This document shows positions 1 to 64,000 of a stretch of DNA of 64,000 nt, piece by piece. Source of the DNA: Thermoguttaceae bacterium (lineage in GTDB: Bacteria; Planctomycetota; Planctomycetia; Pirellulales; Thermoguttaceae); contig JANXAQ010000255.1 of the NCBI GenBank assembly GCA_025062105.1, positions 1-64,000 on the forward strand, in the 5' to 3' direction. Position 1 is the stretch's first letter; each line of letters begins with the position of its first letter. The translations under genes and the position numbers were made by a program. Under the pieces are notes generated by a model. It ran no database searches. It saw only the letters and a list, made by a program, of their open reading frames with translations, and was not told the origin of the DNA.

Positions 1-169
1 GAATATGTAGTGAACTTCATGGACTTTTGATTCTATAGCCGTTCGGTTTTTCTATCCGAACATCTACTATCAATTGGCTGCTAACAATACTGCAGCTCTA
101 TATGTGGTGTTAGAGGAAGGACATCCAAAATGGTATCAAAATATCGCCCTTGAATTATGCAGAGGTTCC
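1..169 (+). repeat. R1 element, cut by the window edge
   Basis: This is a copy of the R1 family (about 188 bp, left end GGAACCTCTGCA, right end TGCAGAGGTTCC). The left end lies outside the window and the right end is intact. Internal landmarks shared with other copies are a block near GTGAACTTCATG, a central TGCTAACA/TGCAGC palindrome and the AAAATGGTAT block. It is followed, after 8 bases, by a second R1 in the same direction. It carries no coding capacity. Confidence 0.85.
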
Positions 170-177
170 TAAAATAA

Positions 178-364
178 GGAACCTCTGCAAAACCCTGAAC
201 ATATAGTGAACTTCATGAACTTCTGATTCGGTAGGCATTTGGCTGCCGCATCCTAACACCTACCATATATAGCGTGTTAGCAGGGCTAGCACCCTATATA
301 TTGGGTCAGATATGACGGGAAAAATAGTATAAAAAATATATGCTCTGAATTATGCAGAGGTTCC
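178..364 (+). repeat. R1 element, full length
   Basis: This is a complete R1 copy with both terminal inverted repeats (GGAACCTCTGCA at the left, TGCAGAGGTTCC at the right). Its right end abuts an R3 element whose first 110 bases or so are missing, which suggests that R1 inserted into or truncated that R3 copy. Confidence 0.9.
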
Positions 365-559
365 TATAGGCAATCTAGCTAAAACGCTCTTTGAAACCGA
401 GCACTTTTTGCTCTGGGAAGTGATTTTTCTAAAATGCTGCAATTTCTCCAAAGTAACAATTAGCTTCTTTTTGAAAGGTTTCGTTATTCCCCTGTTTGGG
501 GTAATAATTTGCTGCCGTTAGGATGGGAAATCCCGCCCAAAAATGTGTATAAGAGCGAG
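365..559 (+). mobile_element. R3 MITE-like element, left part missing
   Basis: This matches the reverse complement of about 8697-8890 over roughly 190 bases, with shared blocks such as GAGCACTTTTTGCTC, CCAAAGTAACAATTA and TTTGCTGCCGTTAG. It ends in a diverged TAAGAGCGAG terminus. The left 110 bases expected from the copy at 8697-8991 are replaced by R1. Confidence 0.75.
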
Positions 560-678
560 CCCAAAAAAGGCAGCTCTGTTTAAGCCTTTTGGGGGGGAAC
601 CCAAAGCTCAAAAGAGGGGATTAACCCGAACATTTTGAAACTCCTCTGCCCACTTCCGATACACCTTTCCCCAGCACT

Positions 679-929
679 GTACTTTCCGAAAAATTCCCCT
701 TTAGGGGAGTTAAATTGCTCTGGGGCCGGCTTACCTTTAGCGGCTGCCAGCCAGGCCCTTTGGATTGGCTAGCAGCGTAACCTATGGGAAGGTCATAGGT
801 TCCAGGAGCCATTTTGGTAGGGTCTTTGGCGGGTGCATAGAAGTTGGGGATTCTATTCGGGAATGGGCGGCCCGGTTGGGCTGGCTCCACAGCCTCTGAC
901 CCCTAACGACTGATTTTTACAGAAAGTAC
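679..929. mobile_element. R6 MITE-like element
   Basis: The ends are inverted repeats, GTACTTTCCGAAAA at the left and TTTTACAGAAAGTAC at the right. The body aligns with 49240-49500: both contain CTGCCAGCCAG, a GGAAGG-CATAGG block and a GGCTGGCTC block in the same order. No convincing target duplication is seen. The flanks 560-678 and 930-1012 hold nothing I recognise. An open frame across the element on the minus strand is not conserved in the other copy and is not called. Confidence 0.6.
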
Positions 930-1025
930 ACCCCAGGACCAAAAAAGGTGGTTTTCCCCGGCCGGGCAATTGCTTACTATGGATAAAGCAAGCCCGTAAT
1001 AAGCAAGCTACCCAAGGGGCAAGGG

Positions 1026-2132
1026 ATGGAGCATCTGTTGGACTGGTTTCCAGATCGGTTACAGAGTTGGTTGGCTGAGCGAGGCCAGCCGAGCTATCGG
1101 GCCGGGCAGATCCGGCAGTGGATTCTGCGTCGGCGGGTGGACCAGTTTGAGCAGATGACGGATCTACCCAAACAGCTGCGGGCCCAGTTGGCGGCCGAAT
1201 TCTTTATCTGGTCTAGCCGGGTAGCGGCCCACCAAAAAGCCGACGACGGCACCGAAAAACTCCTATTGGAATTGTTGGATGGCGAGCGGATAGAATGTGT
1301 GCTTTTGCGGGACGATCGGCACCATCGGACTGCCTGCATTAGCACTCAGGTGGGCTGTGGGATGGGCTGTCGGTTTTGTGCCAGTGGCCTGGACGGCCTG
1401 ATACGAAATCTAACCACCGGTGAGATTCTAGAGCAGTTGTTGCAGTTAGATCGGCTGTTACCGGCGGGGGAACGGCTTACCCATATTGTGGTCATGGGGA
1501 TGGGGGAGCCGTTAGCGAATTTGGATCGGCTGTTGCCGGCATTGGCTTCGGCCACCGATTCCCAAGGGCTGGGTATTGGGGCCCGGAGGGTAACCATTTC
1601 CACGGTGGGCCTCCCGGCTGGCATTGTTCGGTTGGCGGAGGCTGGGGTGCAATATCATTTAGCCATTTCGCTTCATGCCCCGGACGATGCCCTTCGGAAC
1701 CAGTTGGTGCCCTCGAATAGGAACGTAGGAATCAAGGCCCTCTTAGAGGCGGCTGACCAGTATTTCCAAAAGACCGGCCGTCGGATTACCTATGAATATG
1801 TACTGATCGGTGGGGTCAACGACCAGCCTCGGCACGCTCGTGCTTTGGCCGCCCTTTTGCGAGGCCGAAAAGCCCTGGTCAATCTGATCGTACTGAATCC
1901 GGTCCCAGAATTGTCATACCGTCCCCCCGCTCAGGCGGAAGTAGAACGATTTGTACAACTGCTGGAGACAGGGGGAATCAACGTACATGTGCGGTATCGC
2001 AAAGGGGACCAAATCGAGGCGGCCTGTGGTCAGCTTCGGCGGCGCACTGATGAACATCTTCCCACCGGCCCGGCAGGCCTGGAAAAGTCTCCGCAGACTA
2101 TGCCTACCGGAGCGGAAACGGTTTCTCATTAG
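1026..2132 (+). CDS. rlmN: dual-specificity 23S rRNA/tRNA adenine-C2 methyltransferase RlmN
   Basis: This is a radical-SAM enzyme that methylates C2 of A2503 in 23S rRNA and, in known members, A37 of some tRNAs. The 368-residue protein shows the CxxxCxxC cluster ligands at C111, C115 and C118. It also has the two conserved cysteines of the ping-pong mechanism: C104 in the ACISTQVGC block and C334 in EAACGQLR. The VVMGMGEPL and AISLHAP motifs are also present. AGGGG lies just upstream of the ATG at 1026. The last 30 or so residues after C334 are low in conservation, and the TAG stop is formed at the junction with an R2 element, so the tail may have been altered by that insertion. It stands alone on the plus strand. 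Identification is firm. Confidence 0.96.
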   Translation: MEHLLDWFPDRLQSWLAERGQPSYRAGQIRQWILRRRVDQFEQMTDLPKQLRAQLAAEFFIWSSRVAAHQKADDGTEKLLLELLDGERIECVLLRDDRHHRTACISTQVGCGMGCRFCASGLDGLIRNLTTGEILEQLLQLDRLLPAGERLTHIVVMGMGEPLANLDRLLPALASATDSQGLGIGARRVTISTVGLPAGIVRLAEAGVQYHLAISLHAPDDALRNQLVPSNRNVGIKALLEAADQYFQKTGRRITYEYVLIGGVNDQPRHARALAALLRGRKALVNLIVLNPVPELSYRPPAQAEVERFVQLLETGGINVHVRYRKGDQIEAACGQLRRRTDEHLPTGPAGLEKSPQTMPTGAETVSH

Positions 2133-2281
2133 TTCGACTTTTGCCATCTTCAGCCTCGCGCGGGACGGAAAAGCTCTAAGTCCTTGTAACTATTGGAGTT
2201 AGAAACTAAATGACCAAAAGGAGGTTTCCGCCGTAACTATTGGAAATAGACCCAATGAGGAAAAATGGCAAAACTCGAGCT
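2132..2281 (+). mobile_element. R2 MITE-like element at the rlmN stop codon
   Basis: This is an R2 copy with ends GTTCGACTTTTGCCAT and ATGGCAAAACTCGAGCT, flanked on both sides by TA (2130-2131 and 2282-2283). The first TA plus the first base of the element make the TAG stop of rlmN. An internal CTAAGTCC/GGAGTTAG palindrome is typical of the family. TA duplication is the signature of Tc1/mariner-IS630-type insertion. Confidence 0.85.
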
Positions 2282-2351
2282 TACAACTCCTCGAGGTTGC
2301 TCAAACTTCTAGCTTCCCGATAGACCAAGCAGGAGGTGCACAGGAATCGGC

Positions 2352-3284
2352 TTACCCGTCTGAGCAATATGAAGATGGCGGCTGCGAACAGGGCGGCTGG
2401 GAACGAAGTCGCTTGATCAGCGTTACTTGGTTTCCCTTTTGGTTGTACTGGACCTGGTCCATGAAAGTTTTCATCAGCAGGATGCCTCGGCCACTGCAAC
2501 GTTCCAAATTGGCCGGATCCAGCGGATTTGGCAATTCTTGAGGATTAAACCCAGGTCCTTCATCGGTAATGACAAATCGGGCTTCTTCCGGAGTAATACT
2601 TACTTCCAAAGATACTTTTCGGAAACAATAAGGTGGGCTGGTTCGTCGTTGGGCCAGCAACTTCTCAAAGGCATGATTCTCCAGATCTTTTAGCTGTGAG
2701 CTCAATTCCAGATTACCATGAATGATGGCATTGGAAAGAGCTTCTTCCACTGCCAGGCCGACCCGCATGCGCTCCGCTGGGTCCAACAGGCCGATGTGAG
2801 CTAGATTCTCTTGCAGATAACCGATCAGCGGCCCAATCAGGCTTAAATCGTTTTCCAACAGGAACAGACAGCTACTTTCTGTAATGCAGCCGAGCAGTCG
2901 AGGCTGTAGGCGCTGGACGCCAGCGGCTGTAAGGACTTTAGCGACGGTTTGACGGAGTCGCTCAGCTAGCCGCTCTCTAGGCAGATAACTTATTGCCCCG
3001 TGCCTGAGGGCTTCGGCGGTGGTTTGGGCAGTTTGGGCAGAGGTAAGCAAAATGACTGGCACAGTAGGCCAACAGCGGTGAATCTGCTCGAGAAGTTCCA
3101 GCCCCTCCCTACCTGGGCTAGCGACATTAGCGATCAGTAGATCGGGCCGGGATTGGGAGAGTTTTTCTAAGGCTTCCTGGCCACTGGAAGCATATTCCCA
3201 TTGGAGTTCACGGTCCGTGCCGAGCAGACCGGCAATATACTGACGATCTGTCCCCGAGGGATCGACCAAGAGGATTTTGGGCAT
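2352..3284 (-). CDS. degenerate response-regulator receiver fused to RsbW-type ATPase
   Basis: The 310-residue protein has an N-terminal CheY-like receiver domain (about 1-120) and a C-terminal HATPase_c domain of the anti-sigma/SpoIIAB type (about 165-295). The ATPase has an N-box (EEALSNAIIHGN), a G1 box (DEGPGFNP) and a G2 box (GRGILLMKTF). The receiver keeps D8, but the phosphoacceptor Asp is Asn53 (IANVASPG) and the usual Lys is Arg (YLPRER). It is therefore probably not phosphorylated in the normal way. It follows the hybrid kinase gene on the same strand by 90 bp and is likely its operon partner. The ATPase half suggests control of a sigma factor or anti-sigma antagonist by partner switching. 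That is inference, since no antagonist gene is nearby. A GAAGG motif precedes the ATG. Confidence 0.8.
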   Translation of the reverse strand: MPKILLVDPSGTDRQYIAGLLGTDRELQWEYASSGQEALEKLSQSRPDLLIANVASPGREGLELLEQIHRCWPTVPVILLTSAQTAQTTAEALRHGAISYLPRERLAERLRQTVAKVLTAAGVQRLQPRLLGCITESSCLFLLENDLSLIGPLIGYLQENLAHIGLLDPAERMRVGLAVEEALSNAIIHGNLELSSQLKDLENHAFEKLLAQRRTSPPYCFRKVSLEVSITPEEARFVITDEGPGFNPQELPNPLDPANLERCSGRGILLMKTFMDQVQYNQKGNQVTLIKRLRSQPPCSQPPSSYCSDG

Positions 3285-3374
3285 TGGAAGAACCTTCGGC
3301 TCGGACGGCCCTCACCCAATTGGTCATTACTCCATACAAAAATCGGCAGGTCATCCTGGAGAACGGGGAAGCGA

Positions 3375-6300
3375 TCAGGAACCCCCGAACCGCTTTTTCA
3401 CTTCGTGAAGCAACTGGTTGAGGGCTTTTTCTAATTCTTGCATAGTTTGCTGAGTGGGGAAAGTGCCTGCCTGAGCCAACTGCTCGATTGCCCAAGCTTG
3501 TTCGTAGGCGGGGGTCGAACCCAGAAGCCGGAGAGAACCTTTCAGGCTATGGGCGGCCAGACGCAGACGAGCCAAATCCTGTTGGGCGGCTGCCTGTTGG
3601 AGGTTCTGGAAACATTCTGGAGCCTCTTGGAGCAGGGTGAGCAGAAGAGTCTGAAGTAAATGTTCATCACCTCGAACTGCCCCCAACGCCCTCTGCCAAT
3701 CGACTACTTGCTCAGAATGGCGCGAGCAATGGGCTTGGGGTGGGGACTGCTCGGCAGGGCCTGGTTCCGGCGGCGAAGGGGCGTTTGGCAGCAGTTGCGC
3801 AATGGCTTGCAGCAGGGGACGAGCTCGCAAAGGTTTGCCAATGTAATAGTCCATACCATAGGCTCTGACCTTGGCCAGCTCTTCGGAAAGTTCATGGGCA
3901 GTTACTGCGATAATGGGCAAATGACCGCCGTGTTCTTTCTCCCACTCTCGAATTGCCTTGGCCGCCTCCCAGCCGTCCATCTCCGGCAGCTCCAGGTCCA
4001 TCAGGAGCAGATCGAATGTCTCGGTTTGTACCGCAGCTAGCGCTTCTCGGCCTGTACGAACCACACTAACTTTGTGCCCATATCGTTCCAGCAATGCCAC
4101 AGCCAATTGCTGCCCAACCGGGCTATCTTCTGCCACCAAAATCCGTAATGGCCGCCCAGCCGGCACTGCCACGCTTTCTGCTGTGGGGGGTACTGGCCTT
4201 TGGACTGCCCCTGCCCCAACCATCCATAAGACCACTGCCAACAGCTCCGAAGGAGTGTATGGCTTTATTAGCATGGCTTCCTGGGAGGGTTGGCGGGTCC
4301 ATGGAGTGGCAAGCGGCCATCCAGCCGGGATGATCCAAACCATCCGGCCGCCCGATGCGAACCAGTCGGCCAACATCTCGGCCATGACCGATCGGTCCGC
4401 CTCCGTCTCCAGCATGCCACAGAGCAGGCCATCCACCTTGGGGCCTGCCTGCATGGTGGGCCAATAATCCCTCAATTGGGCGAAAGACCCCAGGCCGATC
4501 GGTTCTACAGCCCAACTTCTCAACAGGTCTTCGAGATTTTGCCGTTCTAACGGGTGGGATTCTAAGACCAGGATACGTCGGTTTTGCAACGCGGCTAGTT
4601 GCTGCTGGGTGGGCCAGGGTTCCGGTTGTTCCGGCAGCCCAAACCAGGCAGTAAACTGGAAGCAACTCCCATGTCCGGGTTGGCTTTCGGCCCAGATGCG
4701 GCCCTGCATTAAAGCCACTAATCGTGAGCAAATTGCCAGCCCTAATCCTGTTCCCCCGTATTTCCGAGCGGTGGATTTTTCCGCCTGTTCGAACATCTCG
4801 AAGATTCGGTCCAACTTTTCCGGCGGGATCCCGATGCCGGTATCCCGCACCTGGAAACCTAGTTCCACCCGATTGGCTTGCCGATCCATGCAGCAGACTT
4901 CCACGCTGATTTCCCCATGGTCGGTGAACTTAATCGCATTGGCCACCAAATTGCCCAAAATCTGCCGGAGTCGGAGGGGATCGCCCACAAGCATTTCCGG
5001 CACATCCGGGCGGATATACCAAACTAGCCGAAGGCCTTTGCCGTGCGCCAAAAAGGCGAAGCTCTTCAGCGTCTGGCCCACCAACTCCCGTAATCGGAAC
5101 GGGATGTGTTCCAACTCCAACCGGGCAGCTTCAATCTTGGAAAAATCTAACAGATCATTCAACACAAGCAACAGGTTTTCGCCCGCGTCTCGGATCATTT
5201 CTAGGTAAGCGCGCTGGGCCGGTTCCAAAGGTCCGTCCAATACTAGTTCCGCCAGTCCCAACAGGCCATGCAGGGGGGTACGCAGTTCGTGGCTGATATT
5301 GGCCAGGAATTGGCTTTTCGCTTGGCTGGCTGTCTCAGCGGCTTCTTTGGCTGCTTTTAGGGCTTCGGCGGCCAGTTTCTGCTGGGTGATATCTCGGCTA
5401 ATTCCATAGGTACCGATGATTCGACCTTCGGGGTCTCGCAGCGGTAGTTTTGTAGTCAGCACCCAACTGATCCGTCCGTCCGGCCATGTTTCTTTCTCTT
5501 CTTTATTAATGATGGGTCGGCCGGTGGCTAGGATATATTGTTCATCAGCTAGTGCCTGTTCCGCATGTTCTGAGCTGAAGAAGTCGAAATCGGTCTTACC
5601 TTCGGCTTCCGATGGATCTGCTAGGCCAAGATACCGAGCCAACGCCCGATTGATCCGGAGAAAGCGACTTTGCTGATCTTTGAAATAGATATTATCCGGC
5701 AGGTAATCCATCAGGGTATGGAGCAAAGCTCGCTCTTTTTCCAGAGCTAGTTCTGCCCGGCGGCGCTCAGTAACATCCCAAAAGATCACTTGTACTTCTG
5801 TGATTTCCCCGGCCGCATCTCGAACAGGACATTTTATTACCTGAACATATCTTTTAACTCCCTCCTGCACGTTCTCTTCCACTGTCTCGAAAGGTTCTCC
5901 GCTCTCCATCACCCGGCGGTCGTCGGCCTGATACTTTTGGGCAAGTTCGGGGGGATAAAAATCCCAGTCCGTTTTTCCCAAGATCTCCTCAATCGGACGC
6001 TTTACCATCCGACAAAACGCCTGATTGGCAAAAGTAAATCGTCCCTGCCGGTTCTTGCGCAAAATGGCCACTGGCAGCCCCTCCACCAGCGACCAGTACA
6101 GGGCCTGCGAATCCCGCAACGATTGCTCTCGCAGTTCGATGTCCTCTTTTGCCTTCTGCAACTGCACAGTCCGCCGCTCCACCAACGCCTCCACCTGGCT
6201 GTGCCGTGAAAACAAAGCATGTACATAAGCTACCAGCAGGCAAACTGCCATCAGGCCACCTGCTACCACCAGTTCCGGAATCAGGCTAGAGCGCTGGGCC

Positions 6301-7418
6301 AAAAAGGCTTTCGTCGGCCTCCCATAGAATCGCCAGCTCTGGTCAAACAGCGCCATCGGCTCAGATTCATAAAGTCCAGCAACTAACTCCCTTCCCCCAA
6401 CAGGCTTGCCAGACTCCGGGTCCGTGGAACCCGGCCAGTAGCAGATCAATCTCCCCTTCTCCTCGGCTTCCCCCTCATACCAATAAATCTCTATTCCATT
6501 GCCCGGCAGGTCTCTGAGGGCTTGTTCCATTAATACACACGGCTCCGAGATTCCGAAAACCACTCCTTCCGAAGTAGCCGAGGGCCTTAAAGCAAGCTGC
6601 TCACCGCCAAGCGACTCCTGGTCCATCTTCCCTTTTCGTTCATTCCCAGGAGTTACTTCCGTTTGCCAACCAGAGCGAGATCGGCTGACCAAGACCCCGA
6701 TTAGAAACGCCCACCGGTTGCCATGTTCCGCCAGCCAAATTCGACGGACGACCAGTTCCTTTCCAGACCAAAGCTCCTGCACCAGTTGTTTTGCCTCTGT
6801 TCGGGAGCTGAACTCACTTTGGGGTTTTAAAAAAGGCTGGCCGGAAACCTCCCAAGGGGAAACCTCCAAGTAGTGGATTTTCAGCCTCGGACTCTCGGAG
6901 GTAGAAGTGGATTTGAGCCTCTTATCAGCAAGAGACTCGCCTCGGCCAACTACCGCCTCTTGGGTTCCTTGCAAAAAAGCCGAGGAAACCCGGCCTTGAG
7001 CAGAACTCTGTGGGGGGCCCGATGGACCTGCAGGCTTAGGGGAGAAAGCCTTGGTCTTATCCGGTCCAGCCCAGCCCAGTTCATGCAAACCGGGATGTTT
7101 TGCTAGCAGGGGGCGGGTAAAGGTTTTGAACTCTTCCGGTTCCACGTATTGGGAACTCTGAAAAAAGGCAGCCACCGCTTCCACCGCCCCAAAGGTACTT
7201 CGAATATGATTTTCAATGATATGGAATTGCTGCTGCACCTGGAGGCGGAAGTCAGCTTCGCGGCGGCTCTGTTCCCACAGCCCCAGCGCATGATACAAAC
7301 CCAAACAACCGACAAGACCCCCCAGGGCAATCCCCCCCAAGATCACCCGCTGGGACCACCCCAAATATGGCCTTCTCAACTGCGACATACCGTCGCTTTC
7401 TTGCTGCCCCTGCTGCAT
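3375..7418 (-). CDS. membrane hybrid sensor histidine kinase (CHASE-PAS-PAS-HisKA-HATPase-REC-REC-Hpt)
   Basis: This large sensor kinase has about 1347 residues. Domains in order: a transmembrane helix (about 25-50), an extracytoplasmic CHASE-like region with a poorly conserved insert (115-185), a second helix (about 380-402), a coiled coil, and two PAS domains (about 435-555 and 565-690). Then come HisKA with the phospho-accepting His in SHELRTPL (about residue 710), HATPase_c with GTGLGLAI, and a degenerate receiver (about 950-1070) lacking a clear Asp. An intact receiver (about 1090-1210, Asp in LLLMDLELP) and an Hpt domain (His in AAHSLKGS) complete it. The full His-Asp-His relay is therefore in one chain. 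The ATG at 7418 is preferred over a TTG three codons upstream; the MSQLRR Met at 7388 is also possible. The gene downstream is the degenerate receiver/RsbW protein. Confidence 0.9.
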   Translation of the reverse strand: MQQGQQESDGMSQLRRPYLGWSQRVILGGIALGGLVGCLGLYHALGLWEQSRREADFRLQVQQQFHIIENHIRSTFGAVEAVAAFFQSSQYVEPEEFKTFTRPLLAKHPGLHELGWAGPDKTKAFSPKPAGPSGPPQSSAQGRVSSAFLQGTQEAVVGRGESLADKRLKSTSTSESPRLKIHYLEVSPWEVSGQPFLKPQSEFSSRTEAKQLVQELWSGKELVVRRIWLAEHGNRWAFLIGVLVSRSRSGWQTEVTPGNERKGKMDQESLGGEQLALRPSATSEGVVFGISEPCVLMEQALRDLPGNGIEIYWYEGEAEEKGRLICYWPGSTDPESGKPVGGRELVAGLYESEPMALFDQSWRFYGRPTKAFLAQRSSLIPELVVAGGLMAVCLLVAYVHALFSRHSQVEALVERRTVQLQKAKEDIELREQSLRDSQALYWSLVEGLPVAILRKNRQGRFTFANQAFCRMVKRPIEEILGKTDWDFYPPELAQKYQADDRRVMESGEPFETVEENVQEGVKRYVQVIKCPVRDAAGEITEVQVIFWDVTERRRAELALEKERALLHTLMDYLPDNIYFKDQQSRFLRINRALARYLGLADPSEAEGKTDFDFFSSEHAEQALADEQYILATGRPIINKEEKETWPDGRISWVLTTKLPLRDPEGRIIGTYGISRDITQQKLAAEALKAAKEAAETASQAKSQFLANISHELRTPLHGLLGLAELVLDGPLEPAQRAYLEMIRDAGENLLLVLNDLLDFSKIEAARLELEHIPFRLRELVGQTLKSFAFLAHGKGLRLVWYIRPDVPEMLVGDPLRLRQILGNLVANAIKFTDHGEISVEVCCMDRQANRVELGFQVRDTGIGIPPEKLDRIFEMFEQAEKSTARKYGGTGLGLAICSRLVALMQGRIWAESQPGHGSCFQFTAWFGLPEQPEPWPTQQQLAALQNRRILVLESHPLERQNLEDLLRSWAVEPIGLGSFAQLRDYWPTMQAGPKVDGLLCGMLETEADRSVMAEMLADWFASGGRMVWIIPAGWPLATPWTRQPSQEAMLIKPYTPSELLAVVLWMVGAGAVQRPVPPTAESVAVPAGRPLRILVAEDSPVGQQLAVALLERYGHKVSVVRTGREALAAVQTETFDLLLMDLELPEMDGWEAAKAIREWEKEHGGHLPIIAVTAHELSEELAKVRAYGMDYYIGKPLRARPLLQAIAQLLPNAPSPPEPGPAEQSPPQAHCSRHSEQVVDWQRALGAVRGDEHLLQTLLLTLLQEAPECFQNLQQAAAQQDLARLRLAAHSLKGSLRLLGSTPAYEQAWAIEQLAQAGTFPTQQTMQELEKALNQLLHEVKKRFGGS

Positions 7419-7450
7419 AATGACCAACCGGCTCTTTTAGAAAATCTCTA

Positions 7451-7603
7451 AACTCGACTTTTGCCAATTTTCTTATCGTCTTCTCTGCTCAGGAGTTACG
7501 GCGGACCTCCTTTTATCCACATAATTTCCTAACTCCAGGAATCTCAAGGAGTTAGGCCTCCCTCCTTTCAACAAGAGACCACAAAAATAGCAAAAAGTCG
7601 AGC
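7451..7603 (+). mobile_element. R2 MITE-like element
   Basis: The ends are AACTCGACTTTTGCCA and GCAAAAAGTCGAGC, flanked by TA (7449-7450 and 7604-7605). It lies just upstream of the hybrid kinase start. The family-typical internal inverted repeat CTAACTCC/GGAGTTAG is present. Confidence 0.85.
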
Positions 7604-7604
7604 T

Positions 7605-7700
7605 AAGAAGCGATTCCGAAATTAGGATTTTTAGATTTTCCGATGAGGGTTTGGACTGACCAGACCTTCCCACGCCACTCCTGTAAAAAAGAACTTATAA
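7605..7700 (-). repeat. R4 element, partial
   Basis: The first 65 or so bases align with the reverse complement of the R4 copy at 54831-54975 (shared order: CCGAAATT, TTTT, GGACTGACC). The other end could not be located with confidence, so the right boundary is approximate. A second piece resembling the R4 inner end (GAAAACGCCAAAAT) lies near 7855-7875. Confidence 0.45.
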
Positions 7701-7885
7701 GGGATTTAGGGAATTCAGGAAGACAAACCGGTTTTCTCGCGTAGAAATGCAGTTTCCACTTCCCGCCACGGCTGTCCCTAAAGGGCCTCTGTAATCCCAA
7801 AATTTTTATTTTACCCAATTTTGCTAAATATACCAATCACCTTAGAAATCGTCCGAAAACGCCAAAATCCCATTTTGAGAGAGCC

Positions 7886-7996
7886 GGCTCTGTGGAAAGG
7901 TTGTTCGCAGTCTGGGGAGGTTTTGCCCATACTAGTCGGTTTTGCTTCAGTTTTGGTGGGTTTAGGCCTCCGAGCGAAAGCGGTTTCCTCAGAGCC
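7886..7996 (+). mobile_element. R5 MITE-like element with perfect 8-bp target duplication
   Basis: This 111-bp element has inverted ends GGCTCTGTGGAAA and its near complement TTTCCTCAGAGCC. It is flanked by AGAGAGCC on both sides (7878-7885 and 7997-8004). The interior (GTTCGCAGTCTGG, TTGGTGGGTTTAGGCCTC) matches the copies at 38476 and, inverted, 54557. Confidence 0.85.
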
Positions 7997-8020
7997 AGAG
8001 AGCCCTAAGCTACGGTGTAG

Positions 8021-8157
8021 CATTTTTCTTAACTTATATTGCTTCTAGTAGTTACGACGCCATCTCTTTTGGTTCAACAACTTCCTAAACCAAATAGTTC
8101 CATGCAGTGAAATCATTCCTCTTTCAAGATGAAACCAAACACAGCAAAAGTCGCCCT
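8021..8157 (+). repeat. R2 element, degenerate
   Basis: The right end (CAGCAAAAGTCGC) and the internal ACTTCCTAA/GTTACGACG blocks match R2. The left end has decayed to CATTTTTCTTAAC. The stretch 8158-8330 that follows holds no gene I recognise. Confidence 0.5.
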
Positions 8158-8330
8158 AAGCAGCGAAAACCATTTAACCTTATCAAAATGCAGTTTTTCT
8201 ATTTTGTCTATTTTGCCCAATTCGCCACAAAACTTCAGCCGAATCCTATCCGAGGAGGATTAGGATTTAGCCTTTTCATAGCAGTGGACCACAAAAGAAA
8301 CTTCTTCCCGGGAAGAAAAATAAACAAAAT

Positions 8331-8509
8331 GAAACTTCTGCAAAATCCTGAAGATATAGTAAACTTCGTGAACTTTTAATTCTATATAGCCGGTTGGTTC
8401 TCCTACTCGAACACCTACCATCTATTGGGTGCTAACAATGCTAGCAACCCTATGTATTGGGTTATGGGAGAGTAAGCCAATATAGTGATGGTAAAGTATG
8501 CAGAAGGCC
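8331..8509 (+). repeat. R1 element
   Basis: The left end is diverged (GAAACTTCTGCAAAATCCTG) and the right end is weak (TGCAGAAGGCC). The core GGTGCTAACAATGCTAGCA matches the family consensus well. Confidence 0.8.
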
Positions 8510-8686
8510 AAATCAAATTCGGTCAGTACTCCCCTTTAGGAACAGCATTGTTCGGGACATTTTGGAGTATTTTTTTCGTAGCACTTCGGTCGACTGGAGT
8601 GTTTGTGATCCAGAATAGACCTTCCTATGTCTCCCACACAAGGGGGGTTCGGATTCTTCAACCGTCGCTTTGGTAAACGGGTCTCC
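8510..8686. other. intergenic stretch without recognisable content
   Basis: It lies between an R1 and an R3 element. I see no convincing gene, hairpin or repeat match here. The last ten bases (8687-8696) are the left target duplication of the following R3 copy. Confidence 0.5.
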
Positions 8687-8696
8687 ATATAAGCAG

Positions 8697-8991
8697 CTCG
8701 CTGTTATACACATTTTTGGGAGGTATTTCCCATTCTTTCTAACGGCAGCAAATGATTGCCCCAAACAGGGGAAGAACCAACCTTTCTAGAGAAGTTAATT
8801 GTTACTTTGGAAAAATTGGAGCATTTAGGAAAGATCACTTCCAAGAGCAAAAAGTGCTTGGTTTCAAAGAATGTCTTAGCTAGATCGCCTATTGTATCCA
8901 TTGTGCGTGGTTCAACGAGCTTTTGGTATTTGCCTGATTTGCCTAAAGTAAAGTTCGAACGTCTCAACGCCAACTTGTGTATAACAGCGAG
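8697..8991 (-). mobile_element. R3 MITE-like element, full length
   Basis: This is the only uninterrupted R3 copy, 295 bp. Its ends CTCGCTGTTATACACA and TGTGTATAACAGCGAG are perfect 16-bp inverted repeats. The flanks ATATAAGCAG (8687-8696) and CTATACGCAG (8992-9001) agree at 8 of 10 positions and look like an aged 10-bp target duplication. It serves as the reference for the interrupted copy at 16001-16477 and the truncated one at 365-559. Confidence 0.85.
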
Positions 8992-9138
8992 CTATACGCA
9001 GGAAGGGCAAAGAGTCCCTTCGGCGGAACTGTTACCATTTTCTAATGTAAAAAAGTAGAAAACACTCTACAACCGTATCCACCTCGATTTTTTTCCTTTT
9101 TAAGCAACTGCTTATCCTCTAGATGGTTCCTAAAAATC

Positions 9139-9326
9139 GGAATCTCTGCAAAATCCTGAACATCCAGAATTTTATAAAGCTTTGATTCGCTCAGAAGTGG
9201 CCCACCCAATTCAAAGACCTACTACATGCACCCTGCAGTAGTATTAGGAACCCACCATATTGGGGGAGAAATGGAGGCCACTAAAACGATGTATAAATAT
9301 CGCATTTAAATTATGCAGAGATTTCC
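9139..9326 (+). repeat. R1 element
   Basis: The ends are GGAATCTCTGCAAAATCCTG and TGCAGAGATTTCC. The central part is diverged (CACCCTGCAGTAGT) compared with other copies. An R2 element follows directly. The bases 9002-9138 before it hold nothing I recognise. Confidence 0.8.
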
Positions 9327-9329
9327 TTC

Positions 9330-9478
9330 CTCTCGACTTTTGCCAATGTGGTGTTTTGCCCAAATGGGAAAATTATAACTCCTTGGAATTATTGGAGTTA
9401 GGAAATAGTGTGGCCAAAAAGAAGCTTCGTCGTAACCGCTAGACCAAAAGAAGTTAGGGAAAATGGCAAAAGTCGAGC
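9330..9478 (+). mobile_element. R2 MITE-like element
   Basis: The ends are CTCTCGACTTTTGCCA and AATGGCAAAAGTCGAGC, with TA after the right end. The internal palindrome AACTCC-TTGGAATTA-TTGGAGTT is very clear. Confidence 0.85.
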
Positions 9479-9685
9479 TAAAGCCTACCGGAATCAAAAG
9501 TTTATAGAGTTAAATATTAAATATATATTTATGATTGTGTAGAAGTTCCCTAACAAAATGATTCTCCCTAGAAAGTGGAGGTATTTTGCCGTTCATAAAG
9601 CGATAGACAAGTTCATTCTGGAAGAAGCACTAACTTAGGCAGTTTCTTTAGTTGGCTGCAGTGGGGTATTACTGATTCCGGAAAC
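9479..9685. other. AT-rich intergenic stretch downstream of the TPR gene
   Basis: It contains short pieces reminiscent of an inverted R1 (ATCAAAAGTTTATAGAG near 9492 and GTAGAAGTTCCC near 9539), too eroded to call. No terminator is apparent for the minus-strand gene that ends at 9686. Confidence 0.4.
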
Positions 9686-12268
9686 TCAGTTTCCTTTCTG
9701 GCATTGGGTTTTCAGGCGGCGGAATTGGGTTGCTAGTTCCGGCCCGCCCATGCTCGGATATAGGATCTCTAAGCGTCGGATACGTTCTAGGGCCTGCTGG
9801 GAGCGGTTCAATCGGCATTCGGCTAAGCACATTCCATATTGTGCCCGGAACCAAAGGGGGCTGCCCAATGGGGCAAGTCGGCTGATTTCCTGCCATTTCC
9901 GGAGGCCTTCTTCGACCAGGGCCAGGTCGGGCTGGTTGGTGCAAAACTGCGCATACATCTCTTGGATGCGAGAATCTTTTGGGTATTTGTAGGCGGCGGC
10001 TCGGAAGGCCGCTAGTGCCTGGGCCGGTTGGCCCAGGTCGGCCAACGCCTGAGCGTGCAATCGGACCAGGGTTCGCTGGATCGCCTCCGGGAGCTGGCCC
10101 TGTCGGGTTTGGAGCAATTCGATAGTTTGTAACTGCAGGTTAGCTATGGCTGGACGGACTTCCGGCCCGCCGGTAGCACTCAATCGGCCTAACCCCTCTA
10201 GCAGGATCAAGAGGATTTCCGGTTTAGCTGTTCCGACTTCCTGAAGCACTTGCATAGCCTGTTGGGTTTGGCCACTGGCCGCCAAACAATAGACCCAAAG
10301 AATCTGGGCGTCGGATTTCCATTGCGGATCGGCATCTGGGCAGGCTTGTAAAGCGGCTGCCAACAGCCGCTCCGCCTGCAGGTAGCCTTTGGGCGTAAAA
10401 TCCAGCCAAAGCCTGGCAGCTGCCAAAACGGCTGCTTGCTGCGCCGGGGACCATCGTTCTGGCAGTCGGCCGTCGGGTCCCAGGATGAGGGATTCAAACC
10501 ACCGGGCCGCCTCTTGCGCACGAGCCGCCACCAATTTGCCGGCTGCCTTCTCCTGGGCCAACCACTGTCCATACACTCGGCCTACGGACTGGACGGCCTG
10601 GGCAAAATCAGGGTCGGAGGGGCTGATTTCTTGGTAGGCCTCCACCGCCCCGGCCCAATCCCGACGCAGTTCCGCTAAGCGACCGGCCAAGTGCCGAATC
10701 CGGTTCGTGCTCGGATGCTGCGGCCAGCGGCGGCGGTGTTCGGCTAGAAGTTGGCTGTACTGCTCCAACGCCTCGGCCGATCCTGTCTTGGCCAGTTCGG
10801 CGGCATGGTGGATGGCCAATTCGTGGGCCTTGGGGGCCTCCGGATGCTCCGGCCACTGATAGGCTAATTGCCGATAGCGGGCTAGGGCCTCGGCATGGTG
10901 CCCCTGCTGGTGATAGATGGTCGCAGCTACAAAACCTGCTTGAAACGCCCCTGCGCCGTCGCCAGCCTCCCGGGCTGCTTTTTGTGCCTGGTCATAGGCT
11001 TGGATGGCTTCCTGGAGTTTACCGCTGCGGTAAAAGCCTTCAGCGGCTCGAATCAGGGTGGCTACCTGAGCCGTTTCCGGCGCCCGACCCAATCGGGCGG
11101 CCAACAGCACCTCGCCTCGCCGCATCCAATACGGCCCATATTGTTGCCCCAAAAGCCGAACCTGTTCTGAGGCCCGTTGATAGAGCATTTCGGCCTGTTG
11201 GGCATCCTGAGCTTTTTGAGCCGCCTCCCACTGAGCCACATAGGTTTCCAGCACAGCCAAGTCCAGTTCAGCAGAGCGGACGGAGTGCTTTTGGAGCTGC
11301 TGGGCTAGGGCAGCCGCCTCCGCCGGTTTTCCTTCAGCCAACAGAAGCCGAATCTTCTCCGCCTGAAGACGCAAGTCTATTTCCAATGAAGGCTTCCCCT
11401 CCAGCCAATGAGCTAAGCTCTGATGAGCCTCGTCCCATCGTCCCAAAAGTCGGAGGCAGACGATCTGATCCACCCGGGCCTTCCAGACAAGCGGATGCTC
11501 TGTGGGATGTCGGGCCGTCCATTCCAAAAGTTTCAAGGCTTGTAAGAGCCCGTCGGCCCGCTCTGCGCTGGCAGCAGGATACGTCTGGGCCTGGTTTCGA
11601 TAGGCCCGGGCCAGTTCATACCGAATGGTTTCGGCCATAGCCTCCCAATGGGCGGCTGGGGGAGTGGGTTCTTCTGGGGGCCGAATCGGTCGACCTGCTG
11701 TTGGGGCAGATTCTCGACGTAATCCTTCTACCACCCTCAAAAGCTCTTCTAGTCGGCGGATGGCCTGACGAAGTTGGTGCCTGGCTTCCTCCATGGCTTC
11801 GGCACCTGCTTGGGTTAGTTCTGCCTCCTGGCGGGCCAGTTCCCCCCAGGCCAACAGATTCAATGCCTCCTGCAACCGCACCTGGACGGCCCAAGCACTT
11901 TGCGGATACTGTTGTAAAAAGGCCTCCAGCGGCTGTTGGGCTTGCTGCCAGAGCTTTGCTCTGTGGGCAGGGGGAGCGGCAAGGGCCTTCTCGGCCAATG
12001 TGATCGAAAGTTCAATGCTTATTTCCGCCCGCCCCGCTACCGGTAGATCCTTGTCTGTCAAAAGGCGCTGGCAGTACCGCTCAGCCAACTCATAAAGCCC
12101 CCGCTCCCGCAGCCCTGCCAAAAACCGAGCGTCCTCTCCAAGCCCCGGTTGAGCTAAAGCCAAACCACTCCTTGCACCCAACAGGCCTACAAAAAATAAC
12201 TGATAAACTCCGATCCCCAACACGCATACCGACCACAGGGGTAACTTGTTCCAGGCGGATTTTCTCAT
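9686..12268 (-). CDS. large exported tetratricopeptide-repeat protein
   Basis: This 860-residue protein has a signal peptide (hydrophobic 12-38, likely cleavage after A39 in LALAQPG). The rest is alpha-helical with many TPR-like units. Examples are GRAEISIELSITLAEKAL, YPQSAWAVQVRLQEAL, FYRSGKLQEAIQAYDQA, and YRQLAYQWPEHPEAPKAHE. It resembles the planctomycete and proteobacterial TolA-associated or YfgC/BamD-like cell-envelope TPR proteins in architecture only. No catalytic domain is seen. It is the last gene of a minus-strand run VWA-TPR-TPR, 57 bp after the smaller TPR gene. Its role is probably as a protein-interaction scaffold on the outer face of the cytoplasmic membrane. The specific function is unknown. 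Confidence 0.85.
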   Translation of the reverse strand: MRKSAWNKLPLWSVCVLGIGVYQLFFVGLLGARSGLALAQPGLGEDARFLAGLRERGLYELAERYCQRLLTDKDLPVAGRAEISIELSITLAEKALAAPPAHRAKLWQQAQQPLEAFLQQYPQSAWAVQVRLQEALNLLAWGELARQEAELTQAGAEAMEEARHQLRQAIRRLEELLRVVEGLRRESAPTAGRPIRPPEEPTPPAAHWEAMAETIRYELARAYRNQAQTYPAASAERADGLLQALKLLEWTARHPTEHPLVWKARVDQIVCLRLLGRWDEAHQSLAHWLEGKPSLEIDLRLQAEKIRLLLAEGKPAEAAALAQQLQKHSVRSAELDLAVLETYVAQWEAAQKAQDAQQAEMLYQRASEQVRLLGQQYGPYWMRRGEVLLAARLGRAPETAQVATLIRAAEGFYRSGKLQEAIQAYDQAQKAAREAGDGAGAFQAGFVAATIYHQQGHHAEALARYRQLAYQWPEHPEAPKAHELAIHHAAELAKTGSAEALEQYSQLLAEHRRRWPQHPSTNRIRHLAGRLAELRRDWAGAVEAYQEISPSDPDFAQAVQSVGRVYGQWLAQEKAAGKLVAARAQEAARWFESLILGPDGRLPERWSPAQQAAVLAAARLWLDFTPKGYLQAERLLAAALQACPDADPQWKSDAQILWVYCLAASGQTQQAMQVLQEVGTAKPEILLILLEGLGRLSATGGPEVRPAIANLQLQTIELLQTRQGQLPEAIQRTLVRLHAQALADLGQPAQALAAFRAAAYKYPKDSRIQEMYAQFCTNQPDLALVEEGLRKWQEISRLAPLGSPLWFRAQYGMCLAECRLNRSQQALERIRRLEILYPSMGGPELATQFRRLKTQCQKGN

Positions 12269-12325
12269 GGTTTGGCAAAAATAGGCTATGTGAAGTGCTT
12301 CTAGGGCCCTACGGGTACTAGCCTA

Positions 12326-13429
12326 CTAGTTGCTTGTGGCAGAAGCAGGCTGTTTTTGAAGTTCATGGAGCCGTTGGCTGGCTTCGGAGCCAGAAGCAGT
12401 GTCTGGATACTTGGCCAATACTTCCTTATAGAGTCGAGCTGCTTGTTCGGTCTGTCCGAGCCGCTGTAGGGCGGCGCCAGCCTCAACTAATGCCCTGGCA
12501 GCCAACGACCTGGGCCGACCGTACAAAATGGGAATTCGCATCCAAGCCAAGGCCGCCTCCTCCCATCGGTCTTGGTGGGCCAAGGCTCGACCCAGCACAT
12601 AATATGGTCCGGCACGAAGCCCGGCAGGTAACTTCTGAATGGTTCGTTCCCAGACCTCCAACTGAGCCGGTTCTACCTGCACCTGGCTCCGCCAAGTTTG
12701 AGCCAAGGCCAACAGAGCGATCCGTGGATCTGGATGCCGAACCAGGGTATTTAACCGCTGTAAAGCCGTCGCTCGATCTGGACCGGAGAGCAAATGGCTA
12801 GCCCCCAACAGCACCGCGGCCGGCGCCTGCTCCGGGTCCTGGGCCAACCATTGCTTAGCCTGCCGCTCCAAACCGACATCCGGTACCCCTGGCAGCCAGG
12901 CCAACGGAATTACCTCCCAATAAAGGGTGTCCGGATCACTTTGCACTAAAAGCAGAAAGGTCTCGCCGGCAGCCGTTGCTTGACCGGTCTCCTCATAACA
13001 GACTACCATCCTAGCCAACATCTGCCGCCGGACCCAACGACGCGGTTCCTCTTCAATGGCCTTTCGATACAGGTGCAGGGCTTCGGTGAACCGGCCCAGC
13101 TGGAACCGCTCTTCGGCTTCCTGGTGCAATGGACTATACTGAGTATGCACCCGGAGCACTTTCTGAGCGGGGATTTTTTGCTCTCGGCCATCCGGCAATC
13201 GCAGGAAAAGCAGTTGGCCGGTGTACTCCAAAACCTGACCACTAAGGCGGGCTCTCGCACTGCCCGCCCCCCCTGGATTCCACTCGACTACGTCCTGCGG
13301 AGACATCTGTTGGGCATAAGACAACGCAGCGGCTAGGCACCAAATAGCTACACACCCCACCCAGCAAAACCGACTATGGATTCGCTCCCAATGAATCTCT
13401 GTCAGCTGTCTCAACTCGACTTTTGCCAT
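12326..13429 (-). CDS. exported TPR protein whose start codon lies in an R2 element
   Basis: The 367-residue protein has a hydrophobic signal segment at about 22-39 (CWVGCVAIWCLAAALSYA, likely cleavage before QQMSPQ). A beta-rich stretch follows (45-90, GQVLEYTGQLLFLRLPDGRE), then TPR-like helices. The C-terminal unit is TEQAARLYKEVLAKYPDTA. The only ATG before the signal peptide starts MAKVEL and lies inside the terminal inverted repeat of the R2 element at 13413-13563. That end carries GTTAGGAAA just upstream, which may act as a weak ribosome-binding site. TTG and GTG alternatives exist a few codons in. The gene is followed closely by the 860-residue TPR gene, and the two are probably co-transcribed. 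Confidence 0.8.
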   Translation of the reverse strand: MAKVELRQLTEIHWERIHSRFCWVGCVAIWCLAAALSYAQQMSPQDVVEWNPGGAGSARARLSGQVLEYTGQLLFLRLPDGREQKIPAQKVLRVHTQYSPLHQEAEERFQLGRFTEALHLYRKAIEEEPRRWVRRQMLARMVVCYEETGQATAAGETFLLLVQSDPDTLYWEVIPLAWLPGVPDVGLERQAKQWLAQDPEQAPAAVLLGASHLLSGPDRATALQRLNTLVRHPDPRIALLALAQTWRSQVQVEPAQLEVWERTIQKLPAGLRAGPYYVLGRALAHQDRWEEAALAWMRIPILYGRPRSLAARALVEAGAALQRLGQTEQAARLYKEVLAKYPDTASGSEASQRLHELQKQPASATSN

Positions 13430-13563
13430 TTTCCTAACTTGTTTTATCTCCAGGAGTTACGACGACACATCCTTTTGCTCCTACGATCCTCTAACTCCCA
13501 TAGTGGGAAGCAGTTAAAGCGTTTTCCCTTCCCGGGGCAGCTAAAAATGACAAAAGTGCAGCT
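13413..13563 (+). mobile_element. R2 MITE-like element overlapping the TPR gene start
   Basis: The ends are AACTCGACTTTTGCCA and GACAAAAGTGCAGCT. The left 17 bases coincide with the first codons of the minus-strand TPR gene. It separates this gene from the upstream VWA gene. The flanking dinucleotides are CA rather than TA. Confidence 0.85.
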
Positions 13564-13619
13564 CAAAGCCCTTTGGCATATCTGGCAAAATGCCCCCGGC
13601 TAAAGCAAAGTCGCTGCCC

Positions 13620-14717
13620 TCATTCGGATCGGCCCAGCCGGGTAATATCCACATAGGCATAATTTCCCTGCGTCATTTGGGCCAAACGTGCCAAAAAACT
13701 CGGTGGTCCAGAGCGTGGCCCCATGCCGAACTCAATCGTGTGGATCGGGATGCCGGCTGCGCGGCGTGCAATTCTCTCCAATTGGCCGTCCGATAGCTTC
13801 GGATCATCGGCATCGGTTAGGAAAAAGATACAATCTGGCCGGAGTCGAATCGCCGCCAGCAGCGCCTCTTCATGTCGAGTGCCGCCGTCCGGAGTGATCG
13901 AACGGACCCATTTTTTGGCCCGATCTTTGTTCTGCGGAGTAGCTAGTGGTAGCTTACCCGGATCGCCCGCCGGATTAAAAATCCATTGCTGATCGTTGTA
14001 AAAAATAATCTGGAACTGGTGCATAGGCTGGAGGCTTTCGATACTAGCCAAAAGTTGAGCTTTGGCTGCCTCCAACGGGCTTATGCCGCCAAAGCCTTCC
14101 ATGCTGGCCGATCGGTCAAATACATACACAAACCGAGTGCCTTCACCTTCAACATTAAAGACCCTTGTTTTGCCTTTGCCGGAGGGAACCCCTGCGCTAC
14201 TGCCGGCCGAAGGCCCTTGGCCCGCCTGCCCAGCATGGCCGATGCCACCGCCTTCCAGTGCCTGGATGCCGACCATACTACTGGTTGCACTGGGCAGAGC
14301 CGGAGTGGGATCGGGGGGGCTACGAAATGCCAATACCTCGGCCAAACTTGGCTCCGTGGCTAAAGAAGCGGCTGTAACCGGCGCCAAAGAATCCGACGAT
14401 TGGTCCTGATAATAATTTCTACCGTCCTCTGTAGGAGCCAGGCTCCCTTGCAGACTTATCGCCCTGGGCCCCGTGCCTATGGGCTGCCACCAAAGGGCTA
14501 GTAAGATTAATACCACCAAATGCACGATCATCGACACCAGCCAACTAGGCGCTTGCTGGTGCCAGAACCGACTTTGGGGTGGAGCTTCCTCCACCGGCGG
14601 GACCACCAAGATAACCGGTCCCTTGAAAGTTTGACCCCTCACATGGTGGTAATCCGCCCCCTTTTTAATGGGATGTTGGGGAGGAGGCGGGGGTATGAAA
14701 TGAGTTCTGTCCGGCAT
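13620..14717 (-). CDS. membrane-anchored von Willebrand factor A-domain protein
   Basis: This 365-residue protein has a proline-rich cytoplasmic start (PPPPPQHP), one membrane helix (about 58-77, WLVSMIVHLVVLILLALWW) and a Gly/Ser/Ala-rich linker. A VWA domain covers about 188-350. The metal-ion-dependent adhesion site is visible: DRSASM (D-x-S-x-S), a Thr in DGGTRHEEA, and an Asp in FLTDADDP. The domain should therefore bind a divalent metal and a protein ligand. Planctomycetes encode many such VWA proteins, often beside TPR proteins as here. The gene heads the minus-strand run, with an R2 element between it and the TPR gene. Binding partner unknown. Confidence 0.85.
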   Translation of the reverse strand: MPDRTHFIPPPPPQHPIKKGADYHHVRGQTFKGPVILVVPPVEEAPPQSRFWHQQAPSWLVSMIVHLVVLILLALWWQPIGTGPRAISLQGSLAPTEDGRNYYQDQSSDSLAPVTAASLATEPSLAEVLAFRSPPDPTPALPSATSSMVGIQALEGGGIGHAGQAGQGPSAGSSAGVPSGKGKTRVFNVEGEGTRFVYVFDRSASMEGFGGISPLEAAKAQLLASIESLQPMHQFQIIFYNDQQWIFNPAGDPGKLPLATPQNKDRAKKWVRSITPDGGTRHEEALLAAIRLRPDCIFFLTDADDPKLSDGQLERIARRAAGIPIHTIEFGMGPRSGPPSFLARLAQMTQGNYAYVDITRLGRSE

Positions 14718-14931
14718 ACTCAGCCTAACGGCTTAAAACCACCCGTTGCGGGCATCTCCAACCCTTTTTCTCAAAGCAACCTATCTTTATAATACAGCAG
14801 AATCTCCCCTTTTCGGGAGTCCAAACCAACAACATTCAGCCAAGTAGAACACCCTTTAAATCTTAGCGAAATTAGCAAAAAACTTCTAAAGTTTTCCTAG
14901 GTCTCCTAAATTTACCAAATTTCACTTTTTC

Positions 14932-15086
14932 GGAACCTTGCAAAATCCTGAACAATCTGAGGCCTAGGAGCATATATTGCTGCCGGTAGCAGAACGCTCG
15001 GTATGTCTATTAATACTATATGTTGGGCCAGCAGTGCTAACGATCCTATATGTAGTGTTAGCAAGTCTGAATCACACTGGCAAAAA
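14932..15086 (+). repeat. R1 element, degenerate
   Basis: The left end GGAACCTTGCAAAATCCTG is recognisable, and the central GGCCAGCAGTGCTAACGA block aligns with the R1 core. The right end is lost where an inverted R1 begins. The stretch 14718-14931 before it shows no gene, only a weak CTCCCGAAAAGGGGAG-type hairpin near 14800. Confidence 0.6.
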
Positions 15087-15225
15087 GGAACCTCTGCATA
15101 ATTCAAAGGTGATATTTTACTATCCTCCCTCTAACACCATATCTAGGACGCTAGCATTGCTAGAACCCAATGGATAGTATGTGTTCGGGTAGGAGAATTC
15201 AGCAGCTATAGAATCGCCTTCAAGG
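15087..15225 (-). repeat. R1 element, inverted and truncated
   Basis: It begins with GGAACCTCTGCATAATTCA, the complement of the R1 right end, and runs through GCTAGCATTGCTAG. It stops before the expected left terminus, where R2 sequence takes over. Confidence 0.7.
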
Positions 15226-15346
15226 AAAGAAAAGAAAGCTGTAACTAGTTGCAAGTGTTGGAGTTCGCAAATCTGGGAAACGCAGGAAGATATCGTCGTA
15301 ACTCTCGGATTCAAAGGCAGTTAGCAAAATTAGCAAAAGTCGAGCT
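15226..15346 (+). repeat. R2 element, left end missing
   Basis: The right half of R2 ends in AGCAAAAGTCGAGCT, 11 bases before the def start codon. It therefore forms the whole immediate leader of def. Confidence 0.7.
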
Positions 15347-15357
15347 GTGGGGTTGCT

Positions 15358-15996
15358 ATGGCATCGAATATTGCTGGACCATTGCTGAACACAGCCAAGC
15401 CTAGGTTGATTCAGCGGATTGTGCAATACCCGCATCCTGCGCTTCGGCATCGCTGCAGGCCGCTCCGGCAGGTCGATGCGGAGCTTTGGCAGATGGTGGC
15501 CGAAATGTTGGAACTGATGTATGAGCGGGATGGGGTTGGTTTGGCGGCCAATCAGGTGGATTTGCCGTATCGGCTTTTTGTCATGAATCCTACCGGGGAT
15601 CGGACTCAAAAGGAACAGGAGTTTGTGTTGATCAACCCGGAGATTCTGAGCCGAAAGGGAGGGATGGAAGAAAAGGAAGAAGGGTGTTTGAGTTTGCCAG
15701 GTATTTTTGCGCCAGTGCGCCGATCGTCTAAGATCGTTCTGGCGGCGTATAACCTTCAGGGCCAGGAGGTCAAATACGAGTTTGAGGGCTTGGCTGCCCG
15801 GGCTGCCCAACATGAACTGGACCATTTGGACGGAGTGTTGTTTATTGATCGGCTCAGGCCAGCCTGTTTAGCCGAGATCCGGGAAAAACTTTTGGAATTG
15901 GAACAGGAGTTTAGGACGAATCGTCGGCTGGGGCTGATTCCGGATGACGCCCAGATTGCTGCTCGATTAGCGGCTCTAGAAGCCCTCCGCACGTAA
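15358..15996 (+). CDS. def: peptide deformylase
   Basis: This metalloenzyme removes the formyl group from the N-terminal methionine of new proteins. All three signature motifs are present in the 212-residue chain: GVGLAANQ (motif I), EEGCLSLPG with the metal-binding Cys (motif II) and QHELDHLDG with two His ligands and the catalytic Glu (motif III). The length is slightly above the usual 170-200 residues, because of a C-terminal helical tail. The ATG at 15358 is 11 bases from an R2 end, with only GGGG as a weak ribosome site. The TAA stop lies in the 10-bp target duplication (15991-16000) of an R3 element. No fmt gene is adjacent. Confidence 0.96.
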   Translation: MASNIAGPLLNTAKPRLIQRIVQYPHPALRHRCRPLRQVDAELWQMVAEMLELMYERDGVGLAANQVDLPYRLFVMNPTGDRTQKEQEFVLINPEILSRKGGMEEKEEGCLSLPGIFAPVRRSSKIVLAAYNLQGQEVKYEFEGLAARAAQHELDHLDGVLFIDRLRPACLAEIREKLLELEQEFRTNRRLGLIPDDAQIAARLAALEALRT

Positions 15997-16000
15997 ATAG

Positions 16001-16477
16001 CTCGCTGTTTTACACAAGTTGGTGGAAGTGGTCGGACCTCATTTAGGCAAATCCCAAAGCTCGCTGAAAAGAGCAGAATGGATAAAATAGGCAATATGGG
16101 CAAAACAGTTTCTAAAATCAAACATTTCCTGTTCTTCCAAATGTGATGGACCTCTACAAAATCTTGAACATATAGTGAACTTCATGAACTTTTCGATTTT
16201 ATACCCATTGGGTTTTCTTCTCTCCGAACACCTACCCTACTATGGACTTCTTAGCAATCTGGCTCCCTAGATATTGGGTTAGAAGGGGATCAGCAAACAT
16301 GGTAAAAAATATCCTCTTCTTCAATGATGCAGGGTTCCCCTAAAGATGGAATTTTCTCAAGGTAACAATTGCCTTCTCTTGAAAGGTTTGTTCTCCCACT
16401 CTATTTCCGCCTATTTGGAGCAATTACTTCTAGCCGGCTTGATGGTAATACCCACAAAGATGGGGGACAACAGCGAG
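16001..16477 (+). mobile_element. R3 MITE-like element interrupted by R1, with perfect 10-bp target duplication
   Basis: The ends are CTCGCTGTTTTACACA and GGGGGACAACAGCGAG. It is flanked by ACGTAAATAG on both sides (15991-16000 and 16478-16487). Removing the R1 at 16148-16338 leaves about 286 bp that align along their length with the reverse complement of 8697-8991. The left duplication contains the def stop codon. Confidence 0.88.
16148..16338 (+). repeat. R1 element nested in R3
   Basis: The ends are GGACCTCTACAAAATCTTG and TGATGCAGGGTTCC. It sits in the R3 copy between the blocks AAATGTGAT and CCTAAAGATGG, which are contiguous (apart from a few bases) in the intact R3 at 8697-8991. Confidence 0.85.
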
Positions 16478-16633
16478 ACGTAAATAGGCAGAGACGAAAA
16501 ACATTTCAGGGGAGTAGAGTACTACATTGGGATCTGGCTATTTGGAGAACATAGGCATTTTAGGAAAAGCAAGTCCTCGCTCTAGAAACCCCAAAGGTTT
16601 CTAAAATAATTTTTTAATGTTTTTCCCAAATTC

Positions 16634-17890
16634 ATGGCCACTTCATTCGGAAGAGTTCAAGCATCTTCTAATCAAGCAATGTGTATGCTGTTTAAATTAT
16701 CTATGATTTGCAAAACACCTATTTTTTGTATTTTACTTCCATCATTAATTGTGCATGGCTCTCTAAAACCACTGTTTGCTCAAGTCCCGGAAGAAGTCAA
16801 ACAAACCGCTCTTCGGTTCGGTAAACTCCTGGGCCCAAAACCTTATGTTAAACCTCCCGATTGGGCTAATCCCGATGCTCCGCTGCTTTTCAGCTTCGCT
16901 TGGCTAACCGATATGCATCTAGATGGGTCGAACCACCAACAGATGGAAAAGACCCTTGGATGGATTCGGCAAGAATTAAAACCGACCTTTTTGCTGCTGA
17001 CAGGGGATAATAGCGCCTTCGTGCCGGCAGGAGGCGGCAGCGGCCAGCCGGTCCTCCGCAACCTCCGACGCCAACAGTACTTGCAGCAGTGGTTGGCTGA
17101 GCATTGGAAAGGGCCTTATGCTATTATCCCCGGCGACAATTGGCCTGAGGGGTTTGAAGGGGTTTTCGGCCCTCGGCAATACCGGCTGGCCTGTGGAGGC
17201 TTGCACTTGCTGATGTTAGCGCCGGATGCCATGCACCATGGCCCGGGCTTAGAAGGGCTTTCGGCTTTTGACCCGGAAACTCTCGATTGGCTACGGAAAG
17301 ACTTGGAAAAGTATCGGCTGCATCCGACGCTGGTGGCTATTCATGAGCCGATCTATCCTCCTACCTTTATCGATGCCCCCCGAGTTCGGAAGATTCTAAA
17401 AGAGTTTCCTCAGGTCATTGGTGTTTTGCAAGGGCATTTGCATATCGACTTGGAGCTTCGGGATGGTCAGCAGCAGTATTTGGTCGCTCCGGCGGTTGGC
17501 CCAGGCCTGCCCCCGGCTTTCAAATACCTGCAGGTGTATCGGCATATACTGATCATACGAACAGCAGAACTAGATCCGAAAAGCGGCCAATGGCGATTGG
17601 CGAACAAATGGCAAAAAATTCATATTCCTCCACCGTTCCAGCAGGTGCTTGAGCCGGTAGCTGAGGCAAGCCATTCCACTAGCCGCTCTGACTCTCGCAT
17701 GGCCAGCGGCACCGAAAGCCCTAGTTGGCCTGGCCGGCAAAAGCCGCTCCTGATCCTCTCTTGGCGCCCGCCGCAGCCAGTCCGGGACGATCCGGCCCTT
17801 GTGCGCCGAGCAAACGAATTGCTAGAGGCCATCCGGCAATTTCTATGGAAAGAAACTCCCCGACTATGGATGGAAGCCGCAGGCCGATAA
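16634..17890 (+). CDS. exported calcineurin-like metallophosphoesterase
   Basis: The protein has up to 418 residues, with a hydrophobic signal segment (about 29-49, cleavage after FAQ). A metallophosphoesterase fold follows. Metal-binding motifs visible are LTDMHLD (D93, H95), LLTGDN (D125), AIHEP and LQGHLH. The usual GNHD motif is replaced by IPGDNW near 172, so the catalytic His/Asn arrangement differs from classical members. It could be a phosphodiesterase or phosphatase acting outside the cytoplasm; the substrate is unknown. The start is uncertain: ATG codons at 16634, 16679, 16685 and 16703 all precede the signal segment and none has a clear ribosome-binding site. It stands alone. Confidence 0.8.
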   Translation: MATSFGRVQASSNQAMCMLFKLSMICKTPIFCILLPSLIVHGSLKPLFAQVPEEVKQTALRFGKLLGPKPYVKPPDWANPDAPLLFSFAWLTDMHLDGSNHQQMEKTLGWIRQELKPTFLLLTGDNSAFVPAGGGSGQPVLRNLRRQQYLQQWLAEHWKGPYAIIPGDNWPEGFEGVFGPRQYRLACGGLHLLMLAPDAMHHGPGLEGLSAFDPETLDWLRKDLEKYRLHPTLVAIHEPIYPPTFIDAPRVRKILKEFPQVIGVLQGHLHIDLELRDGQQQYLVAPAVGPGLPPAFKYLQVYRHILIIRTAELDPKSGQWRLANKWQKIHIPPPFQQVLEPVAEASHSTSRSDSRMASGTESPSWPGRQKPLLILSWRPPQPVRDDPALVRRANELLEAIRQFLWKETPRLWMEAAGR

Positions 17891-17950
17891 TTGATATGTT
17901 CTTTTGTCCAAATTTACCTTCCCGTCTAAAAGAGGTCTGTTTCTCGAAAG

Positions 17951-17984
17951 GCTCTTTTTGCCTCCAAAAAAGATCAAAAAGAGC
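17951..17984. terminator. possible terminator hairpin after the phosphoesterase gene
   Basis: GCTCTTTTTG and its exact complement CAAAAAGAGC form a 10-bp stem with a 14-base loop, 60 bases after the stop codon at 17890. A T-run (TTCTTTTTTTCCC) follows only after a few GC bases, so it is not a textbook terminator. Confidence 0.4.
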
Positions 17985-18189
17985 GCCCCGGTGGTTCTTT
18001 TTTTCCCAAAAAATGGTATAGTAAAAAAAGTTTCTATCACTTTGTTTGCATTATGTGAGCCGAAAGGAAAAGTTCCTCTTTGTCATCGGGAGCAAAAGCA
18101 GGAATCCACTTCAGCAAAACATCGGAGAAAAATCTGGATTCCCGCTTACGTGGCAATGTCCCTCGTAGGGCCCTTGTGCCTCAAAAATA
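17985..18189. other. intergenic stretch with an R9-like palindrome
   Basis: It contains TCATCGGGAGCAAAAGC near 18080 and CTGGATTCCCGCTTACG near 18133. Both are the building blocks of the R9 hairpins found at 32-41 kb. No gene is seen. Confidence 0.4.
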
Positions 18190-18380
18190 GGAACCTCTGC
18201 AAAATCCTAAAACATCTAGTAAATTTTATGGACTTTTGATTCGATATAGACTAGTACGCCCCATTTAAACACCCACTATATGTAGGTTGCTGGCAGTGGT
18301 AGCAACCCTACGGATTGGGTTAGATGCGGAAGGCGCCCAAATAGTGTAAAAATATTTTCTTTGAATTATGCAAAGGTTCC
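18190..18380 (+). repeat. R1 element, full length
   Basis: The ends are GGAACCTCTGCAAAATCCT and ATTATGCAAAGGTTCC. The core is GTTGCTGGCAGTGGTAGCAA. Confidence 0.88.
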
Positions 18381-18589
18381 TCGAAAGTTTTTCCAGACCT
18401 TCCTTTCCTATACCTTCCGAACGGCCTACCTTAGACAGTTATTGTTTTGGGCTACTGGCAATTCCCCGAAATCCCTTTGGTATGGTTGTCTGGTACAGTT
18501 TGGCGAGATGGAGAAGCTGCCCTTCTCCTTCCTGCCAACGGAGGCATCCTTTCGGTAACGCGCCGAAAAAAGAAAAAAGGGAAACCATC

Positions 18590-18616
18590 TGGATTCCTGC
18601 TTATGTGGGAATGACA
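18590..18616. repeat. R9 palindrome
   Basis: CTGGATTCCTGCTTATG followed by TGGGAATGACA forms a short hairpin of the type repeated at 32-41 kb. The rest of 18381-18799 holds no recognisable gene. The region upstream of 18800 contains the strong ribosome site of the next gene. Confidence 0.5.
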
Positions 18617-18799
18617 ATTGTGGGATCCCTTCTGGACCAAAAACGCTTCTTTCGCCACTGGAATAAAGTGTTACTGGCCTTTTATGTTCCGAAAAAGGCG
18701 ACGTTACCAGCAAACAACGCATCAGAGCGATTGTAGTTCATGTCGAGCAGGTGGAAGAGAGCAACTTGGTTATCTTCGCATTGGTAAGGAGGTTTTACA

Positions 18800-19738
18800 A
18801 TGGCAGAGGGTTTGAATCGGCGTGAGTTTCTAGCGTATTCGGCGGCCGGGGCAGGGGTGTTTGGTTTAGCATCTACAGGATTGGCCTCCTTTTTGGAGAG
18901 CCAGGTGCAAATGGCCATTGTTCGATGGACTGGCCCAGCGCCGGTCAGCCTGAGCGAAGAGCAAAAAGTGGTCTCCAAACTGACTGAACAAGTCCTAGAA
19001 GCGCTGGGCGGTATCCGGCGGTTTGTCAAACAAGGGGATGTGGTCTGGATCAAACCGAACATCGCTTGGGATCGGACCAGGGAACAGGCCGCCAATACCA
19101 ATCCCGATCTGGTGGCGACATTAGTTCGGTTGTGTCTGGATGCTGGGGCCAAACGGGTCAAGGTCGGCGATAACCCATGCGATCTGGCCCAAAAGACCTA
19201 TCTGACCAGTGGCATTGCTGAAGCCGCCAAAAAGGCAGGCGCCCAAATTGTCTATCTAGATCGGGAACGTTTCCGGGAGGTGAACATTAAAGGGGAACGG
19301 ATTAAAACCATCCCCATTTATCCGGAGATGATGGAAGCGGACGTTTTGATCAATGTGCCTATTGCCAAGCATCATCGGCTTGCTACGGCCACTTTGTGCA
19401 TGAAGAACTACATGGGAGTGATCGAAAATCGCCAACTCTTCCATCAAGATATTCCTACCTCGTTGGCCGACATCACCCGCTTTATGAAGCCGCAGTTTTG
19501 TATCTTGGATTGCACCCGAATCATGCTGGCCAATGGGCCGAAAGGTGGCCGGCTGGAAGACGTAGAGGCCAAATGGACCATAGCAGCCGGAACCGACATT
19601 GTTGCCTTAGATGCCTTTGGGGCGGAAATGTTACGGCGGAAGCCGGAGGAAGTCGGCTCTATCAAAAAAGCCGTCGAAGTCGGCCTAGGCACCATGGACT
19701 ATCGAAGTCTCAAACCAAAGGAAATCGCCCTCTCTTAA
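18800..19738 (+). CDS. DUF362 family protein with Tat-type signal
   Basis: This 312-residue protein starts with a twin-arginine-like signal (NRREFLAYSAAGAGVFGLASTG). Most of the rest belongs to the DUF362 family. The family features seen are VWIKPNIAWDR, the GDNPCD block and CMKNYMGVIENR. Typical DUF362 proteins carry an Fe-S centre, and many are linked to electron-transfer genes. A strong Shine-Dalgarno (TAAGGAGG) precedes the ATG by 8 bases. The polyferredoxin gene follows after 18 bases, so the two form an operon. The pairing suggests an exported protein that accepts or delivers electrons to the polyferredoxin. The biochemical function of DUF362 remains unsettled. Confidence 0.88.
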   Translation: MAEGLNRREFLAYSAAGAGVFGLASTGLASFLESQVQMAIVRWTGPAPVSLSEEQKVVSKLTEQVLEALGGIRRFVKQGDVVWIKPNIAWDRTREQAANTNPDLVATLVRLCLDAGAKRVKVGDNPCDLAQKTYLTSGIAEAAKKAGAQIVYLDRERFREVNIKGERIKTIPIYPEMMEADVLINVPIAKHHRLATATLCMKNYMGVIENRQLFHQDIPTSLADITRFMKPQFCILDCTRIMLANGPKGGRLEDVEAKWTIAAGTDIVALDAFGAEMLRRKPEEVGSIKKAVEVGLGTMDYRSLKPKEIALS

Positions 19739-19756
19739 AACTGCGGGGGTAGCCCG

Positions 19757-21436
19757 ATGAAAATCGGTTTGATCGTTCTGCCGCGTTGGATGCGGCGGGT
19801 GGTTCAGGTGGGGTTTTTGATTCTGTTTTTATGGATGGTGTTGGTCAGTTGGGCACCTACCGAAGGCGTACCCAGCGGGTGGCTGAAAGCCTTCTTCTTG
19901 GCCGACCCGTTACTTTTGGTGTTGACCGGAGTTGCTGCTCGGGCTCTGCCGCCCCTATTCCTTTGGAGCCTGGTGAGCATAGTGGTAACTATGTTGTTCG
20001 GCCGAATTTTTTGCGGCTGGGTTTGCCCATTGGGTACGGTACATTCTTTGGCCGGGTGGGCTTTTGACAAGGTCCAAAGCCGGGCCAAACGTCGGGATGC
20101 CTATTCTCCTTGGCAGAAGGCGAAGTATTATGTGCTGGCGGCCGGCTTAGCTATGGCGCTATTCGGAGGCCATTGGATCAGCTTGTTTGATCCGCTGGTG
20201 CTTTTGTATCGGACGACGGCCACAGCCATTTATCCTGCCTTTCAATGGGCTGTGGAAGAGACGGCTCATAGCGTATTTCAGGCGGACCCGCATGTTGGGC
20301 CGGTGGTGTTGGGGCCGGTGCAGATTGGCCCCTGGCATCTAACGAGCCTGACTGAACCGGTGTATCAATTTTTCCGAGATCATGTGTTTTCGCTTCCGAG
20401 GCAGGCATTTTTAGGGGCGGGATTGGTCTGGCTGGTTTTTGGGCTGATGGTGGCAGCCAACGGGTATCGGCGTCGATTTTGGTGCCGGTATCTGTGTCCG
20501 TTGGGGGCGCTATTGGGCTTGCTAGGCCGATGGCCAATGTTACGCCGTCAGGTAACTGCCGAAGGCTGCAATCAGTGCGGGTTATGTTTGACGGCTTGTC
20601 ATGGGGCGTCGGCCTCAGAGGCGGGGCAAACCTGGCGTCCCAGCGAATGCCTGATGTGCTTGAATTGTTCGGCACAATGTGTCCGGGAAAGCTGTTGTTT
20701 CCGCCTAGTGAGCTTGCCGTGGAAAAAACAGCCGCCTCTTGAATCGGTTGGGTTGAGCCGACGAGGCTTGGTATGGTCGGCATTAGGAGGGCTACTGGCC
20801 CTGGCCGGTCTGCGGGCCACTCCGCAGGGACGGGCTAAGCACTACTATCATCCCCACCTAATCCGTCCGCCCGGAGCCAGGCCAGAACCGGAATTCTTGG
20901 CCCGATGTACCGGCTGTGCTCTGTGCATGAAAGTTTGTCCCACCGGGGGTTTGCAACCGGCCATTACCGAAGCAGGATTAGAGGGAATTTTTACTCCTCG
21001 TTTAGTACCCCTGATTGGCCACTGTGATTACAATTGCACTGCTTGCGGGCACGTTTGCCCAACAGAAGCCATCCGACCGCTCAGCCTGGAAGAAAAACAT
21101 CAGTTTAAAATTGGCCTAGCCGCCTTCGATCCCAGCCGATGTATCCCCTACGTCTATGGCCGAAATTGTATCGTCTGCGAAGAACATTGCCCAGTGCCAG
21201 AGAAAGCCATCTATTGTGTCCCTCAGGAGATCATGCTCCGAACCGGCCAATTCCAGACGGTGCAGCTTCCTCGGGTGGACCCGAACCGGTGCATTGGCTG
21301 TGGGGTGTGCGAACATGTCTGCCCGCTGGATGATCAGCCGGGAATACGGGTGCTTTCGACCAACGAAATCCGCCACCCACGCCACCAACCAATTCCACCA
21401 GAAATCCCCAGCCATGAACAGCTGCCTTATCGGTAA
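19757..21436 (+). CDS. membrane polyferredoxin (NapH/NosR-like 4Fe-4S protein)
   Basis: This 559-residue protein has an N-terminal membrane part of about five to six helices (1-260) holding two CxxxCP motifs, CGWVCPLG and CRYLCPLG, as in NapH, NosR and RdxA/CcoG-type proteins. A ferredoxin-like region with many Cys clusters follows: CNQCGLCLTAC, CLMCLNCSAQC, CTGCALCMKVCP, CTACGHVCP, CIVCEEHCP and CIGCGVCEHVCP. Another hydrophobic segment lies near 330-350. It should move electrons between the membrane quinone pool and a partner on the other side. The DUF362 gene immediately upstream is the likely partner. The TAA stop is followed at once by a remnant of an R1 left end (21440-21458) and then a full R1. 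Confidence 0.9.
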   Translation: MKIGLIVLPRWMRRVVQVGFLILFLWMVLVSWAPTEGVPSGWLKAFFLADPLLLVLTGVAARALPPLFLWSLVSIVVTMLFGRIFCGWVCPLGTVHSLAGWAFDKVQSRAKRRDAYSPWQKAKYYVLAAGLAMALFGGHWISLFDPLVLLYRTTATAIYPAFQWAVEETAHSVFQADPHVGPVVLGPVQIGPWHLTSLTEPVYQFFRDHVFSLPRQAFLGAGLVWLVFGLMVAANGYRRRFWCRYLCPLGALLGLLGRWPMLRRQVTAEGCNQCGLCLTACHGASASEAGQTWRPSECLMCLNCSAQCVRESCCFRLVSLPWKKQPPLESVGLSRRGLVWSALGGLLALAGLRATPQGRAKHYYHPHLIRPPGARPEPEFLARCTGCALCMKVCPTGGLQPAITEAGLEGIFTPRLVPLIGHCDYNCTACGHVCPTEAIRPLSLEEKHQFKIGLAAFDPSRCIPYVYGRNCIVCEEHCPVPEKAIYCVPQEIMLRTGQFQTVQLPRVDPNRCIGCGVCEHVCPLDDQPGIRVLSTNEIRHPRHQPIPPEIPSHEQLPYR

Positions 21437-21458
21437 AACATCTCCGCAAAATTCTGAA

Positions 21459-21644
21459 GGAACCTCTGCAAAATCCTGAACGTATAGTCAAATTTGTGGA
21501 CTTTTGATTCTCTGCCGGTTGATTCTCCTATCTGGACATCTACTATCTATTGGGTGCTAGCAATGCTACAGCTGTATATGTGGTGTTAGAGGAAGGACAT
21601 CAAAATGGTATCAAAATATCCCCCTTGAATTATGCATAGGTTCC
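21459..21644 (+). repeat. R1 element, preceded by an R1 remnant
   Basis: It is complete, with ends GGAACCTCTGCA and TGCATAGGTTCC. Immediately before it, ATCTCCGCAAAATTCTGAA is the beginning of another R1, so this copy probably landed in an older one. Confidence 0.88.
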
Positions 21645-21649
21645 ATTAA

Positions 21650-21672
21650 GGAGAAATGGCAAAACTCGAGCA
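21650..21672 (+). repeat. R2 right-end fragment
   Basis: The sequence GAGAAATGGCAAAACTCGAGC is the right terminus of R2. The rest of the element is missing. Confidence 0.6.
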
Positions 21673-21716
21673 TAGAGGCTCTTCGAATTGGCACACGTCG
21701 AGGTTAGAAAAGCGGG

Positions 21717-23636
21717 CTAGGGGGCGTGCAGTTCCTGGGCGTAGTAGCTGGCCGACAAAGGTTCTCCGGTCGCTTGGCGTACGAACTCGGGCCAGGGCCA
21801 CCGGGCTCCGGGGGCAAAGACCCGTTGGCGGAGAAATCGACCCAGTTGGGCGTTGGGATCGGCAGCCGGGCCAGCTGCGGAACCTCCCGGCCTGTTCGAC
21901 CCAGACAGTCGGCCAGTACGGACATCTCGTGCAGAAGGGGACTGGGCCCCAGCAGGCGGTCGGCTGGCGGCCGTGTCCACCGGAAGCTCTTCTGGGCCTG
22001 GGGTGGGCCAGAAGCTGGAAGAAGCTTCCCGTCCAGAAATGTACTTCTCAAAGGCATGTCGCAGCTGCGCTGCCAATAGTTCGCCCAACATGTAGTTATG
22101 GTAATATACGGGGGCGATAGTAAAATGCGGTTTTGCAGCCCAATCCGGTTCATCTCGGCCTTCAGGCCGACGAAGCTGCTGGTACTGCTCTACCAGGTCC
22201 CACCAAAGGCGATTCAGGGGCTGATCGGGATTTTCGTACAGGGCTTTCTCAAAGTGGAACATCACTAGGGTCCACCGGCAGAAGATCAACTGTTCACGTC
22301 GACGTTGTTCAGCCAAGGCTTCTGCGACAGCCTGGACCCGCTCTGCTGGTACCCGAACGTACCGAAACAAAAAATCTGGTTCTAGTGCCTTGGCTCCAAA
22401 AAGCATGGCAACTGCTTCGGTGGTGAAGGCATGGGCCGGTTGACGAAGCGTGTACGGCAGCTCCGGCCCCAACCCCAATTCATAAACCCCATGGCCAAGC
22501 TCATGCAATACCACACCCATCCACTCGGCCGTTGGTTTCACATTACAAAGGGTCCGAACATCGCCTCGGCGGTCGATATGGGTGCAGAAGGCGTGTTGGT
22601 CTTTGCCCGGCCGCTCATAAAGGTCGCTTCGGGCTAAAATGTCATCTACCGGTAACCCTACATCGGCAAAATACCGGCGTGCTATCTCCACAATCTCCTC
22701 TTTGGTTTTCGAGCGGTAAAACTCATCCGGATCCACCTTCGGTGAGGCCGGCGGTGCCTGGAAAAACGGATTATCGTAGTGCCATGGACGAAGCTGTTCC
22801 ACAGAGCAACCAAAACGCTCGGCCAGTTCGCCGTCCAATTGCGATTTCATTTTGATAAACGGCTCTCGGGTAAGCCGCTCCAGTTGGTCGAAAATCTTCT
22901 CTAATTCTGTTGGATCATGTTCCTGGAGATGCATTTGCATATACCAGAAATTTTTGTATCCCAATTGGTGAGCGGCTTCGTTGCGTAGCTTGGCTAGAGC
23001 GATTAGTTTCGGCCCTACGATGGCGCCAACTTGTTTGAGAGCCTCCCAAATCTTTTGCCGGTTGCTAGAGATTTTCTCTTGTCGAAGCATTTCCAAAAGT
23101 TCGTTATTGGAGTACTCTTGGCCGTTCAGCTTAGCTCGATACGTACTAAGAGCCTGTTCAATTTCTGTGGAAGCTTCAACCAGTCGGCGGAGGGTTTCTT
23201 CGGGCAGCTGATTGGCTCGGTAGGCTAATTCGACCAGTTCCAACGAGCGGGCCAGTTCCGGCGGCAGAGCCGTGCGCTGCGCTAGCAGCCGCCGAACCTC
23301 CGCCCAGGCGGCCGAATCGCTGTGCAGCCGTCGCACCGCCAAAGCCGCCTCGGCCGCCGCTTGAAAATCTTCCTTTTTACCCGAATTGGCCGCCTGCCAA
23401 GAGGCCAAATTCGCCTTCTTTTCCAACTCGGCCAACTGAGCTTCGTATCGATCTAAAAACTTTCGTGCTTCCTGGACCACAGCCGCCTCCTTGGATCGGG
23501 CAGGGGAAACTTGTAAAATTGAAATCAGATCCAACTCAACCGAACAAACGGCACCCACCCACAGGAAAACCCCAACAGCCCAAATGCCTCCTCCTAAATG
23601 TATCCCCCATCTTTCCAGCCAACAGCCCCGCTTCAT
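21717..23636 (-). CDS. exported M2-like zinc metallopeptidase
   Basis: This 639-residue protein has a hydrophobic N-terminal segment (10-32) and a gluzincin peptidase domain. The zinc motif is H378-E379-L-G-H382, and the third ligand is probably E407 in FTTEAVAML. The overall all-helical layout and the PVYYHNYMLGELLAAQLR segment fit the M2 (ACE-like) family better than M3, though M3 is the alternative. A Pro/Ser/Gly-rich insert of about 60 residues (548-610) interrupts the C-terminal part. It lacks motifs and looks like a lineage-specific linker. The gene stands alone on the minus strand, with R1 and R2 sequence downstream. It presumably cleaves peptides in the periplasm or paryphoplasm. Confidence 0.85.
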   Translation of the reverse strand: MKRGCWLERWGIHLGGGIWAVGVFLWVGAVCSVELDLISILQVSPARSKEAAVVQEARKFLDRYEAQLAELEKKANLASWQAANSGKKEDFQAAAEAALAVRRLHSDSAAWAEVRRLLAQRTALPPELARSLELVELAYRANQLPEETLRRLVEASTEIEQALSTYRAKLNGQEYSNNELLEMLRQEKISSNRQKIWEALKQVGAIVGPKLIALAKLRNEAAHQLGYKNFWYMQMHLQEHDPTELEKIFDQLERLTREPFIKMKSQLDGELAERFGCSVEQLRPWHYDNPFFQAPPASPKVDPDEFYRSKTKEEIVEIARRYFADVGLPVDDILARSDLYERPGKDQHAFCTHIDRRGDVRTLCNVKPTAEWMGVVLHELGHGVYELGLGPELPYTLRQPAHAFTTEAVAMLFGAKALEPDFLFRYVRVPAERVQAVAEALAEQRRREQLIFCRWTLVMFHFEKALYENPDQPLNRLWWDLVEQYQQLRRPEGRDEPDWAAKPHFTIAPVYYHNYMLGELLAAQLRHAFEKYISGREASSSFWPTPGPEELPVDTAASRPPAGAQSPSARDVRTGRLSGSNRPGGSAAGPAADPNAQLGRFLRQRVFAPGARWPWPEFVRQATGEPLSASYYAQELHAP

Positions 23637-23794
23637 TTCCGTTTACTCCAGAAACTCGGCAGCCTCAGAACAAGCCAAGGGCATATTTTTATCTGGGTTC
23701 ATTCCTTTTTTGATCCACATCTAAGGTAGCAAACACTGAGAACACCCACATATAGTGCCGTTGCTCTTGATCGCTCGACTACGTAGGAAACTAA

Positions 23795-23838
23795 TCATCA
23801 TATAGTTCACTATATGTTCAGGATTTGGCAAACTATTT
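23795..23838 (-). repeat. R1 end fragment, inverted
   Basis: The piece ATATAGTTCACTATATGTTC followed by AGGATTTGGCAAA is the complement of the R1 left end. It abuts a full-length R1 in the opposite direction. Confidence 0.6.
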
Positions 23839-24028
23839 GGAACCTCTGCAAAATGCTGAACATACAGTGAGCTTTGTGAACTTCAGACTATATCCCCCTT
23901 CGGTTCTCCTGCCTGGAGAGCTACTATTTATTGGGGACTAACAAGCCAGCACCCCTATATATTGCGTTAGTGGAGGGGAAAAGTCAAAATGGTATAAAAA
24001 TATCCCTTTGAATTATGTAGAAGTTCTG
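23839..24028 (+). repeat. R1 element, full length
   Basis: The left end is GGAACCTCTGCAAAATGCTG and the right end TTATGTAGAAGTTCTG. The bases 23637-23794 before it, upstream of the peptidase start, contain no recognisable gene. Confidence 0.85.
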
Positions 24029-24183
24029 TTTTTTAATAATTTTACCTTCTTTCCCTTGATGATACTATCCTGTGGTTGAACTTTTCCCTACCTGCTCCGG
24101 AAACTGATCGGCAGGGAATGCCTTCTGGGGAAAGTCGCTGTATCTAGACAGCTGTGGTAAAATTATAGTAAAAGATTGCGCTG

Positions 24184-24290
24184 AAAAAAGCATTTTCTAC
24201 AATGAAAAAGAGGAGCCTCTTTAAAATCTCTACAATAATAATCTCCCAAATCCCTATTTTTAAGGAGTCTCAAGGAGCAGCCACGGTCAG
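24184..24290 (+). repeat. R4 element, partial
   Basis: AAAAGCATTTTCTACAATGA and TCCCAAATCCCTATTTTT align with the R4 copy at 53073-53229. The terminal GAGGCTGTCC is not preserved. Confidence 0.5.
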
Positions 24291-24359
24291 ACAAAACCTA
24301 TTGGAGACCGCTAAACTGTTGATCTTAGGAAAGCCTCTAAATTCAATTTTTGACATTTC

Positions 24360-24489
24360 GGTACCTTCTTGTGTTTTCAAGGAGTTAGGGTTTGGGATTC
24401 TTTGTTCAGTAAATTCCCTAACTCTAATATTTTGAATAGGTTAGAACATCCAAAGGCGGCGCCGGCTAGAAATGGGCAAACGTTGAACT
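24360..24489 (+). repeat. R2 element, degenerate
   Basis: The internal AAGGAGTTAGG/CCCTAACTC palindrome is clear and the right end reads GAAATGGGCAAACGTTGAACT. The left end is lost. Confidence 0.5.
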
Positions 24490-24699
24490 AACCGCAGAGT
24501 GTCGAAGGTTGAAAAGAGATTTTTGCTAGCTTGCTGTTAGGGTAGTTCCTGCATTTCTGGGAGCTGAGAGCCTGTACCAATGAGAGCCTGTACCAAAATG
24601 AAAACCGAAATAGTTCTGCGTCCCTGCCTATGTATGGAGGGAAGGTAGAAAAACTCATATGGGCAAAAACTTTATAATCCCAATTTTTGGGTAAGTTCT

Positions 24700-24859
24700 T
24701 AGCCGGACTTTTGCCATTTTGGGGCTCCCGCAAAAAAAGAAACGTTTTCAGGTCTTTATGATCCTTATAATCCTGAGAGTTAATACATTGTTTGGGCAAC
24801 AGGAGGTTTTGCCGTAAGTTCTAAAGAAAAAGGCAGTTAGGGCAAAAATGAAGGTTAGA
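24700..24859 (+). repeat. R2 element, degenerate right end
   Basis: The left end AGCCGGACTTTTGCCATTTT is well preserved, and the AACAGGAGGTTTTGCCGTAA block is typical of R2. The right end has decayed to CAAAAATGAAGGTTAG just before the glycosyltransferase gene. Confidence 0.6.
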
Positions 24860-24890
24860 AGGTCTCAGTTTTTAGAAAAGGCCATTTGGG

Positions 24891-25700
24891 ATGAGACCCC
24901 ATGTGCTGACTGCACTGCCGGTGTATAACGAGGCGGCGCACCTGGAAGAGGTTCTAGAAGCCGTGCTCCGCTACTGCGCGGAGGTGCTGGTGGTCGATGA
25001 TGGTTCCATCGATGCGACCCCAGAGCTGTTGAGTCGCTGGAAACAGATCTATGTGATCCGGCATCCACACAATCTTGGCTACGGGGCGGCCCTGCGAACG
25101 GCCTTCCAATTTGCGATCGCTCATAAATATGATACTTTAATCACTATCGACTGCGATGGTCAGCATGAGCCCCACCGAATCCCCGAGTTCATTGCCGCTC
25201 GCAGCCGGCAGATTGACATGGTCTCCGGAAGCCGATACCTCCGCTCTTTTCCAGGCGATCAACCTGCTCCGCCGGATCGTCGGCGGATCAACCGGATCAT
25301 CACCGCCCAACTGAATCGGCTTTTGGGCCTTAGAATTACTGACGCATTTTGCGGATTTAAGGCCTATCGGGTAGAGGCGTTAAAAGAACTGCGGATTACT
25401 GAGACGGGTTATGCGATGCCGTTGGAGGTTTGGGTGCAGGCGGCCCGGCTTGGGTGGAAAATCGTCGAGCTGCCGGTACCCCGAATCTACTTGGAAGAAA
25501 AACGATCCTTCGGCGGTGCCTTGGACGACCCGGTCACCCGATTAAAAGTCTATCAGCAGGTACTGCGCCGCTGCTTGGCCGAGTACCCACCCAGAACGCG
25601 ATGGAGCGATTTGAATAAAGGCAAGCCCGACTCTTGCCCAGATTCTTCTGGTGTCCCTTACGGGTCGGTCTGTATGTCCAGCAGACCTTCTTGTCCTTAG
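24891..25700 (+). CDS. family 2 glycosyltransferase
   Basis: This 269-residue cytosolic enzyme of the polyprenyl-phosphate sugar transferase type (DPM1/DpgS-like) has a GT-A fold. It shows LPVYNEAAHLEEV at the N-terminus, the nucleotide-binding VVDDGSIDAT (D36, D37) and the metal-binding DCD motif at 87-89 (TIDCDGQHEP). RRINRI and DAFCGFKAYR lie in the acceptor half. It has no C-terminal membrane helices, so it is the short soluble form. The ATG at 24891 is preceded only by a weak GGGATGAG context. The next gene begins 22 bases downstream and is likely co-transcribed. The sugar and acceptor cannot be told from sequence. Confidence 0.88.
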   Translation: MRPHVLTALPVYNEAAHLEEVLEAVLRYCAEVLVVDDGSIDATPELLSRWKQIYVIRHPHNLGYGAALRTAFQFAIAHKYDTLITIDCDGQHEPHRIPEFIAARSRQIDMVSGSRYLRSFPGDQPAPPDRRRINRIITAQLNRLLGLRITDAFCGFKAYRVEALKELRITETGYAMPLEVWVQAARLGWKIVELPVPRIYLEEKRSFGGALDDPVTRLKVYQQVLRRCLAEYPPRTRWSDLNKGKPDSCPDSSGVPYGSVCMSSRPSCP

Positions 25701-25721
25701 CTGCAGGCTGACGAGGCAGGT

Positions 25722-27503
25722 ATGCCCGATCCACTGCTCCGAGAACCTATCCGACGGTATCAGGCGCCGGAGGAGAACGGGGGGGTGGTAGTTTGGCCGG
25801 ATTGGGCGGAGGTGGATCGACTGTTGCCTACCAATCGGGCCCGCCTGGCTGAGGCTGCTTTCTATGACTGCCAAGGAAAACCTCTCGGGCAGCTGATGCG
25901 ATTGGCCCGACAGGAATTGCTCCAGCAAGCCTGCCAATGGACCAGAACCTATCACCCATTGCCAGAAGAAGCCCAAGGCTTTTGGTTAAAGGCGTCCGAT
26001 AACCCCAGAAGGACTCTAGGAGCGGAAGCTCTCATTGATCCCCCATTTCTACGTGGCCCAGATGCCCAACCAAAAACCACTGTTTCCCTGAGTCCCGGGC
26101 CCGAAAGGATTCCGATGCTTTTAGCCGGGCATCAGCCGCAACTTTTTCATCCCGGCGTGTGGCTGAAAAACTTTGCTCTGGATCGGCTGGCCCAAAAATA
26201 CTCATGTATATCCGTTAATTTGATCATCGATCATGATGTACCCCACAATATGCAAATTCGAACACCTACAGGCATGCCCCAACAGCCCCGATGGGTGGAC
26301 ATTCCTTTGGACGCTCCCGCACCAGGAGTTCCGTACGAAGACCGGCCGATTATCGATTGGGCCACGTTGGAGGCTTTCGGCACCCTGGCCTATCAGGCCA
26401 TAGCACCTTTGGTTCCGGAACCGATGCTCCGGGATTTTTGGCCCGACGTGTTACAGCGTGCCAAAGCGACTGGTCGGCTGGGAGCCGCTCTGGCCCAGGC
26501 TCGCCACCTGTGGGAAATCCGCTGGGGAAGCCGAACTCTGGAAGTGCCCTTCAGTCGGCTCTGTCAGGGTGAAGCGTTTTTATGGTTCGTCGGCCATCTG
26601 CTGGGGCAGATTATCCCGTTACATAAACATTATAACACTATTCTGATGGAATACCGTCGGCAGCATCGGATTCGCAATCCCGCCCAACCGGTACCAAATC
26701 TGCGGGCCGAAGACGGCTGGATGGAAACACCCCTTTGGGTCTGGACAGCCCAGGAACCAATTCGTCGCCCGCTTTTTGTCCGACCGACTGCCCAGGAACT
26801 GATCCTTTCGGATCGGGCAGGCTGGAAAGTTCATTTGCCCATCGGGCCCCAAACCGATCTGGCTCCGGCAGTCGCCATCCTGCAGCAATTGGTCGAGCAA
26901 GGCCTCCGGCTTCGACCCAAAGCGCTGCTGACCACCCTCTGGGCTAGATTGGCTTTAGGAGAATTATTCATCCACGGTATCGGCGGCGCCCGATATGATC
27001 AAATTACTGACGAATTGATTCGGCGGTGGCTGGGTCTGGAACCGCCCGCATTTTTAGTGCTTTCCGGCACCTTGTATCTGCCGGTGGATCGGCCTGAAGG
27101 GATCCGGCAGCGATGGCTTGCCCTGCAAAAACAACTCCGAGATCTTACCTGGCACCCGGAATGGTTCTTAAACAGCTCGGACTCTCTCTGCTCGGTTGCC
27201 ACACCGGCTCCGGGAACCGAAACCCCGGAAACCTTGGCGGCGGAAAAATGGCGATGGATCCAGACCCCGGTTACTCCCGAAAATGCACGTGCCCGATTCT
27301 TAGCCATCCGTCGGATCAACCAGGCGATGCAAGCCTGGCTTGGGGAAGTCCGGCAACGCCTGTTAGCCGAGCAATCTGCCCTCCAGGCCCAGCTTCAGAC
27401 CGACACTCTGCTCCGCTACCGCGAGTGGCCCTTCTGTTATTATCCCATTCAGACCCTCCAAGCCTTTTTCCGCACGGCCGTTTCGGCAATAGAGAATGGA
27501 TGA
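25722..27503 (+). CDS. conserved protein, distantly BshC-like
   Basis: This 593-residue protein is not confidently assigned. Residues 133-172 hold LLAGHQPQLFHPG, KNFALDRLA and LIIDHD. This resembles the N-terminal GQQPGLFGGPLY...K...A...DHD signature of BshC, the cysteine-adding enzyme of bacillithiol synthesis. The length is also close to BshC (about 540), with a helical C-terminal part as in that family. It follows a GT2 gene rather than bshA/bshB, so a role in bacillithiol is inference only. GAGGCAGGT lies upstream of the ATG. Alternatively it is a planctomycete-specific family sharing the same fold. Confidence 0.75.
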   Translation: MPDPLLREPIRRYQAPEENGGVVVWPDWAEVDRLLPTNRARLAEAAFYDCQGKPLGQLMRLARQELLQQACQWTRTYHPLPEEAQGFWLKASDNPRRTLGAEALIDPPFLRGPDAQPKTTVSLSPGPERIPMLLAGHQPQLFHPGVWLKNFALDRLAQKYSCISVNLIIDHDVPHNMQIRTPTGMPQQPRWVDIPLDAPAPGVPYEDRPIIDWATLEAFGTLAYQAIAPLVPEPMLRDFWPDVLQRAKATGRLGAALAQARHLWEIRWGSRTLEVPFSRLCQGEAFLWFVGHLLGQIIPLHKHYNTILMEYRRQHRIRNPAQPVPNLRAEDGWMETPLWVWTAQEPIRRPLFVRPTAQELILSDRAGWKVHLPIGPQTDLAPAVAILQQLVEQGLRLRPKALLTTLWARLALGELFIHGIGGARYDQITDELIRRWLGLEPPAFLVLSGTLYLPVDRPEGIRQRWLALQKQLRDLTWHPEWFLNSSDSLCSVATPAPGTETPETLAAEKWRWIQTPVTPENARARFLAIRRINQAMQAWLGEVRQRLLAEQSALQAQLQTDTLLRYREWPFCYYPIQTLQAFFRTAVSAIENG

Positions 27504-27595
27504 AGATTTTTTAACAAAATAAAACGCTTCTCAGATCGTCTGGACCATCTTCCCGCCTTAACAAGGCAGAGACTCTGATTTTGTTAGGAAATGCT

Positions 27596-27960
27596 AGGAA
27601 TTTCGACAGAAGCCTAAACATATAGGAAGCTCTGCAAAATTCTGAACATCCAGTGAACTTTATGTACTTTTGCATCTCTCGCCGTTCCGTTGTTCTACCA
27701 GGCTCCTACTATCTATTGTGGGCTAACAATCCTAGCGCCCCTATATGTTGTGTTACAGGAAGTATCTGCCAAAATGGTATAAAAATATCCCCCTTGAATT
27801 GTGCAGAGGTTCCTATAGTGAATTGTGTGAACTTTTGAATCTGTAAGCGTTGGGCAGACTGATCAAATACCTACTATATCCAAGGCACTAGCAGTGCTAG
27901 CAACCCTCCATATTGGTTCCAAGCTGAGGGGAACCAAAATGCTATAAAAATATATCCTTA
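27596..27960 (+). repeat. R1 element split by a second R1
   Basis: The outer R1 starts at 27596 (GGAATTTCGACAG, CCTAAACATATA) and resumes at 27814 with TATAGTGAATTGTGTGAAC. The inner copy lies between. The sequence TATA is present on both sides of the inner copy (27620-27623 and 27814-27817). The outer right end is lost at the junction with the next R1. Confidence 0.8.
27624..27813 (+). repeat. R1 element nested in R1
   Basis: It is complete, with ends GGAAGCTCTGCAAAATTCTG and GTGCAGAGGTTCC. It interrupts the outer R1 at its ACATATAGTGAA motif with a 4-bp TATA duplication. Confidence 0.85.
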
Positions 27961-28145
27961 GAACCTCTGCCGAACCATAAACATACAGTAACCTTTATAG
28001 ACCTCTGATTCTATACCCATTCGGGTCTTCTATCTGAACACCTACTATTGGATGCTAGGAATGCTAGCACCTCTTAGATATTAGGTTAGGGGGAGGACAA
28101 GCTAATATAGTATAAAAATATCCCCTTTGAATTATGCAAGATCCC
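27961..28145 (+). repeat. R1 element, third in tandem
   Basis: The ends are GAACCTCTGCCGAACCAT and AATTATGCAAGATCCC. The core is GGATGCTAGGAATGCTAGCA. An R2 starts 3 bases later. Confidence 0.85.
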
Positions 28146-28148
28146 CTA

Positions 28149-28262
28149 ACTCGACTTTTGCCATTTTGGGCCACCTGCTGACAGAGGAAACCTCTAATTC
28201 CTTGCCATCTTTGGACTTAAGAAATTGTGGGAATAGCAGGGAAAATGGCAGAAGTCGAATTC
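28149..28262 (+). mobile_element. R2 MITE-like element, internally shortened
   Basis: The ends are ACTCGACTTTTGCCATTTT and AAATGGCAGAAGTCGAAT, with TA on both sides (28147-28148 and 28263-28264). At 114 bp it is shorter than the usual 150. Confidence 0.75.
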
Positions 28263-28289
28263 TAATTTATAGGTCGCTTCTGTTCAAAT

Positions 28290-28365
28290 TGACTTTTGCC
28301 AATTTCTAAACTGCAGTTCCAGTTGGATGCTCTAGCTGCTGGGAAATATTGGAGTTAGAAGCTGT
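28290..28365 (+). repeat. R2 left-half fragment
   Basis: TTGACTTTTGCCAATTTC followed by AATATTGGAGTTAGAAGC matches the left and middle of R2. The right end is missing. The remaining 28366-28512 shows no gene. Confidence 0.5.
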
Positions 28366-28512
28366 TCTAACATGAAATTTGAATGTTTTCCGAAGGTTTT
28401 TCGGGCTGGGCCATGCCTCTGGCAACCCTCGGGAAATAGAGAGTGAAAAGGTTTCGCAGTAGCCGAACAGAGCATTGCATGCAAGCTAGAAAACGCCTTT
28501 GGGCACAGCCTC

Positions 28513-28857
28513 TCATCCCACAGATTCGCTCCTAAGAGGACAAACCTCTTGGTCCAGCCAGGCTAGATACTCTGCCAGCCCGGCCAGGATCGGCGTGGCC
28601 AAAATCTCCGGCGTCTGATAGGGATGAACGGCTCGAATGGCCGACTCCACTGCGGGATATAGCTCCTGCCTGGTCTTGGCCAAGCAAAGCCATTCTTGGC
28701 TTTGCTCCCGCTGGCCCTGCCACCAATAATGGCTTTGGATAGGGCCTAGGATTTGTACACATGCCGCCAAACGCTTCTCCAGCAGTGTCTGGGCAATGAC
28801 GGCTGCCTTTTCCGCACTGTCGATGCTCGTCAGCACTTGGATATATTCACTACGCAT
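28513..28857 (-). CDS. cutA: divalent-cation tolerance protein CutA
   Basis: This small 114-residue protein of the CutA1 family folds as a trimer of ferredoxin-like subunits and is linked to copper and other divalent-cation tolerance. The family's conserved features are all present: the KRLAACVQI stretch, YWWQGQREQSQEWLCLAKT and the VHPYQTPEILATPI block. The start codon has GGAG about 8 bases upstream. It is a single gene with repeat-filled gaps on both sides. The precise role of CutA in metal tolerance is still debated. Confidence 0.95.
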   Translation of the reverse strand: MRSEYIQVLTSIDSAEKAAVIAQTLLEKRLAACVQILGPIQSHYWWQGQREQSQEWLCLAKTRQELYPAVESAIRAVHPYQTPEILATPILAGLAEYLAWLDQEVCPLRSESVG

Positions 28858-28929
28858 TCCAGCTCTCCGCTATGTGGTGACTGCACGGAATCCTTCGACA
28901 CGACACATGTCAGCCTACTTGAGTAGATT

Positions 28930-29115
28930 GGAACCTCTGGAAAATCCGAAACGGCAATGCACTTTACGAACTTTTCATTTGTAAGGATTGGCCCACCCGA
29001 TTCCAACACCTACGAAACGTAGGTTGCTGGCAGTGCTAACAGACCCATCTATTGGGATAAAGGAGGAGCACAGCAAAATAGTGAAAAAATATCCTTCAAA
29101 GCATGCATAGATTCC
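28930..29115 (+). repeat. R1 element
   Basis: The ends are GGAACCTCTGGAAAATCC and CATGCATAGATTCCC. The core GGTTGCTGGCAGTGCTAACA is clear. The stretch 29116-29342 after it holds no gene; it has a tandem 12-base repeat GTTAACTCATGT near 29243-29268. Confidence 0.82.
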
Positions 29116-29342
29116 CTCTTAAAAATCTCCTCGAAACAAGAAACCGAACAGCTTATCTTGTCCTAGCTTATCGAGCCGGTTTCTTTTTGGGAATTCCCCT
29201 ACATCAATTATTTCCACAGAAACGAATGCCCAGTGTTTCTCAATGTTAACTCATGTGTTAACTCATGTCCTAAGAATACCCAACAACAGTTGGGCAGCCC
29301 GTTTGGGGAAAAAGTTCCGAAAAATCTTTCCGCTTGATTATC

Positions 29343-29488
29343 AGCTCGACTTTGGCCATTTTTGGCCTCACCTTGGAAGAAGCGTACCTTTACTACGAAA
29401 GCTGTTAGACAATTGTGTAAACAAATAGAGATATCGCCGTAACTGCAGGAAGCAGGTGCAGGTATCGGAACATTAGCAGAAGTCCAGC
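29343..29488 (+). mobile_element. R2 MITE-like element
   Basis: The ends are AGCTCGACTTTGGCCATTTT and AGCAGAAGTCCAGC, with TA after the right end. The block CGCCGTAACTGCAGGAA is typical of R2. Confidence 0.8.
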
Positions 29489-29631
29489 TAGCGACGGGGG
29501 CGGTTTTACGCAAAGGAGTATGCTAGATATTTTTTATTCCTGTTGGTCTTTGCCAGCGGGCACCAACTGCCCTCAAGGCCAAGAGGTTAAAAAACTGAGT
29601 TATCCAGAAGTCCCAAAGGAAATATTTTTAG

Positions 29632-29819
29632 GGAAGCTCTGCATAATTCAAGGCAGATATCTTTATATCATTTTGGTTGCTATTGTTTCAACCCAATATA
29701 CACTGGTCCTCGTTCTTCTAATATCCTATATAGAGTAGGTGTTAGGATGGGGGTGCCAAAACCGATGGAATCAAAGGTTCAATTAGTCCCCTACACGTTC
29801 CGGATTTTGCAGAGGTTCC
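29632..29819 (-). repeat. R1 element, inverted, probably nested
   Basis: It runs from GGAAGCTCTGCATAATTCA to CCGGATTTTGCAGAGGTTCC. It appears to split another inverted R1: the preceding AGGAAATATTTTTAG and following TTAGTACCCATCTAACTC read as one R1 when joined, with TTAG as a possible 4-bp duplication. Confidence 0.8.
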
Positions 29820-29965
29820 ATTAGTACCCATCTAACTCAATCGGTAGGGTTGCTAACACTGCGAGCAACAGGGATCGCTTGGGGTTGGAATAGGTGGGGC
29901 CGAGGAATCCCGCATCCATAGGTCCTAAAGTTCACTCCATCTTTCAAGATTTTGCAAAGGTTTCC
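29820..29965 (-). repeat. R1 element, inverted, remainder of the split copy
   Basis: It contains GGGTTGCTAACACTGCGAGC and ends AAGATTTTGCAAAGGTTTCC. Its other end lies before 29632. The gap 29966-30274 that follows shows no repeat or gene I recognise. Confidence 0.7.
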
Positions 29966-30274
29966 ATTACATTACGTTTGGAGGAGATAGAAAAAAGTTT
30001 GCGGAAAGGGTGGGTTTTCAAAGCTTTGGCAGGAACCTTATGGGTAGAAGCACCGAGCCGCCGGCGGCTACGGTCTAGGCAGGCCGGTTGAAAGGTCGAT
30101 AACGTTTCTCTGCAAACAGGCGATCCGTTTTGTTTATCTAGCCAAACCATCTCAGCCAGGCTCGGTTGGAAAGGTTTCCGGTTGGGTCATAACCCATCGA
30201 AGCGGAAGAAAACCTTTCAGAATGGGCACAACATCCCACGGTGGGGGAACCTTGCAACAGAGCCTCTTGCCTGC

Positions 30275-31894
30275 CTAAAAACGTCGTAAAAAGATATCTT
30301 TAAACTGCACGCGCATCGGCGGGCCGACGTGCACCTGCAGGGCCAGCCAGCCGTGCTGGGGCCGTTTGGGGTCCTGGTCTTCGGCTACCTCACACATGAC
30401 CACGTCATTGATTTTCAGCACCACCTGGCCCCCGCGGGCAATAATGGTATATTCATTCCACTGGCCTGGCCGGACCACTTGCAGGAGCTTTTCCGGATCG
30501 CCCACCGAACCGGCCAGTTCTTTTTTGCCCGTCTGGTCGATCCGCACTTTCTGCCCCCGCTCGGCTAGGATGCCCCTGCCCAGGTATTCGATCAAAACGC
30601 CGGTCCATCGGCCCGATGCGTCGAAATCGGCCTGGGGCCCGATGAGCGGATCGCCGTCGGTCTTGCCCGCCGGCCGTTTCTGCGCCCGAAAATAAATCCC
30701 AGAATTGCCGCTTTCGATCCGAAACTTCAGCCGGAGTTCAAAGTTCTCCACCTGATCTTTCCAGACAAGAAACTGATTTTCTTTCAACGGTTTGTCGGCT
30801 CGGGTCTGGCCGGTGATCGCACCGTCCTGCACGGACCAGAGTTCCGGATCTCCTTGCCAACCGGCCAAAGTCTTGCCGTCAAACAGGCTCACAAACCCCG
30901 GCAAGCCGGGCACAGGTTCTCGGCCGGGGATATTGGCCCGGAGGGGCCGGGTTGGCCGAGGTTCGGCCGAAGCGGCCAAGTCCCCGCAGGCCCACTGAAT
31001 CGCATCTAGATAAAACTGCAATATCTGCGGATGGGAGAAAATCTGGCTCATGTGGCCGAAACTGGTAACAAAAACCCGGCCTTTGCCGTATGGCTTTATC
31101 CAGGCCAGGGCGAAATCGTCGTCTTTGCGCTGGATCCAGCGGGCGCCCATATTGGTGGTAGCCGGATCGATGGACAAAAGCACCCGTAGCTTCGAGCGGT
31201 CATACGGCGGTCCGTATTCGTAAATTTCATCAGTAATCCGAAAATCCTTGCCGCCAAAGGCAGCCACCAGCGGATGGCCCGGCTCCTCGACGGTTACCCC
31301 AACCTCCTCGGTCCATGGATGGCCTGTAAAGGTGGCCCCGAACAATTCGGTAAACTCCGGCCAATGGCGATTAGCAGCAATAGCATAATGGATGCAAACC
31401 ACCCCTTTGCCGCCGGAGACAAACTCCAGAAAACTCTGCCGAAGCCGCTTTTCGATCGCCTCTTTGTCGGCTCCCAAGGCGCGAAGGGCCGGTTTTTGCA
31501 GGTCCTGGTCGGTCGGCGTAATCCAAGGACCAGAGGCATTATTCAAAACAATAGCATCAAACCGGGCCAGGCTGTCCGGTGCCATGATGGCCAGGTCGTC
31601 GCTAACCACCGGTTCATAAGCCTTGCTCACTTCGCCCAGGATGCAGAAGGCTGCCTGACCGTAGGGAATGCAATAGCCTTTGTGTGGGTCTTTGGGCATC
31701 AGATGCGGGGGGCTGTTCCAGATGAGCACCCGGCGGGGCTTTTGCGGTTTGGCCTGTGGCCGAACCTGCTGGGCCGCCTGACGAATCAATTGTTCATGAT
31801 AGGCCGGGATCGGTTGCCCACCGGCACTCGGCAATTGAACACCAGACTCCAGAAACACCCAGAAACCCCAAAGCAATAGAATCGCTCTTCGCAT
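30275..31894 (-). CDS. exported ThuA-like domain fused to DUF1080 (3-keto-glycoside hydrolase type)
   Basis: This 539-residue exported protein has a signal peptide (RRAILLLWGFWVFLESG). A ThuA-like, glutamine-amidotransferase-like domain covers about 45-300 (RRVLIWNSPPH, FDAIVLNNASG, GGKGVVCIHYA, EVGVTVEEPGHPL). A DUF1080/LamG-like jelly roll covers about 328-539 (FVSLFDGKTLAGW, SGNSGIYFRAQ). DUF1080 members characterised elsewhere hydrolyse 3-keto-disaccharides or 3-keto-glycosides. ThuA is linked to oxidised disaccharide metabolism. The start at 31894 is chosen because CAGGAGT lies 8 bases upstream and the signal peptide begins there; the frame stays open to 32098. Two exported Gfo/Idh oxidoreductases nearby could supply keto-sugar substrates. 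Confidence 0.88.
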   Translation of the reverse strand: MRRAILLLWGFWVFLESGVQLPSAGGQPIPAYHEQLIRQAAQQVRPQAKPQKPRRVLIWNSPPHLMPKDPHKGYCIPYGQAAFCILGEVSKAYEPVVSDDLAIMAPDSLARFDAIVLNNASGPWITPTDQDLQKPALRALGADKEAIEKRLRQSFLEFVSGGKGVVCIHYAIAANRHWPEFTELFGATFTGHPWTEEVGVTVEEPGHPLVAAFGGKDFRITDEIYEYGPPYDRSKLRVLLSIDPATTNMGARWIQRKDDDFALAWIKPYGKGRVFVTSFGHMSQIFSHPQILQFYLDAIQWACGDLAASAEPRPTRPLRANIPGREPVPGLPGFVSLFDGKTLAGWQGDPELWSVQDGAITGQTRADKPLKENQFLVWKDQVENFELRLKFRIESGNSGIYFRAQKRPAGKTDGDPLIGPQADFDASGRWTGVLIEYLGRGILAERGQKVRIDQTGKKELAGSVGDPEKLLQVVRPGQWNEYTIIARGGQVVLKINDVVMCEVAEDQDPKRPQHGWLALQVHVGPPMRVQFKDIFLRRF

Positions 31895-32060
31895 AGCTTG
31901 GACTCCTGAACTAGCAAGGCACACCGACATAGACCGATTTTTTGCCAAATAAAACTGGTCCGTGCGAATAAACAAACTACCTCCCCCTCCGGTGCTGATG
32001 CTATAATTCCCTTTACTCATGTCGATTTCCCGGCCAAGGGCAGAGAGGAGTTTTTTATTC

Positions 32061-32118
32061 GCCTCTCCCCTCCGTGGGAGAGGCCGGCTAGCCTGCAAGG
32101 CTAGCCGGGTGAGGGGGA
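32061..32118. repeat. R8 double hairpin
   Basis: CCTCTCCC pairs with GGGAGAGG, and CCGGCTAGCC pairs with GGCTAGCCGG; GTGAGGGGG follows. It is the first of the GC-rich palindromes confined to about 32-41 kb. The rest of 31895-32515 apart from this and the next array holds no gene. Confidence 0.65.
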
Positions 32119-32240
32119 ATCAAAATCACTTCTTTACAACAGATGGAACTCTGTGTTCTGGCTTCCACCTCTCAAAACTCCCTTGTTCCCTACCTCCAAC
32201 TGCCCTCTGCCTTCGGCCCTCTGCTTTCTGGTTTCAGAGG

Positions 32241-32398
32241 AAGTCCCCCTCACCCGGCATTGCCTTCGGCAATGCCACCCTCTCCCGCAGTGGGGAGAGG
32301 GAGTTTCCCCCTCACCCGGCTTGGCCTTTGGCCAAGCCACCCTCTCCCCCACTGGAGCGAGGGACTTTTCTGGATCCCTGCTTGCGCAGGGATGACGG
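32241..32398. repeat. R8/R9 hairpin array
   Basis: Two R8 units in a row are seen (each CCCCTCACCCGGC, a TTGCC-GGCAA type stem, CCACCCTCTCCC), then one R9 unit (CTGGATCCCTGC, TTGC, GCAGGGATGAC). Each can fold as a stable stem. This could be a transcript-end or mRNA-stability element between two minus-strand genes. Confidence 0.65.
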
Positions 32399-32515
32399 GT
32401 GCGTAATGTCTGGCTGCATTTGGCGGAAGGGTACAATGGTATTTTACAGGCGTTTACCAACATTGCCTAAGTTTGGCTTTAGCGAAGGCATTTGGTCGAA
32501 GAGGGCGATGTTGTT

Positions 32516-34123
32516 TTACAAGCTCCAGCCTGGGCGGTATTCGCTGCGCAGAAGCTGATCCGCTTCGGGCAGGTTAGTGATTTTCATGGCCAAGGGATCA
32601 TATTCGATCGGCTGCTCAAACTGAGTGGCGATGTTGCCGAGCATGAGGAATTCGTTCAAGGCGGCGGCGTAGTCGAACTGGCTCCAAGGGGCCTCTCCGC
32701 CCCGGCAGGCGGCAAGCCAATCCTGTTCTGGCCCCCGGGAAGCCGGAACCGTCTCGGGCCGCTCGGTCTGCACGCCGGTAAACCGATCCGCCGGCAAAAG
32801 TCGAAACCACATGTTATGCCCAGTGGTGTGAATACTGCCTTTTTCGCCCACGATCAGGGTGCCGGCAAAGTGCCACAGTCCGCGCTGTTTTTCCGGGGCG
32901 TCCTGCATGATGGGTTTTAGAAGCTCTTCCAGGCCGGGTGCTGGGCCGTTGAGCCACTGGAAGGTAATCGGCGGCCATTTGCCGCGGGCTGGAATCTCCC
33001 AGTAAACTTTTTCCCATCTTGGGAACGAAAGTCGATTGACGCCCGAAGTCTCTGCCCGGATCCGGATTTTCGGCGGTGCACTGGCAGAAGGCGTTTGGCC
33101 CGCCCCTGGCAAGACCGACCGGCCTGCCGCTGCCGGTGCCGAGGCATCTGCTGAAGCCGATGGTTTAGCAGCGCCGGACTGCTCTGCCGGCGCCGAAACC
33201 GCCTCCGCCGACCAAAGCCTATGCACCTCTAGGGCCATGAAGGCCAAGTTGGCCGTGTGTGAGGCCCAATTGCCCAATTGCCCGGTACCAAACTCCCGCC
33301 ACAGGTTCCGGTTGAGCCAGTCGGAATGGAACGGTCGGTACGCTGCTGGTCCAAGCCAAAGATCCCAGTGCAGGTGTTTTGGAACGGGCATTTCCCCTTT
33401 GGGCGGCTCTCGACGATCGGCTCCGCCAGCATCGTTCCAAATATATACCTCCCGGATTTGGCCTAGAGCGCCAGTACGGATTAGTTCCAAGGCCCGGCGG
33501 AACGGTCCGCTGTAGGTCCCCTGGTTACCCATGGCCGTTGCCACTTTGTACTGTCGGGCCAAGTCCCGTAGGGTCCGAGATTCATGGACCGTTCTGGTGA
33601 GCGGTTTTTCACAGAAGACATGTTTCCCGGATCGGATGGCCGCCGCACTGGCTACCGCATGGGTATGGTCCGGCGTAGCAACCACAACAGCGTCGATTTT
33701 AGCGCCCATTTCCTGGAGCATTTTGCGGAAGTCGGCAAAAACGGGCGGCTTCTTTTCAGCCAAACGACGATAGATTTCGGCGGCCTGCCGCTCCCAGGGA
33801 TGCGGAGAGTCGGCCCAACGGCGGCTTGTTTCGTCCAAGAATCGGAACGTCTCTTCGACTTTCAGGTCGTTGACATCGCACAGAGCGACCAAGTCGGCCA
33901 TTTTGGGGATGGTTTCCACAAACCAGCGTCCCCGGCCCCCTACGCCAATCAGAGCCACTTGGACTTTCTCGTTGGCCGCATAGGCCCGAAGTAGCCGAGC
34001 GGGTAACACCGCCCAGCCCACGGCCGCCCCAGCCGCCCCACTCAAGCCGCTTTTTACCAAGCCGCCCAGTCCGACCCCTAAACCTGTCTGTACCAACTGC
34101 CGCCGAGTGATCTTGTTGCTCAT
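32516..34123 (-). CDS. exported Gfo/Idh/MocA-family oxidoreductase
   Basis: This 535-residue protein starts with a twin-arginine signal (ITRRQLVQTGLGVGLGGLV). An NAD(P)-binding Rossmann domain shows GVGGRG at about 60-65, ATPDHTHAVAS at 149-160 and the EKP motif at 172-174 (HVFCEKPLT), the Lys being the usual catalytic or cofactor residue. The C-terminal beta-sheet domain is interrupted by an Ala/Ser/Pro-rich insert near 320-360 that looks like a linker. Such exported Gfo/Idh proteins oxidise or reduce sugars, often with tightly bound cofactor. The start at 34123 is fixed by GGAGGAGGG upstream. The frame extends upstream through repeat sequence but without coding character. It is neighboured by the ThuA-DUF1080 gene on the same strand. 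Confidence 0.9.
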   Translation of the reverse strand: MSNKITRRQLVQTGLGVGLGGLVKSGLSGAAGAAVGWAVLPARLLRAYAANEKVQVALIGVGGRGRWFVETIPKMADLVALCDVNDLKVEETFRFLDETSRRWADSPHPWERQAAEIYRRLAEKKPPVFADFRKMLQEMGAKIDAVVVATPDHTHAVASAAAIRSGKHVFCEKPLTRTVHESRTLRDLARQYKVATAMGNQGTYSGPFRRALELIRTGALGQIREVYIWNDAGGADRREPPKGEMPVPKHLHWDLWLGPAAYRPFHSDWLNRNLWREFGTGQLGNWASHTANLAFMALEVHRLWSAEAVSAPAEQSGAAKPSASADASAPAAAGRSVLPGAGQTPSASAPPKIRIRAETSGVNRLSFPRWEKVYWEIPARGKWPPITFQWLNGPAPGLEELLKPIMQDAPEKQRGLWHFAGTLIVGEKGSIHTTGHNMWFRLLPADRFTGVQTERPETVPASRGPEQDWLAACRGGEAPWSQFDYAAALNEFLMLGNIATQFEQPIEYDPLAMKITNLPEADQLLRSEYRPGWSL

Positions 34124-34207
34124 AACCGCCCTCCTCCGAAAAATAGAAACCCTTTCCGCCGAATGCAAATCTCGTTTGTCATCCCTCCGCAACCAGGAAC
34201 TCAGAAA

Positions 34208-34312
34208 AAACTCCCTCTCCCCACTGCTCCCAGAGGGTGGCCCAGCACAAGCCAAGCTAACTGAGGGGGATTGGGTCTCATTCCCACGCAAACGGGAATC
34301 CAGGCTCCTTTA
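34208..34312. repeat. R8/R9 hairpins, degenerate
   Basis: CTCCCTCTCCCCACTGC and AGAGGGTGGCC are followed by TGAGGGGGATTG and an R9-like CATTCCCACG/CGGGAATCC pair. They lie upstream of the Gfo/Idh gene. Confidence 0.55.
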
Positions 34313-34422
34313 TCCCTGGTTTCGGTGCTAGGGTGGCCATCCTGCCCGCATTCCACCCCGTAGGGACTAGGCTCTGCCTAGGCCACCAATCCGGCCGGGC
34401 ACCGCCCCGGCCTTACCATCCC

Positions 34423-34512
34423 CTCTCCCCACCGCGGGAGAGGGTGGCCAACCGTTAGGTTGGCCGGGTGAGGGGGCCCTAGTCTCATCCCTGCGAAAGT
34501 AGCAGTCCAGGC
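34423..34512. repeat. R8/R9 hairpins
   Basis: CCCCTCTCCCC-ACC-GCGGGAGAGGG and TGGCCAACC/GGTTGGCCGGGTGAGGG form the two R8 stems. CTCATCCCTGCGAAAGTAG follows as a weak R9. Confidence 0.65.
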
Positions 34513-34721
34513 TTCCTTGAGCAGCCCGCTGGCAAAGGGAAGCAGGCCACTTGGACGGCGTCGCCTTCGGCTCCGCCGGGCTCCCCCACCCCTGGGGCAT
34601 TGGTATCTACATAACAGCTTTCTCCTACAAGATGTTGTGGCTTTGCCGACCAGTTTCCCCCAACATATTGTGGCTCCGAAAAGATGTGTAGATAGCCATG
34701 CCCCCGGGGAGAGACGTTTTT

Positions 34722-34752
34722 TTCTGGATCCCTGCCTGCGCAGGGATGACAC
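34722..34752. repeat. R9 palindrome
   Basis: CTGGATCCCTGC and GCAGGGATGAC form the hairpin. The remaining stretches of 34124-34976 contain no gene I can support. Confidence 0.6.
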
Positions 34753-34976
34753 GAAATGGCAGAGCCCAAGGAGTCAGGGCCTTTGCTTGCGTAGGGATGG
34801 CAGGCCGATTGTTCCGTTGGAAATCTTCCGGCTATTCCAGGATCCCTAACCGGCAGACCAATGGCCTTTTGCCTTATCATAGCGGACTGGCCTAGGGGTG
34901 GGCAACCGCCCACTTCCTACCCCCAATTTTTAACAACTTTTTTTGTCAAATTCTTAACGCCGACTTTGGGGGAGGT

Positions 34977-36215
34977 ATGATCAAAGTCGTCGGGATGTTC
35001 GAGGCTTCTCTGAAAGGTCTTCCGTTTTGCGAAAGGGTTGGAACGATGCCTCGGCTACTGAGGGGTGTGCTCACAGGCGGCATGGCGTTTCTAGCAGCCT
35101 TGTCTGGGGGAATCGCTTCGGCGGAAATCATTGGGCCGGCCTTGATCAACCGGGGCAACGTAGATACGGGGTTCAATTATATGTTCCTTTATGATACCGG
35201 CACGGCTACGCCCGGATTTACCCACTGGGGCTTTGCTACTTCCTGGGCTTTTTATAACGATAACGGGACCGCTCAATGCGGCCGGCAGGTAGAACCGGTG
35301 ATTTTGAAAAAAGTGGGCACGGAGTCTTGGGTAATTACCGGAGTGGGTCAGCCGATCACTACGCCTGCCACTATGAGCGGCGTGCAATCATTTCCATTTA
35401 TCTTGGCTTCGGGCAGTTCCGTGGTGGGACCAGGATATACTTTTGCCCATCGAGATCTAAATAATGCCGGAAGTATTGAGTTCGATTTCATCTCTCCCGG
35501 CACTCATCGGTATTTGGGTCGGGGAAGCAACGCCGATGTGGTGGGCGATCTGCTGAGTGGGTTTTCCACCCCCGCCAATCGGATTTACTCCATCCAATTT
35601 ACCACCCAGAACCAGCCCATGGTTCCGCTCGGAAATCCGCTTATCAACCGCGCCACCGATGATGGAGATAGCGGCATTTTCATCCATACCCAGGAGTTTT
35701 CCTTCTGGGCGCCGGTGGTCGAATGGGCCTTCTATGACAACGACAATTTCACGCCGGATCGGCAAATCACGCCGCTAATTCTGGAGAAAGTGGGCAATAA
35801 CTATATTATCCGCGGCATCGGCCAAACCCGCACCACCACCGAACGCGGGGAACAGCATTATCTGTTTGATGTAGTGGCAGGCAGCAACATGATTGGGCCG
35901 GGCTATTACTTCGGCTGGTGGACCGGCGCATGGGCCAACGGCCAGCCAACCGCCACCAACGCCGGAGTGATTGACTTTGACACGCTTGCCAGCGGCACGT
36001 TGGGCATCCTGTGGTTCCAGACGCCAGGCAACTTTGGGCTGGGCACGCAACTGACGGCCACCGGCCAGTTAGGCGTAGGCAGCTTCCATGCCCGGATGTA
36101 TTCGGTGGAGGTTACTTTGGCGGTTCCGGAACCGGCCAGCGCCCTGCTGGCATCCCTGGCCCTAGGAGCTATGGTAGGCCTAGTCTTTGTGCGCCGGCGG
36201 GTTCGGAGCAAATGA
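34977..36215 (+). CDS. exported PEP-CTERM protein with two homologous domains
   Basis: This protein of up to 412 residues has a signal peptide (about 24-50, MPRLLRGVLTGGMAF, cleavage near ASA) and a C-terminal PEP-CTERM sorting signal. The signal consists of VPEP at about 383, a hydrophobic helix and RRRVRSK at the end. Between them are two related beta-rich repeats of about 150-170 residues. Each starts ALINRG/PLINRA and contains WAFYND/WAFYDN, PVILKKVG/PLILEKVG, ITGVGQ/IRGIGQ and GPGY. The product should be exported and handled by an exosortase, none of which is in the window. ATG codons at 34977 and 35046 are both possible: GGGGGAGGT touches the first, too close for an ideal ribosome site, and the second begins the cleaner signal peptide. 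Confidence 0.85.
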   Translation: MIKVVGMFEASLKGLPFCERVGTMPRLLRGVLTGGMAFLAALSGGIASAEIIGPALINRGNVDTGFNYMFLYDTGTATPGFTHWGFATSWAFYNDNGTAQCGRQVEPVILKKVGTESWVITGVGQPITTPATMSGVQSFPFILASGSSVVGPGYTFAHRDLNNAGSIEFDFISPGTHRYLGRGSNADVVGDLLSGFSTPANRIYSIQFTTQNQPMVPLGNPLINRATDDGDSGIFIHTQEFSFWAPVVEWAFYDNDNFTPDRQITPLILEKVGNNYIIRGIGQTRTTTERGEQHYLFDVVAGSNMIGPGYYFGWWTGAWANGQPTATNAGVIDFDTLASGTLGILWFQTPGNFGLGTQLTATGQLGVGSFHARMYSVEVTLAVPEPASALLASLALGAMVGLVFVRRRVRSK

Positions 36216-36365
36216 ATCTCCGCCTTTTCAAGGAAGTCTTGGTTTTGAAAGGGGGTGCCGATGGCGAAAAGGAAATTATTCTCATTGTGGGGCTGGGGCC
36301 GATTGAATAGACAAGGTTTTTCACGTCGATCGGATTTCTCTTTTCCCCTTTGGCCTTTGGTGAAG

Positions 36366-36570
36366 GAGCCCCCTCACCCGGCTTGCCTGTCGGCAAGCCG
36401 GCCTCTGCCGCAAAGGGGAGAGGCGATAGGCGCCCCCTCACCCGGCCTGGCTACCGCAGGGCCACCCTCTTGAAGCAGGGGGGAGAGAGGAGTTTCTGGA
36501 TCCCTGCTTGCGCAGGGATGACAGGGAGCAGAACCAAGGCAACCTGGATTCCTGCTTTCGCAGGAATGCC
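36366..36570. repeat. R8/R9 hairpin array
   Basis: The series contains CCCTCACCCGGC-TTGCC-GGCAAGCC, CCGCAAAGGGGAGAGG, a second CCCCTCACCCGGCC unit, then two R9 hairpins (CTGGATCCCTGC/GCAGGGATGAC and TGGATTCCTGC/GCAGGAATGCC). It lies between convergent genes, which fits a role at transcript ends. The rest of 36216-36817 has no gene. Confidence 0.65.
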
Positions 36571-36817
36571 ACCATGGGGGACCAGATACCTACGGTGCGA
36601 GGATGGGATTAGCTTCTAGCCGATGCCGGGCTCTGCCGGGCCAAGACGGTCAGGCTCCCCCCACTATAGGAGACCAGAGGTTCACACTGTCGGCCAATAC
36701 GGGCAGAAGCCCCGGCCTGTTCGCCAACCGCTTCCTTACAGGAGCGGCTCGGTCTGCCTTTGGCCTTCGGCTTTCTCCTTTCTGCCTTCCGGCCCCCAGG
36801 ATCGGCCTGTAGATGTA

Positions 36818-38203
36818 CTATAGTTCCTTCCATTCGCCTGGTACAGGTACAGGGTATCGGCCATGTTCATCCGGTTGGACTGGTGGGGGAGTGTTTTCGT
36901 CCATCGTGTCGATACCGGCACACCACTGAAACTGGGAGTTCATGGCTTCTTCCCAAGTAACGATTTTACCACTATGGATAGCGGCTCGACCCATGATGGT
37001 GGCCAGGTTGGACAGGGCGGCTCGTTTGGCTTCGTTCATGGGCTGATCGTTGCGGATGGCCGCTAGGAAATTGTTCCACTGGGCCTGCCAGGGTGAATAT
37101 TTTTCCGGCGGCGCTTTCCAGAGAATGTTGTCCGGGTGGATTCGTTGATCTTTGTAAATCTGTACTGTACCCGCATGAATGTTGCCCGAAAACTGGGCGG
37201 CCGCCTTCGTGCCATGAACCCAGGTGGCAAACTCGGTGTAACAGTTCGGTAAGTAGCGGACCACATGGTAGCCCTTAGCGCCGTTGGGGAAGGTCCATTC
37301 GGCCGAGAAGCTATCCAGGTTTTGGCTGCAATCGGTGCTGGTGGCGGCCCGGCCGCCGACGCCATGGGCGGTTACCGGCCAATCGTTCATCAGCCAGCAG
37401 ATCTCGTCGATCTGATGGATGTCCATTTCAGCCCACAGGCCACCGGAAACCCAATAGAATCGGGTGAAATTACGGATCTGCCAGAAGAGCTCTTTTTCCT
37501 GGGGCGGTTTGGGGCCCATGGGGCCGACCGGCTCCATCCGATAGGCTCGGACCAGGAGAATATCGCCCAGTTGGCCGTCTTGAATGCGCCGCACGAGTTC
37601 ATGACGATTTACCGAATGTCGGCACATCAGACCGGCAGCGATTTTGAGGTTCTTTTTCTCGGCTTCTTCGCCAGCCCGGATGATGCGGCGCACGCCGGGC
37701 GGATCGGTGGCAAACGACTTCTCCATAAACACATGAACCCCCCGGCTTACCGCGTATTCCAGTTGTACTGGTCGCCAGGCTGCATAGCCGCAAAGCATAG
37801 CGATATCGCCGGGCCGGAGGCAGTCAATGGCCTTTTTGTAAGCATCAAAACCGGTAAACCGCCGCTCCGGCGGCACATCAATCCGCTCGCCAAACTGGTT
37901 GCTGAGGATTTTGTAAGAGTTTTGGAGTCGGCTTTCGAAGAAGTCGGCCATGGCCACCAGTTTCACTGGGCCGCCGGTCGATTCCATGGCGTTGCCTACG
38001 GCGCCGTTGCCTCGACCGCCGCAGCCGATAAGCGCCAGGTGGATTACATGACTTTCCCCGGCATGAACCGGCGGCAGTTGCACTCCTGCCAAGGCGCCGG
38101 TGGTTACCACGGCTCCGGCCGCCAGACGGCCTGCATGGTCCAAAAACTGCCTACGAGAACATTTGGACCTGTTTGGTTGTCGGCGAAGTTCTTCTGAGTG
38201 CAT
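36818..38203 (-). CDS. exported Gfo/Idh/MocA-family oxidoreductase
   Basis: This 461-residue protein has a twin-arginine signal (CSRRQFLDHAGRLAAGAV) and a Rossmann domain with LIGCGGRGNG at 58-67. In the place of the usual EKP it has EKS at 161-163 (VFMEKSFATD), so the key Lys is kept. A long C-terminal domain carries SVNRHELVRRI, FTRFYWVSGGLWAEMDIHQIDE and TFPNGAKGYHVVRY. It is similar in plan to the oxidoreductase at 32516 but without the Ala/Ser/Pro insert, and clearly a different subfamily. AAGGAG lies 8 bases before the ATG. It is divergent from the glycoside-hydrolase-like gene. A role in oxidising or reducing glycans outside the cytoplasm is inferred. Confidence 0.9.
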   Translation of the reverse strand: MHSEELRRQPNRSKCSRRQFLDHAGRLAAGAVVTTGALAGVQLPPVHAGESHVIHLALIGCGGRGNGAVGNAMESTGGPVKLVAMADFFESRLQNSYKILSNQFGERIDVPPERRFTGFDAYKKAIDCLRPGDIAMLCGYAAWRPVQLEYAVSRGVHVFMEKSFATDPPGVRRIIRAGEEAEKKNLKIAAGLMCRHSVNRHELVRRIQDGQLGDILLVRAYRMEPVGPMGPKPPQEKELFWQIRNFTRFYWVSGGLWAEMDIHQIDEICWLMNDWPVTAHGVGGRAATSTDCSQNLDSFSAEWTFPNGAKGYHVVRYLPNCYTEFATWVHGTKAAAQFSGNIHAGTVQIYKDQRIHPDNILWKAPPEKYSPWQAQWNNFLAAIRNDQPMNEAKRAALSNLATIMGRAAIHSGKIVTWEEAMNSQFQWCAGIDTMDENTPPPVQPDEHGRYPVPVPGEWKEL

Positions 38204-38475
38204 AGGAACATCTCCTTAGGAAGAAACAGACACAAAAATACATATCTCTTTTCCAGGCAGGCTCTCTTCGGAGTGGATATCAAGGAAGGGGATTGCTACC
38301 ATCCTAACCTGGCCATAAGCCCTCGACAAGCGTCGAAGACCTAAAACCAGGGCATTTCCTTTCAGGAACAAAACCCCACCGAAAAGGTCTCTCCAGTCCG
38401 AGCAATCACCACCTCTGTAGTCCCCGCTGGCTTGGCCGTCGTTCCGTCGGTACAATGAGCATTTAGAATCTGTTT

Positions 38476-38586
38476 GGCTCTGCTGAAAAGTTGTCCGCAG
38501 TCTGGAGAAGATTTGCTCATAATGGTCGGCTTTGCTTGGGTTTTGGTGGGTTTAGGCCTCTGACCGGAAACGGTTTCACCAGAGCC
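38476..38586 (+). mobile_element. R5 MITE-like element with perfect 9-bp target duplication
   Basis: The 111-bp element has ends GGCTCTGCTGAAAAG and TTTCACCAGAGCC and is flanked on both sides by AATCTGTTT (38467-38475 and 38587-38595). It lies between two divergent genes, 57 bases before the start of the plus-strand one. It is the only R1-R6 type element between about 30.0 and 45.8 kb. Confidence 0.9.
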
Positions 38587-38642
38587 AATCTGTTTGAGAA
38601 ACAACTGGTGCGTCCATGACGTGATCTCAAAGGAGTATGAAC

Positions 38643-40340
38643 ATGCGTTACCATTCAGTCCTGCAAGGCTTGGTGTCTGGCTGGGTCGTATTAGGAGTGT
38701 TGGCCTCTGCGCCGGCGGCGGAAAAGTACCAAGACCGGTTTGTCTGGATTTTCGGCTGGAATCTAAGTCGAGACACTGATGTGCCGGAAATCGAAAAGGT
38801 TCTCCAGCAGGCGTCCAAAAGCGGCTACAACGGGGCGGTGGTCGCCTTCGGCCTGGATGCGCTGTGTAAAAAGTCGGAGGACTATTTCCGGCGGCTACAG
38901 GCGGTGCAGGCCGCCTGCAAGCAGCTCCAAATCGAACTGATCCCGACAACCTTTTCCATCGGCTATGGAGGAGGCATCTTACAACACAATCGTTATTTGG
39001 CCGAGGGACTGCCCGTGCGGGACGCCCTATTTGTGGCCGAAGGCAAAACGGCTCGCCATCTGCCCGATCCGCCAGTGAGTCTCCGAAACCCCGGTTTTGA
39101 AGAGTTTCGGGGGCATCAGGCGGCCGGATGGAAATTTTTCGATCAACCCGGCGAAGTTACCTTCATCGATACCCAAACGGTGCGTTCTGGTAAGGCGTCG
39201 GTCCGGCTGCAAAATTTCCGGCCTCCCCATGGGCATGGTCGGGTGGTGCAGGATTTGCAGGTCCAGCCGTATCGCTGTTACAAACTCTCGTTTTGGATCA
39301 AGACGGAAAATCTTCGGCCTGCCTCGGCGTTTACGGTACGGATTTTGGCCCGGAAAGGAGAGCAGTTGTACGATCTGCTCCATGCTCAGTTTCCTGTCAA
39401 ACCTACCATGGACTGGACCAAAATGATTCGCACGTTCAACAGTCTGCAATTCGATAAACTGGCCGTCTATGCAGGGGTTTGGGAAGGCCGAGAGGGCCGA
39501 TTCTGGTTGGACGATTTCAGCCTGGAAGAGATGGGGCCGATCAATGTGCTGCGTCGGCCGGGCACGCCGGTTGTAGTGCGCAGTGAGGATGGCAAAACCA
39601 CCTACCAGGAAGGCCAAGATTATCTGCCGCTAGAAGACCCGCATTATACGCCGTTTTGGTTAGATCGTGGCGGGCCGGAGCTTCGGCTGACTCCGAATAG
39701 CCGGATAAAGCCCGGTCAACGGCTACGGGTCAGTTGGTACCATCCGCACCAGATTTACGATGGGCAAATTACCGTCTGCATGGCGGAGCCGGAGCTAGAG
39801 AAAATCTTTGACCATGAGGCCGCCCTGTTGGCCAAATACCTCCGACCGAAAAAAGCGGTGCTCAGCATGGACGAGGTGCGGATGGGCGGCACCTGTGCGG
39901 CCTGCCAGGGGAAAAACATGGCCGAACTCCTAGGCCAATGCGTGCGTCAGCAAGTGGAAGCTTTGCGTCGGCACAATCCCGGCATCGAACTATACATTTG
40001 GTCCGATATGCTCGATCCGCATCATAACGCCCGCAAAGATTATTATTTGGTAGCTGGCGATTTTACCGGCTCTTGGCGGCATGTGCCGAAAGATTTGATC
40101 ATTGCTGTTTGGGGCGGCCAAGCCCGGCCCGAAAGCCTTCGGTTCTTCGCCAACGAAGGATTTCGTACCCTGATTGCCTGCTATTACGACGCCGCTGATC
40201 TAGCGGATGTGCGGGCCTGGCAAAAGGCAACGGAAGGGCTCCCGGGTGTGCGCGGCTTTATGTACACTACCTGGGAAAAGAAATACGATCTTGTCCCGGA
40301 GTTCGGACGGTTGCTCTTCGGGCCAGATAGGAAGAATTAG
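38643..40340 (+). CDS. exported glycoside-hydrolase-like protein
   Basis: This protein has about 565 residues, with a signal peptide (residues 3-26, cleavage near APAAEK). The body looks like a TIM-barrel hydrolase: FVWIFGWNLSRD and GYNGAVVAFGLD at the start, an Asp-Glu pair at about 410-411 (AVLSMDEVRMGG), and GFRTLIACYYDAADLA towards the end. A beta-sandwich carbohydrate-binding-like segment (about 140-300, NPGFEEFRGHQAAGWKFFD) is inserted. The Asp-Glu pair recalls retaining enzymes such as GH20, but no family is assigned. AAAGGAG favours the ATG at 38643 over the one at 38637, which is too close. It is divergently placed from an exported Gfo/Idh gene. Confidence 0.82.
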   Translation: MRYHSVLQGLVSGWVVLGVLASAPAAEKYQDRFVWIFGWNLSRDTDVPEIEKVLQQASKSGYNGAVVAFGLDALCKKSEDYFRRLQAVQAACKQLQIELIPTTFSIGYGGGILQHNRYLAEGLPVRDALFVAEGKTARHLPDPPVSLRNPGFEEFRGHQAAGWKFFDQPGEVTFIDTQTVRSGKASVRLQNFRPPHGHGRVVQDLQVQPYRCYKLSFWIKTENLRPASAFTVRILARKGEQLYDLLHAQFPVKPTMDWTKMIRTFNSLQFDKLAVYAGVWEGREGRFWLDDFSLEEMGPINVLRRPGTPVVVRSEDGKTTYQEGQDYLPLEDPHYTPFWLDRGGPELRLTPNSRIKPGQRLRVSWYHPHQIYDGQITVCMAEPELEKIFDHEAALLAKYLRPKKAVLSMDEVRMGGTCAACQGKNMAELLGQCVRQQVEALRRHNPGIELYIWSDMLDPHHNARKDYYLVAGDFTGSWRHVPKDLIIAVWGGQARPESLRFFANEGFRTLIACYYDAADLADVRAWQKATEGLPGVRGFMYTTWEKKYDLVPEFGRLLFGPDRKN

Positions 40341-40411
40341 GAAATAGGTAACACTTCCGCCGAATGAAGGAAGCCCCCTCTTGTCATCGGGAGCGAAAGC
40401 TCTCGATCCAG

Positions 40412-40481
40412 TCCTCTCACCCCAACCCTCTAGACGCGGTGGGGAGAGGGAATTTCTGGATTCCTGCTTGCGCAGGAATGA
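40412..40481. repeat. R8/R9 hairpins
   Basis: CTCTCACCCCAACCCTC and GGTGGGGAGAGGG form a degenerate R8. It is followed by a perfect R9 (CTGGATTCCTGC, TTGC, GCAGGAATGAG). A CATCGGGAGCGAAAGC piece lies just before. Confidence 0.6.
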
Positions 40482-40713
40482 GACATTACGCCATTTGGCT
40501 GAAATGTTACGGAAATATTTTCGTCGAGCGGGAAATTGCCTCTTCCCCAACAGCGCCGTGAGGTTCCTTCGGTAAGCGGCCCTGCGCCGGAAAGGCAAAC
40601 CAGGAGTACTGTGAAAGTGGGTGGGTTAGATGTATAATTGCAAACATATGGCATGGCAGACACTGGCTAATCTTCTGTACAAGAAGAGGTTCCGGCATTG
40701 GGAGGACCGACCG

Positions 40714-41664
40714 ATGTGGACTGTGGGCATGTTGAGTTGGCTCTTGTGGGCAGCCGAACCGATTCCGGACGCTGAGGCGGTGGGGAAAGCGGAAGCCATG
40801 TTGGAAGAGGTCTATGGGCAGGAGCTCCGGGCGGCCAAGACGGCCGCGGAAAAAGCCAAACTGGCTCAAGAGTTTCTGCGCGTAGCCCAGGAGGATAAAG
40901 ACTCGGCCAATCGGTACGTTCTGGCGCAGCGGGCCAAGCAGTTGGCCATTCAGGCCCTGGATAGCCGGTTGGCCGTGCAAGCAGCCGAAATTCTCGCTGG
41001 GTTTGAATCGCCCGAAGGCCCCCTGCCGCCAAAAGAGGCCGCCAGCCGCGCCCATGCCCTCTGGACCAAATCAGAAGTATTGAAAGGCCAAGAGCGATTA
41101 TCGAAACAAATCGAAGCGGCCGAACTGTATCTGAGGGTTTTGGATCAATTGGAGGGTCTTGAAAAAACCGTTGCCCAGCGAAGACTCAAAGACTTGGGAT
41201 GGGGCCGTTACGTCTTTGCCTTTGAGTTTGAAAAAGATACGGAAGGGTGGACAGGACAACCCACTGCAGATGTCAATAAAGGCAATCATGTGGTTGGGCT
41301 TCATGTCGAGAAGGGGTGCCTTGTAGGAAAGATTATTGGGGGCGATCCTTACTTGGTCCGGCTCCATGTTCGGTATAATGGCGATGAAGTGCGAACCATT
41401 GAGATTCGAATGGCTGTAACGAATGCGGTGGAGGCACAATTCTTTTGGATTACCCAGGAGTCTCCAGGTTGGCATCCTGACAAGTCAGTGACGTTTGCCA
41501 TTACCGGCGATGGAACTTTGCGCACCTATCGGATCGACATGACACGGCATCCCAATTGGCGCGGCAAAACTATTATTGGCATCCGTGTGGACCCAGGCGA
41601 ATGGGACCATCGTTTGCCCCGCTCGGAATGGTTCAAAATCGATTATATCCGTGGCTTACCCTGA
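40714..41664 (+). CDS. exported hypothetical protein with helical and beta-sandwich parts
   Basis: This 316-residue protein is not recognised as a named family. The N-terminus has a short hydrophobic segment (MWTVGMLSWLLWAAEP) that may be a signal peptide. A highly helical Ala/Glu/Lys-rich region follows (about 20-160), like the helical start of several planctomycete exported proteins. The C-terminus is beta-rich (about 170-316, FAFEFEKDTEGWTG, TLRTYRIDMTRHPNW, IGIRVDPGEWDHR) and resembles a galactose-binding jelly roll. The start at 40714 is favoured by GGGAGG 9 bases upstream; the frame is open from 40630. It follows the glycoside-hydrolase-like gene on the same strand and may belong with that cluster. 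Confidence 0.75.
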   Translation: MWTVGMLSWLLWAAEPIPDAEAVGKAEAMLEEVYGQELRAAKTAAEKAKLAQEFLRVAQEDKDSANRYVLAQRAKQLAIQALDSRLAVQAAEILAGFESPEGPLPPKEAASRAHALWTKSEVLKGQERLSKQIEAAELYLRVLDQLEGLEKTVAQRRLKDLGWGRYVFAFEFEKDTEGWTGQPTADVNKGNHVVGLHVEKGCLVGKIIGGDPYLVRLHVRYNGDEVRTIEIRMAVTNAVEAQFFWITQESPGWHPDKSVTFAITGDGTLRTYRIDMTRHPNWRGKTIIGIRVDPGEWDHRLPRSEWFKIDYIRGLP

Positions 41665-41872
41665 GTGGATTGCCGGAGAGTGTATTGTTGATTTCATGTA
41701 TCTTTGTTCCCTCCAGAACTCCTTCAGATTCGGCTCCAAACTGCACTTTTTTTACCTGCCGAATTCTTTCGGGTAAGCACGATAGGTCTTCTGGTTTTAA
41801 GTGCTCGATCCTCTATCTGTGTACAAAAAACAGATATTTCTTTCCTACGGCGGAAAGGGCAGTCGCGTTCTG

Positions 41873-44800
41873 TCAGGCGGCTTCGGCGTTGGGGCGGTGG
41901 GCAGAAGCTGGCGGAATATCGGATTGCTCCTGCTCTTCTTCCGACAGCGTCTCATACCATTGGAAATCGTTCTCAGGGCTTGAAAGATCTGGTTGCACTT
42001 CTGAGGGCGACGTTGCCAGCGAGCCTTCCGGGGAGGCTGGTTTTCTGTCGCTTTGTTCAGACGCCGCTATTTCTGGTTCGGTTATTTTTCCTGGTGTTTG
42101 CGCCTCCGCTAAAACCAGATCAGTGGAACCGGAGTCTGTTTCTGTCTCCTTTTCTTCGTTGGCGGGTTCTTCAGGACCGGAAGCATCGTGGGGCTCTTCT
42201 GGGCAATGAGGAGCTGCTAGAGCGGATTTACGTTGCCGGCTTTTTTGTACGGGCAAGACGCTTTCGCCGCTGGGGATTTCCAACCGCACCCTTGGCAGCG
42301 GCTGCTGGGACCAATCCGGCAAGGTGGCCTGGGGAGTGCGAAGTTCCTGAAACAGACGTTGCAAGTGCTCATGGCAGGTAAATAGCAAGATCTGATGGCC
42401 CTGGAGAGCAAACTCTCGGAGGAGTTCGGCGGTTGCTTTTGCTCGGTTTGTATCGAAGTTGACCAGCACATCATCCAAGATCATGGGCAGGCGGATGCCA
42501 CGGCGGGCATAGGCGGCGACCAAGGCGAGGCGCAGACTAAGATACAAAAGTTCCCTTGTCCCCTGACTCAGCCGCTCCACCGGCAGACTCTGGCCCTCGG
42601 CCAAATCCACCCAGAGTTCCTCTTTGTCCAACGGCCGCCAGACCCGCCGGTATCGGCCACTGCTCATCCGGCAAAAATACTCGGAAGCCTCTAGCAGGGT
42701 TTCGGGCTGGTATTGGCGTTCATACCGGCGGCGCAGTTCATCCAGCAATCGGCTTGTCAGGGCTAGGACCTGCCAACGGTGGCTTGTCTGGGCAATTTCC
42801 CGCTGCAGTTGGTCCCATTGCTGGCGGAGTTCTGGCAGGGTACGGTCTTCGGCTAGCTGACGGAGTTGCTCATTGAGTTGGCCCCGTCGTTCATAGCAGG
42901 CCTGTAGTTGTTGGGTAAGTTGGGCGATCCGATCCGTCAGTTGGGCCTGTTGGGTCGGCAGATCTGCCGGAGTCTGGAGGTAGGGAGCCAAATCCTCTTC
43001 CCGCATGTCCTCGGGAAGAGCAGCCTCGATTTCTCGTTGAAGGGCCTGGCGTTGGAGGGTCAGTTGTTGGGCTTGCAGGGTTTGTGCCGCTCGTTGGCGA
43101 AACGCCTGTTCGGTCTTTACGTCGGCCTGACGGAACAGTCTGCGTCGCTGGCGAAGCAGCCGAGCCAGTTGCCGCTGCAAGCGCCGGGCTTCCTGGCGAA
43201 CCGCACGCAGTTGCCGACGCAGTTGGCCACGCTGCTGGCGGCCGGCCTCTTCTGCGTTGAGCCGCTCCGCCATCAGCCGAACCAGTTCGATCGGATTCAG
43301 CTGGGCTGGTGGCAGGCCAATCTGTTCGGCCAATTGTCGTATCCGATTCCGAAGGCCCTCCCATTGCTGGAGATCTTGGTTGTATTGCTGGCGGGTTTGC
43401 TGGAGTCGCTGTTGCAACTCGGCCAGTCGCTCTACGTCGGCTTGCAGCCGGAAAGCTCGGGCAGCAGATAAATGGGCCGGTAAGCCGAGCAATTCCAAAG
43501 TTTCTTTCCAACGTTGGTAAGCGGCTTCGAGTTCCTGTTGGCAGTGTTGGAGGTTGGCTTCAGCCGACTGCACCTTCTGCCAAGCCGCTTGGCGTCGGGT
43601 ATCCAACGGAGTCAATTGCTCCAGGAGGGCAAGTTCTTGTTGAAGGGCCTCAATTCGCTCCGCTAAGGAGCCGGGGCCAGATGGGATGACCGCATCCAAA
43701 GCTCGGCGTTCTTCCAGCAATTGGGTAAGTTGGCGGTGAAGCATTTTGCGCTGTTGGCTGCATGTGAGCTGCTGGCGTCGGTGATGGTGCTGAAGTAGCA
43801 GATTGCCCACCAGGCTACTTACTGCCAGCAGCAGTCCTACAGCAGCCCAAGTAAGTTGCCAGTTGCCGATGCCTAGCCCTGGTAAAATACCGCCCCAAAA
43901 CACCAGGCTGGCCCCAACCAGCAACAGAGCTGTGCAGGCGATCTGTACGGCAATCGGCCGGGTTTGTTTAGCTGCTAGCCGCTGCGTCTGCCGGGCTAGT
44001 TCTGCCTGTTGACGTTGGATTTGGACCAGTTGGTCTTCGATCTGTTGACGTCGGCGGAGATTGGCAAGCTGTTGGCTGGTCTGGTCGATGGCGGTGGTTA
44101 AATCCTGAGCAGCTCGATTAGCCAGGGCCTGGTGGAGTTGGTCTTGGAGGGCTTGGGCGGTTTGTCGTGCGACTGCTGCTTGCTGGCGGGCCTGCTGCAT
44201 CTGTCGGCGCAATTGTCGGATTCGAGCAGCCGGTGCCCGAAGCCGCTGCACCAGTCCCGGTTGCCCACTACTGACAGTTGCCACCAACCCCTCGGCCAAC
44301 TCCCCCTCCGAGAAGCCTACCTGCTGAGCCACTTCGGCACATTTGGCCTCCAGTAGTCCGATCTGTTCCTGCAAACTGGCCAGACGATCCTCCAACTGCT
44401 GCAACCAGGACAATTGTTCAACCAAGGCCCGGATTTGAGCAGAATACTTAATAATTTGTTTATCTACCTGCCAACTGGCTAATTCATGGCGCAGCTGGGC
44501 CAGTTGGGATCGTAGCTGAGCCATATGGCGCTGATGTTCCTGGATAGCCTGATGGATCGTTTCGTATTGCTGGAGCATTTCGGCCGAAACCGGTTTACCT
44601 GGTGGAAGGCTTGTCAATTGAGCATCCAGCTGTGCCCGCTGCTGGAGGCGATCTCGAAGGGCCAAGGCCGCCTCCACCAACCGCCTCTGCTTCTGCAACT
44701 GGCTCAGCTCGGCCTGAAGTTGCTGGGCCTGTTGGTTGGTCTGATCTCGTTGGGCCAAAAGGTGGGGATATTGGCTGGCTGTTTGTTGAGCGGTCTGGAT

Positions 44801-45547
44801 TTGACGGCGTAGTTTTTCCCGTCGTGCAAGAAGCTCGCCCAACACACAGGGTTGATCTGTGGGGGCCAAAAGCCGACGCCGGGCCTGCTCCAACTCCTCC
44901 CGCACCTGTACCAGGTTGGCCCCCTCCAGCCCGGTGGACAGTGCATACAATAGTCTGGCTGCCTCCGTCCGGCTCAACAGGGCCAGCTCCTGAAGCTGAC
45001 GAAGGCCTATGGCGAAGACATTCTGATATAGGCTTTCATCCACCCCAGCCAGCCACTCAACCAATCGATTGCCTTCTTCCACGATCCCATGAGGGCCGAG
45101 GATGCGTAGGTGGCCTAATCGGGCAGCCAGTGCCGTCTCCGCCATGCCGGAAACGGAGCTGCTGTTTTGTGAAATGGAGGAGTTGGGGGCCAGTTCAGAG
45201 GAATATTTATGTGAACAATATATCAGCCCCCTCCCATCCGCCGACCTGACAGGGCCAAGGGTAGTGGACTCCTCAAGTTGCTGTTGCTCTAGCAGGCGTT
45301 GGATACGAAACACCCCCTCCGGCCGAACCACCTCCAGCCAACCTCCGGCCCTGGCAGACCGCACTGGTGGCAGAAAGCTGTCCCAGGCCGATGTAAATCC
45401 ATACAAAATACTCCGTACAAATTCCAGCAACGTCGTTTTGCCGGCTTCGTTGGGGCCGTAAATCAGGTTCAAACCGTCTTGGAATCCCTCCAGACGTAAC
45501 CGATGCCAGACCCCAAATCCTTCGACATGAATCGCTCGCAGTTTCAC
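41873..45547 (-). CDS. YhaN/SbcC-like coiled-coil ATPase with central membrane segments
   Basis: This 1224-residue SMC/Rad50-type ATPase has Walker A GPNEAGKT at 31-38. Long Gln/Leu/Arg-rich coiled coils follow to about 990. The signature LSQGTRELLYLSLRLAL (about 990-1006) and Walker B MILDDVLVNFD (about 1020) come after. Two hydrophobic stretches in the middle (about 527-547 and 556-580, LLLVGASLVFWGGILPG and WAAVGLLLAVSSLVGNLL) are the membrane hairpin typical of YhaN rather than SbcC. The last 150 residues are acidic and Ser/Pro-rich. A C-terminal tail of this kind is not part of the family core. It is encoded downstream of a YhaO/SbcD-like gene on the same strand, but 800 bases of repeats separate them. 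Likely role: DNA end processing at the membrane. Confidence 0.88.
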   Translation of the reverse strand: MKLRAIHVEGFGVWHRLRLEGFQDGLNLIYGPNEAGKTTLLEFVRSILYGFTSAWDSFLPPVRSARAGGWLEVVRPEGVFRIQRLLEQQQLEESTTLGPVRSADGRGLIYCSHKYSSELAPNSSISQNSSSVSGMAETALAARLGHLRILGPHGIVEEGNRLVEWLAGVDESLYQNVFAIGLRQLQELALLSRTEAARLLYALSTGLEGANLVQVREELEQARRRLLAPTDQPCVLGELLARREKLRRQIQTAQQTASQYPHLLAQRDQTNQQAQQLQAELSQLQKQRRLVEAALALRDRLQQRAQLDAQLTSLPPGKPVSAEMLQQYETIHQAIQEHQRHMAQLRSQLAQLRHELASWQVDKQIIKYSAQIRALVEQLSWLQQLEDRLASLQEQIGLLEAKCAEVAQQVGFSEGELAEGLVATVSSGQPGLVQRLRAPAARIRQLRRQMQQARQQAAVARQTAQALQDQLHQALANRAAQDLTTAIDQTSQQLANLRRRQQIEDQLVQIQRQQAELARQTQRLAAKQTRPIAVQIACTALLLVGASLVFWGGILPGLGIGNWQLTWAAVGLLLAVSSLVGNLLLQHHHRRQQLTCSQQRKMLHRQLTQLLEERRALDAVIPSGPGSLAERIEALQQELALLEQLTPLDTRRQAAWQKVQSAEANLQHCQQELEAAYQRWKETLELLGLPAHLSAARAFRLQADVERLAELQQRLQQTRQQYNQDLQQWEGLRNRIRQLAEQIGLPPAQLNPIELVRLMAERLNAEEAGRQQRGQLRRQLRAVRQEARRLQRQLARLLRQRRRLFRQADVKTEQAFRQRAAQTLQAQQLTLQRQALQREIEAALPEDMREEDLAPYLQTPADLPTQQAQLTDRIAQLTQQLQACYERRGQLNEQLRQLAEDRTLPELRQQWDQLQREIAQTSHRWQVLALTSRLLDELRRRYERQYQPETLLEASEYFCRMSSGRYRRVWRPLDKEELWVDLAEGQSLPVERLSQGTRELLYLSLRLALVAAYARRGIRLPMILDDVLVNFDTNRAKATAELLREFALQGHQILLFTCHEHLQRLFQELRTPQATLPDWSQQPLPRVRLEIPSGESVLPVQKSRQRKSALAAPHCPEEPHDASGPEEPANEEKETETDSGSTDLVLAEAQTPGKITEPEIAASEQSDRKPASPEGSLATSPSEVQPDLSSPENDFQWYETLSEEEQEQSDIPPASAHRPNAEAA

Positions 45548-45820
45548 CGAGGCCTCCTTTCCTGTCTGCCCGTTGCCTCAGTCCGCATGGTTAATCTATA
45601 GGTAACCGGCCGCCAAATGGCATAGCCCAATGGTTTCCTCCTGTGCCCTCTGGCCCCACAGGGCGACACTGCGCCGGAAAGGGGCAAACACCCACTGCTT
45701 TTTGTCCTCCCAGACGTCCAGCATCGTTTGCCCTCACCTCAGCCACCACAAAGGCCAATTACCTCAACCGACCGGAAAGGTATATGGAGCAATCGTCGCA
45801 TAAACCCGAACATACTTAGG

Positions 45821-45999
45821 ATTTCTGCAAAATCCTGAACATAGTGTGAACTTCATGAACTTCTGATCTTATAGGCGATGCCCGCCCCATCCAAAGACCT
45901 TCTCTATGGAGGTTGCTAGCAGTGCTAGCAGCCCGATAAATTGGGGTCGACATAGGGGTACCAAACGGTGTCAAAATATCTCATCACCATACAGAACTC
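45821..45999 (+). repeat. R1 element between the YhaO-like and YhaN-like genes
   Basis: The left end is GGATTTCTGCAAAATCCTG and the core GTTGCTAGCAGTGCTAGCA. The right end is weak (CCATACAGAACTC). The part 45548-45820 contains no repeat or gene I recognise. Confidence 0.78.
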
Positions 46000-46095
46000 T
46001 CTAAATATTGGACTTAGGAATTGGGCGAACAAAAGGAACTCTCGTCGTAGGTATTGGAGGTATATCAAGTGAGGAAAAATGGCAAACGTCGAAAA
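46000..46095 (+). repeat. R2 element, left end missing
   Basis: It contains TATTGGACTTAGGAATTG, ACTCTCGTCGTAGG and the right end AATGGCAAACGTCGA. The following 46096-46352 is non-coding, with no recognisable feature. Confidence 0.65.
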
Positions 46096-46352
46096 TGCAG
46101 CAACCCACTCTATTGAAACAAAACCAAAGGGAACCCAAATGGTCTAAAACATCTTCCGGCAATTAGGCAAAGGTCTGGTTTGGTTTTTCCTCTGCGGTTT
46201 CGGGCATCTGGTGAACACCGATCCTTTTTCTTGCTAGGCTAAAGTGCCCACCCAAAATCCTTCTCTCGGGAGCATCCGGAGGATTCCGTGAGAAAGATTT
46301 GGGCAGGAAGGCCATACAGGCTACAGCGGAGCTTTGCTGCTCCATGCGGTGC

Positions 46353-47582
46353 CTATCCGCCCAGGGCTTCTCCCTCCAACAAGTCGGCGCCCAGCCAGCC
46401 TGCCTCCTGCCAAAGTTGATTCCGAAGGTTGGGATCTTCCACCGAAAGGATCGAGCCCAAGGAGGCAGCCCACGCCGAACCGAGCGTATATTCCGATAAA
46501 TCGATCGGCTCTGCTGCTGTCTGATGCTCTTGAACCAATTGCAGCCAGACATCACGAACAGAGGGTACCCCATCGGTCTGTGGCGGTTGGGGTAACTGTT
46601 GGGCCACCTGGAGAGAATTACTCCAACACAATGGCCTTTCCTGTCCGAATTCGCGGCGTAATTGGTGGAGCAAATCTTGGGCAAGCCGACCTCGCCGAAG
46701 CCGATCCACCAACGACCCCTCCCCCACAATGACCCAATCGACAATCCAATCCAGCATGGGAGCCGTCTGACGAAGGGCCTGGATCCGACCCCGTAACAAC
46801 GTCTCCAGAGCTTCCCGATTCGTTCGGCTATGAACTGGGATGCGTTCGGTCTGCCATCGGACCAAGTCCGTGGCCAAAAAGGCAACCCGAAACCGACGGT
46901 CCGGATGCCACCAAACGACACTACAACCATGGGGGCCTGGTTCTTGCTGCCCTCGACCTTGGGGGGTGCCTGGATAATGGATCAAAGCTGTCTGGCTTCG
47001 CTGGGTGCCTCGCTGGTGCCGGCCGCCCAAGGCCCAATAGTCGATTCCTTCCACATGCAACTGCTGGGGATCCGCTCGGCCATAAGTGATAGCGATGGTC
47101 GGCAAGTCTGCTGGCTGTTGACGGAAATCCCGCGGACGGAGGGTGCGGCTCTTTTGGCGACTTGCCCCGACCAGGCGGGCCACAGGTATGCCATTTTGTT
47201 CATAAATATGCATTTCTGGCCGACCCCGGCAAAATCGGCGCACATTGTCCGGCAACTTGAGTAAACCGGGCCACAACTCCGGTGGGTCCACCCGGCCCCC
47301 TATCCAATAGACTGCGATTCCCCCCTCGGCCAACCGGCGGAATTGTTCCAGCAAAAATAACGGCCCCCGAGGCCCCGTCCAGCTAGGGTCCAAAATGTCG
47401 CCCGCCAGCACTACAAAAGCCACCCGATGCGACATCGCTACCTCTACCACCCGCTCCGCCGCCCGATAAGGTGCCTCTAGCAACTGCTCTCGCAACACCT
47501 CCGGCATTTCCAGGCTGCTAGGCCCCGGTTGCTCCAAGTGAAAATCGCCCGTATGAACAAAACACAAACTCTCCCCAGACAT
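46353..47582 (-). CDS. YhaO/SbcD-like phosphoesterase-fold protein with degenerate active site
   Basis: This 409-residue protein has the calcineurin-like fold of SbcD/YhaO nucleases. Motifs kept are HTGDFHLE (D13, H15) and LAGDILD (D62). Three others are changed. The GNHD motif reads GGRVD at 95-99. The expected His before Gly reads ITYGRAD near 165. The GHxH motif reads LGGRHQ at 185-190. Most metal ligands of the second half are therefore missing, and nuclease activity is doubtful. It lies upstream of the YhaN/SbcC-like ATPase on the same strand, so it may act as a structural partner. The C-terminal part (about 280-409) is helical, with RHLLRG-type arginine-rich segments and no motif. Confidence 0.8.
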   Translation of the reverse strand: MSGESLCFVHTGDFHLEQPGPSSLEMPEVLREQLLEAPYRAAERVVEVAMSHRVAFVVLAGDILDPSWTGPRGPLFLLEQFRRLAEGGIAVYWIGGRVDPPELWPGLLKLPDNVRRFCRGRPEMHIYEQNGIPVARLVGASRQKSRTLRPRDFRQQPADLPTIAITYGRADPQQLHVEGIDYWALGGRHQRGTQRSQTALIHYPGTPQGRGQQEPGPHGCSVVWWHPDRRFRVAFLATDLVRWQTERIPVHSRTNREALETLLRGRIQALRQTAPMLDWIVDWVIVGEGSLVDRLRRGRLAQDLLHQLRREFGQERPLCWSNSLQVAQQLPQPPQTDGVPSVRDVWLQLVQEHQTAAEPIDLSEYTLGSAWAASLGSILSVEDPNLRNQLWQEAGWLGADLLEGEALGG

Positions 47583-47947
47583 AGCCGCCTCCTTGCCAAT
47601 TAGGCATGGTGCCTCTGAGTACTAGCCCCTATCGCTGGGCGAACCCTCGGATTTTTTCCAGATCCCCGGCCTCCCTTACTTGGGCTTGTCCACTAAGCCT
47701 TCATGGACCTTCTACCAAAGACCATACCCCTTTACGGGAGGCTCTGCATAAAATTGGGCATTCTCACCTCCTAGGGCGGAGGCAGTTTAGCAATCCAGAG
47801 CGATTTAATCCACATCAGAATTGGCAAAAGCAAGGGCGGCCGCACCGCTTACCCACGAAAAGTGGGGGGGAATATTCCTCTTTTGGGGCAAAAACCGATC
47901 CGTCAATACCCCTCATGGGCGGCAAATTGCCCCATTTTTAGGGGTAT

Positions 47948-47978
47948 TTGACAAACTCCTAGTTTCGGAAGATGATAA
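47948..47978 (+). promoter_or_regulatory. possible promoter of the ECF sigma gene
   Basis: TTGACA at 47948-47953 and TGATAA at 47973-47978 are 19 bases apart, which is longer than ideal. They sit 80 bases before the GTG start of the sigma factor. The rest of 47583-48057 contains only an R1-like GGAGGCTCTGCATAAA trace near 47740. Confidence 0.3.
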
Positions 47979-48057
47979 AAAGAAAGGCTTTGGTCCCTGT
48001 GAAACAGTAAGCAGGGAACTTTTCCCTTCTCAGAAGCGTCCATAGTGTGAACCTGCT

Positions 48058-48627
48058 GTGAATGATGATCTGCGATTGATTGAAGCGACTCTCCAGGGCC
48101 AGACAAGCGCCTTTGGGCAACTGGTTCAAAAATATCAGGACCGGTTGTTCACGAGCCTGGTCTATGCCCTTGGAAATGCTGAGGATGCCAAGGATGTGCT
48201 GCAAGAGGCCTGGGTCCAGGCCTTGCTGCACTTGGAGTCGTTTCATCAGTCCAGTTCGTTTTATACGTGGTTATACCGAATTGCCTTTAACGTAGCTGCC
48301 AGTTGGCGTCGAAAGAAGAAAGTAGATCGGCTCTCCCTGGACCAGATGCGGGAAGTAAACGCCCTAGAACCGATCGATCCGGCCGCCGACCCGGAGACGC
48401 CTTTGCATCGGGAAGATTGCTGCCGACAAGTCCAGGAAGCCTTACAACAATTGCCTGAAGAGTATCGGACGATTTTGGTCCTTCGAGAAATCGAAGGCCA
48501 TTGTTACGAAACTATTGCCGAGATTTTAAACCTGCCCATTGGCACAGTGCGAAGCCGACTGCATCGAGCACGCGCCCAACTGTGCCAATTGCTTAAGCAG
48601 CGCATCGCTTTGCACGAATCATTATAG
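48058..48627 (+). CDS. ECF-type RNA polymerase sigma factor
   Basis: This 189-residue sigma-70 protein of the extracytoplasmic-function group has region 2 at about 20-90 (FGQLVQKYQDRLF, DAKDVLQEAWVQAL, FYTWLYRIAFNVAAS) and region 4 at about 130-183 (LPEEYRTILVLREIEG, YETIAEILNLPIGTVRSRLHRAR). It lacks regions 1 and 3, as expected. The start must be the GTG at 48058, since an in-frame TAG lies five codons upstream. There is no clear ribosome site. A membrane anti-sigma protein is encoded next on the same strand, but about 980 bases of repeats intervene, so co-transcription is uncertain. Confidence 0.93.
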   Translation: MNDDLRLIEATLQGQTSAFGQLVQKYQDRLFTSLVYALGNAEDAKDVLQEAWVQALLHLESFHQSSSFYTWLYRIAFNVAASWRRKKKVDRLSLDQMREVNALEPIDPAADPETPLHREDCCRQVQEALQQLPEEYRTILVLREIEGHCYETIAEILNLPIGTVRSRLHRARAQLCQLLKQRIALHESL

Positions 48628-48826
48628 ACACCAACATATTATAAGCAAACAACATATTCATAAAAAAAAGAACATCGGTAGCCAAGTGAAGAAACTCGCC
48701 GCTATCGACGCGGCTAAAAGGCGGGCTTTGCCCAAAGCAATACTCGCTGAGGCAGCCAAGAGGCCGGTTGACCGTTTCGCCTCAACCTGTGCCTATCAAA
48801 AGCCGAGGGAAGAGAAAAAATCCATT

Positions 48827-48976
48827 CAGTTCCACTTTTGCCATTTTTGGTCTTCTACCGAAAAAGAAAAGTTCTAACTCCCTGCAGTTATTGGAGTTAG
48901 GAAATAGCATGAACAAAAAGATCGTTCGCTGTAACTTTGGGAGATAAACCAAGTTAGGAAAAAGGCAAAAGTCGCA
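48827..48976 (+). mobile_element. R2 MITE-like element
   Basis: The ends are AGTTCCACTTTTGCCATTTT and AAAGGCAAAAGTCGCA. The internal CTAACTCC/GGAGTTAG palindrome is intact. It lies between the sigma and anti-sigma genes. Confidence 0.82.
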
Positions 48977-49239
48977 TTCAGGCCAGAGGTGAAAATAATT
49001 AGATGCCCATTCAGCCGAAGTATTACCTGGCAACAGAAAAGCAGACATAGCATCGAACACTCAGGAACAACTAAACAAAAAGGAGGTTTTAGCGAAGACG
49101 GAACCAGTAGATATTTGCCCTCACGGAGGGAAGGCGACTATTTCCGTCCGAAACAGTCAGCCTATCCGTTTGGAACCTTGCCCTTGGAGTTTCTGGACTC
49201 AAGTAAGCAACCTTTTTGGAGTCATGCTTCTGGCAAATT

Positions 49240-49500
49240 GTACTTTCGGAAAAGTTTTTTGGGGGGTTAACCTACCCTGGGAGCGGCTTGGCTTTAGCGC
49301 CTGCCAGCCAGACCCCCCAGACCCTTTGGGATGCCTAGCTGCCAACCCTGTTGGAAGGCCATAGGTGAGAGGCGCCATTGGGGAAAGGTCTTCCCCTAGA
49401 GTTCAGAAGTTGGCATCAGAAGTTGGCAATGGTCTCCAGGACTGGGTCACCTGATAGGGCTGGCTCAATAGCCCCCCAAGCAGTATTTTTCAGAAAGTAC
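49240..49500. mobile_element. R6 MITE-like element
   Basis: This is the second R6 copy, 261 bp, with ends GTACTTTCGGAAAAG and TTTTTCAGAAAGTAC. It aligns in order with 679-929. The spacer 48977-49239 before it shows no recognisable gene. Confidence 0.6.
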
Positions 49501-49606
49501 GGTGGTAAAAAGAAGCAGAAGCTCCAGCCATGGATAAAATACGGCCGGGGGATAGTTCCCAACGAATCTGCGTTTTCTAGATGGTTTGCAAACTGCCGGA
49601 TGTACC

Positions 49607-52381
49607 ATGAAGAATCTGCCTGAAGAACTTTTCAGCGCCTACCTGGACGGCGAATTGACCGCTGAAGAGCAAGCGCAGATCGAGCGCCTGTTGGCTACCA
49701 GTGCGGAAGCCCGGCAGTTATTAGAAGAGCTTCGCTTTGTCAGCCAATCGCTGCAACAGCTTCCGATGCATAAGATGACGGAGGATTTGACGGCCAAAGT
49801 CCTCCAGGAAGTCCAGCGGCGAAAAGCTCAACAGGTAGCTGAGCCGACTAGTCCCCCGGTGTCCGTATCGGCCCCTGGGTCCGTATCGGTGCCAGCAGTT
49901 TCGGTGGAGCCGGATGGGGTTTTGCCGCAGCAGACTTTGCCCCTGCCGCAGACTCTCTCACTGCCTCCGTTAACCGAGCCGGCAGAATCGACTGTCAGCC
50001 AGAGAGCATTCGCCTCTACAGGCCAGCCAACCGGTGGGGCTAAACCTAGCCAAGATGCCCTGGTTGCAGAGCAGCCAATCCAATCCTCATGGCGATGGGC
50101 TGTCTTGGGGCGTCGGCTGATTACCGCCCGGGGATTGATTTGGTCGGCCGTAGCAGTGCTAGTGGCTGGATTGATCTGGTGGTTTGGCCCCCCAGCTACC
50201 CGGCAGAAAGAACTAGCCCAGGCCCCTCGCCATCCCCCCTCTCTGGTCGCCCCAACGGATGAGAGGGAATCCATCCCAGACCACGAGCAAAAGGCGATTG
50301 GGAATGGTGGGCAAAGGACTGAGGTCCAACTCTCTCAAACAACCGGAGGTACTGGGGTGGGTATCGGGCCAAGCCCCCCTGAACAACTCCACTTGCCAAC
50401 AGAAAAGGCAGGATCGGAATTGGCCCGTTCCCCTCACTTTGGAGCAGCATCTAGCGCAGCTTCTTGGGACCGAGCCTGTGCAGATCTAGAATCGGGTCGG
50501 CTGCTGGCTGGTGAACAACCGGCTCCCGGACCCAAAATAGGCGCCCTGAACGTTTCTCCGCGCTCGGTAGGTTTAGCCGAAGTCGACAAAGGAGCGGAAG
50601 CTGCCAAAACCTTGGCCAGTTCAGGCCGAGGCTTTGGCGGTGCGCCGTCAACAGCTGCCAAAGAAAAGATGCAAAGCAACGCAAGGAAGCTATTGCCGGA
50701 AGATTGGGATGCTAGGACTGGTAAATCTTCGCCTCAGGCTCTGCAAATGCCTCCCGCACAAACCCCTACAGCCAAACCGCTCCCAACCCCTCAGGAACCC
50801 CTCCAAGCCAAAAAACCTGCGGAAACCCCTCCCAACGCTTCTCTTCCTCTGGCAGCCGCCATAGCAAAAAAAGAATTTGGTCCTGATGAAACAGACAAAC
50901 TTTCGCCTAAACAAGATCAGCCTCTGCCTCCGGTTTTAGCCGACACCACGTTGGTGGTGGTCTGCGATGTAACTGGGGCTGCCCTTCGCCAACAGAGGTT
51001 CGAACAAATCCTTTCTAGCCAACAGATTGTTCTGGCCGAAGGAGAAGAATTTTTAGAAGAGCTACAACCAGATGCCGGTTTTCAGAAACCCGGAGCTGCC
51101 GAGGCAGGTGCAGCGGAGCCGCCAAAACCGGCCGAAACCCACGGGGGAGCAAAATCTATGCCAGCTCCGGGTGGCCGGCCTTCCGAGCGGGTTGGTAGCG
51201 GAGTACAACCACCAACGGGACAACCGCAGCAACCGTCCTCTGAAATTGCTAAAAGCCCCGTGGTGGTCGATGGGGCACCGTCCAAGTCGGCCATAACTTC
51301 TTCCGACACACCTGGTCTAGTGCCCGGCCGGGTGTGCCCACTCCGCTCAGAAGATCAACTGCAATTTGTGCTTGTGGAAGCTACTCCGGAACAAGTAGAA
51401 GCCACCCTCCGGGCCATCCAGGCTCGAAGGGACGAATTTCTGGCCATTTCGGTTTCTCCCGCTCCAGCCGATCCGCGCCAGCAAATCTATCAGCAATACA
51501 ATCGGGTTTATCGAGCGGCGGAAGCTCAGGTGAACCAAGCTCCGCCAACTGAACTAACGCCCCCCATGCGAGAATCCCTCCGGCCAGATCAAGGCCCTTC
51601 GCTCAGACGATCTACCAAAGCAGCGCAATTGCCAGCCGACGCCAACGCTTTGGCTGGTCCAGCAGGTCGGGCAAGCGAACCGGCAGTTCAGCCGCCCGCA
51701 GCAGAATCTGCCAAACAAACACTTCTCCCAGCGGAAAGTCAAACAGCAGCGGGGAGGTTGGGTGGCCCACCTACCTGGCCAACTTGGGCCAAAGATGCCT
51801 TAGAACCAAAAAGGCACCGACAACAGGCTACCCAAGGCAGCCAGCAACAGGCTTGGGCACGCCGGTTGCGGCTTCCCAAACATCTGAGCCAACAATTTGC
51901 CTTCAGCCAGCAACGTCTGCTCGGGCCACAGAGCGGTGGGGAACTTTTAGATACTTATTCACCCTCCACGACTCTTCCGCCGGGCCAGAATCCCTCCTTG
52001 CCTGCCGATCCCCAGAAAGCTATGTCCACTTTGTTGCCGGCAGCTCCGCCAGCGGGCAGAGCCCAACTGGCTCCACCTGCCCCTGCTCCACCTCTGCCCT
52101 CCCATGAATCCAAACCCGATCAGCCACAGCAGGGGCAAGCCGAGACCCCATTGCCAGCAACGGCCCCCTTGGCTACACCGGAATCCGCAAAGCCCAACGT
52201 TCCCGCCGTCCAACCCCAACGCCAAGAAGGCCAGAAACTCGAGGCCCAACGTAGCCAAGCTTTGCCTTCTCAAACCGAAGCCTCCACTGGTCCCATCGGC
52301 ACCTCTGTATTTGGAGGCCTCCACCCAGCACAGCGGATTCGGGTGCTATTTGTCCTCCGTCCCGCCGAAGCCGCTCCATGA
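49607..52381 (+). CDS. membrane anti-sigma factor with very long Pro/Gln/Ala-rich extracytoplasmic region
   Basis: This protein has about 924 residues. The first 75 (MKNLPEELFSAYLDGELTAE, a helix pair, MTEDLTAKVLQEVQ) match the anti-sigma domain seen in planctomycete anti-sigma factors, but without the zinc-binding Cys/His of classical zf-HC2. A single membrane helix follows at about 178-195 (LIWSAVAVLVAGLIWWFG). The remaining 700 residues are Pro/Ala/Gln/Ser-rich, with small structured islands (TLVVVCDVTGAALRQQRFEQ, QLQFVLVEATPEQVEATLR, RIRVLFVLRP). It presumably holds the ECF sigma factor at the membrane. The ATG at 49607 is preferred because the conserved domain starts there; 49586 is an in-frame alternative. 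Neither has a good ribosome site. Confidence 0.85.
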   Translation: MKNLPEELFSAYLDGELTAEEQAQIERLLATSAEARQLLEELRFVSQSLQQLPMHKMTEDLTAKVLQEVQRRKAQQVAEPTSPPVSVSAPGSVSVPAVSVEPDGVLPQQTLPLPQTLSLPPLTEPAESTVSQRAFASTGQPTGGAKPSQDALVAEQPIQSSWRWAVLGRRLITARGLIWSAVAVLVAGLIWWFGPPATRQKELAQAPRHPPSLVAPTDERESIPDHEQKAIGNGGQRTEVQLSQTTGGTGVGIGPSPPEQLHLPTEKAGSELARSPHFGAASSAASWDRACADLESGRLLAGEQPAPGPKIGALNVSPRSVGLAEVDKGAEAAKTLASSGRGFGGAPSTAAKEKMQSNARKLLPEDWDARTGKSSPQALQMPPAQTPTAKPLPTPQEPLQAKKPAETPPNASLPLAAAIAKKEFGPDETDKLSPKQDQPLPPVLADTTLVVVCDVTGAALRQQRFEQILSSQQIVLAEGEEFLEELQPDAGFQKPGAAEAGAAEPPKPAETHGGAKSMPAPGGRPSERVGSGVQPPTGQPQQPSSEIAKSPVVVDGAPSKSAITSSDTPGLVPGRVCPLRSEDQLQFVLVEATPEQVEATLRAIQARRDEFLAISVSPAPADPRQQIYQQYNRVYRAAEAQVNQAPPTELTPPMRESLRPDQGPSLRRSTKAAQLPADANALAGPAGRASEPAVQPPAAESAKQTLLPAESQTAAGRLGGPPTWPTWAKDALEPKRHRQQATQGSQQQAWARRLRLPKHLSQQFAFSQQRLLGPQSGGELLDTYSPSTTLPPGQNPSLPADPQKAMSTLLPAAPPAGRAQLAPPAPAPPLPSHESKPDQPQQGQAETPLPATAPLATPESAKPNVPAVQPQRQEGQKLEAQRSQALPSQTEASTGPIGTSVFGGLHPAQRIRVLFVLRPAEAAP

Positions 52382-52449
52382 CCAGCGGCTTTGCTCACCT
52401 ATTCTGCTTTGAGTATTGCGGGAAGCTCGAGTGCTGCTAATTTTTTACT

Positions 52450-52639
52450 GGAACCTCTACAGAATCATGAACATTCAGTGAACTATATGAACTTTCGATT
52501 CTATAGCCGTTCCCTTGTCCTACCTGGCAATCTACTATCTATTGGGTGCCAACAATCCTATCGCCCCTATATGTTGTGTTAGAGGAAGGACTACCAAAAT
52601 AGTATAAAAATATCTCCTTTGAATTATGCAGAGGTTCCT
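52450..52639 (+). repeat. R1 element, full length
   Basis: The ends are GGAACCTCTACAGAATCATG and ATGCAGAGGTTCC. The core is GGTGCCAACAATCCTATCGC. Confidence 0.9.
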
Positions 52640-52648
52640 ACTCATTTT

Positions 52649-52917
52649 TAGCTCGACTTTTGCCATTTTTTGGCCTCCTGCCGAAGGATAATCGCTCTAA
52701 CATCTTGAGGAATCTCTGTAAAAATCCTGAACATATAGTGGGGCACATGAACTTTTGATTCTATGGCCGTTCGGTTTTTGTATCCGAATACTTACTATCT
52801 ATTGGGGGCTAGCAATGTTAGTACCCCTAGATCCTGAGTAAGAGGGGGCATAGGGTAATATGGTAAAAAATCTCCCCTTTAAATTATGCAGAGCTTCCTT
52901 GAATTTTATTGTGCCCT
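52649..52917 (+). repeat. R2 element split by R1 and cut by another R2
   Basis: The left end AGCTCGACTTTTGCCATTTT is at 52649. The element reaches the middle (TCTAACATCTTGA), is interrupted by R1, and resumes as TTGAATTTTATTGTG at 52899. TTGA is duplicated at the two junctions. The rest is cut where the next R2 begins at a TA. Confidence 0.75.
52709..52898 (+). repeat. R1 element nested in R2
   Basis: The ends are GGAATCTCTGTAAAAATCCTG and ATGCAGAGCTTCC. The flanking TTGA is present on both sides, and joining the flanks restores an R2 middle (AACATCTTGAATTTTATTG, compare AACTCCTTGGAATTATTGG at 9375). Confidence 0.85.
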
Positions 52918-52919
52918 TA

Positions 52920-53070
52920 GCTCGACTTTTGCCATTTTTGGCCTCGTCCCGGAAGGAGAAAGTTTTAACTTCTTGTAACTATTGGAGTTAAGAAACCAGG
53001 TGAACAAAAGGAGGTCTCCTCGTAACTGCTGGAAACAAAAGGAATTAGGGAAATTGACAAAAGTCGAGCT
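52920..53070 (+). mobile_element. R2 MITE-like element, full length
   Basis: The ends are GCTCGACTTTTGCCATTTTT and GACAAAAGTCGAGCT, flanked by TA (52918-52919 and 53071-53072). It is directly adjacent to an R4 element. Confidence 0.88.
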
Positions 53071-53072
53071 TA

Positions 53073-53229
53073 GAGGCTGTCCGCAAAAGCATTTTCTATG
53101 ATGAAAGGAGGTTTCCTTCCTCAATGCTCCAGAATCTCCAAAATTCCTATTTTTGAGGAGTCTGCAGATAGGAGCCGGTTGGCTAAAATCCGTGGGAAAC
53201 CAGCCCAATGCCCATTCTAGGACAGCCTC
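53073..53229 (+). mobile_element. R4 MITE-like element flanked by TTA
   Basis: This full-length 157-bp R4 has ends GAGGCTGTCC and GGACAGCCTC and is flanked by TTA (53070-53072 and 53230-53232). The right TTA is the complement of the TAA stop codon of the GYF-domain gene. The ends and 3-bp TTA target recall IS5-type insertion. That assignment is inference. Confidence 0.82.
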
Positions 53230-54414
53230 TTAGTCTTCTTCGGAGGTTCGTTGTTCGGTAGAAGAGAGTTGTTTCTGGAGCAAGGCGGGAATTTCCAACA
53301 GCGCTCGCAGAAGGTCGATGGTCAAGTATCCGGTCAGGAAGCCCAGATAGGCTAGCAAGGGCAAAGCGGCGGCCAGGGCAAGATGCCAAAAAGCGATCCA
53401 TATGCGGCTCCAGTCATGACCGTTTTGCGTGGCAAAAAGTATTAATGTGTATATGAGTTCTATCGTCCCCTGCAGCACTCCTAGCCCAAACAGCACAGGG
53501 GAAACTTTCAAAACCAACTTGAGCAGCAAGGACCAGACACCCAAAGCTTCTTCGCCGGCGCGGGTTTCCGGAGATACGGTAATGTGCAGCGTTTCCGGGG
53601 CAACGGCCATTAAGGCAGCTAATTCCATAACGATAAACAATTCTATGGCCCACAGAATACCAAGATATTCATTTTGCTGGACGGCATACACTACTAGGCC
53701 TAACACGCTGGCTACGCCGATAGCCAACAGCAAGAGAGCTATACAGTCCAAAAAAGCGGTGGAGCAGACTCGTCCAGGAGAACTTTTGTTCAATCTTTCT
53801 AAGGCCGGCAGAAAACGCCCTGCAATGTATTGAAGAACCACCAAAGCCACTAACCCCGCTAATCCCCAACCGAACAAACTGATCGCCTTCCTCTCCAAAG
53901 TCTGGACTACTATCCCCACCATCCAAATCCCCATTGCTCCATAAAGGGCGTAATATCCGAAAAAAGAAAAACCTTGACATATCGCCTGGAGCAAACTGGC
54001 CGGAAAACTCCGACGCAACAAGTCCAAAAGGAAGTCAAATATATGGACGGAAACACCCTCCCTGGCCCGATAGAAAGCCGTCAGCGATTTCTCAAATCCC
54101 CGACCAACGGCCTCGGGAAAGACCGCCGGAGGAGTAAAAACGGGGACCGATGCAGGAGCAGAACCAGAGCCTTCGGCTGCTGTGGCCGAGACATCCGCAG
54201 CTGCTGGCCCGGGCGTAGAAGGGGAGAGGGGATTCGATGCTTCGGCTTCGAAAAGTCCTTTTACCCGACGGGCAGGTACCCAATCGGCCATCCCCTCTCG
54301 CCAGACTAAGTCGTCCGGCTGTAGCTTGCCCCCATCAGCCAATGCCTTCAACTCCGCCGCTGAAACCGGCCCAAATTGCTTATTTTCCTGTGCATAATAC
54401 CATCCCGGACTCAT
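53230..54414 (-). CDS. GYF-domain multi-pass membrane protein
   Basis: This 394-residue protein has an N-terminal GYF_2 domain (1-56: WYYAQENKQFGPVSAAELKAL, LVWREGMADWVPA), a binding module for proline-rich peptides. A Pro/Ala/Ser-rich linker leads to a membrane domain with about five to six hydrophobic helices (about 155-385). Helices include GYYALYGAMGIWMVGIVVQTL, LFGWGLAGLVALVVLQY and LLLLAIGVASVLGLVVYAVQ. This is a common planctomycete arrangement of unknown function. The soluble GYF part could recruit a partner to the membrane. The gene stands alone, and its TAA stop lies in the TTA target duplication of an R4 element. Confidence 0.85.
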   Translation of the reverse strand: MSPGWYYAQENKQFGPVSAAELKALADGGKLQPDDLVWREGMADWVPARRVKGLFEAEASNPLSPSTPGPAAADVSATAAEGSGSAPASVPVFTPPAVFPEAVGRGFEKSLTAFYRAREGVSVHIFDFLLDLLRRSFPASLLQAICQGFSFFGYYALYGAMGIWMVGIVVQTLERKAISLFGWGLAGLVALVVLQYIAGRFLPALERLNKSSPGRVCSTAFLDCIALLLLAIGVASVLGLVVYAVQQNEYLGILWAIELFIVMELAALMAVAPETLHITVSPETRAGEEALGVWSLLLKLVLKVSPVLFGLGVLQGTIELIYTLILFATQNGHDWSRIWIAFWHLALAAALPLLAYLGFLTGYLTIDLLRALLEIPALLQKQLSSTEQRTSEED

Positions 54415-54556
54415 CTCAGATCCTTACTTTTCGGCAAGACAACCACTGCGGAGCGGATGAATAGCTTAGCCTCTGTATCAAAATCAGCTTATTTCTCCTT
54501 TATCAGCGGAAAAATGGCTCCTCTACCTTCTATGGCGTTCCACTTTGGTAGAGGCT

Positions 54557-54666
54557 GGCTCTGGTGAAACCCTTTCCGCTCAGAGGTCTAAACCCACCAA
54601 AACAAAAGAAAAACCGACCAGTATGGGCAAAACCTCCCCAGAGTGCGGACACCCGTCAACAGAGCC
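54557..54666 (-). mobile_element. R5 MITE-like element with 8-bp target duplication
   Basis: The ends are GGCTCTGGTGAAACC and CAACAGAGCC. It is flanked by TAGAGGCT on both sides (54549-54556 and 54668-54675). It is inverted relative to the other two copies. The 140 bases before it hold the upstream region of the GYF gene. Confidence 0.85.
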
Positions 54667-54678
54667 TTAGAGGCTCTA

Positions 54679-54828
54679 AGCTCGATTTTTGCTGTTTTTG
54701 TAAGTTCTTTTATTTCAAAGAGTTATATTTTAGGAATTATTTGTTCATCAAATTCCCTCACTGCAATCTCTCCAAAAGGTTTGGAAACCTTAGGGGACCG
54801 CCCCCTCGAAACTCGCAAAACTCGAGCT
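54679..54828 (+). mobile_element. R2 MITE-like element
   Basis: The ends are AGCTCGATTTTTGC and GCAAAACTCGAGCT, flanked by TA (54677-54678 and 54829-54830). It forms a contiguous block R5-R2-R4 with its neighbours. Confidence 0.85.
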
Positions 54829-54830
54829 TA

Positions 54831-54975
54831 GAAGCTGTCCCGAAAAGCATTTCCAGCTTCAAACAAAGTTCCGCCCCCAGGCCCCGAAACCCCGTATTTT
54901 ACCGAGTGTTGCCGAATGGAACGGTCAGTCCAATACCCCTCGAAAAACGCTAAAATTCAATTTCAGGACAGCCTC
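54831..54975 (+). mobile_element. R4 MITE-like element
   Basis: The ends are GAAGCTGTCCCGAAAAGC and TTTCAGGACAGCCTC. TTA precedes the left end but is not repeated at the right. The stretch 54976-55446 that follows contains no gene or repeat I recognise. Confidence 0.75.
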
Positions 54976-55446
54976 AAATTTTTTGACAGAACACTCTGCC
55001 CCGATCAAGGTAGGTCTTTTCTTCTTGCCTCCGGAAAGATACATTTCCACAAAGACACATTGCCAATAACCATTTAACCCAGTGGCAAAATTGCCCCAGC
55101 TCCGAGCCCCAAACCGTACAGGATCCGGCTGACCGACTGACAGGCCATTGGACTCCGACAAAAACAGGCCGGAAGCGGAGGCCAGAACACGTTAGCGGCA
55201 ACTGTATGCCTGGCTGTGGATTTTCTGCCTCCGCCTTAGGTTGTTGTCCTCTCAACCTTTGCCGCACCGCAGCCAGGCAGAGGGAAGAAAAATAAACCAC
55301 TCCTTTCAGCTAAAAGGGTACCATCGGAGCGGCCTTCTGCTGAGGCAGACATCCCTTTTTTAGTGTACTGTATCTATTAAGTAATGTCATCCCCTTGACT
55401 TGAGCTGAAGTAGTTTTTCGAAGCCTTTTTGCTTGGAGGTTTTCTC

Positions 55447-57435
55447 ATGAGTGGCCGAAAAACAACCCGACGGCAATTTTTGGAGCAAGCAGCCGGGGCG
55501 GCGGTGAGCCCAGTCGCAACCGCTTTCCTGAGCAGTGCCAAGGCCCAACCTGGAGTCCCGAGCAGGGCTGCTTCCACCGAAAAGCCTCCGACGTCCTGGA
55601 CCCGGGTTTCCGAGCATTTGGCCCTGTTCCATGGCCCGGTGAATGTCGGTATCCTTCTGGACGGTCAAGATAAAGCCCTACTGATTGACTGCGGCGATGG
55701 CCGAGTCCAAGAGCTACTGCCCAGTCTGGGCGTCCAGTCGGTTGACAGGATCCTTTTTACCCACCACCATCGAGACCAAGCATGCGGAGCCGGTCGGTTT
55801 ACCCAAAAAGGAGCCAAACTCTTTGTGCCCGCTACTGAACGCCCGTACTTTGAAAAACCAGAACTCTACTGGCAGGACCTAAAACACCGATGGAACTATT
55901 ACCTTTTCCATCCGCATCGGCTGATGTTGGTCGAGGGGGTGCCGGTGGCCGGTGAATGTAAAGAAGATCAACCCATCCGATGGGGGCCGGCCCTGATCCA
56001 CGTGTTGGCAACCCCAGGTCATACCGACGGATCAGTAAGTTTTCTGGTGGAAGTGGATGGACGGCGCGTAATCTTCTGTGGCGACCTGATGTACGACCAC
56101 GGTCAACTCTGGGAATTATACAGCCTACAAAAGGGATTCCGCCGAGGTACACGTCAAATCAGCGATTATCACGGCTTCATGGGTGCTCAATGGGAACTAA
56201 AAGAAAGTCTCCATCGCCTCCAAAAAGCAACCCCCCATCTACTCATCCCTTCCCATGGCCGAATCATCGAAAAGCCGGCCGAGGCCATTGAAGCGGTGAT
56301 CCGCCAAATGGACATCTGCTACGATAAATATGTATCCATTTCCGCCCTTCGGCATTATTTTCCGGAGTTATTTGAAGAGTTTCAGGGACGGCCGGGCCAC
56401 ATGCCGCTTCGACCTGGGCTGCCGGTGCCGGATTGCCTTCGGCACATTGGCACCACTTGGATTCTGGTTTCCCAGCAGAAAAAGGCCGCCTTGGTGATGG
56501 ACTGTGGGCATCCTGGGATTGTCCAAACCCTCCAAGAAATGCAAGCCAAAGGAGAACTCGGCCCCATCGAAGGCCTTTGGATTACCCACTATCATAATGA
56601 TCATGTTGGCGGGGTGGCTGAGTTCCAAAAAACCTTTGATTGCCCATGTATTGCGGACGAACACCTGGCGGCTGTCCTAACCCAACCGATGGCCTGGCGT
56701 TTGCCTTGCATCTGCCCAGATCCAATCCGAGTGCATCGACCGACAAAACATGGAGAATCTTGGAGGTGGCATGAGTATAAACTGACGGCCTTCTACTATC
56801 CGGGTCAAACCCTCTACCACGATGCTCTGCTGGTGGAAAAGGACGATTTGAAGATGCTGTTTATAGGTGATTCGCACACACCGGCCGGCATCGACGATTA
56901 CTGTGCGCAGAATCGCAACTGGCTCGGACAAAATGTCGGTTTTGATCGATGCTTGGCTCTGCTAGAAGAAATCCAGCCTACACATTTATTCAACTGCCAT
57001 GTCGACCTAGGTTTCCATTTCCGACCGGAGGACATCCGGTTCATGCGGGCCAACTTGGCGGAACGGGAAAAACTTTTCGGCCAACTTATGCCCTGGGATC
57101 ATCCTAATTACGGGATGGATGAATCTTGGGTGCGGGCGTTTCCATATGAACAAAAAGCCAAACCCGGTCAATCGCTCAGCCTGCAAGTAGTGATAACGAA
57201 TCATTCGGCAAAGGTCCAGCCCTCGGCAGTGCGAGTGGTTCTGCCTACCGCCTGGGGTGGCGGTACTAGCCATTGGACCCAAGCCTCCATCCCACCTAAA
57301 GCCGAACACGGTCTCCGCCTGCAAATACCGATCCCGGCTTCTGTCCCCCCAGGCCGATATGTCCTGCCGATCGACGTTCGCCACGGCCCCTGGGACCTAC
57401 CGCAATTTGCCGAAACCATCGTCCAAGTCCAGTGA
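55447..57435 (+). CDS. Tat-exported protein with two metallo-beta-lactamase-like domains
   Basis: This 662-residue protein has a twin-arginine signal (KTTRRQFLEQAAGAA). The first MBL-fold domain (about 55-270) has THHHRDQ at 105-111, where the usual second-His position is Gln, plus TPGHTDGS and FCGDLMYD. The second (about 325-540) has the full THYHNDHVGG at 380-389 and LFIGDSH. The C-terminal 110 residues form an Ig-like NEW3-type sandwich (KPGQSLSLQVVITNHS). The first site should therefore be impaired and the second active. Both halves look homologous, so an internal duplication is likely. TTGGAGG lies 8 bases before the ATG at 55447. The gene stands alone. Substrate unknown; hydrolysis of an ester, thioester or lactone is possible. 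Confidence 0.85.
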   Translation: MSGRKTTRRQFLEQAAGAAVSPVATAFLSSAKAQPGVPSRAASTEKPPTSWTRVSEHLALFHGPVNVGILLDGQDKALLIDCGDGRVQELLPSLGVQSVDRILFTHHHRDQACGAGRFTQKGAKLFVPATERPYFEKPELYWQDLKHRWNYYLFHPHRLMLVEGVPVAGECKEDQPIRWGPALIHVLATPGHTDGSVSFLVEVDGRRVIFCGDLMYDHGQLWELYSLQKGFRRGTRQISDYHGFMGAQWELKESLHRLQKATPHLLIPSHGRIIEKPAEAIEAVIRQMDICYDKYVSISALRHYFPELFEEFQGRPGHMPLRPGLPVPDCLRHIGTTWILVSQQKKAALVMDCGHPGIVQTLQEMQAKGELGPIEGLWITHYHNDHVGGVAEFQKTFDCPCIADEHLAAVLTQPMAWRLPCICPDPIRVHRPTKHGESWRWHEYKLTAFYYPGQTLYHDALLVEKDDLKMLFIGDSHTPAGIDDYCAQNRNWLGQNVGFDRCLALLEEIQPTHLFNCHVDLGFHFRPEDIRFMRANLAEREKLFGQLMPWDHPNYGMDESWVRAFPYEQKAKPGQSLSLQVVITNHSAKVQPSAVRVVLPTAWGGGTSHWTQASIPPKAEHGLRLQIPIPASVPPGRYVLPIDVRHGPWDLPQFAETIVQVQ

Positions 57436-57474
57436 GCTGGCAAGGTAACATTGGGAAACCTCTGCATAATCCTA

Positions 57475-57650
57475 GGAACCTCTGTAAAATTTAAGTGGAA
57501 TGTTTTTATATTGGCTTATCCTCCCCCTGACTCAATCTCTAGGGATACAAGCATTCCTAGCACCTCGTAGATGTTCGAATAAAAGAGCCGAAATGCTACA
57601 AAATTAAAAGTTTATCAGTTCACTATGTGTTCAAGATTTTGCAGAGGTTC
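57475..57650 (-). repeat. R1 element, inverted, next to an R1 remnant
   Basis: It runs from GGAACCTCTGTAAAATTTAA to CAAGATTTTGCAGAGGTTC. Just before it, GGAAACCTCTGCATAATCCT is the end of another inverted R1, which suggests insertion of one into the other. Confidence 0.78.
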
Positions 57651-57655
57651 ACCCA

Positions 57656-57805
57656 ACCTCGAGTTTTGCCATTTTTCCTAAGTTGTTTTGTCACTAGAAG
57701 TTGCATTGAACTGTTTTTCGTTCACACAACTTCCTAACTCCAACAATTTCAAAGAGTTAGAACTTTCCCACTTCGGTAGAAGCCCAAAATTGGCAAAAGT
57801 CGAGC
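57656..57805 (+). mobile_element. R2 MITE-like element
   Basis: The ends are ACCTCGAGTTTTGCCATTTT and TTGGCAAAAGTCGAGC, with TA after the right end. The internal CTAACTCC/AGAGTTAG palindrome is intact. Confidence 0.85.
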
Positions 57806-57806
57806 T

Positions 57807-57938
57807 AAGCATATAATGTGTCATTTACACGCCTACTATATGTAGGCTGCAGGGAGTACTAGAAATCCTATATGTTGGGTTTAGAGGCGAAGGCTCCAAA
57901 ATAGTGTAAAAATATCCCTTCGAATGATGCACAGGTTC
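57807..57938 (+). repeat. R1 element, left part missing
   Basis: It begins inside R1 (ACACGCCTACTATATG), with core GGCTGCAGGGAGTACTAG and right end GATGCACAGGTTCC. The missing left part is cut by R2. The stretch 57939-58304 has no recognisable gene. Confidence 0.7.
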
Positions 57939-58304
57939 CATGAGCCAAATCTTAGGACCCCGTTTTCCTGTTCCTTCTATGGCCTGGTTCGAGCAGTCGG
58001 ACTGCTCCCCACAGGAGCTGTCTCGCCCAACTGGAAAAACCAAACCATGTTGGGGACACCTCTAAAGTGGCACATGGAGAAGGTGATATAACTCTCTTGG
58101 AAATACTAGGTTAGAACTATTTTTTCGGACAAACCGACTCTGAACTACCTGTTGTCAAGATAAAATTTCTGAAGAAAGCTCCAGGCTGAGTCTCCACTGG
58201 AGGTCAACGGTTTGTGAGGAAGAGCTGCTGTGGCCGGCTGTAAAAGCCACTTACTCCTAATACACCAGATTACCCTACCGTTGCTCCCCAAAGGATAAAG
58301 CTTC

Positions 58305-58390
58305 GGTGGTTCGGAGGCCTGAGATCGGAAACGACCTAGTGAAATCTGCCGAAAAGACAACAACGGATAAGCGTTTTGGTGGTTCGGAGG
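58305..58390 (+). repeat. imperfect direct repeat in the ispG leader
   Basis: GGTGGTTCGGAGG occurs at 58305-58317 and again at 58378-58390. Both are preceded by GGATAA about ten bases earlier, and they are 73 bases apart. The second copy lies 26 bases before the ispG start. Confidence 0.55.
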
Positions 58391-58416
58391 TCCCGATACT
58401 TAGGGAGGCGTTAAGC

Positions 58417-59604
58417 GTGGTGGGGTTCAGAGCACCATTGGAACCAGGTAGTGGCAAGGGGGTAGATGCACCGGTCCGCAAACCCACCCGGCCGGTGCGG
58501 GTAGGCAGTCTGTGGATCGGCGGCGGACATCCAATCGTTGTGCAAAGCATGTGCGCTACCCGCACCTCGGATGTTTCGGCAACCGTGGCGCAAATCCATC
58601 AATTGGCCAAGGCGGGGGCTGGGATCGTACGCCTGGCCGTGGATAACCGCCAAGAAGTCCAGGCCCTGGTCCAAATCCGCCAACAGGTAGATGCCAACCT
58701 GGCTGTGGATTTGCAGGAAAACTATCGACTAGCTGCCGAAGTGGCTCCATGGGTACAAAAGATTCGGTATAATCCGGGCCATCTTCATCATCAGGAACCC
58801 CGCCGACCCTGGGAGGATAAAGTCCGATGGCTAGCTGAGGTAGCTGCGCAGCATGACTGCGCAGTGCGGATAGGCGTTAACTGCGGCTCGGTAGATCCAG
58901 TCATTAAAGCCCGGTTCCCACCTGAGGACGCCCTAGGCCCCATGTTGGCCAGTGCGCTGGAACATTGTGAACTGCTGGATCGGCTGGGTTTTACTCGATA
59001 TTGTGTGTCCCTCAAAGACTCCGATCCCCGAAAGGTCGTAGAAGCCAACCGGCGATTTGCCCTCCAGAGGCCGGAGGTGCCGTTACATTTAGGGGTAACC
59101 GAAGCTGGCCTGCCGCCGGAGGGAATCCGAAAAACACGCTGGGCACTTCAGACTCTGTTGGCCGAGGGGATCGGCGATACTATTCGGGTGTCGCTTACCG
59201 TACCGGCAGAGAAGAAATATCTGGAAGTTGAGGCGGGGTTAGCGATTTTGGCCGACTTGGCTGCTGGCCGACTGGAGCCACCGCCTTGGCAGACCGACCG
59301 CAAACTGAACATTGTCAGTTGCCCAAGCTGCTCCCGCGTGGAGAACGAGATGTTCGTTCAGCTGGCCGAAAAAGTCCGCCAACTGGCCGAACCTTTCCAG
59401 CAGCTGCCCATCACTATTGCCGTCATGGGCTGCCGAGTCAATGGCCCCGGCGAAACCGACACGGCCGATCTGGGCTTATGGTGCGGCCCCAGCCGGGTGA
59501 ACCTGAAACGAGGCAGCCAACTGGTCGGTTCCTTTAGCTACGAAGAAATCCTTACCCGTCTGGAATTAGAACTCCGCCAACTCTGGTCCCAACATCGACA
59601 ATAG
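58417..59604 (+). CDS. ispG: 4-hydroxy-3-methylbut-2-enyl diphosphate synthase IspG
   Basis: This is the Fe-S enzyme of the methylerythritol phosphate pathway that makes HMBPP from the cyclic diphosphate. The 395-residue chain has the N-terminal TIM barrel ([41 protein letters not shown]) and a C-terminal Fe-S domain with SCPSCSR near 300. [10 protein letters not shown] gives the third Cys and the Glu ligand of the 4Fe-4S cluster. It is the short, bacterial two-domain form without the plant-type insert. GTG at 58417 is chosen because AGGGAGG lies 9 bases upstream; the frame is open further up to 58306. It stands alone. Confidence 0.95.
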
Positions 59605-59628
59605 CCTCTTAGTTTCAAAAATTACAAG

Positions 59629-59779
59629 CTCGCCTTTCGCCAATTTCTAAACTCGAGTTTTGCCAATTTCTTGACTGGAGTCCTCCTTGGGATGTTCTAA
59701 CCCACAAAAATGTTGGAGTTAGGGATTTTTTCTGAACAAAAAGTAGTGAATCCTCTGCATCAGTCAACAGAGATCTTTT
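59629..59779 (+). repeat. R2 element, degenerate, with a duplicated left end
   Basis: Two left ends follow each other: CTCGCCTTTCGCCAATTTC at 59631 and CTCGAGTTTTGCCAATTTC at 59653. The middle GTTGGAGTTAGG is present and the right end is missing. Confidence 0.55.
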
Positions 59780-59931
59780 AACTTGACTTTTGGCAGTTTT
59801 AGCATCTCTGGGATAGAGAACACTCGACCTGGTTGCACCTATTGGAGTTAGGAAATTGGTTATCCAAACGAAGGTTTCGCCGTAACTGCCAGAGGCAAAA
59901 GAGATTAAGAAAAATGGCAAAAGTCGAACGT
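59780..59931 (+). mobile_element. R2 MITE-like element
   Basis: The ends are AACTTGACTTTTGGCAG and AATGGCAAAAGTCGAACGT. The block TATTGGAGTTAGGAAAT is typical. Confidence 0.8.
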
Positions 59932-59933
59932 AA

Positions 59934-60110
59934 GGAATCTTTGTATAATTTAAATGAAATATTTTTACACGATCCTAGGGTCCCGCCTCTAACCCAACAT
60001 ATTGAGTTGCTGGCAACCTCCAACAGTGGCTTTTGAATACGATGGACTGATTCCTATAGAATCAGAAGTTCGTTGATTTCCCTATATCTTCAGTATTTTC
60101 CAGAGGTTCT
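59934..60110 (-). repeat. R1 element, inverted, at the zinc-ribbon gene stop
   Basis: It runs from GGAATCTTTGTATAATTTAA to TTTTCCAGAGGTTC. Its last base is one base away from the TAA stop codon of the minus-strand gene ending at 60112. Confidence 0.8.
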
Positions 60111-60111
60111 G

Positions 60112-60828
60112 TTATTCAGGTAGATAGAGGAGTCGGCCGCAGGATTTACAGAAGACGACTTCGTTGAGTTTGATTTTGCTGATCATGTTAATGGGCACCT
60201 GCTGGTGGCACCCTCCACAGGACTGGCCTTCCACGGGGGCCAAAGCCTGCTCGCCCCGTTGGCGGAGCAGTCGATAGTAGATGTCGCGGATATCCTCGGA
60301 AAGGAATTTTTCCTGTTGGGCCAGCTCGGCTTCCACCCGTCGGATTTCGGCCTCTAATATGGGCTGTTGGTTCTGGACGTCTTGGCGTAGTTTTTCCAGT
60401 TCCGCTTTGGCGACGGCTAGATCGGCCTGAGCCTGGTCTAGGCTGAGTTTAAATTGGTCGAGTTTTTCTAGACCTTCTAGGATTTCATCTTCAAGGACGC
60501 TATTGGCCATTTTCACAGCTTTAATCTGTTCCAGAAGTGCCTGATATTCGGCATTGGTTTTGGCTTCGTTCAGCTGGCGTTGATAGCGTTTGACTTTTTC
60601 TTCTCCTTCGCGGAGTTGGAGTTGTTTTTCATCGACGGCCATGCGATGGGCTCTGGCCTCCGCTTGCAGTTGGGCTAGACGCTCTGCAAGGCGTTGGACG
60701 TGGGCTTGGCGAGCCTGGATAAGGCGGGGGCCTCGGGCCAGCCGTTCCCGCAGATCCGCCAACTGCCGATGAATCCGATGCAACGTCCGTAATAAGTCCA
60801 AAGTAACCGGGCTTTGGGAAGTATCCAT
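60112..60828 (-). CDS. coiled-coil protein with C4 zinc ribbon
   Basis: This protein has about 238 residues. It is a long antiparallel coiled coil (about 10-190, with RIHRQLADLRERLARGP at the start), followed by a zinc ribbon with Cys pairs CGGC near 203 and CKSC near 227, as in the zf-RING_7/DUF164 family. The family is widespread and proposed to bind nucleic acids or act in translation or RNA handling; its exact role is not settled. The ATG at 60828 is preferred; an in-frame GTG four codons upstream (60840) is an alternative. It lies downstream of rpoD on the same strand, but a clear rpoD terminator separates them, so it likely has its own promoter in the AT-rich 60841-60900 stretch. Confidence 0.88.
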   Translation of the reverse strand: MDTSQSPVTLDLLRTLHRIHRQLADLRERLARGPRLIQARQAHVQRLAERLAQLQAEARAHRMAVDEKQLQLREGEEKVKRYQRQLNEAKTNAEYQALLEQIKAVKMANSVLEDEILEGLEKLDQFKLSLDQAQADLAVAKAELEKLRQDVQNQQPILEAEIRRVEAELAQQEKFLSEDIRDIYYRLLRQRGEQALAPVEGQSCGGCHQQVPINMISKIKLNEVVFCKSCGRLLYLPE

Positions 60829-60959
60829 GGAAAGACTCACTCAATAAAGTACACAATCTATAGAAAATACAAAATATGCACAAAATAAATAATTTTATCT
60901 CCTCCCTAACCCCCCAGAACAAACCGCTTCCTTTGGGCTCCGGAAGCACTTTTTAAATT

Positions 60960-60998
60960 AAATAAAAAAGCCGCTGATTCTCCCAAAGAACCAGCGGC
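60960..60998 (-). terminator. Rho-independent terminator of rpoD
   Basis: Read on the minus strand, GCCGCTG and CAGCGGC form a 7-bp GC-rich stem, extended by GTTCT pairing with an imperfect AGAAT. It is followed directly by TTTTTTATTTAATTT. It lies about 125 bases after the rpoD stop codon and fits the classical form. Confidence 0.85.
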
Positions 60999-61124
60999 AT
61001 TGCCTCCTTTTGCACAAAGGCGAGGCAACCGACGGATGATTGGCCCCGCCAACACAAGGCGGGAAGAAGAATTATCCCCCCCAAACGAAGGAAATGGCAC
61101 CCCTCAATGAAACAAACTGCTGAA

Positions 61125-62780
61125 TTAGCCTGCTTTCCGCTCCAGAAAACCGACCAACTGAGAGGCCCGGACTGGATGCTGAAGTTTGGAGAGGGCTTTG
61201 GCTTCAATTTGCCGAACCCGTTCCCGGGTAACTTTGAAAATCCGCCCCACCTCTTCCAGGGTATATGGAGACCCATCCATAAGACCATACCGGAGCCGAA
61301 TGATCTCCCGCTCCCGATAGGTAAGGGTCTTAAGAAGGGCTTCAATTTTTTGCTGCAAGAGGGCATGGTGGGCAGCTCGATCAGGCCGATGCGAGTTAAA
61401 ATCTTCGACGAAATCTCCAATACAACTTTCTTCGCTGTCGCCCATAGGTCGATCTAGACTAATGGGTTGACGGCCCATGTTCAAGACCCGGCGGGTCTCT
61501 TCGACCGACAGATTGACTGCCGCTGCTAATTCTTCTGTTGTCGGTTCTCGGCCCAATTCTTGCAAGAGGGTCTGGGAAGTATTTTTCAATTTTCCCAGCA
61601 TGTCGATGATATGGACTGGAATCCGGATGGTACGGGCCTGCTCGGCAATGGCGCGGGTAATGGCTTGCCGAATCCACCAAGTAGCATAGGTGGAAAACTT
61701 GTAGCCCCGCCGATACTCGTATTTATCCACTGCCCGCATCAGACCGGTATTGCCTTCTTGAATCAGATCCAAAAAACTCAGGCCTCGGTTTCGATACTTT
61801 TTGGCAATGGAGACTACCAGGCGCAAATTCCCACTGGAAAGTTGGCGTTTGGCCTCTTCATAGGCCTGGAATTGCTGGGCGATTTGTTGGCAGCGGGTGC
61901 GCAGACTTCGTGGGCTTTCCTGGGTTTGAACCATCAGGTGGCGTAATTCTTTGCGCAGTTGTGCCAAGCGGCTCCGGGCGGTAGGATCGCCCTTCAAGCA
62001 GCCAATCTCCTGGCGCAGCGCATCCATTCGGGCGGAAGCTTCTTGCAGATGCCGCATCATGGCCTGAATCCGACGGGTCCGAAGGCTAAGTTCTTCTAAA
62101 AGGATCAAGATTTTCCGCCTCCTGCGCAGAAACCGACGTCGAGCCTCTGCACGCTGTTCCGGCGGTGTGGATCGGCGGATCAATTTCGCAAAATCCTCCT
62201 GATTGGCCTCCATTAGCTGCTTAATGGTTTTCAGATTGTGCGGCATTCGCCGTTGGATTTGTTCTTTTGTTAAGCCCTCGGTCAGGGAGACTTTGATCGT
62301 CCGGTCGAACGGCAGATGCCCTTTGAAAACTTTCAGTAAGGTGTGATAAGTAGCTCGGCTGGCTAGGTAACAGCCCAATACACTCCGCCGGAATCGCTTC
62401 CGGGTAACTTCAATCTTTTTAGCTAAAGCGATTTCTTCTTCACGAGTTAAAAGCGGAATTTCAGACATCTGGGCCAAATACAACCGGATGGGATCGCTGG
62501 ACCATTTGGCCTTTTCTTGCAAAGGCGCTGCGCAGAGCGATTCCTCAGCTCCGGAGGGGTCCCCGGAGGCAGGATTATTCTGGGCGTTGAAAAACTCCGG
62601 TTCTGGCGATTTTTCTACTAGCTCCACTCCCGCCCGATCCAAGGCCCTCAGAAGGGCATCGATCCGTTCTGGGTTAACTTTTTCATCCGGAAGGTATTGG
62701 GTGACTTGATCATAGGTTAGATATCCTTGGGCTTTTCCTTTGGCCACTAATTTGTGCAATTCTTGTTCGAAGTTTTCCAC
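61125..62780 (-). CDS. rpoD: primary RNA polymerase sigma factor (sigma-70)
   Basis: This 551-residue primary sigma factor shows region 1.1 (about 1-55, [20 protein letters not shown]), region 1.2 ([21 protein letters not shown]) and a long non-conserved helical insert (about 140-320). Region 2 follows ([36 protein letters not shown]), then region 3 ([11 protein letters not shown]) and region 4 ([34 protein letters not shown]). GTG at 62780 is chosen as start, because GAAGGAG lies 7 bases upstream and region 1.1 begins right there; the frame runs open further upstream to 62879 without similarity. dnaG ends 850 bases upstream on the same strand. A Rho-independent terminator follows. Confidence 0.95.
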
Positions 62781-62954
62781 ATCCTTGCTCCTTCGAAAGA
62801 TAATGGAAATCTGTTTCCTGCCAGACTCCCACACCCGGAAGGCAGAGACCTCCGGGTTCGGAAAAAACGGCGTGGGCATTTCGGGTCAGTATGGGAATCA
62901 GCCTAAGAAAACCTAATTCCTTTGGGCCCACACTCTATGGAAGTGCTCCATCAT

Positions 62955-63050
62955 GGTGAGGATATATCTTTATACCATTTGGATTTCCTCCCCTCTCTGA
63001 GTTCATAGATAGGATTGCTCGTACCGGGAACAGCCCTCTTTAGGCATCGA
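62955..63050 (-). repeat. R1 fragment, inverted
   Basis: The piece ATATATCTTTATACCATTT and the following TCCTCCCCTCTCTGAG match the complement of the R1 right half. Both ends are gone. Confidence 0.5.
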
Positions 63051-63071
63051 AATCACGCAGCTTAAGACGTA

Positions 63072-63226
63072 GAGGCCATCCTGAAATGAGATTTAAACGG
63101 TTACCGACGAGTTTTTGGGCTGACCGGCCCGTCTGGGAAAAGTCGGTAAATTAGAGGTTTTGAGCATTTTGGACTTTCCTGGTAGTTCTCTGCTGGTAAA
63201 CAGGAAAAGCTTTTCGACGCAGCCTC
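63072..63226 (-). mobile_element. R4 MITE-like element
   Basis: It begins GAGGCCATCCTGAAAT and ends AAAGCTTTTCGACGCAGCCTC. It is inverted relative to 53073-53229 and aligns along its length. It lies between dnaG and rpoD. Confidence 0.75.
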
Positions 63227-63228
63227 TT

Positions 63229-63345
63229 TACTCGACTTTTGGCGTTTCGGGCTCAGCCGAGTAGAAGAATGCTCTAGCTGCCGATCCCTATCGGAGTTCG
63301 GGAATCGGGTACCCACAGAGTTGTCTGGCGCTACCTACTGGAGAT
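63229..63345 (+). repeat. R2 element, right end missing
   Basis: The left end TACTCGACTTTTGGCGTTT and the middle TATCGGAGTTCGGGAAT match R2. A possible R1 end trace (TTCAGATTTTCGCTGAGATTC) follows at 63350. The rest of the gap to 63631 shows nothing else. Confidence 0.6.
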
Positions 63346-63631
63346 ATGTTCAGATTTTCGCTGAGATTCTTTACCGAGATGTCGGATGGCGGGGGAGGCC
63401 GCTGCCACCAAATCCTATACCGCTGCTTAGAGAGCCGGAAACTGGCTATCATCTCATGGAAAAAGCGGGAGGGCGAGCTTGATTCTGACAGCCGCCCTAA
63501 CCCAGAAGCAAAGAAGGCCTTGGGCGGATGGGAAAAGAATAGGCTGGCGTTATTCGATAGAGTGCAGCCATAAGGATCTGGGGTTGGCCGCCCCGGCCCG
63601 AAGCAATTCAGAAAAACAGAGTAGCCTTCCA

Positions 63632-64000
63632 TTAGTCTGGCAATCCGTTGCACTCCGAAGTCTCCAAGGAGGACTTCTTCCCTTCCGTGGGGCAAGTAAT
63701 CCCATGGCGGATCCGTTGCTGCTGGAGGAGTTGGCGAAGCCACTGGTGCTCATCTTCCGGCCTCGCAAGGTCCGGTGGTAGGCTTGCCGTTCGAACCAAC
63801 GCCTCCAGTTGAGTCGCTCGACGAAAATAGCACTGTTTCAACGCCTCAAGCAGTTCCAACGGATCGTGGATATTTTGGGCTAGTCCCTCTTCATCCAGTT
63901 CCACTAATAGATTTTGTAATTCCGGTTGTTCGAATTCCAACAACAGCCTATGAAAATCGGGCAACTGGCCTGCCTCGGCCAACTGACAGCTTGTCCAGTA
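63632..64000 (-). CDS. dnaG: DNA primase DnaG, C-terminal part only
   Basis: The frame is open to the window edge, so only the last 122 residues are visible. The segment has no catalytic motif. Its pattern fits the C-terminal helicase-binding end of planctomycete DnaG primases: FHRLLLEFEQPELQNLLVEL, then a DPLELLEAL helix, then EDEHQWLRQLLQQQRIRHG. Its place directly upstream of rpoD on the same strand matches the widespread rpsU-dnaG-rpoD macromolecular synthesis order. About 22 residues follow the RIRHG block and are not part of the typical ending. The identity is inferred from pattern and context; the catalytic part lies outside the window. Confidence 0.68.
   Translation of the reverse strand, partial: YWTSCQLAEAGQLPDFHRLLLEFEQPELQNLLVELDEEGLAQNIHDPLELLEALKQCYFRRATQLEALVRTASLPPDLARPEDEHQWLRQLLQQQRIRHGITCPTEGKKSSLETSECNGLPD

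Follow-up and report, generated by a model that had tools for sequence, protein, structure and literature searches.

Insertion sequences of the IS4 family as a whole generate direct repeats of about 10 bp, and within this family the IS50 subgroup has ends of the form CW------Y---CA-A--W- with direct repeats of 8-9 bp (PMC2266710). As for MITEs, a 2024 review states that prokaryotes have shown nothing comparable to the 8-10% which these elements make up in plants (PMC10969869). Both subjects meet in the stretch of 64,000 nucleotides analysed here (the window), which is contig C2 of the 6.07-Mb genome of a Thermoguttaceae bacterium (G000; 345 contigs, 94% complete). We consider, with a probability of about 0.9, that the sequence lying 3' of its def gene is an old non-coding mini-transposon, called R3, which was inserted by a Tn5-like (IS4 family) transposase with a 10-base staggered cut duplicating the target, and was later entered by a second mobile element, R1.

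The features of the locus are collected in table 1. The sequence-only reading of this DNA had claimed a perfect 10-bp duplication that includes the stop codon of def, and both points are confirmed: ACGTAAATAG is present at 15991-16000 and again at 16478-16487, bracketing an element of 477 bp (16001-16477), and the left copy is made of the last def codon ACG (15991-15993), the stop TAA (15994-15996) and ATAG, so that it spans the stop and R3 starts 4 bp past the TAA. The element begins with CTCGCTGTTTTACACAAGT and ends with ...GACAACAGCGAG, the latter having four mismatches in its last 16 positions. When R1 is subtracted, the two remaining halves align to positions 282-143 and then 129-1 of the R3 consensus, relative to which the focal copy lies on the minus strand.

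Table 1. Features of the focal locus and further R3 copies in the window
Feature	Position	Strand	Evidence
Third R3 copy in the window, one end truncated	359..560	-	Inverted matches to 8696-8899, 86-90% identity
Left flank of the 8697 copy, decayed 10-bp duplication, ATATAAGCAG	8687..8696	+	8/10 match to 8992-9001
Uninterrupted R3 copy, 295 bp	8697..8991	+	92% identity to R3 consensus (282 bp)
Right flank of the 8697 copy, decayed 10-bp duplication, CTATACGCAG	8992..9001	+	8/10 match to 8687-8696
def, peptide deformylase, 212 aa, intact	15358..15996	+	Pfam PF01327, E 3.5e-52; relatives
Left copy of 10-bp target duplication, ACGTAAATAG	15991..16000	+	Sequence; family-wide flank comparison
R3, first part, terminal repeat CTCGCTGTTTTACACAAGT	16001..16147	-	81% identity to R3 consensus (282-143)
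R1 MITE nested in R3, IS5-type ends	16148..16338	+	Family duplication 4 bp
R3, second part, terminal repeat ...GACAACAGCGAG	16339..16477	-	70% identity to R3 consensus (129-1)
Right copy of 10-bp target duplication, ACGTAAATAG	16478..16487	+	Sequence; family-wide flank comparison
Metallophosphatase gene downstream	16634..17890	+	PF00149; synteny with G002

The site before insertion can be seen in a relative of the same genus, G002, in which the def protein is 78% identical, has the same terminus (...LRT-stop) and is followed directly 3' by the same metallophosphatase gene. The def junction of G002 reads CTCCGGACGTAAAATAAAGAATACC, with one copy of the duplicated sequence and without R3 (the single site is given as ACGTAAAATA / ...CGGACGTAAAATAAAG), and this is the empty site for which a check downstream of def in relatives had been suggested. 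In the other congener, G001, the site is likewise single but diverged (CGCACCTAATCCC), with a different downstream gene. The TAA of def is therefore original and was not brought by the insertion.

Turning to R3 as a family, its consensus measures 282 bp and has CTCGCTGTTATACACA at both ends, as terminal inverted repeats; allowing up to two mismatches, this end is matched 451 times genome-wide, as against twice for the reversed control. In 1.12 Mb of the genome there are 53 copies of 255-310 bp, 51 of them alignable to the reference copy at 8697-8991, and the full-length copies have a median identity to the consensus of 84.8%. A search of the R3 interior for a transposase match found none. R3 is therefore short, repeated and devoid of a transposase gene, with terminal inverted repeats and a target duplication of fixed length: it is a non-autonomous MITE of ~282 bp, of which the focal copy is one among a few hundred in the genome. 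The copy at 8697-8991, previously read as intact, is indeed complete and flanked by a decayed 10-bp duplication. Elsewhere in the genome, an R3 copy lies beside or within part of another one (L230, 4455-4861, contig C48).

The flanks of 68 paired R3 copies from the same 1.12 Mb show a mean identity of 0.715 at a length of 10 bp, compared with a mean of 0.328 and a maximum of 0.378 for shuffled pairs (200 shuffles), and identities of 0.21-0.35 at the other lengths from 3 to 16; the duplication is perfect in 9 of the 68 pairs. The 10-bp duplication is a property of the R3 family and not a coincidence. At one locus, a short repeat could of course be due to chance, or have been there beforehand, and the sequence between its copies would then be no transposon insertion. 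Yet 10 bp at a given position would match perfectly by chance with a probability of only ~1e-6, and the recurrence of the same length over independent copies, together with the single copy in the empty site of G002, refutes this explanation, to which we give practically no weight. Given the median identity of 0.848, two flanks each diverged by ~15% should agree at ~0.72, which suggests that the duplications and the R3 elements are of the same age and decayed together. That the match is still perfect around the old focal copy may be explained in part by the coding constraint of def on the left duplicate.

The insertion of R1 into R3 is not limited to the focal copy. Further long R3 copies are split by R1-type sequence, at 149/180, 168/175, about 70 and 120/130 of the consensus, and since these positions differ, R1 entered R3 repeatedly and is the later element, in agreement with the order of events first proposed for 16148-16338. 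The R1 family has a duplication of 4 bp (identity 0.674 over 138 pairs vs 0.341 when shuffled), and none of this length is visible around the focal R1. Like R3, R1 is nearly private within the genus. On another contig, an element of 1.58 kb with R1-like ends (GGAACCTCTGAATAATTC) encloses the frame of an IS5-family transposase of 343 aa (NF033581; L071, G000:C56:2922-5540, at 668-2247), and it is likely to be the helper of R1, still present in the genome.

The target consensus of R3 over 43 sites, C-Y-Y-Y-[C-Y-N6-R-G]-R-R-R-G, is symmetric. Only 6 of 50 sites lie inside reading frames of at least 150 aa, compared with 145 of 250 random positions, which indicates that copies accumulate between genes. 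One could take this rarity in long reading frames as a sign that the copy behind def has been kept for some service to that gene, for instance as a transcript end or stabiliser. We regard such a role as very unlikely: avoidance of genes is expected merely from the removal of harmful insertions, R3 copies are degenerate, the focal one carries a further insertion, and the element is absent from this place in the sister species G002. The effect of R3 on def would rather be near neutral. REP palindromes were also considered as targets of R3 and rejected, the complementarity between arms being 2.74 of 8 in 50 targets vs 2.76 for shuffled mates; this rejection holds for the present genome, in which the motif is symmetric yet single palindromes are not enriched. 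REP-like palindromes do occur in the window, with several copies of CACCCTCTCCC...GGGAGAGGG at 32244-36470.

The identity of the enzyme that moved R3 has to be deduced from the ends of the element and the length of its duplication. The R3 end CTCGCTGTTATACACAAGT coincides at 16 of 19 places with the outside end of Tn5; the sequence-only reading had noticed neither this kinship with Tn5/IS50 nor how widely R3 is spread over the genome. It also fits the IS50 subgroup consensus as given in table 1 of PMC2266710, while its duplication of 10 bp departs from the 8-9 bp stated for that subgroup, so that R3 would be a 10-bp variant otherwise acting as an IS50-type element. Whether an element encoding a transposase has the same ends was a further check suggested at the outset, and its outcome is divided: negative within this genome, positive for near-identical ends in other families of the order. 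In this genome and its two congeners no Tn5 dimerisation domain (PF02281, Dimer_Tnp_Tn5) was found, and a Tn5-like transposase of the family member G006 (L126-type) retrieved no match when used as query against G000, an assembly 94% complete in which repeats break contigs. The 26 matches to the DDE transposase domain PF01609 present in the genome were rejected as candidate helpers, no R3 end pair being found around a transposase; the R3 ends near these matches belong to separate MITE copies.

A DDE transposase with the YREK signature is found in relatives with similar ends and not within G000. Three genomes from other families of the same order (G346, G259 and G324) have insertion sequences of 1559-1571 bp with ends CTCGTTGTTATACACAA and an open transposase frame; the transposases at L347, L352 and L353 match NF033590 (IS4) with E from 1e-98 to 1e-101 and contain YREK, and the related protein of G006 matches solved structures of Tn5 transposase (E 7e-36). 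Among eight paired autonomous copies in these genomes, three (L347, L348 and L350) have perfect 10-bp duplications and one a perfect duplication of 9 bp, the remaining four lying in palindromes without a perfect duplication. Elements with related ends have perfect 10-bp duplications also in G072 (L148, GGGTTGCACC; its transposase frame contains two stops) and G023 (L152, AGATTTATCT), and one in G017 with the end CTGTCGTTTATACACA has a 9-bp duplication (L150). As separate observations, the Tn5-like insertion sequences at L346-L353 sit inside palindromes of the GCCGGTGGC type, half of them without perfect duplication and some with flanks that are mutually inverted complements, as if palindromes had recombined; a Tn5-like insertion sequence of G006 (L147) has palindromic flanks, GGTGTATTCACC / GGTGAATACACC, in place of a direct repeat. 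Beyond the ~20-bp ends, R3 has no interior similarity to the autonomous elements, for which reason its origin as their deletion derivative was discarded.

With only the ends in common, the link to a helper is based on these ends and the length of the duplication. Given that the searches of this genome yielded no Tn5-like transposase, R3 could instead have been moved by a different, unseen transposase family having Tn5-like ends and a 10-bp stagger. We hold this to be unlikely, because over 17-19 bp the ends of R3 agree with those of IS50-type elements and the duplication length is the same as in several IS4/Tn5-type copies of relatives, ends and length co-occurring in one order. The best explanation is still that a Tn5-like transposase moved R3 in this species, presumably by cut-and-paste chemistry. 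Such an enzyme, of the DDE type, would bind both ends of R3 as near-copies of the outside end of Tn5/IS50, excise the element and insert it at a target site opened by cuts 10 bases apart, whereupon gap filling would produce the 10-bp duplication. As the target lay across its stop, def retains its original TAA within the left duplicate; R3 sits between def and the metallophosphatase gene, and both genes are intact. Afterwards the unrelated IS5-type MITE, R1, jumped into the focal R3.

The distribution of R3 is narrow. Its end, with one mismatch, is found 333 times in this genome; G002 has two matches, G001 has none, and no further member of the family exceeds two (119 genomes in all); G002 has a single related MITE, with the perfect 10-bp duplication CTCTCGGCGG, and a search of named genomes for the exact pattern of paired R3 ends gave no match. 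R3 is thus nearly private to this species. It is not alone, however, in its genome. In a 290-kb sample, 9.4% of the sequence is covered by short matches having at least ten other copies, compared with 0.03% in G001 and 0.00% in G002 by the same measure on equal samples, which were taken nearly alike from the starts of the first ~20 contigs per genome. Over 1.33 Mb, short interspersed repeats reach 15.4% (858 intervals, median 196 bp), a figure to be read with the fact that this set (L177-L236, L409-L425 and the window, all of G000) was partly picked from contigs with matches and that a larger sample eases reaching ten copies. At least six families with terminal repeats contribute, with duplications of 4 bp (R1), 5 bp (R2, with a weaker signal), 10 bp (R3), 9 bp (GGCTCTGTTGAAA), 8 bp (GGGTGCGGCTGA) and about 7 bp (GTACTTTCTGAAAA); for a seventh candidate, CTGTCTGAAAAG, no duplication stood out clearly in the G000 samples. 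The early remark that a 10-bp duplication sets R3 apart from every other family therefore holds.

In evolutionary terms, at least six MITE families have probably invaded this lineage alone and account for most of a repeat content of 10-15% that its two congeners almost entirely lack, and R3, as a Tn5-like branch with 10-bp duplications, would be one of the invaders. This MITE load relative to the sister species is more surprising than the R3 insertion itself; the comparison is one with two congeners, and no record is claimed. R3 adds to Tn5-like transposition a MITE family that makes 10-bp duplications, and its dozens of natural insertions define a target motif. It also marks a bacterial genome whose load of short mobile repeats is plant-like and is missing in its nearest relatives. 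The contrast between species lets one ask what frees MITEs: a lost restraint, a lost selection, or a burst of helper transposase.

Compared with known systems, R3 resembles the bacterial MITEs Correia, ERIC and Chunjie (reviewed in PMC10969869) in being short, non-autonomous and mostly intergenic, with terminal inverted repeats and a target duplication, and differs from them in its IS4/Tn5-type ends with a 10-bp duplication and in belonging to a genome that is unusually heavily loaded with several MITE families. With the IS4-family insertion sequences of planctomycetes it shares perfect 10-bp duplications (G346, G072 and G023) and the kind of end given above (G346, G259 and G324). These sequences, unlike R3, encode a transposase, of the Tn5 type with YREK in G346, G259, G324 and G023; they measure 1.56-1.57 kb in G346, G259 and G324, and the copies of G346 are embedded in GC-rich REP-like palindromes. 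From IS50/Tn5 itself R3 is distinguished by having no transposase, by its 10-bp duplication and by the target motif described above.
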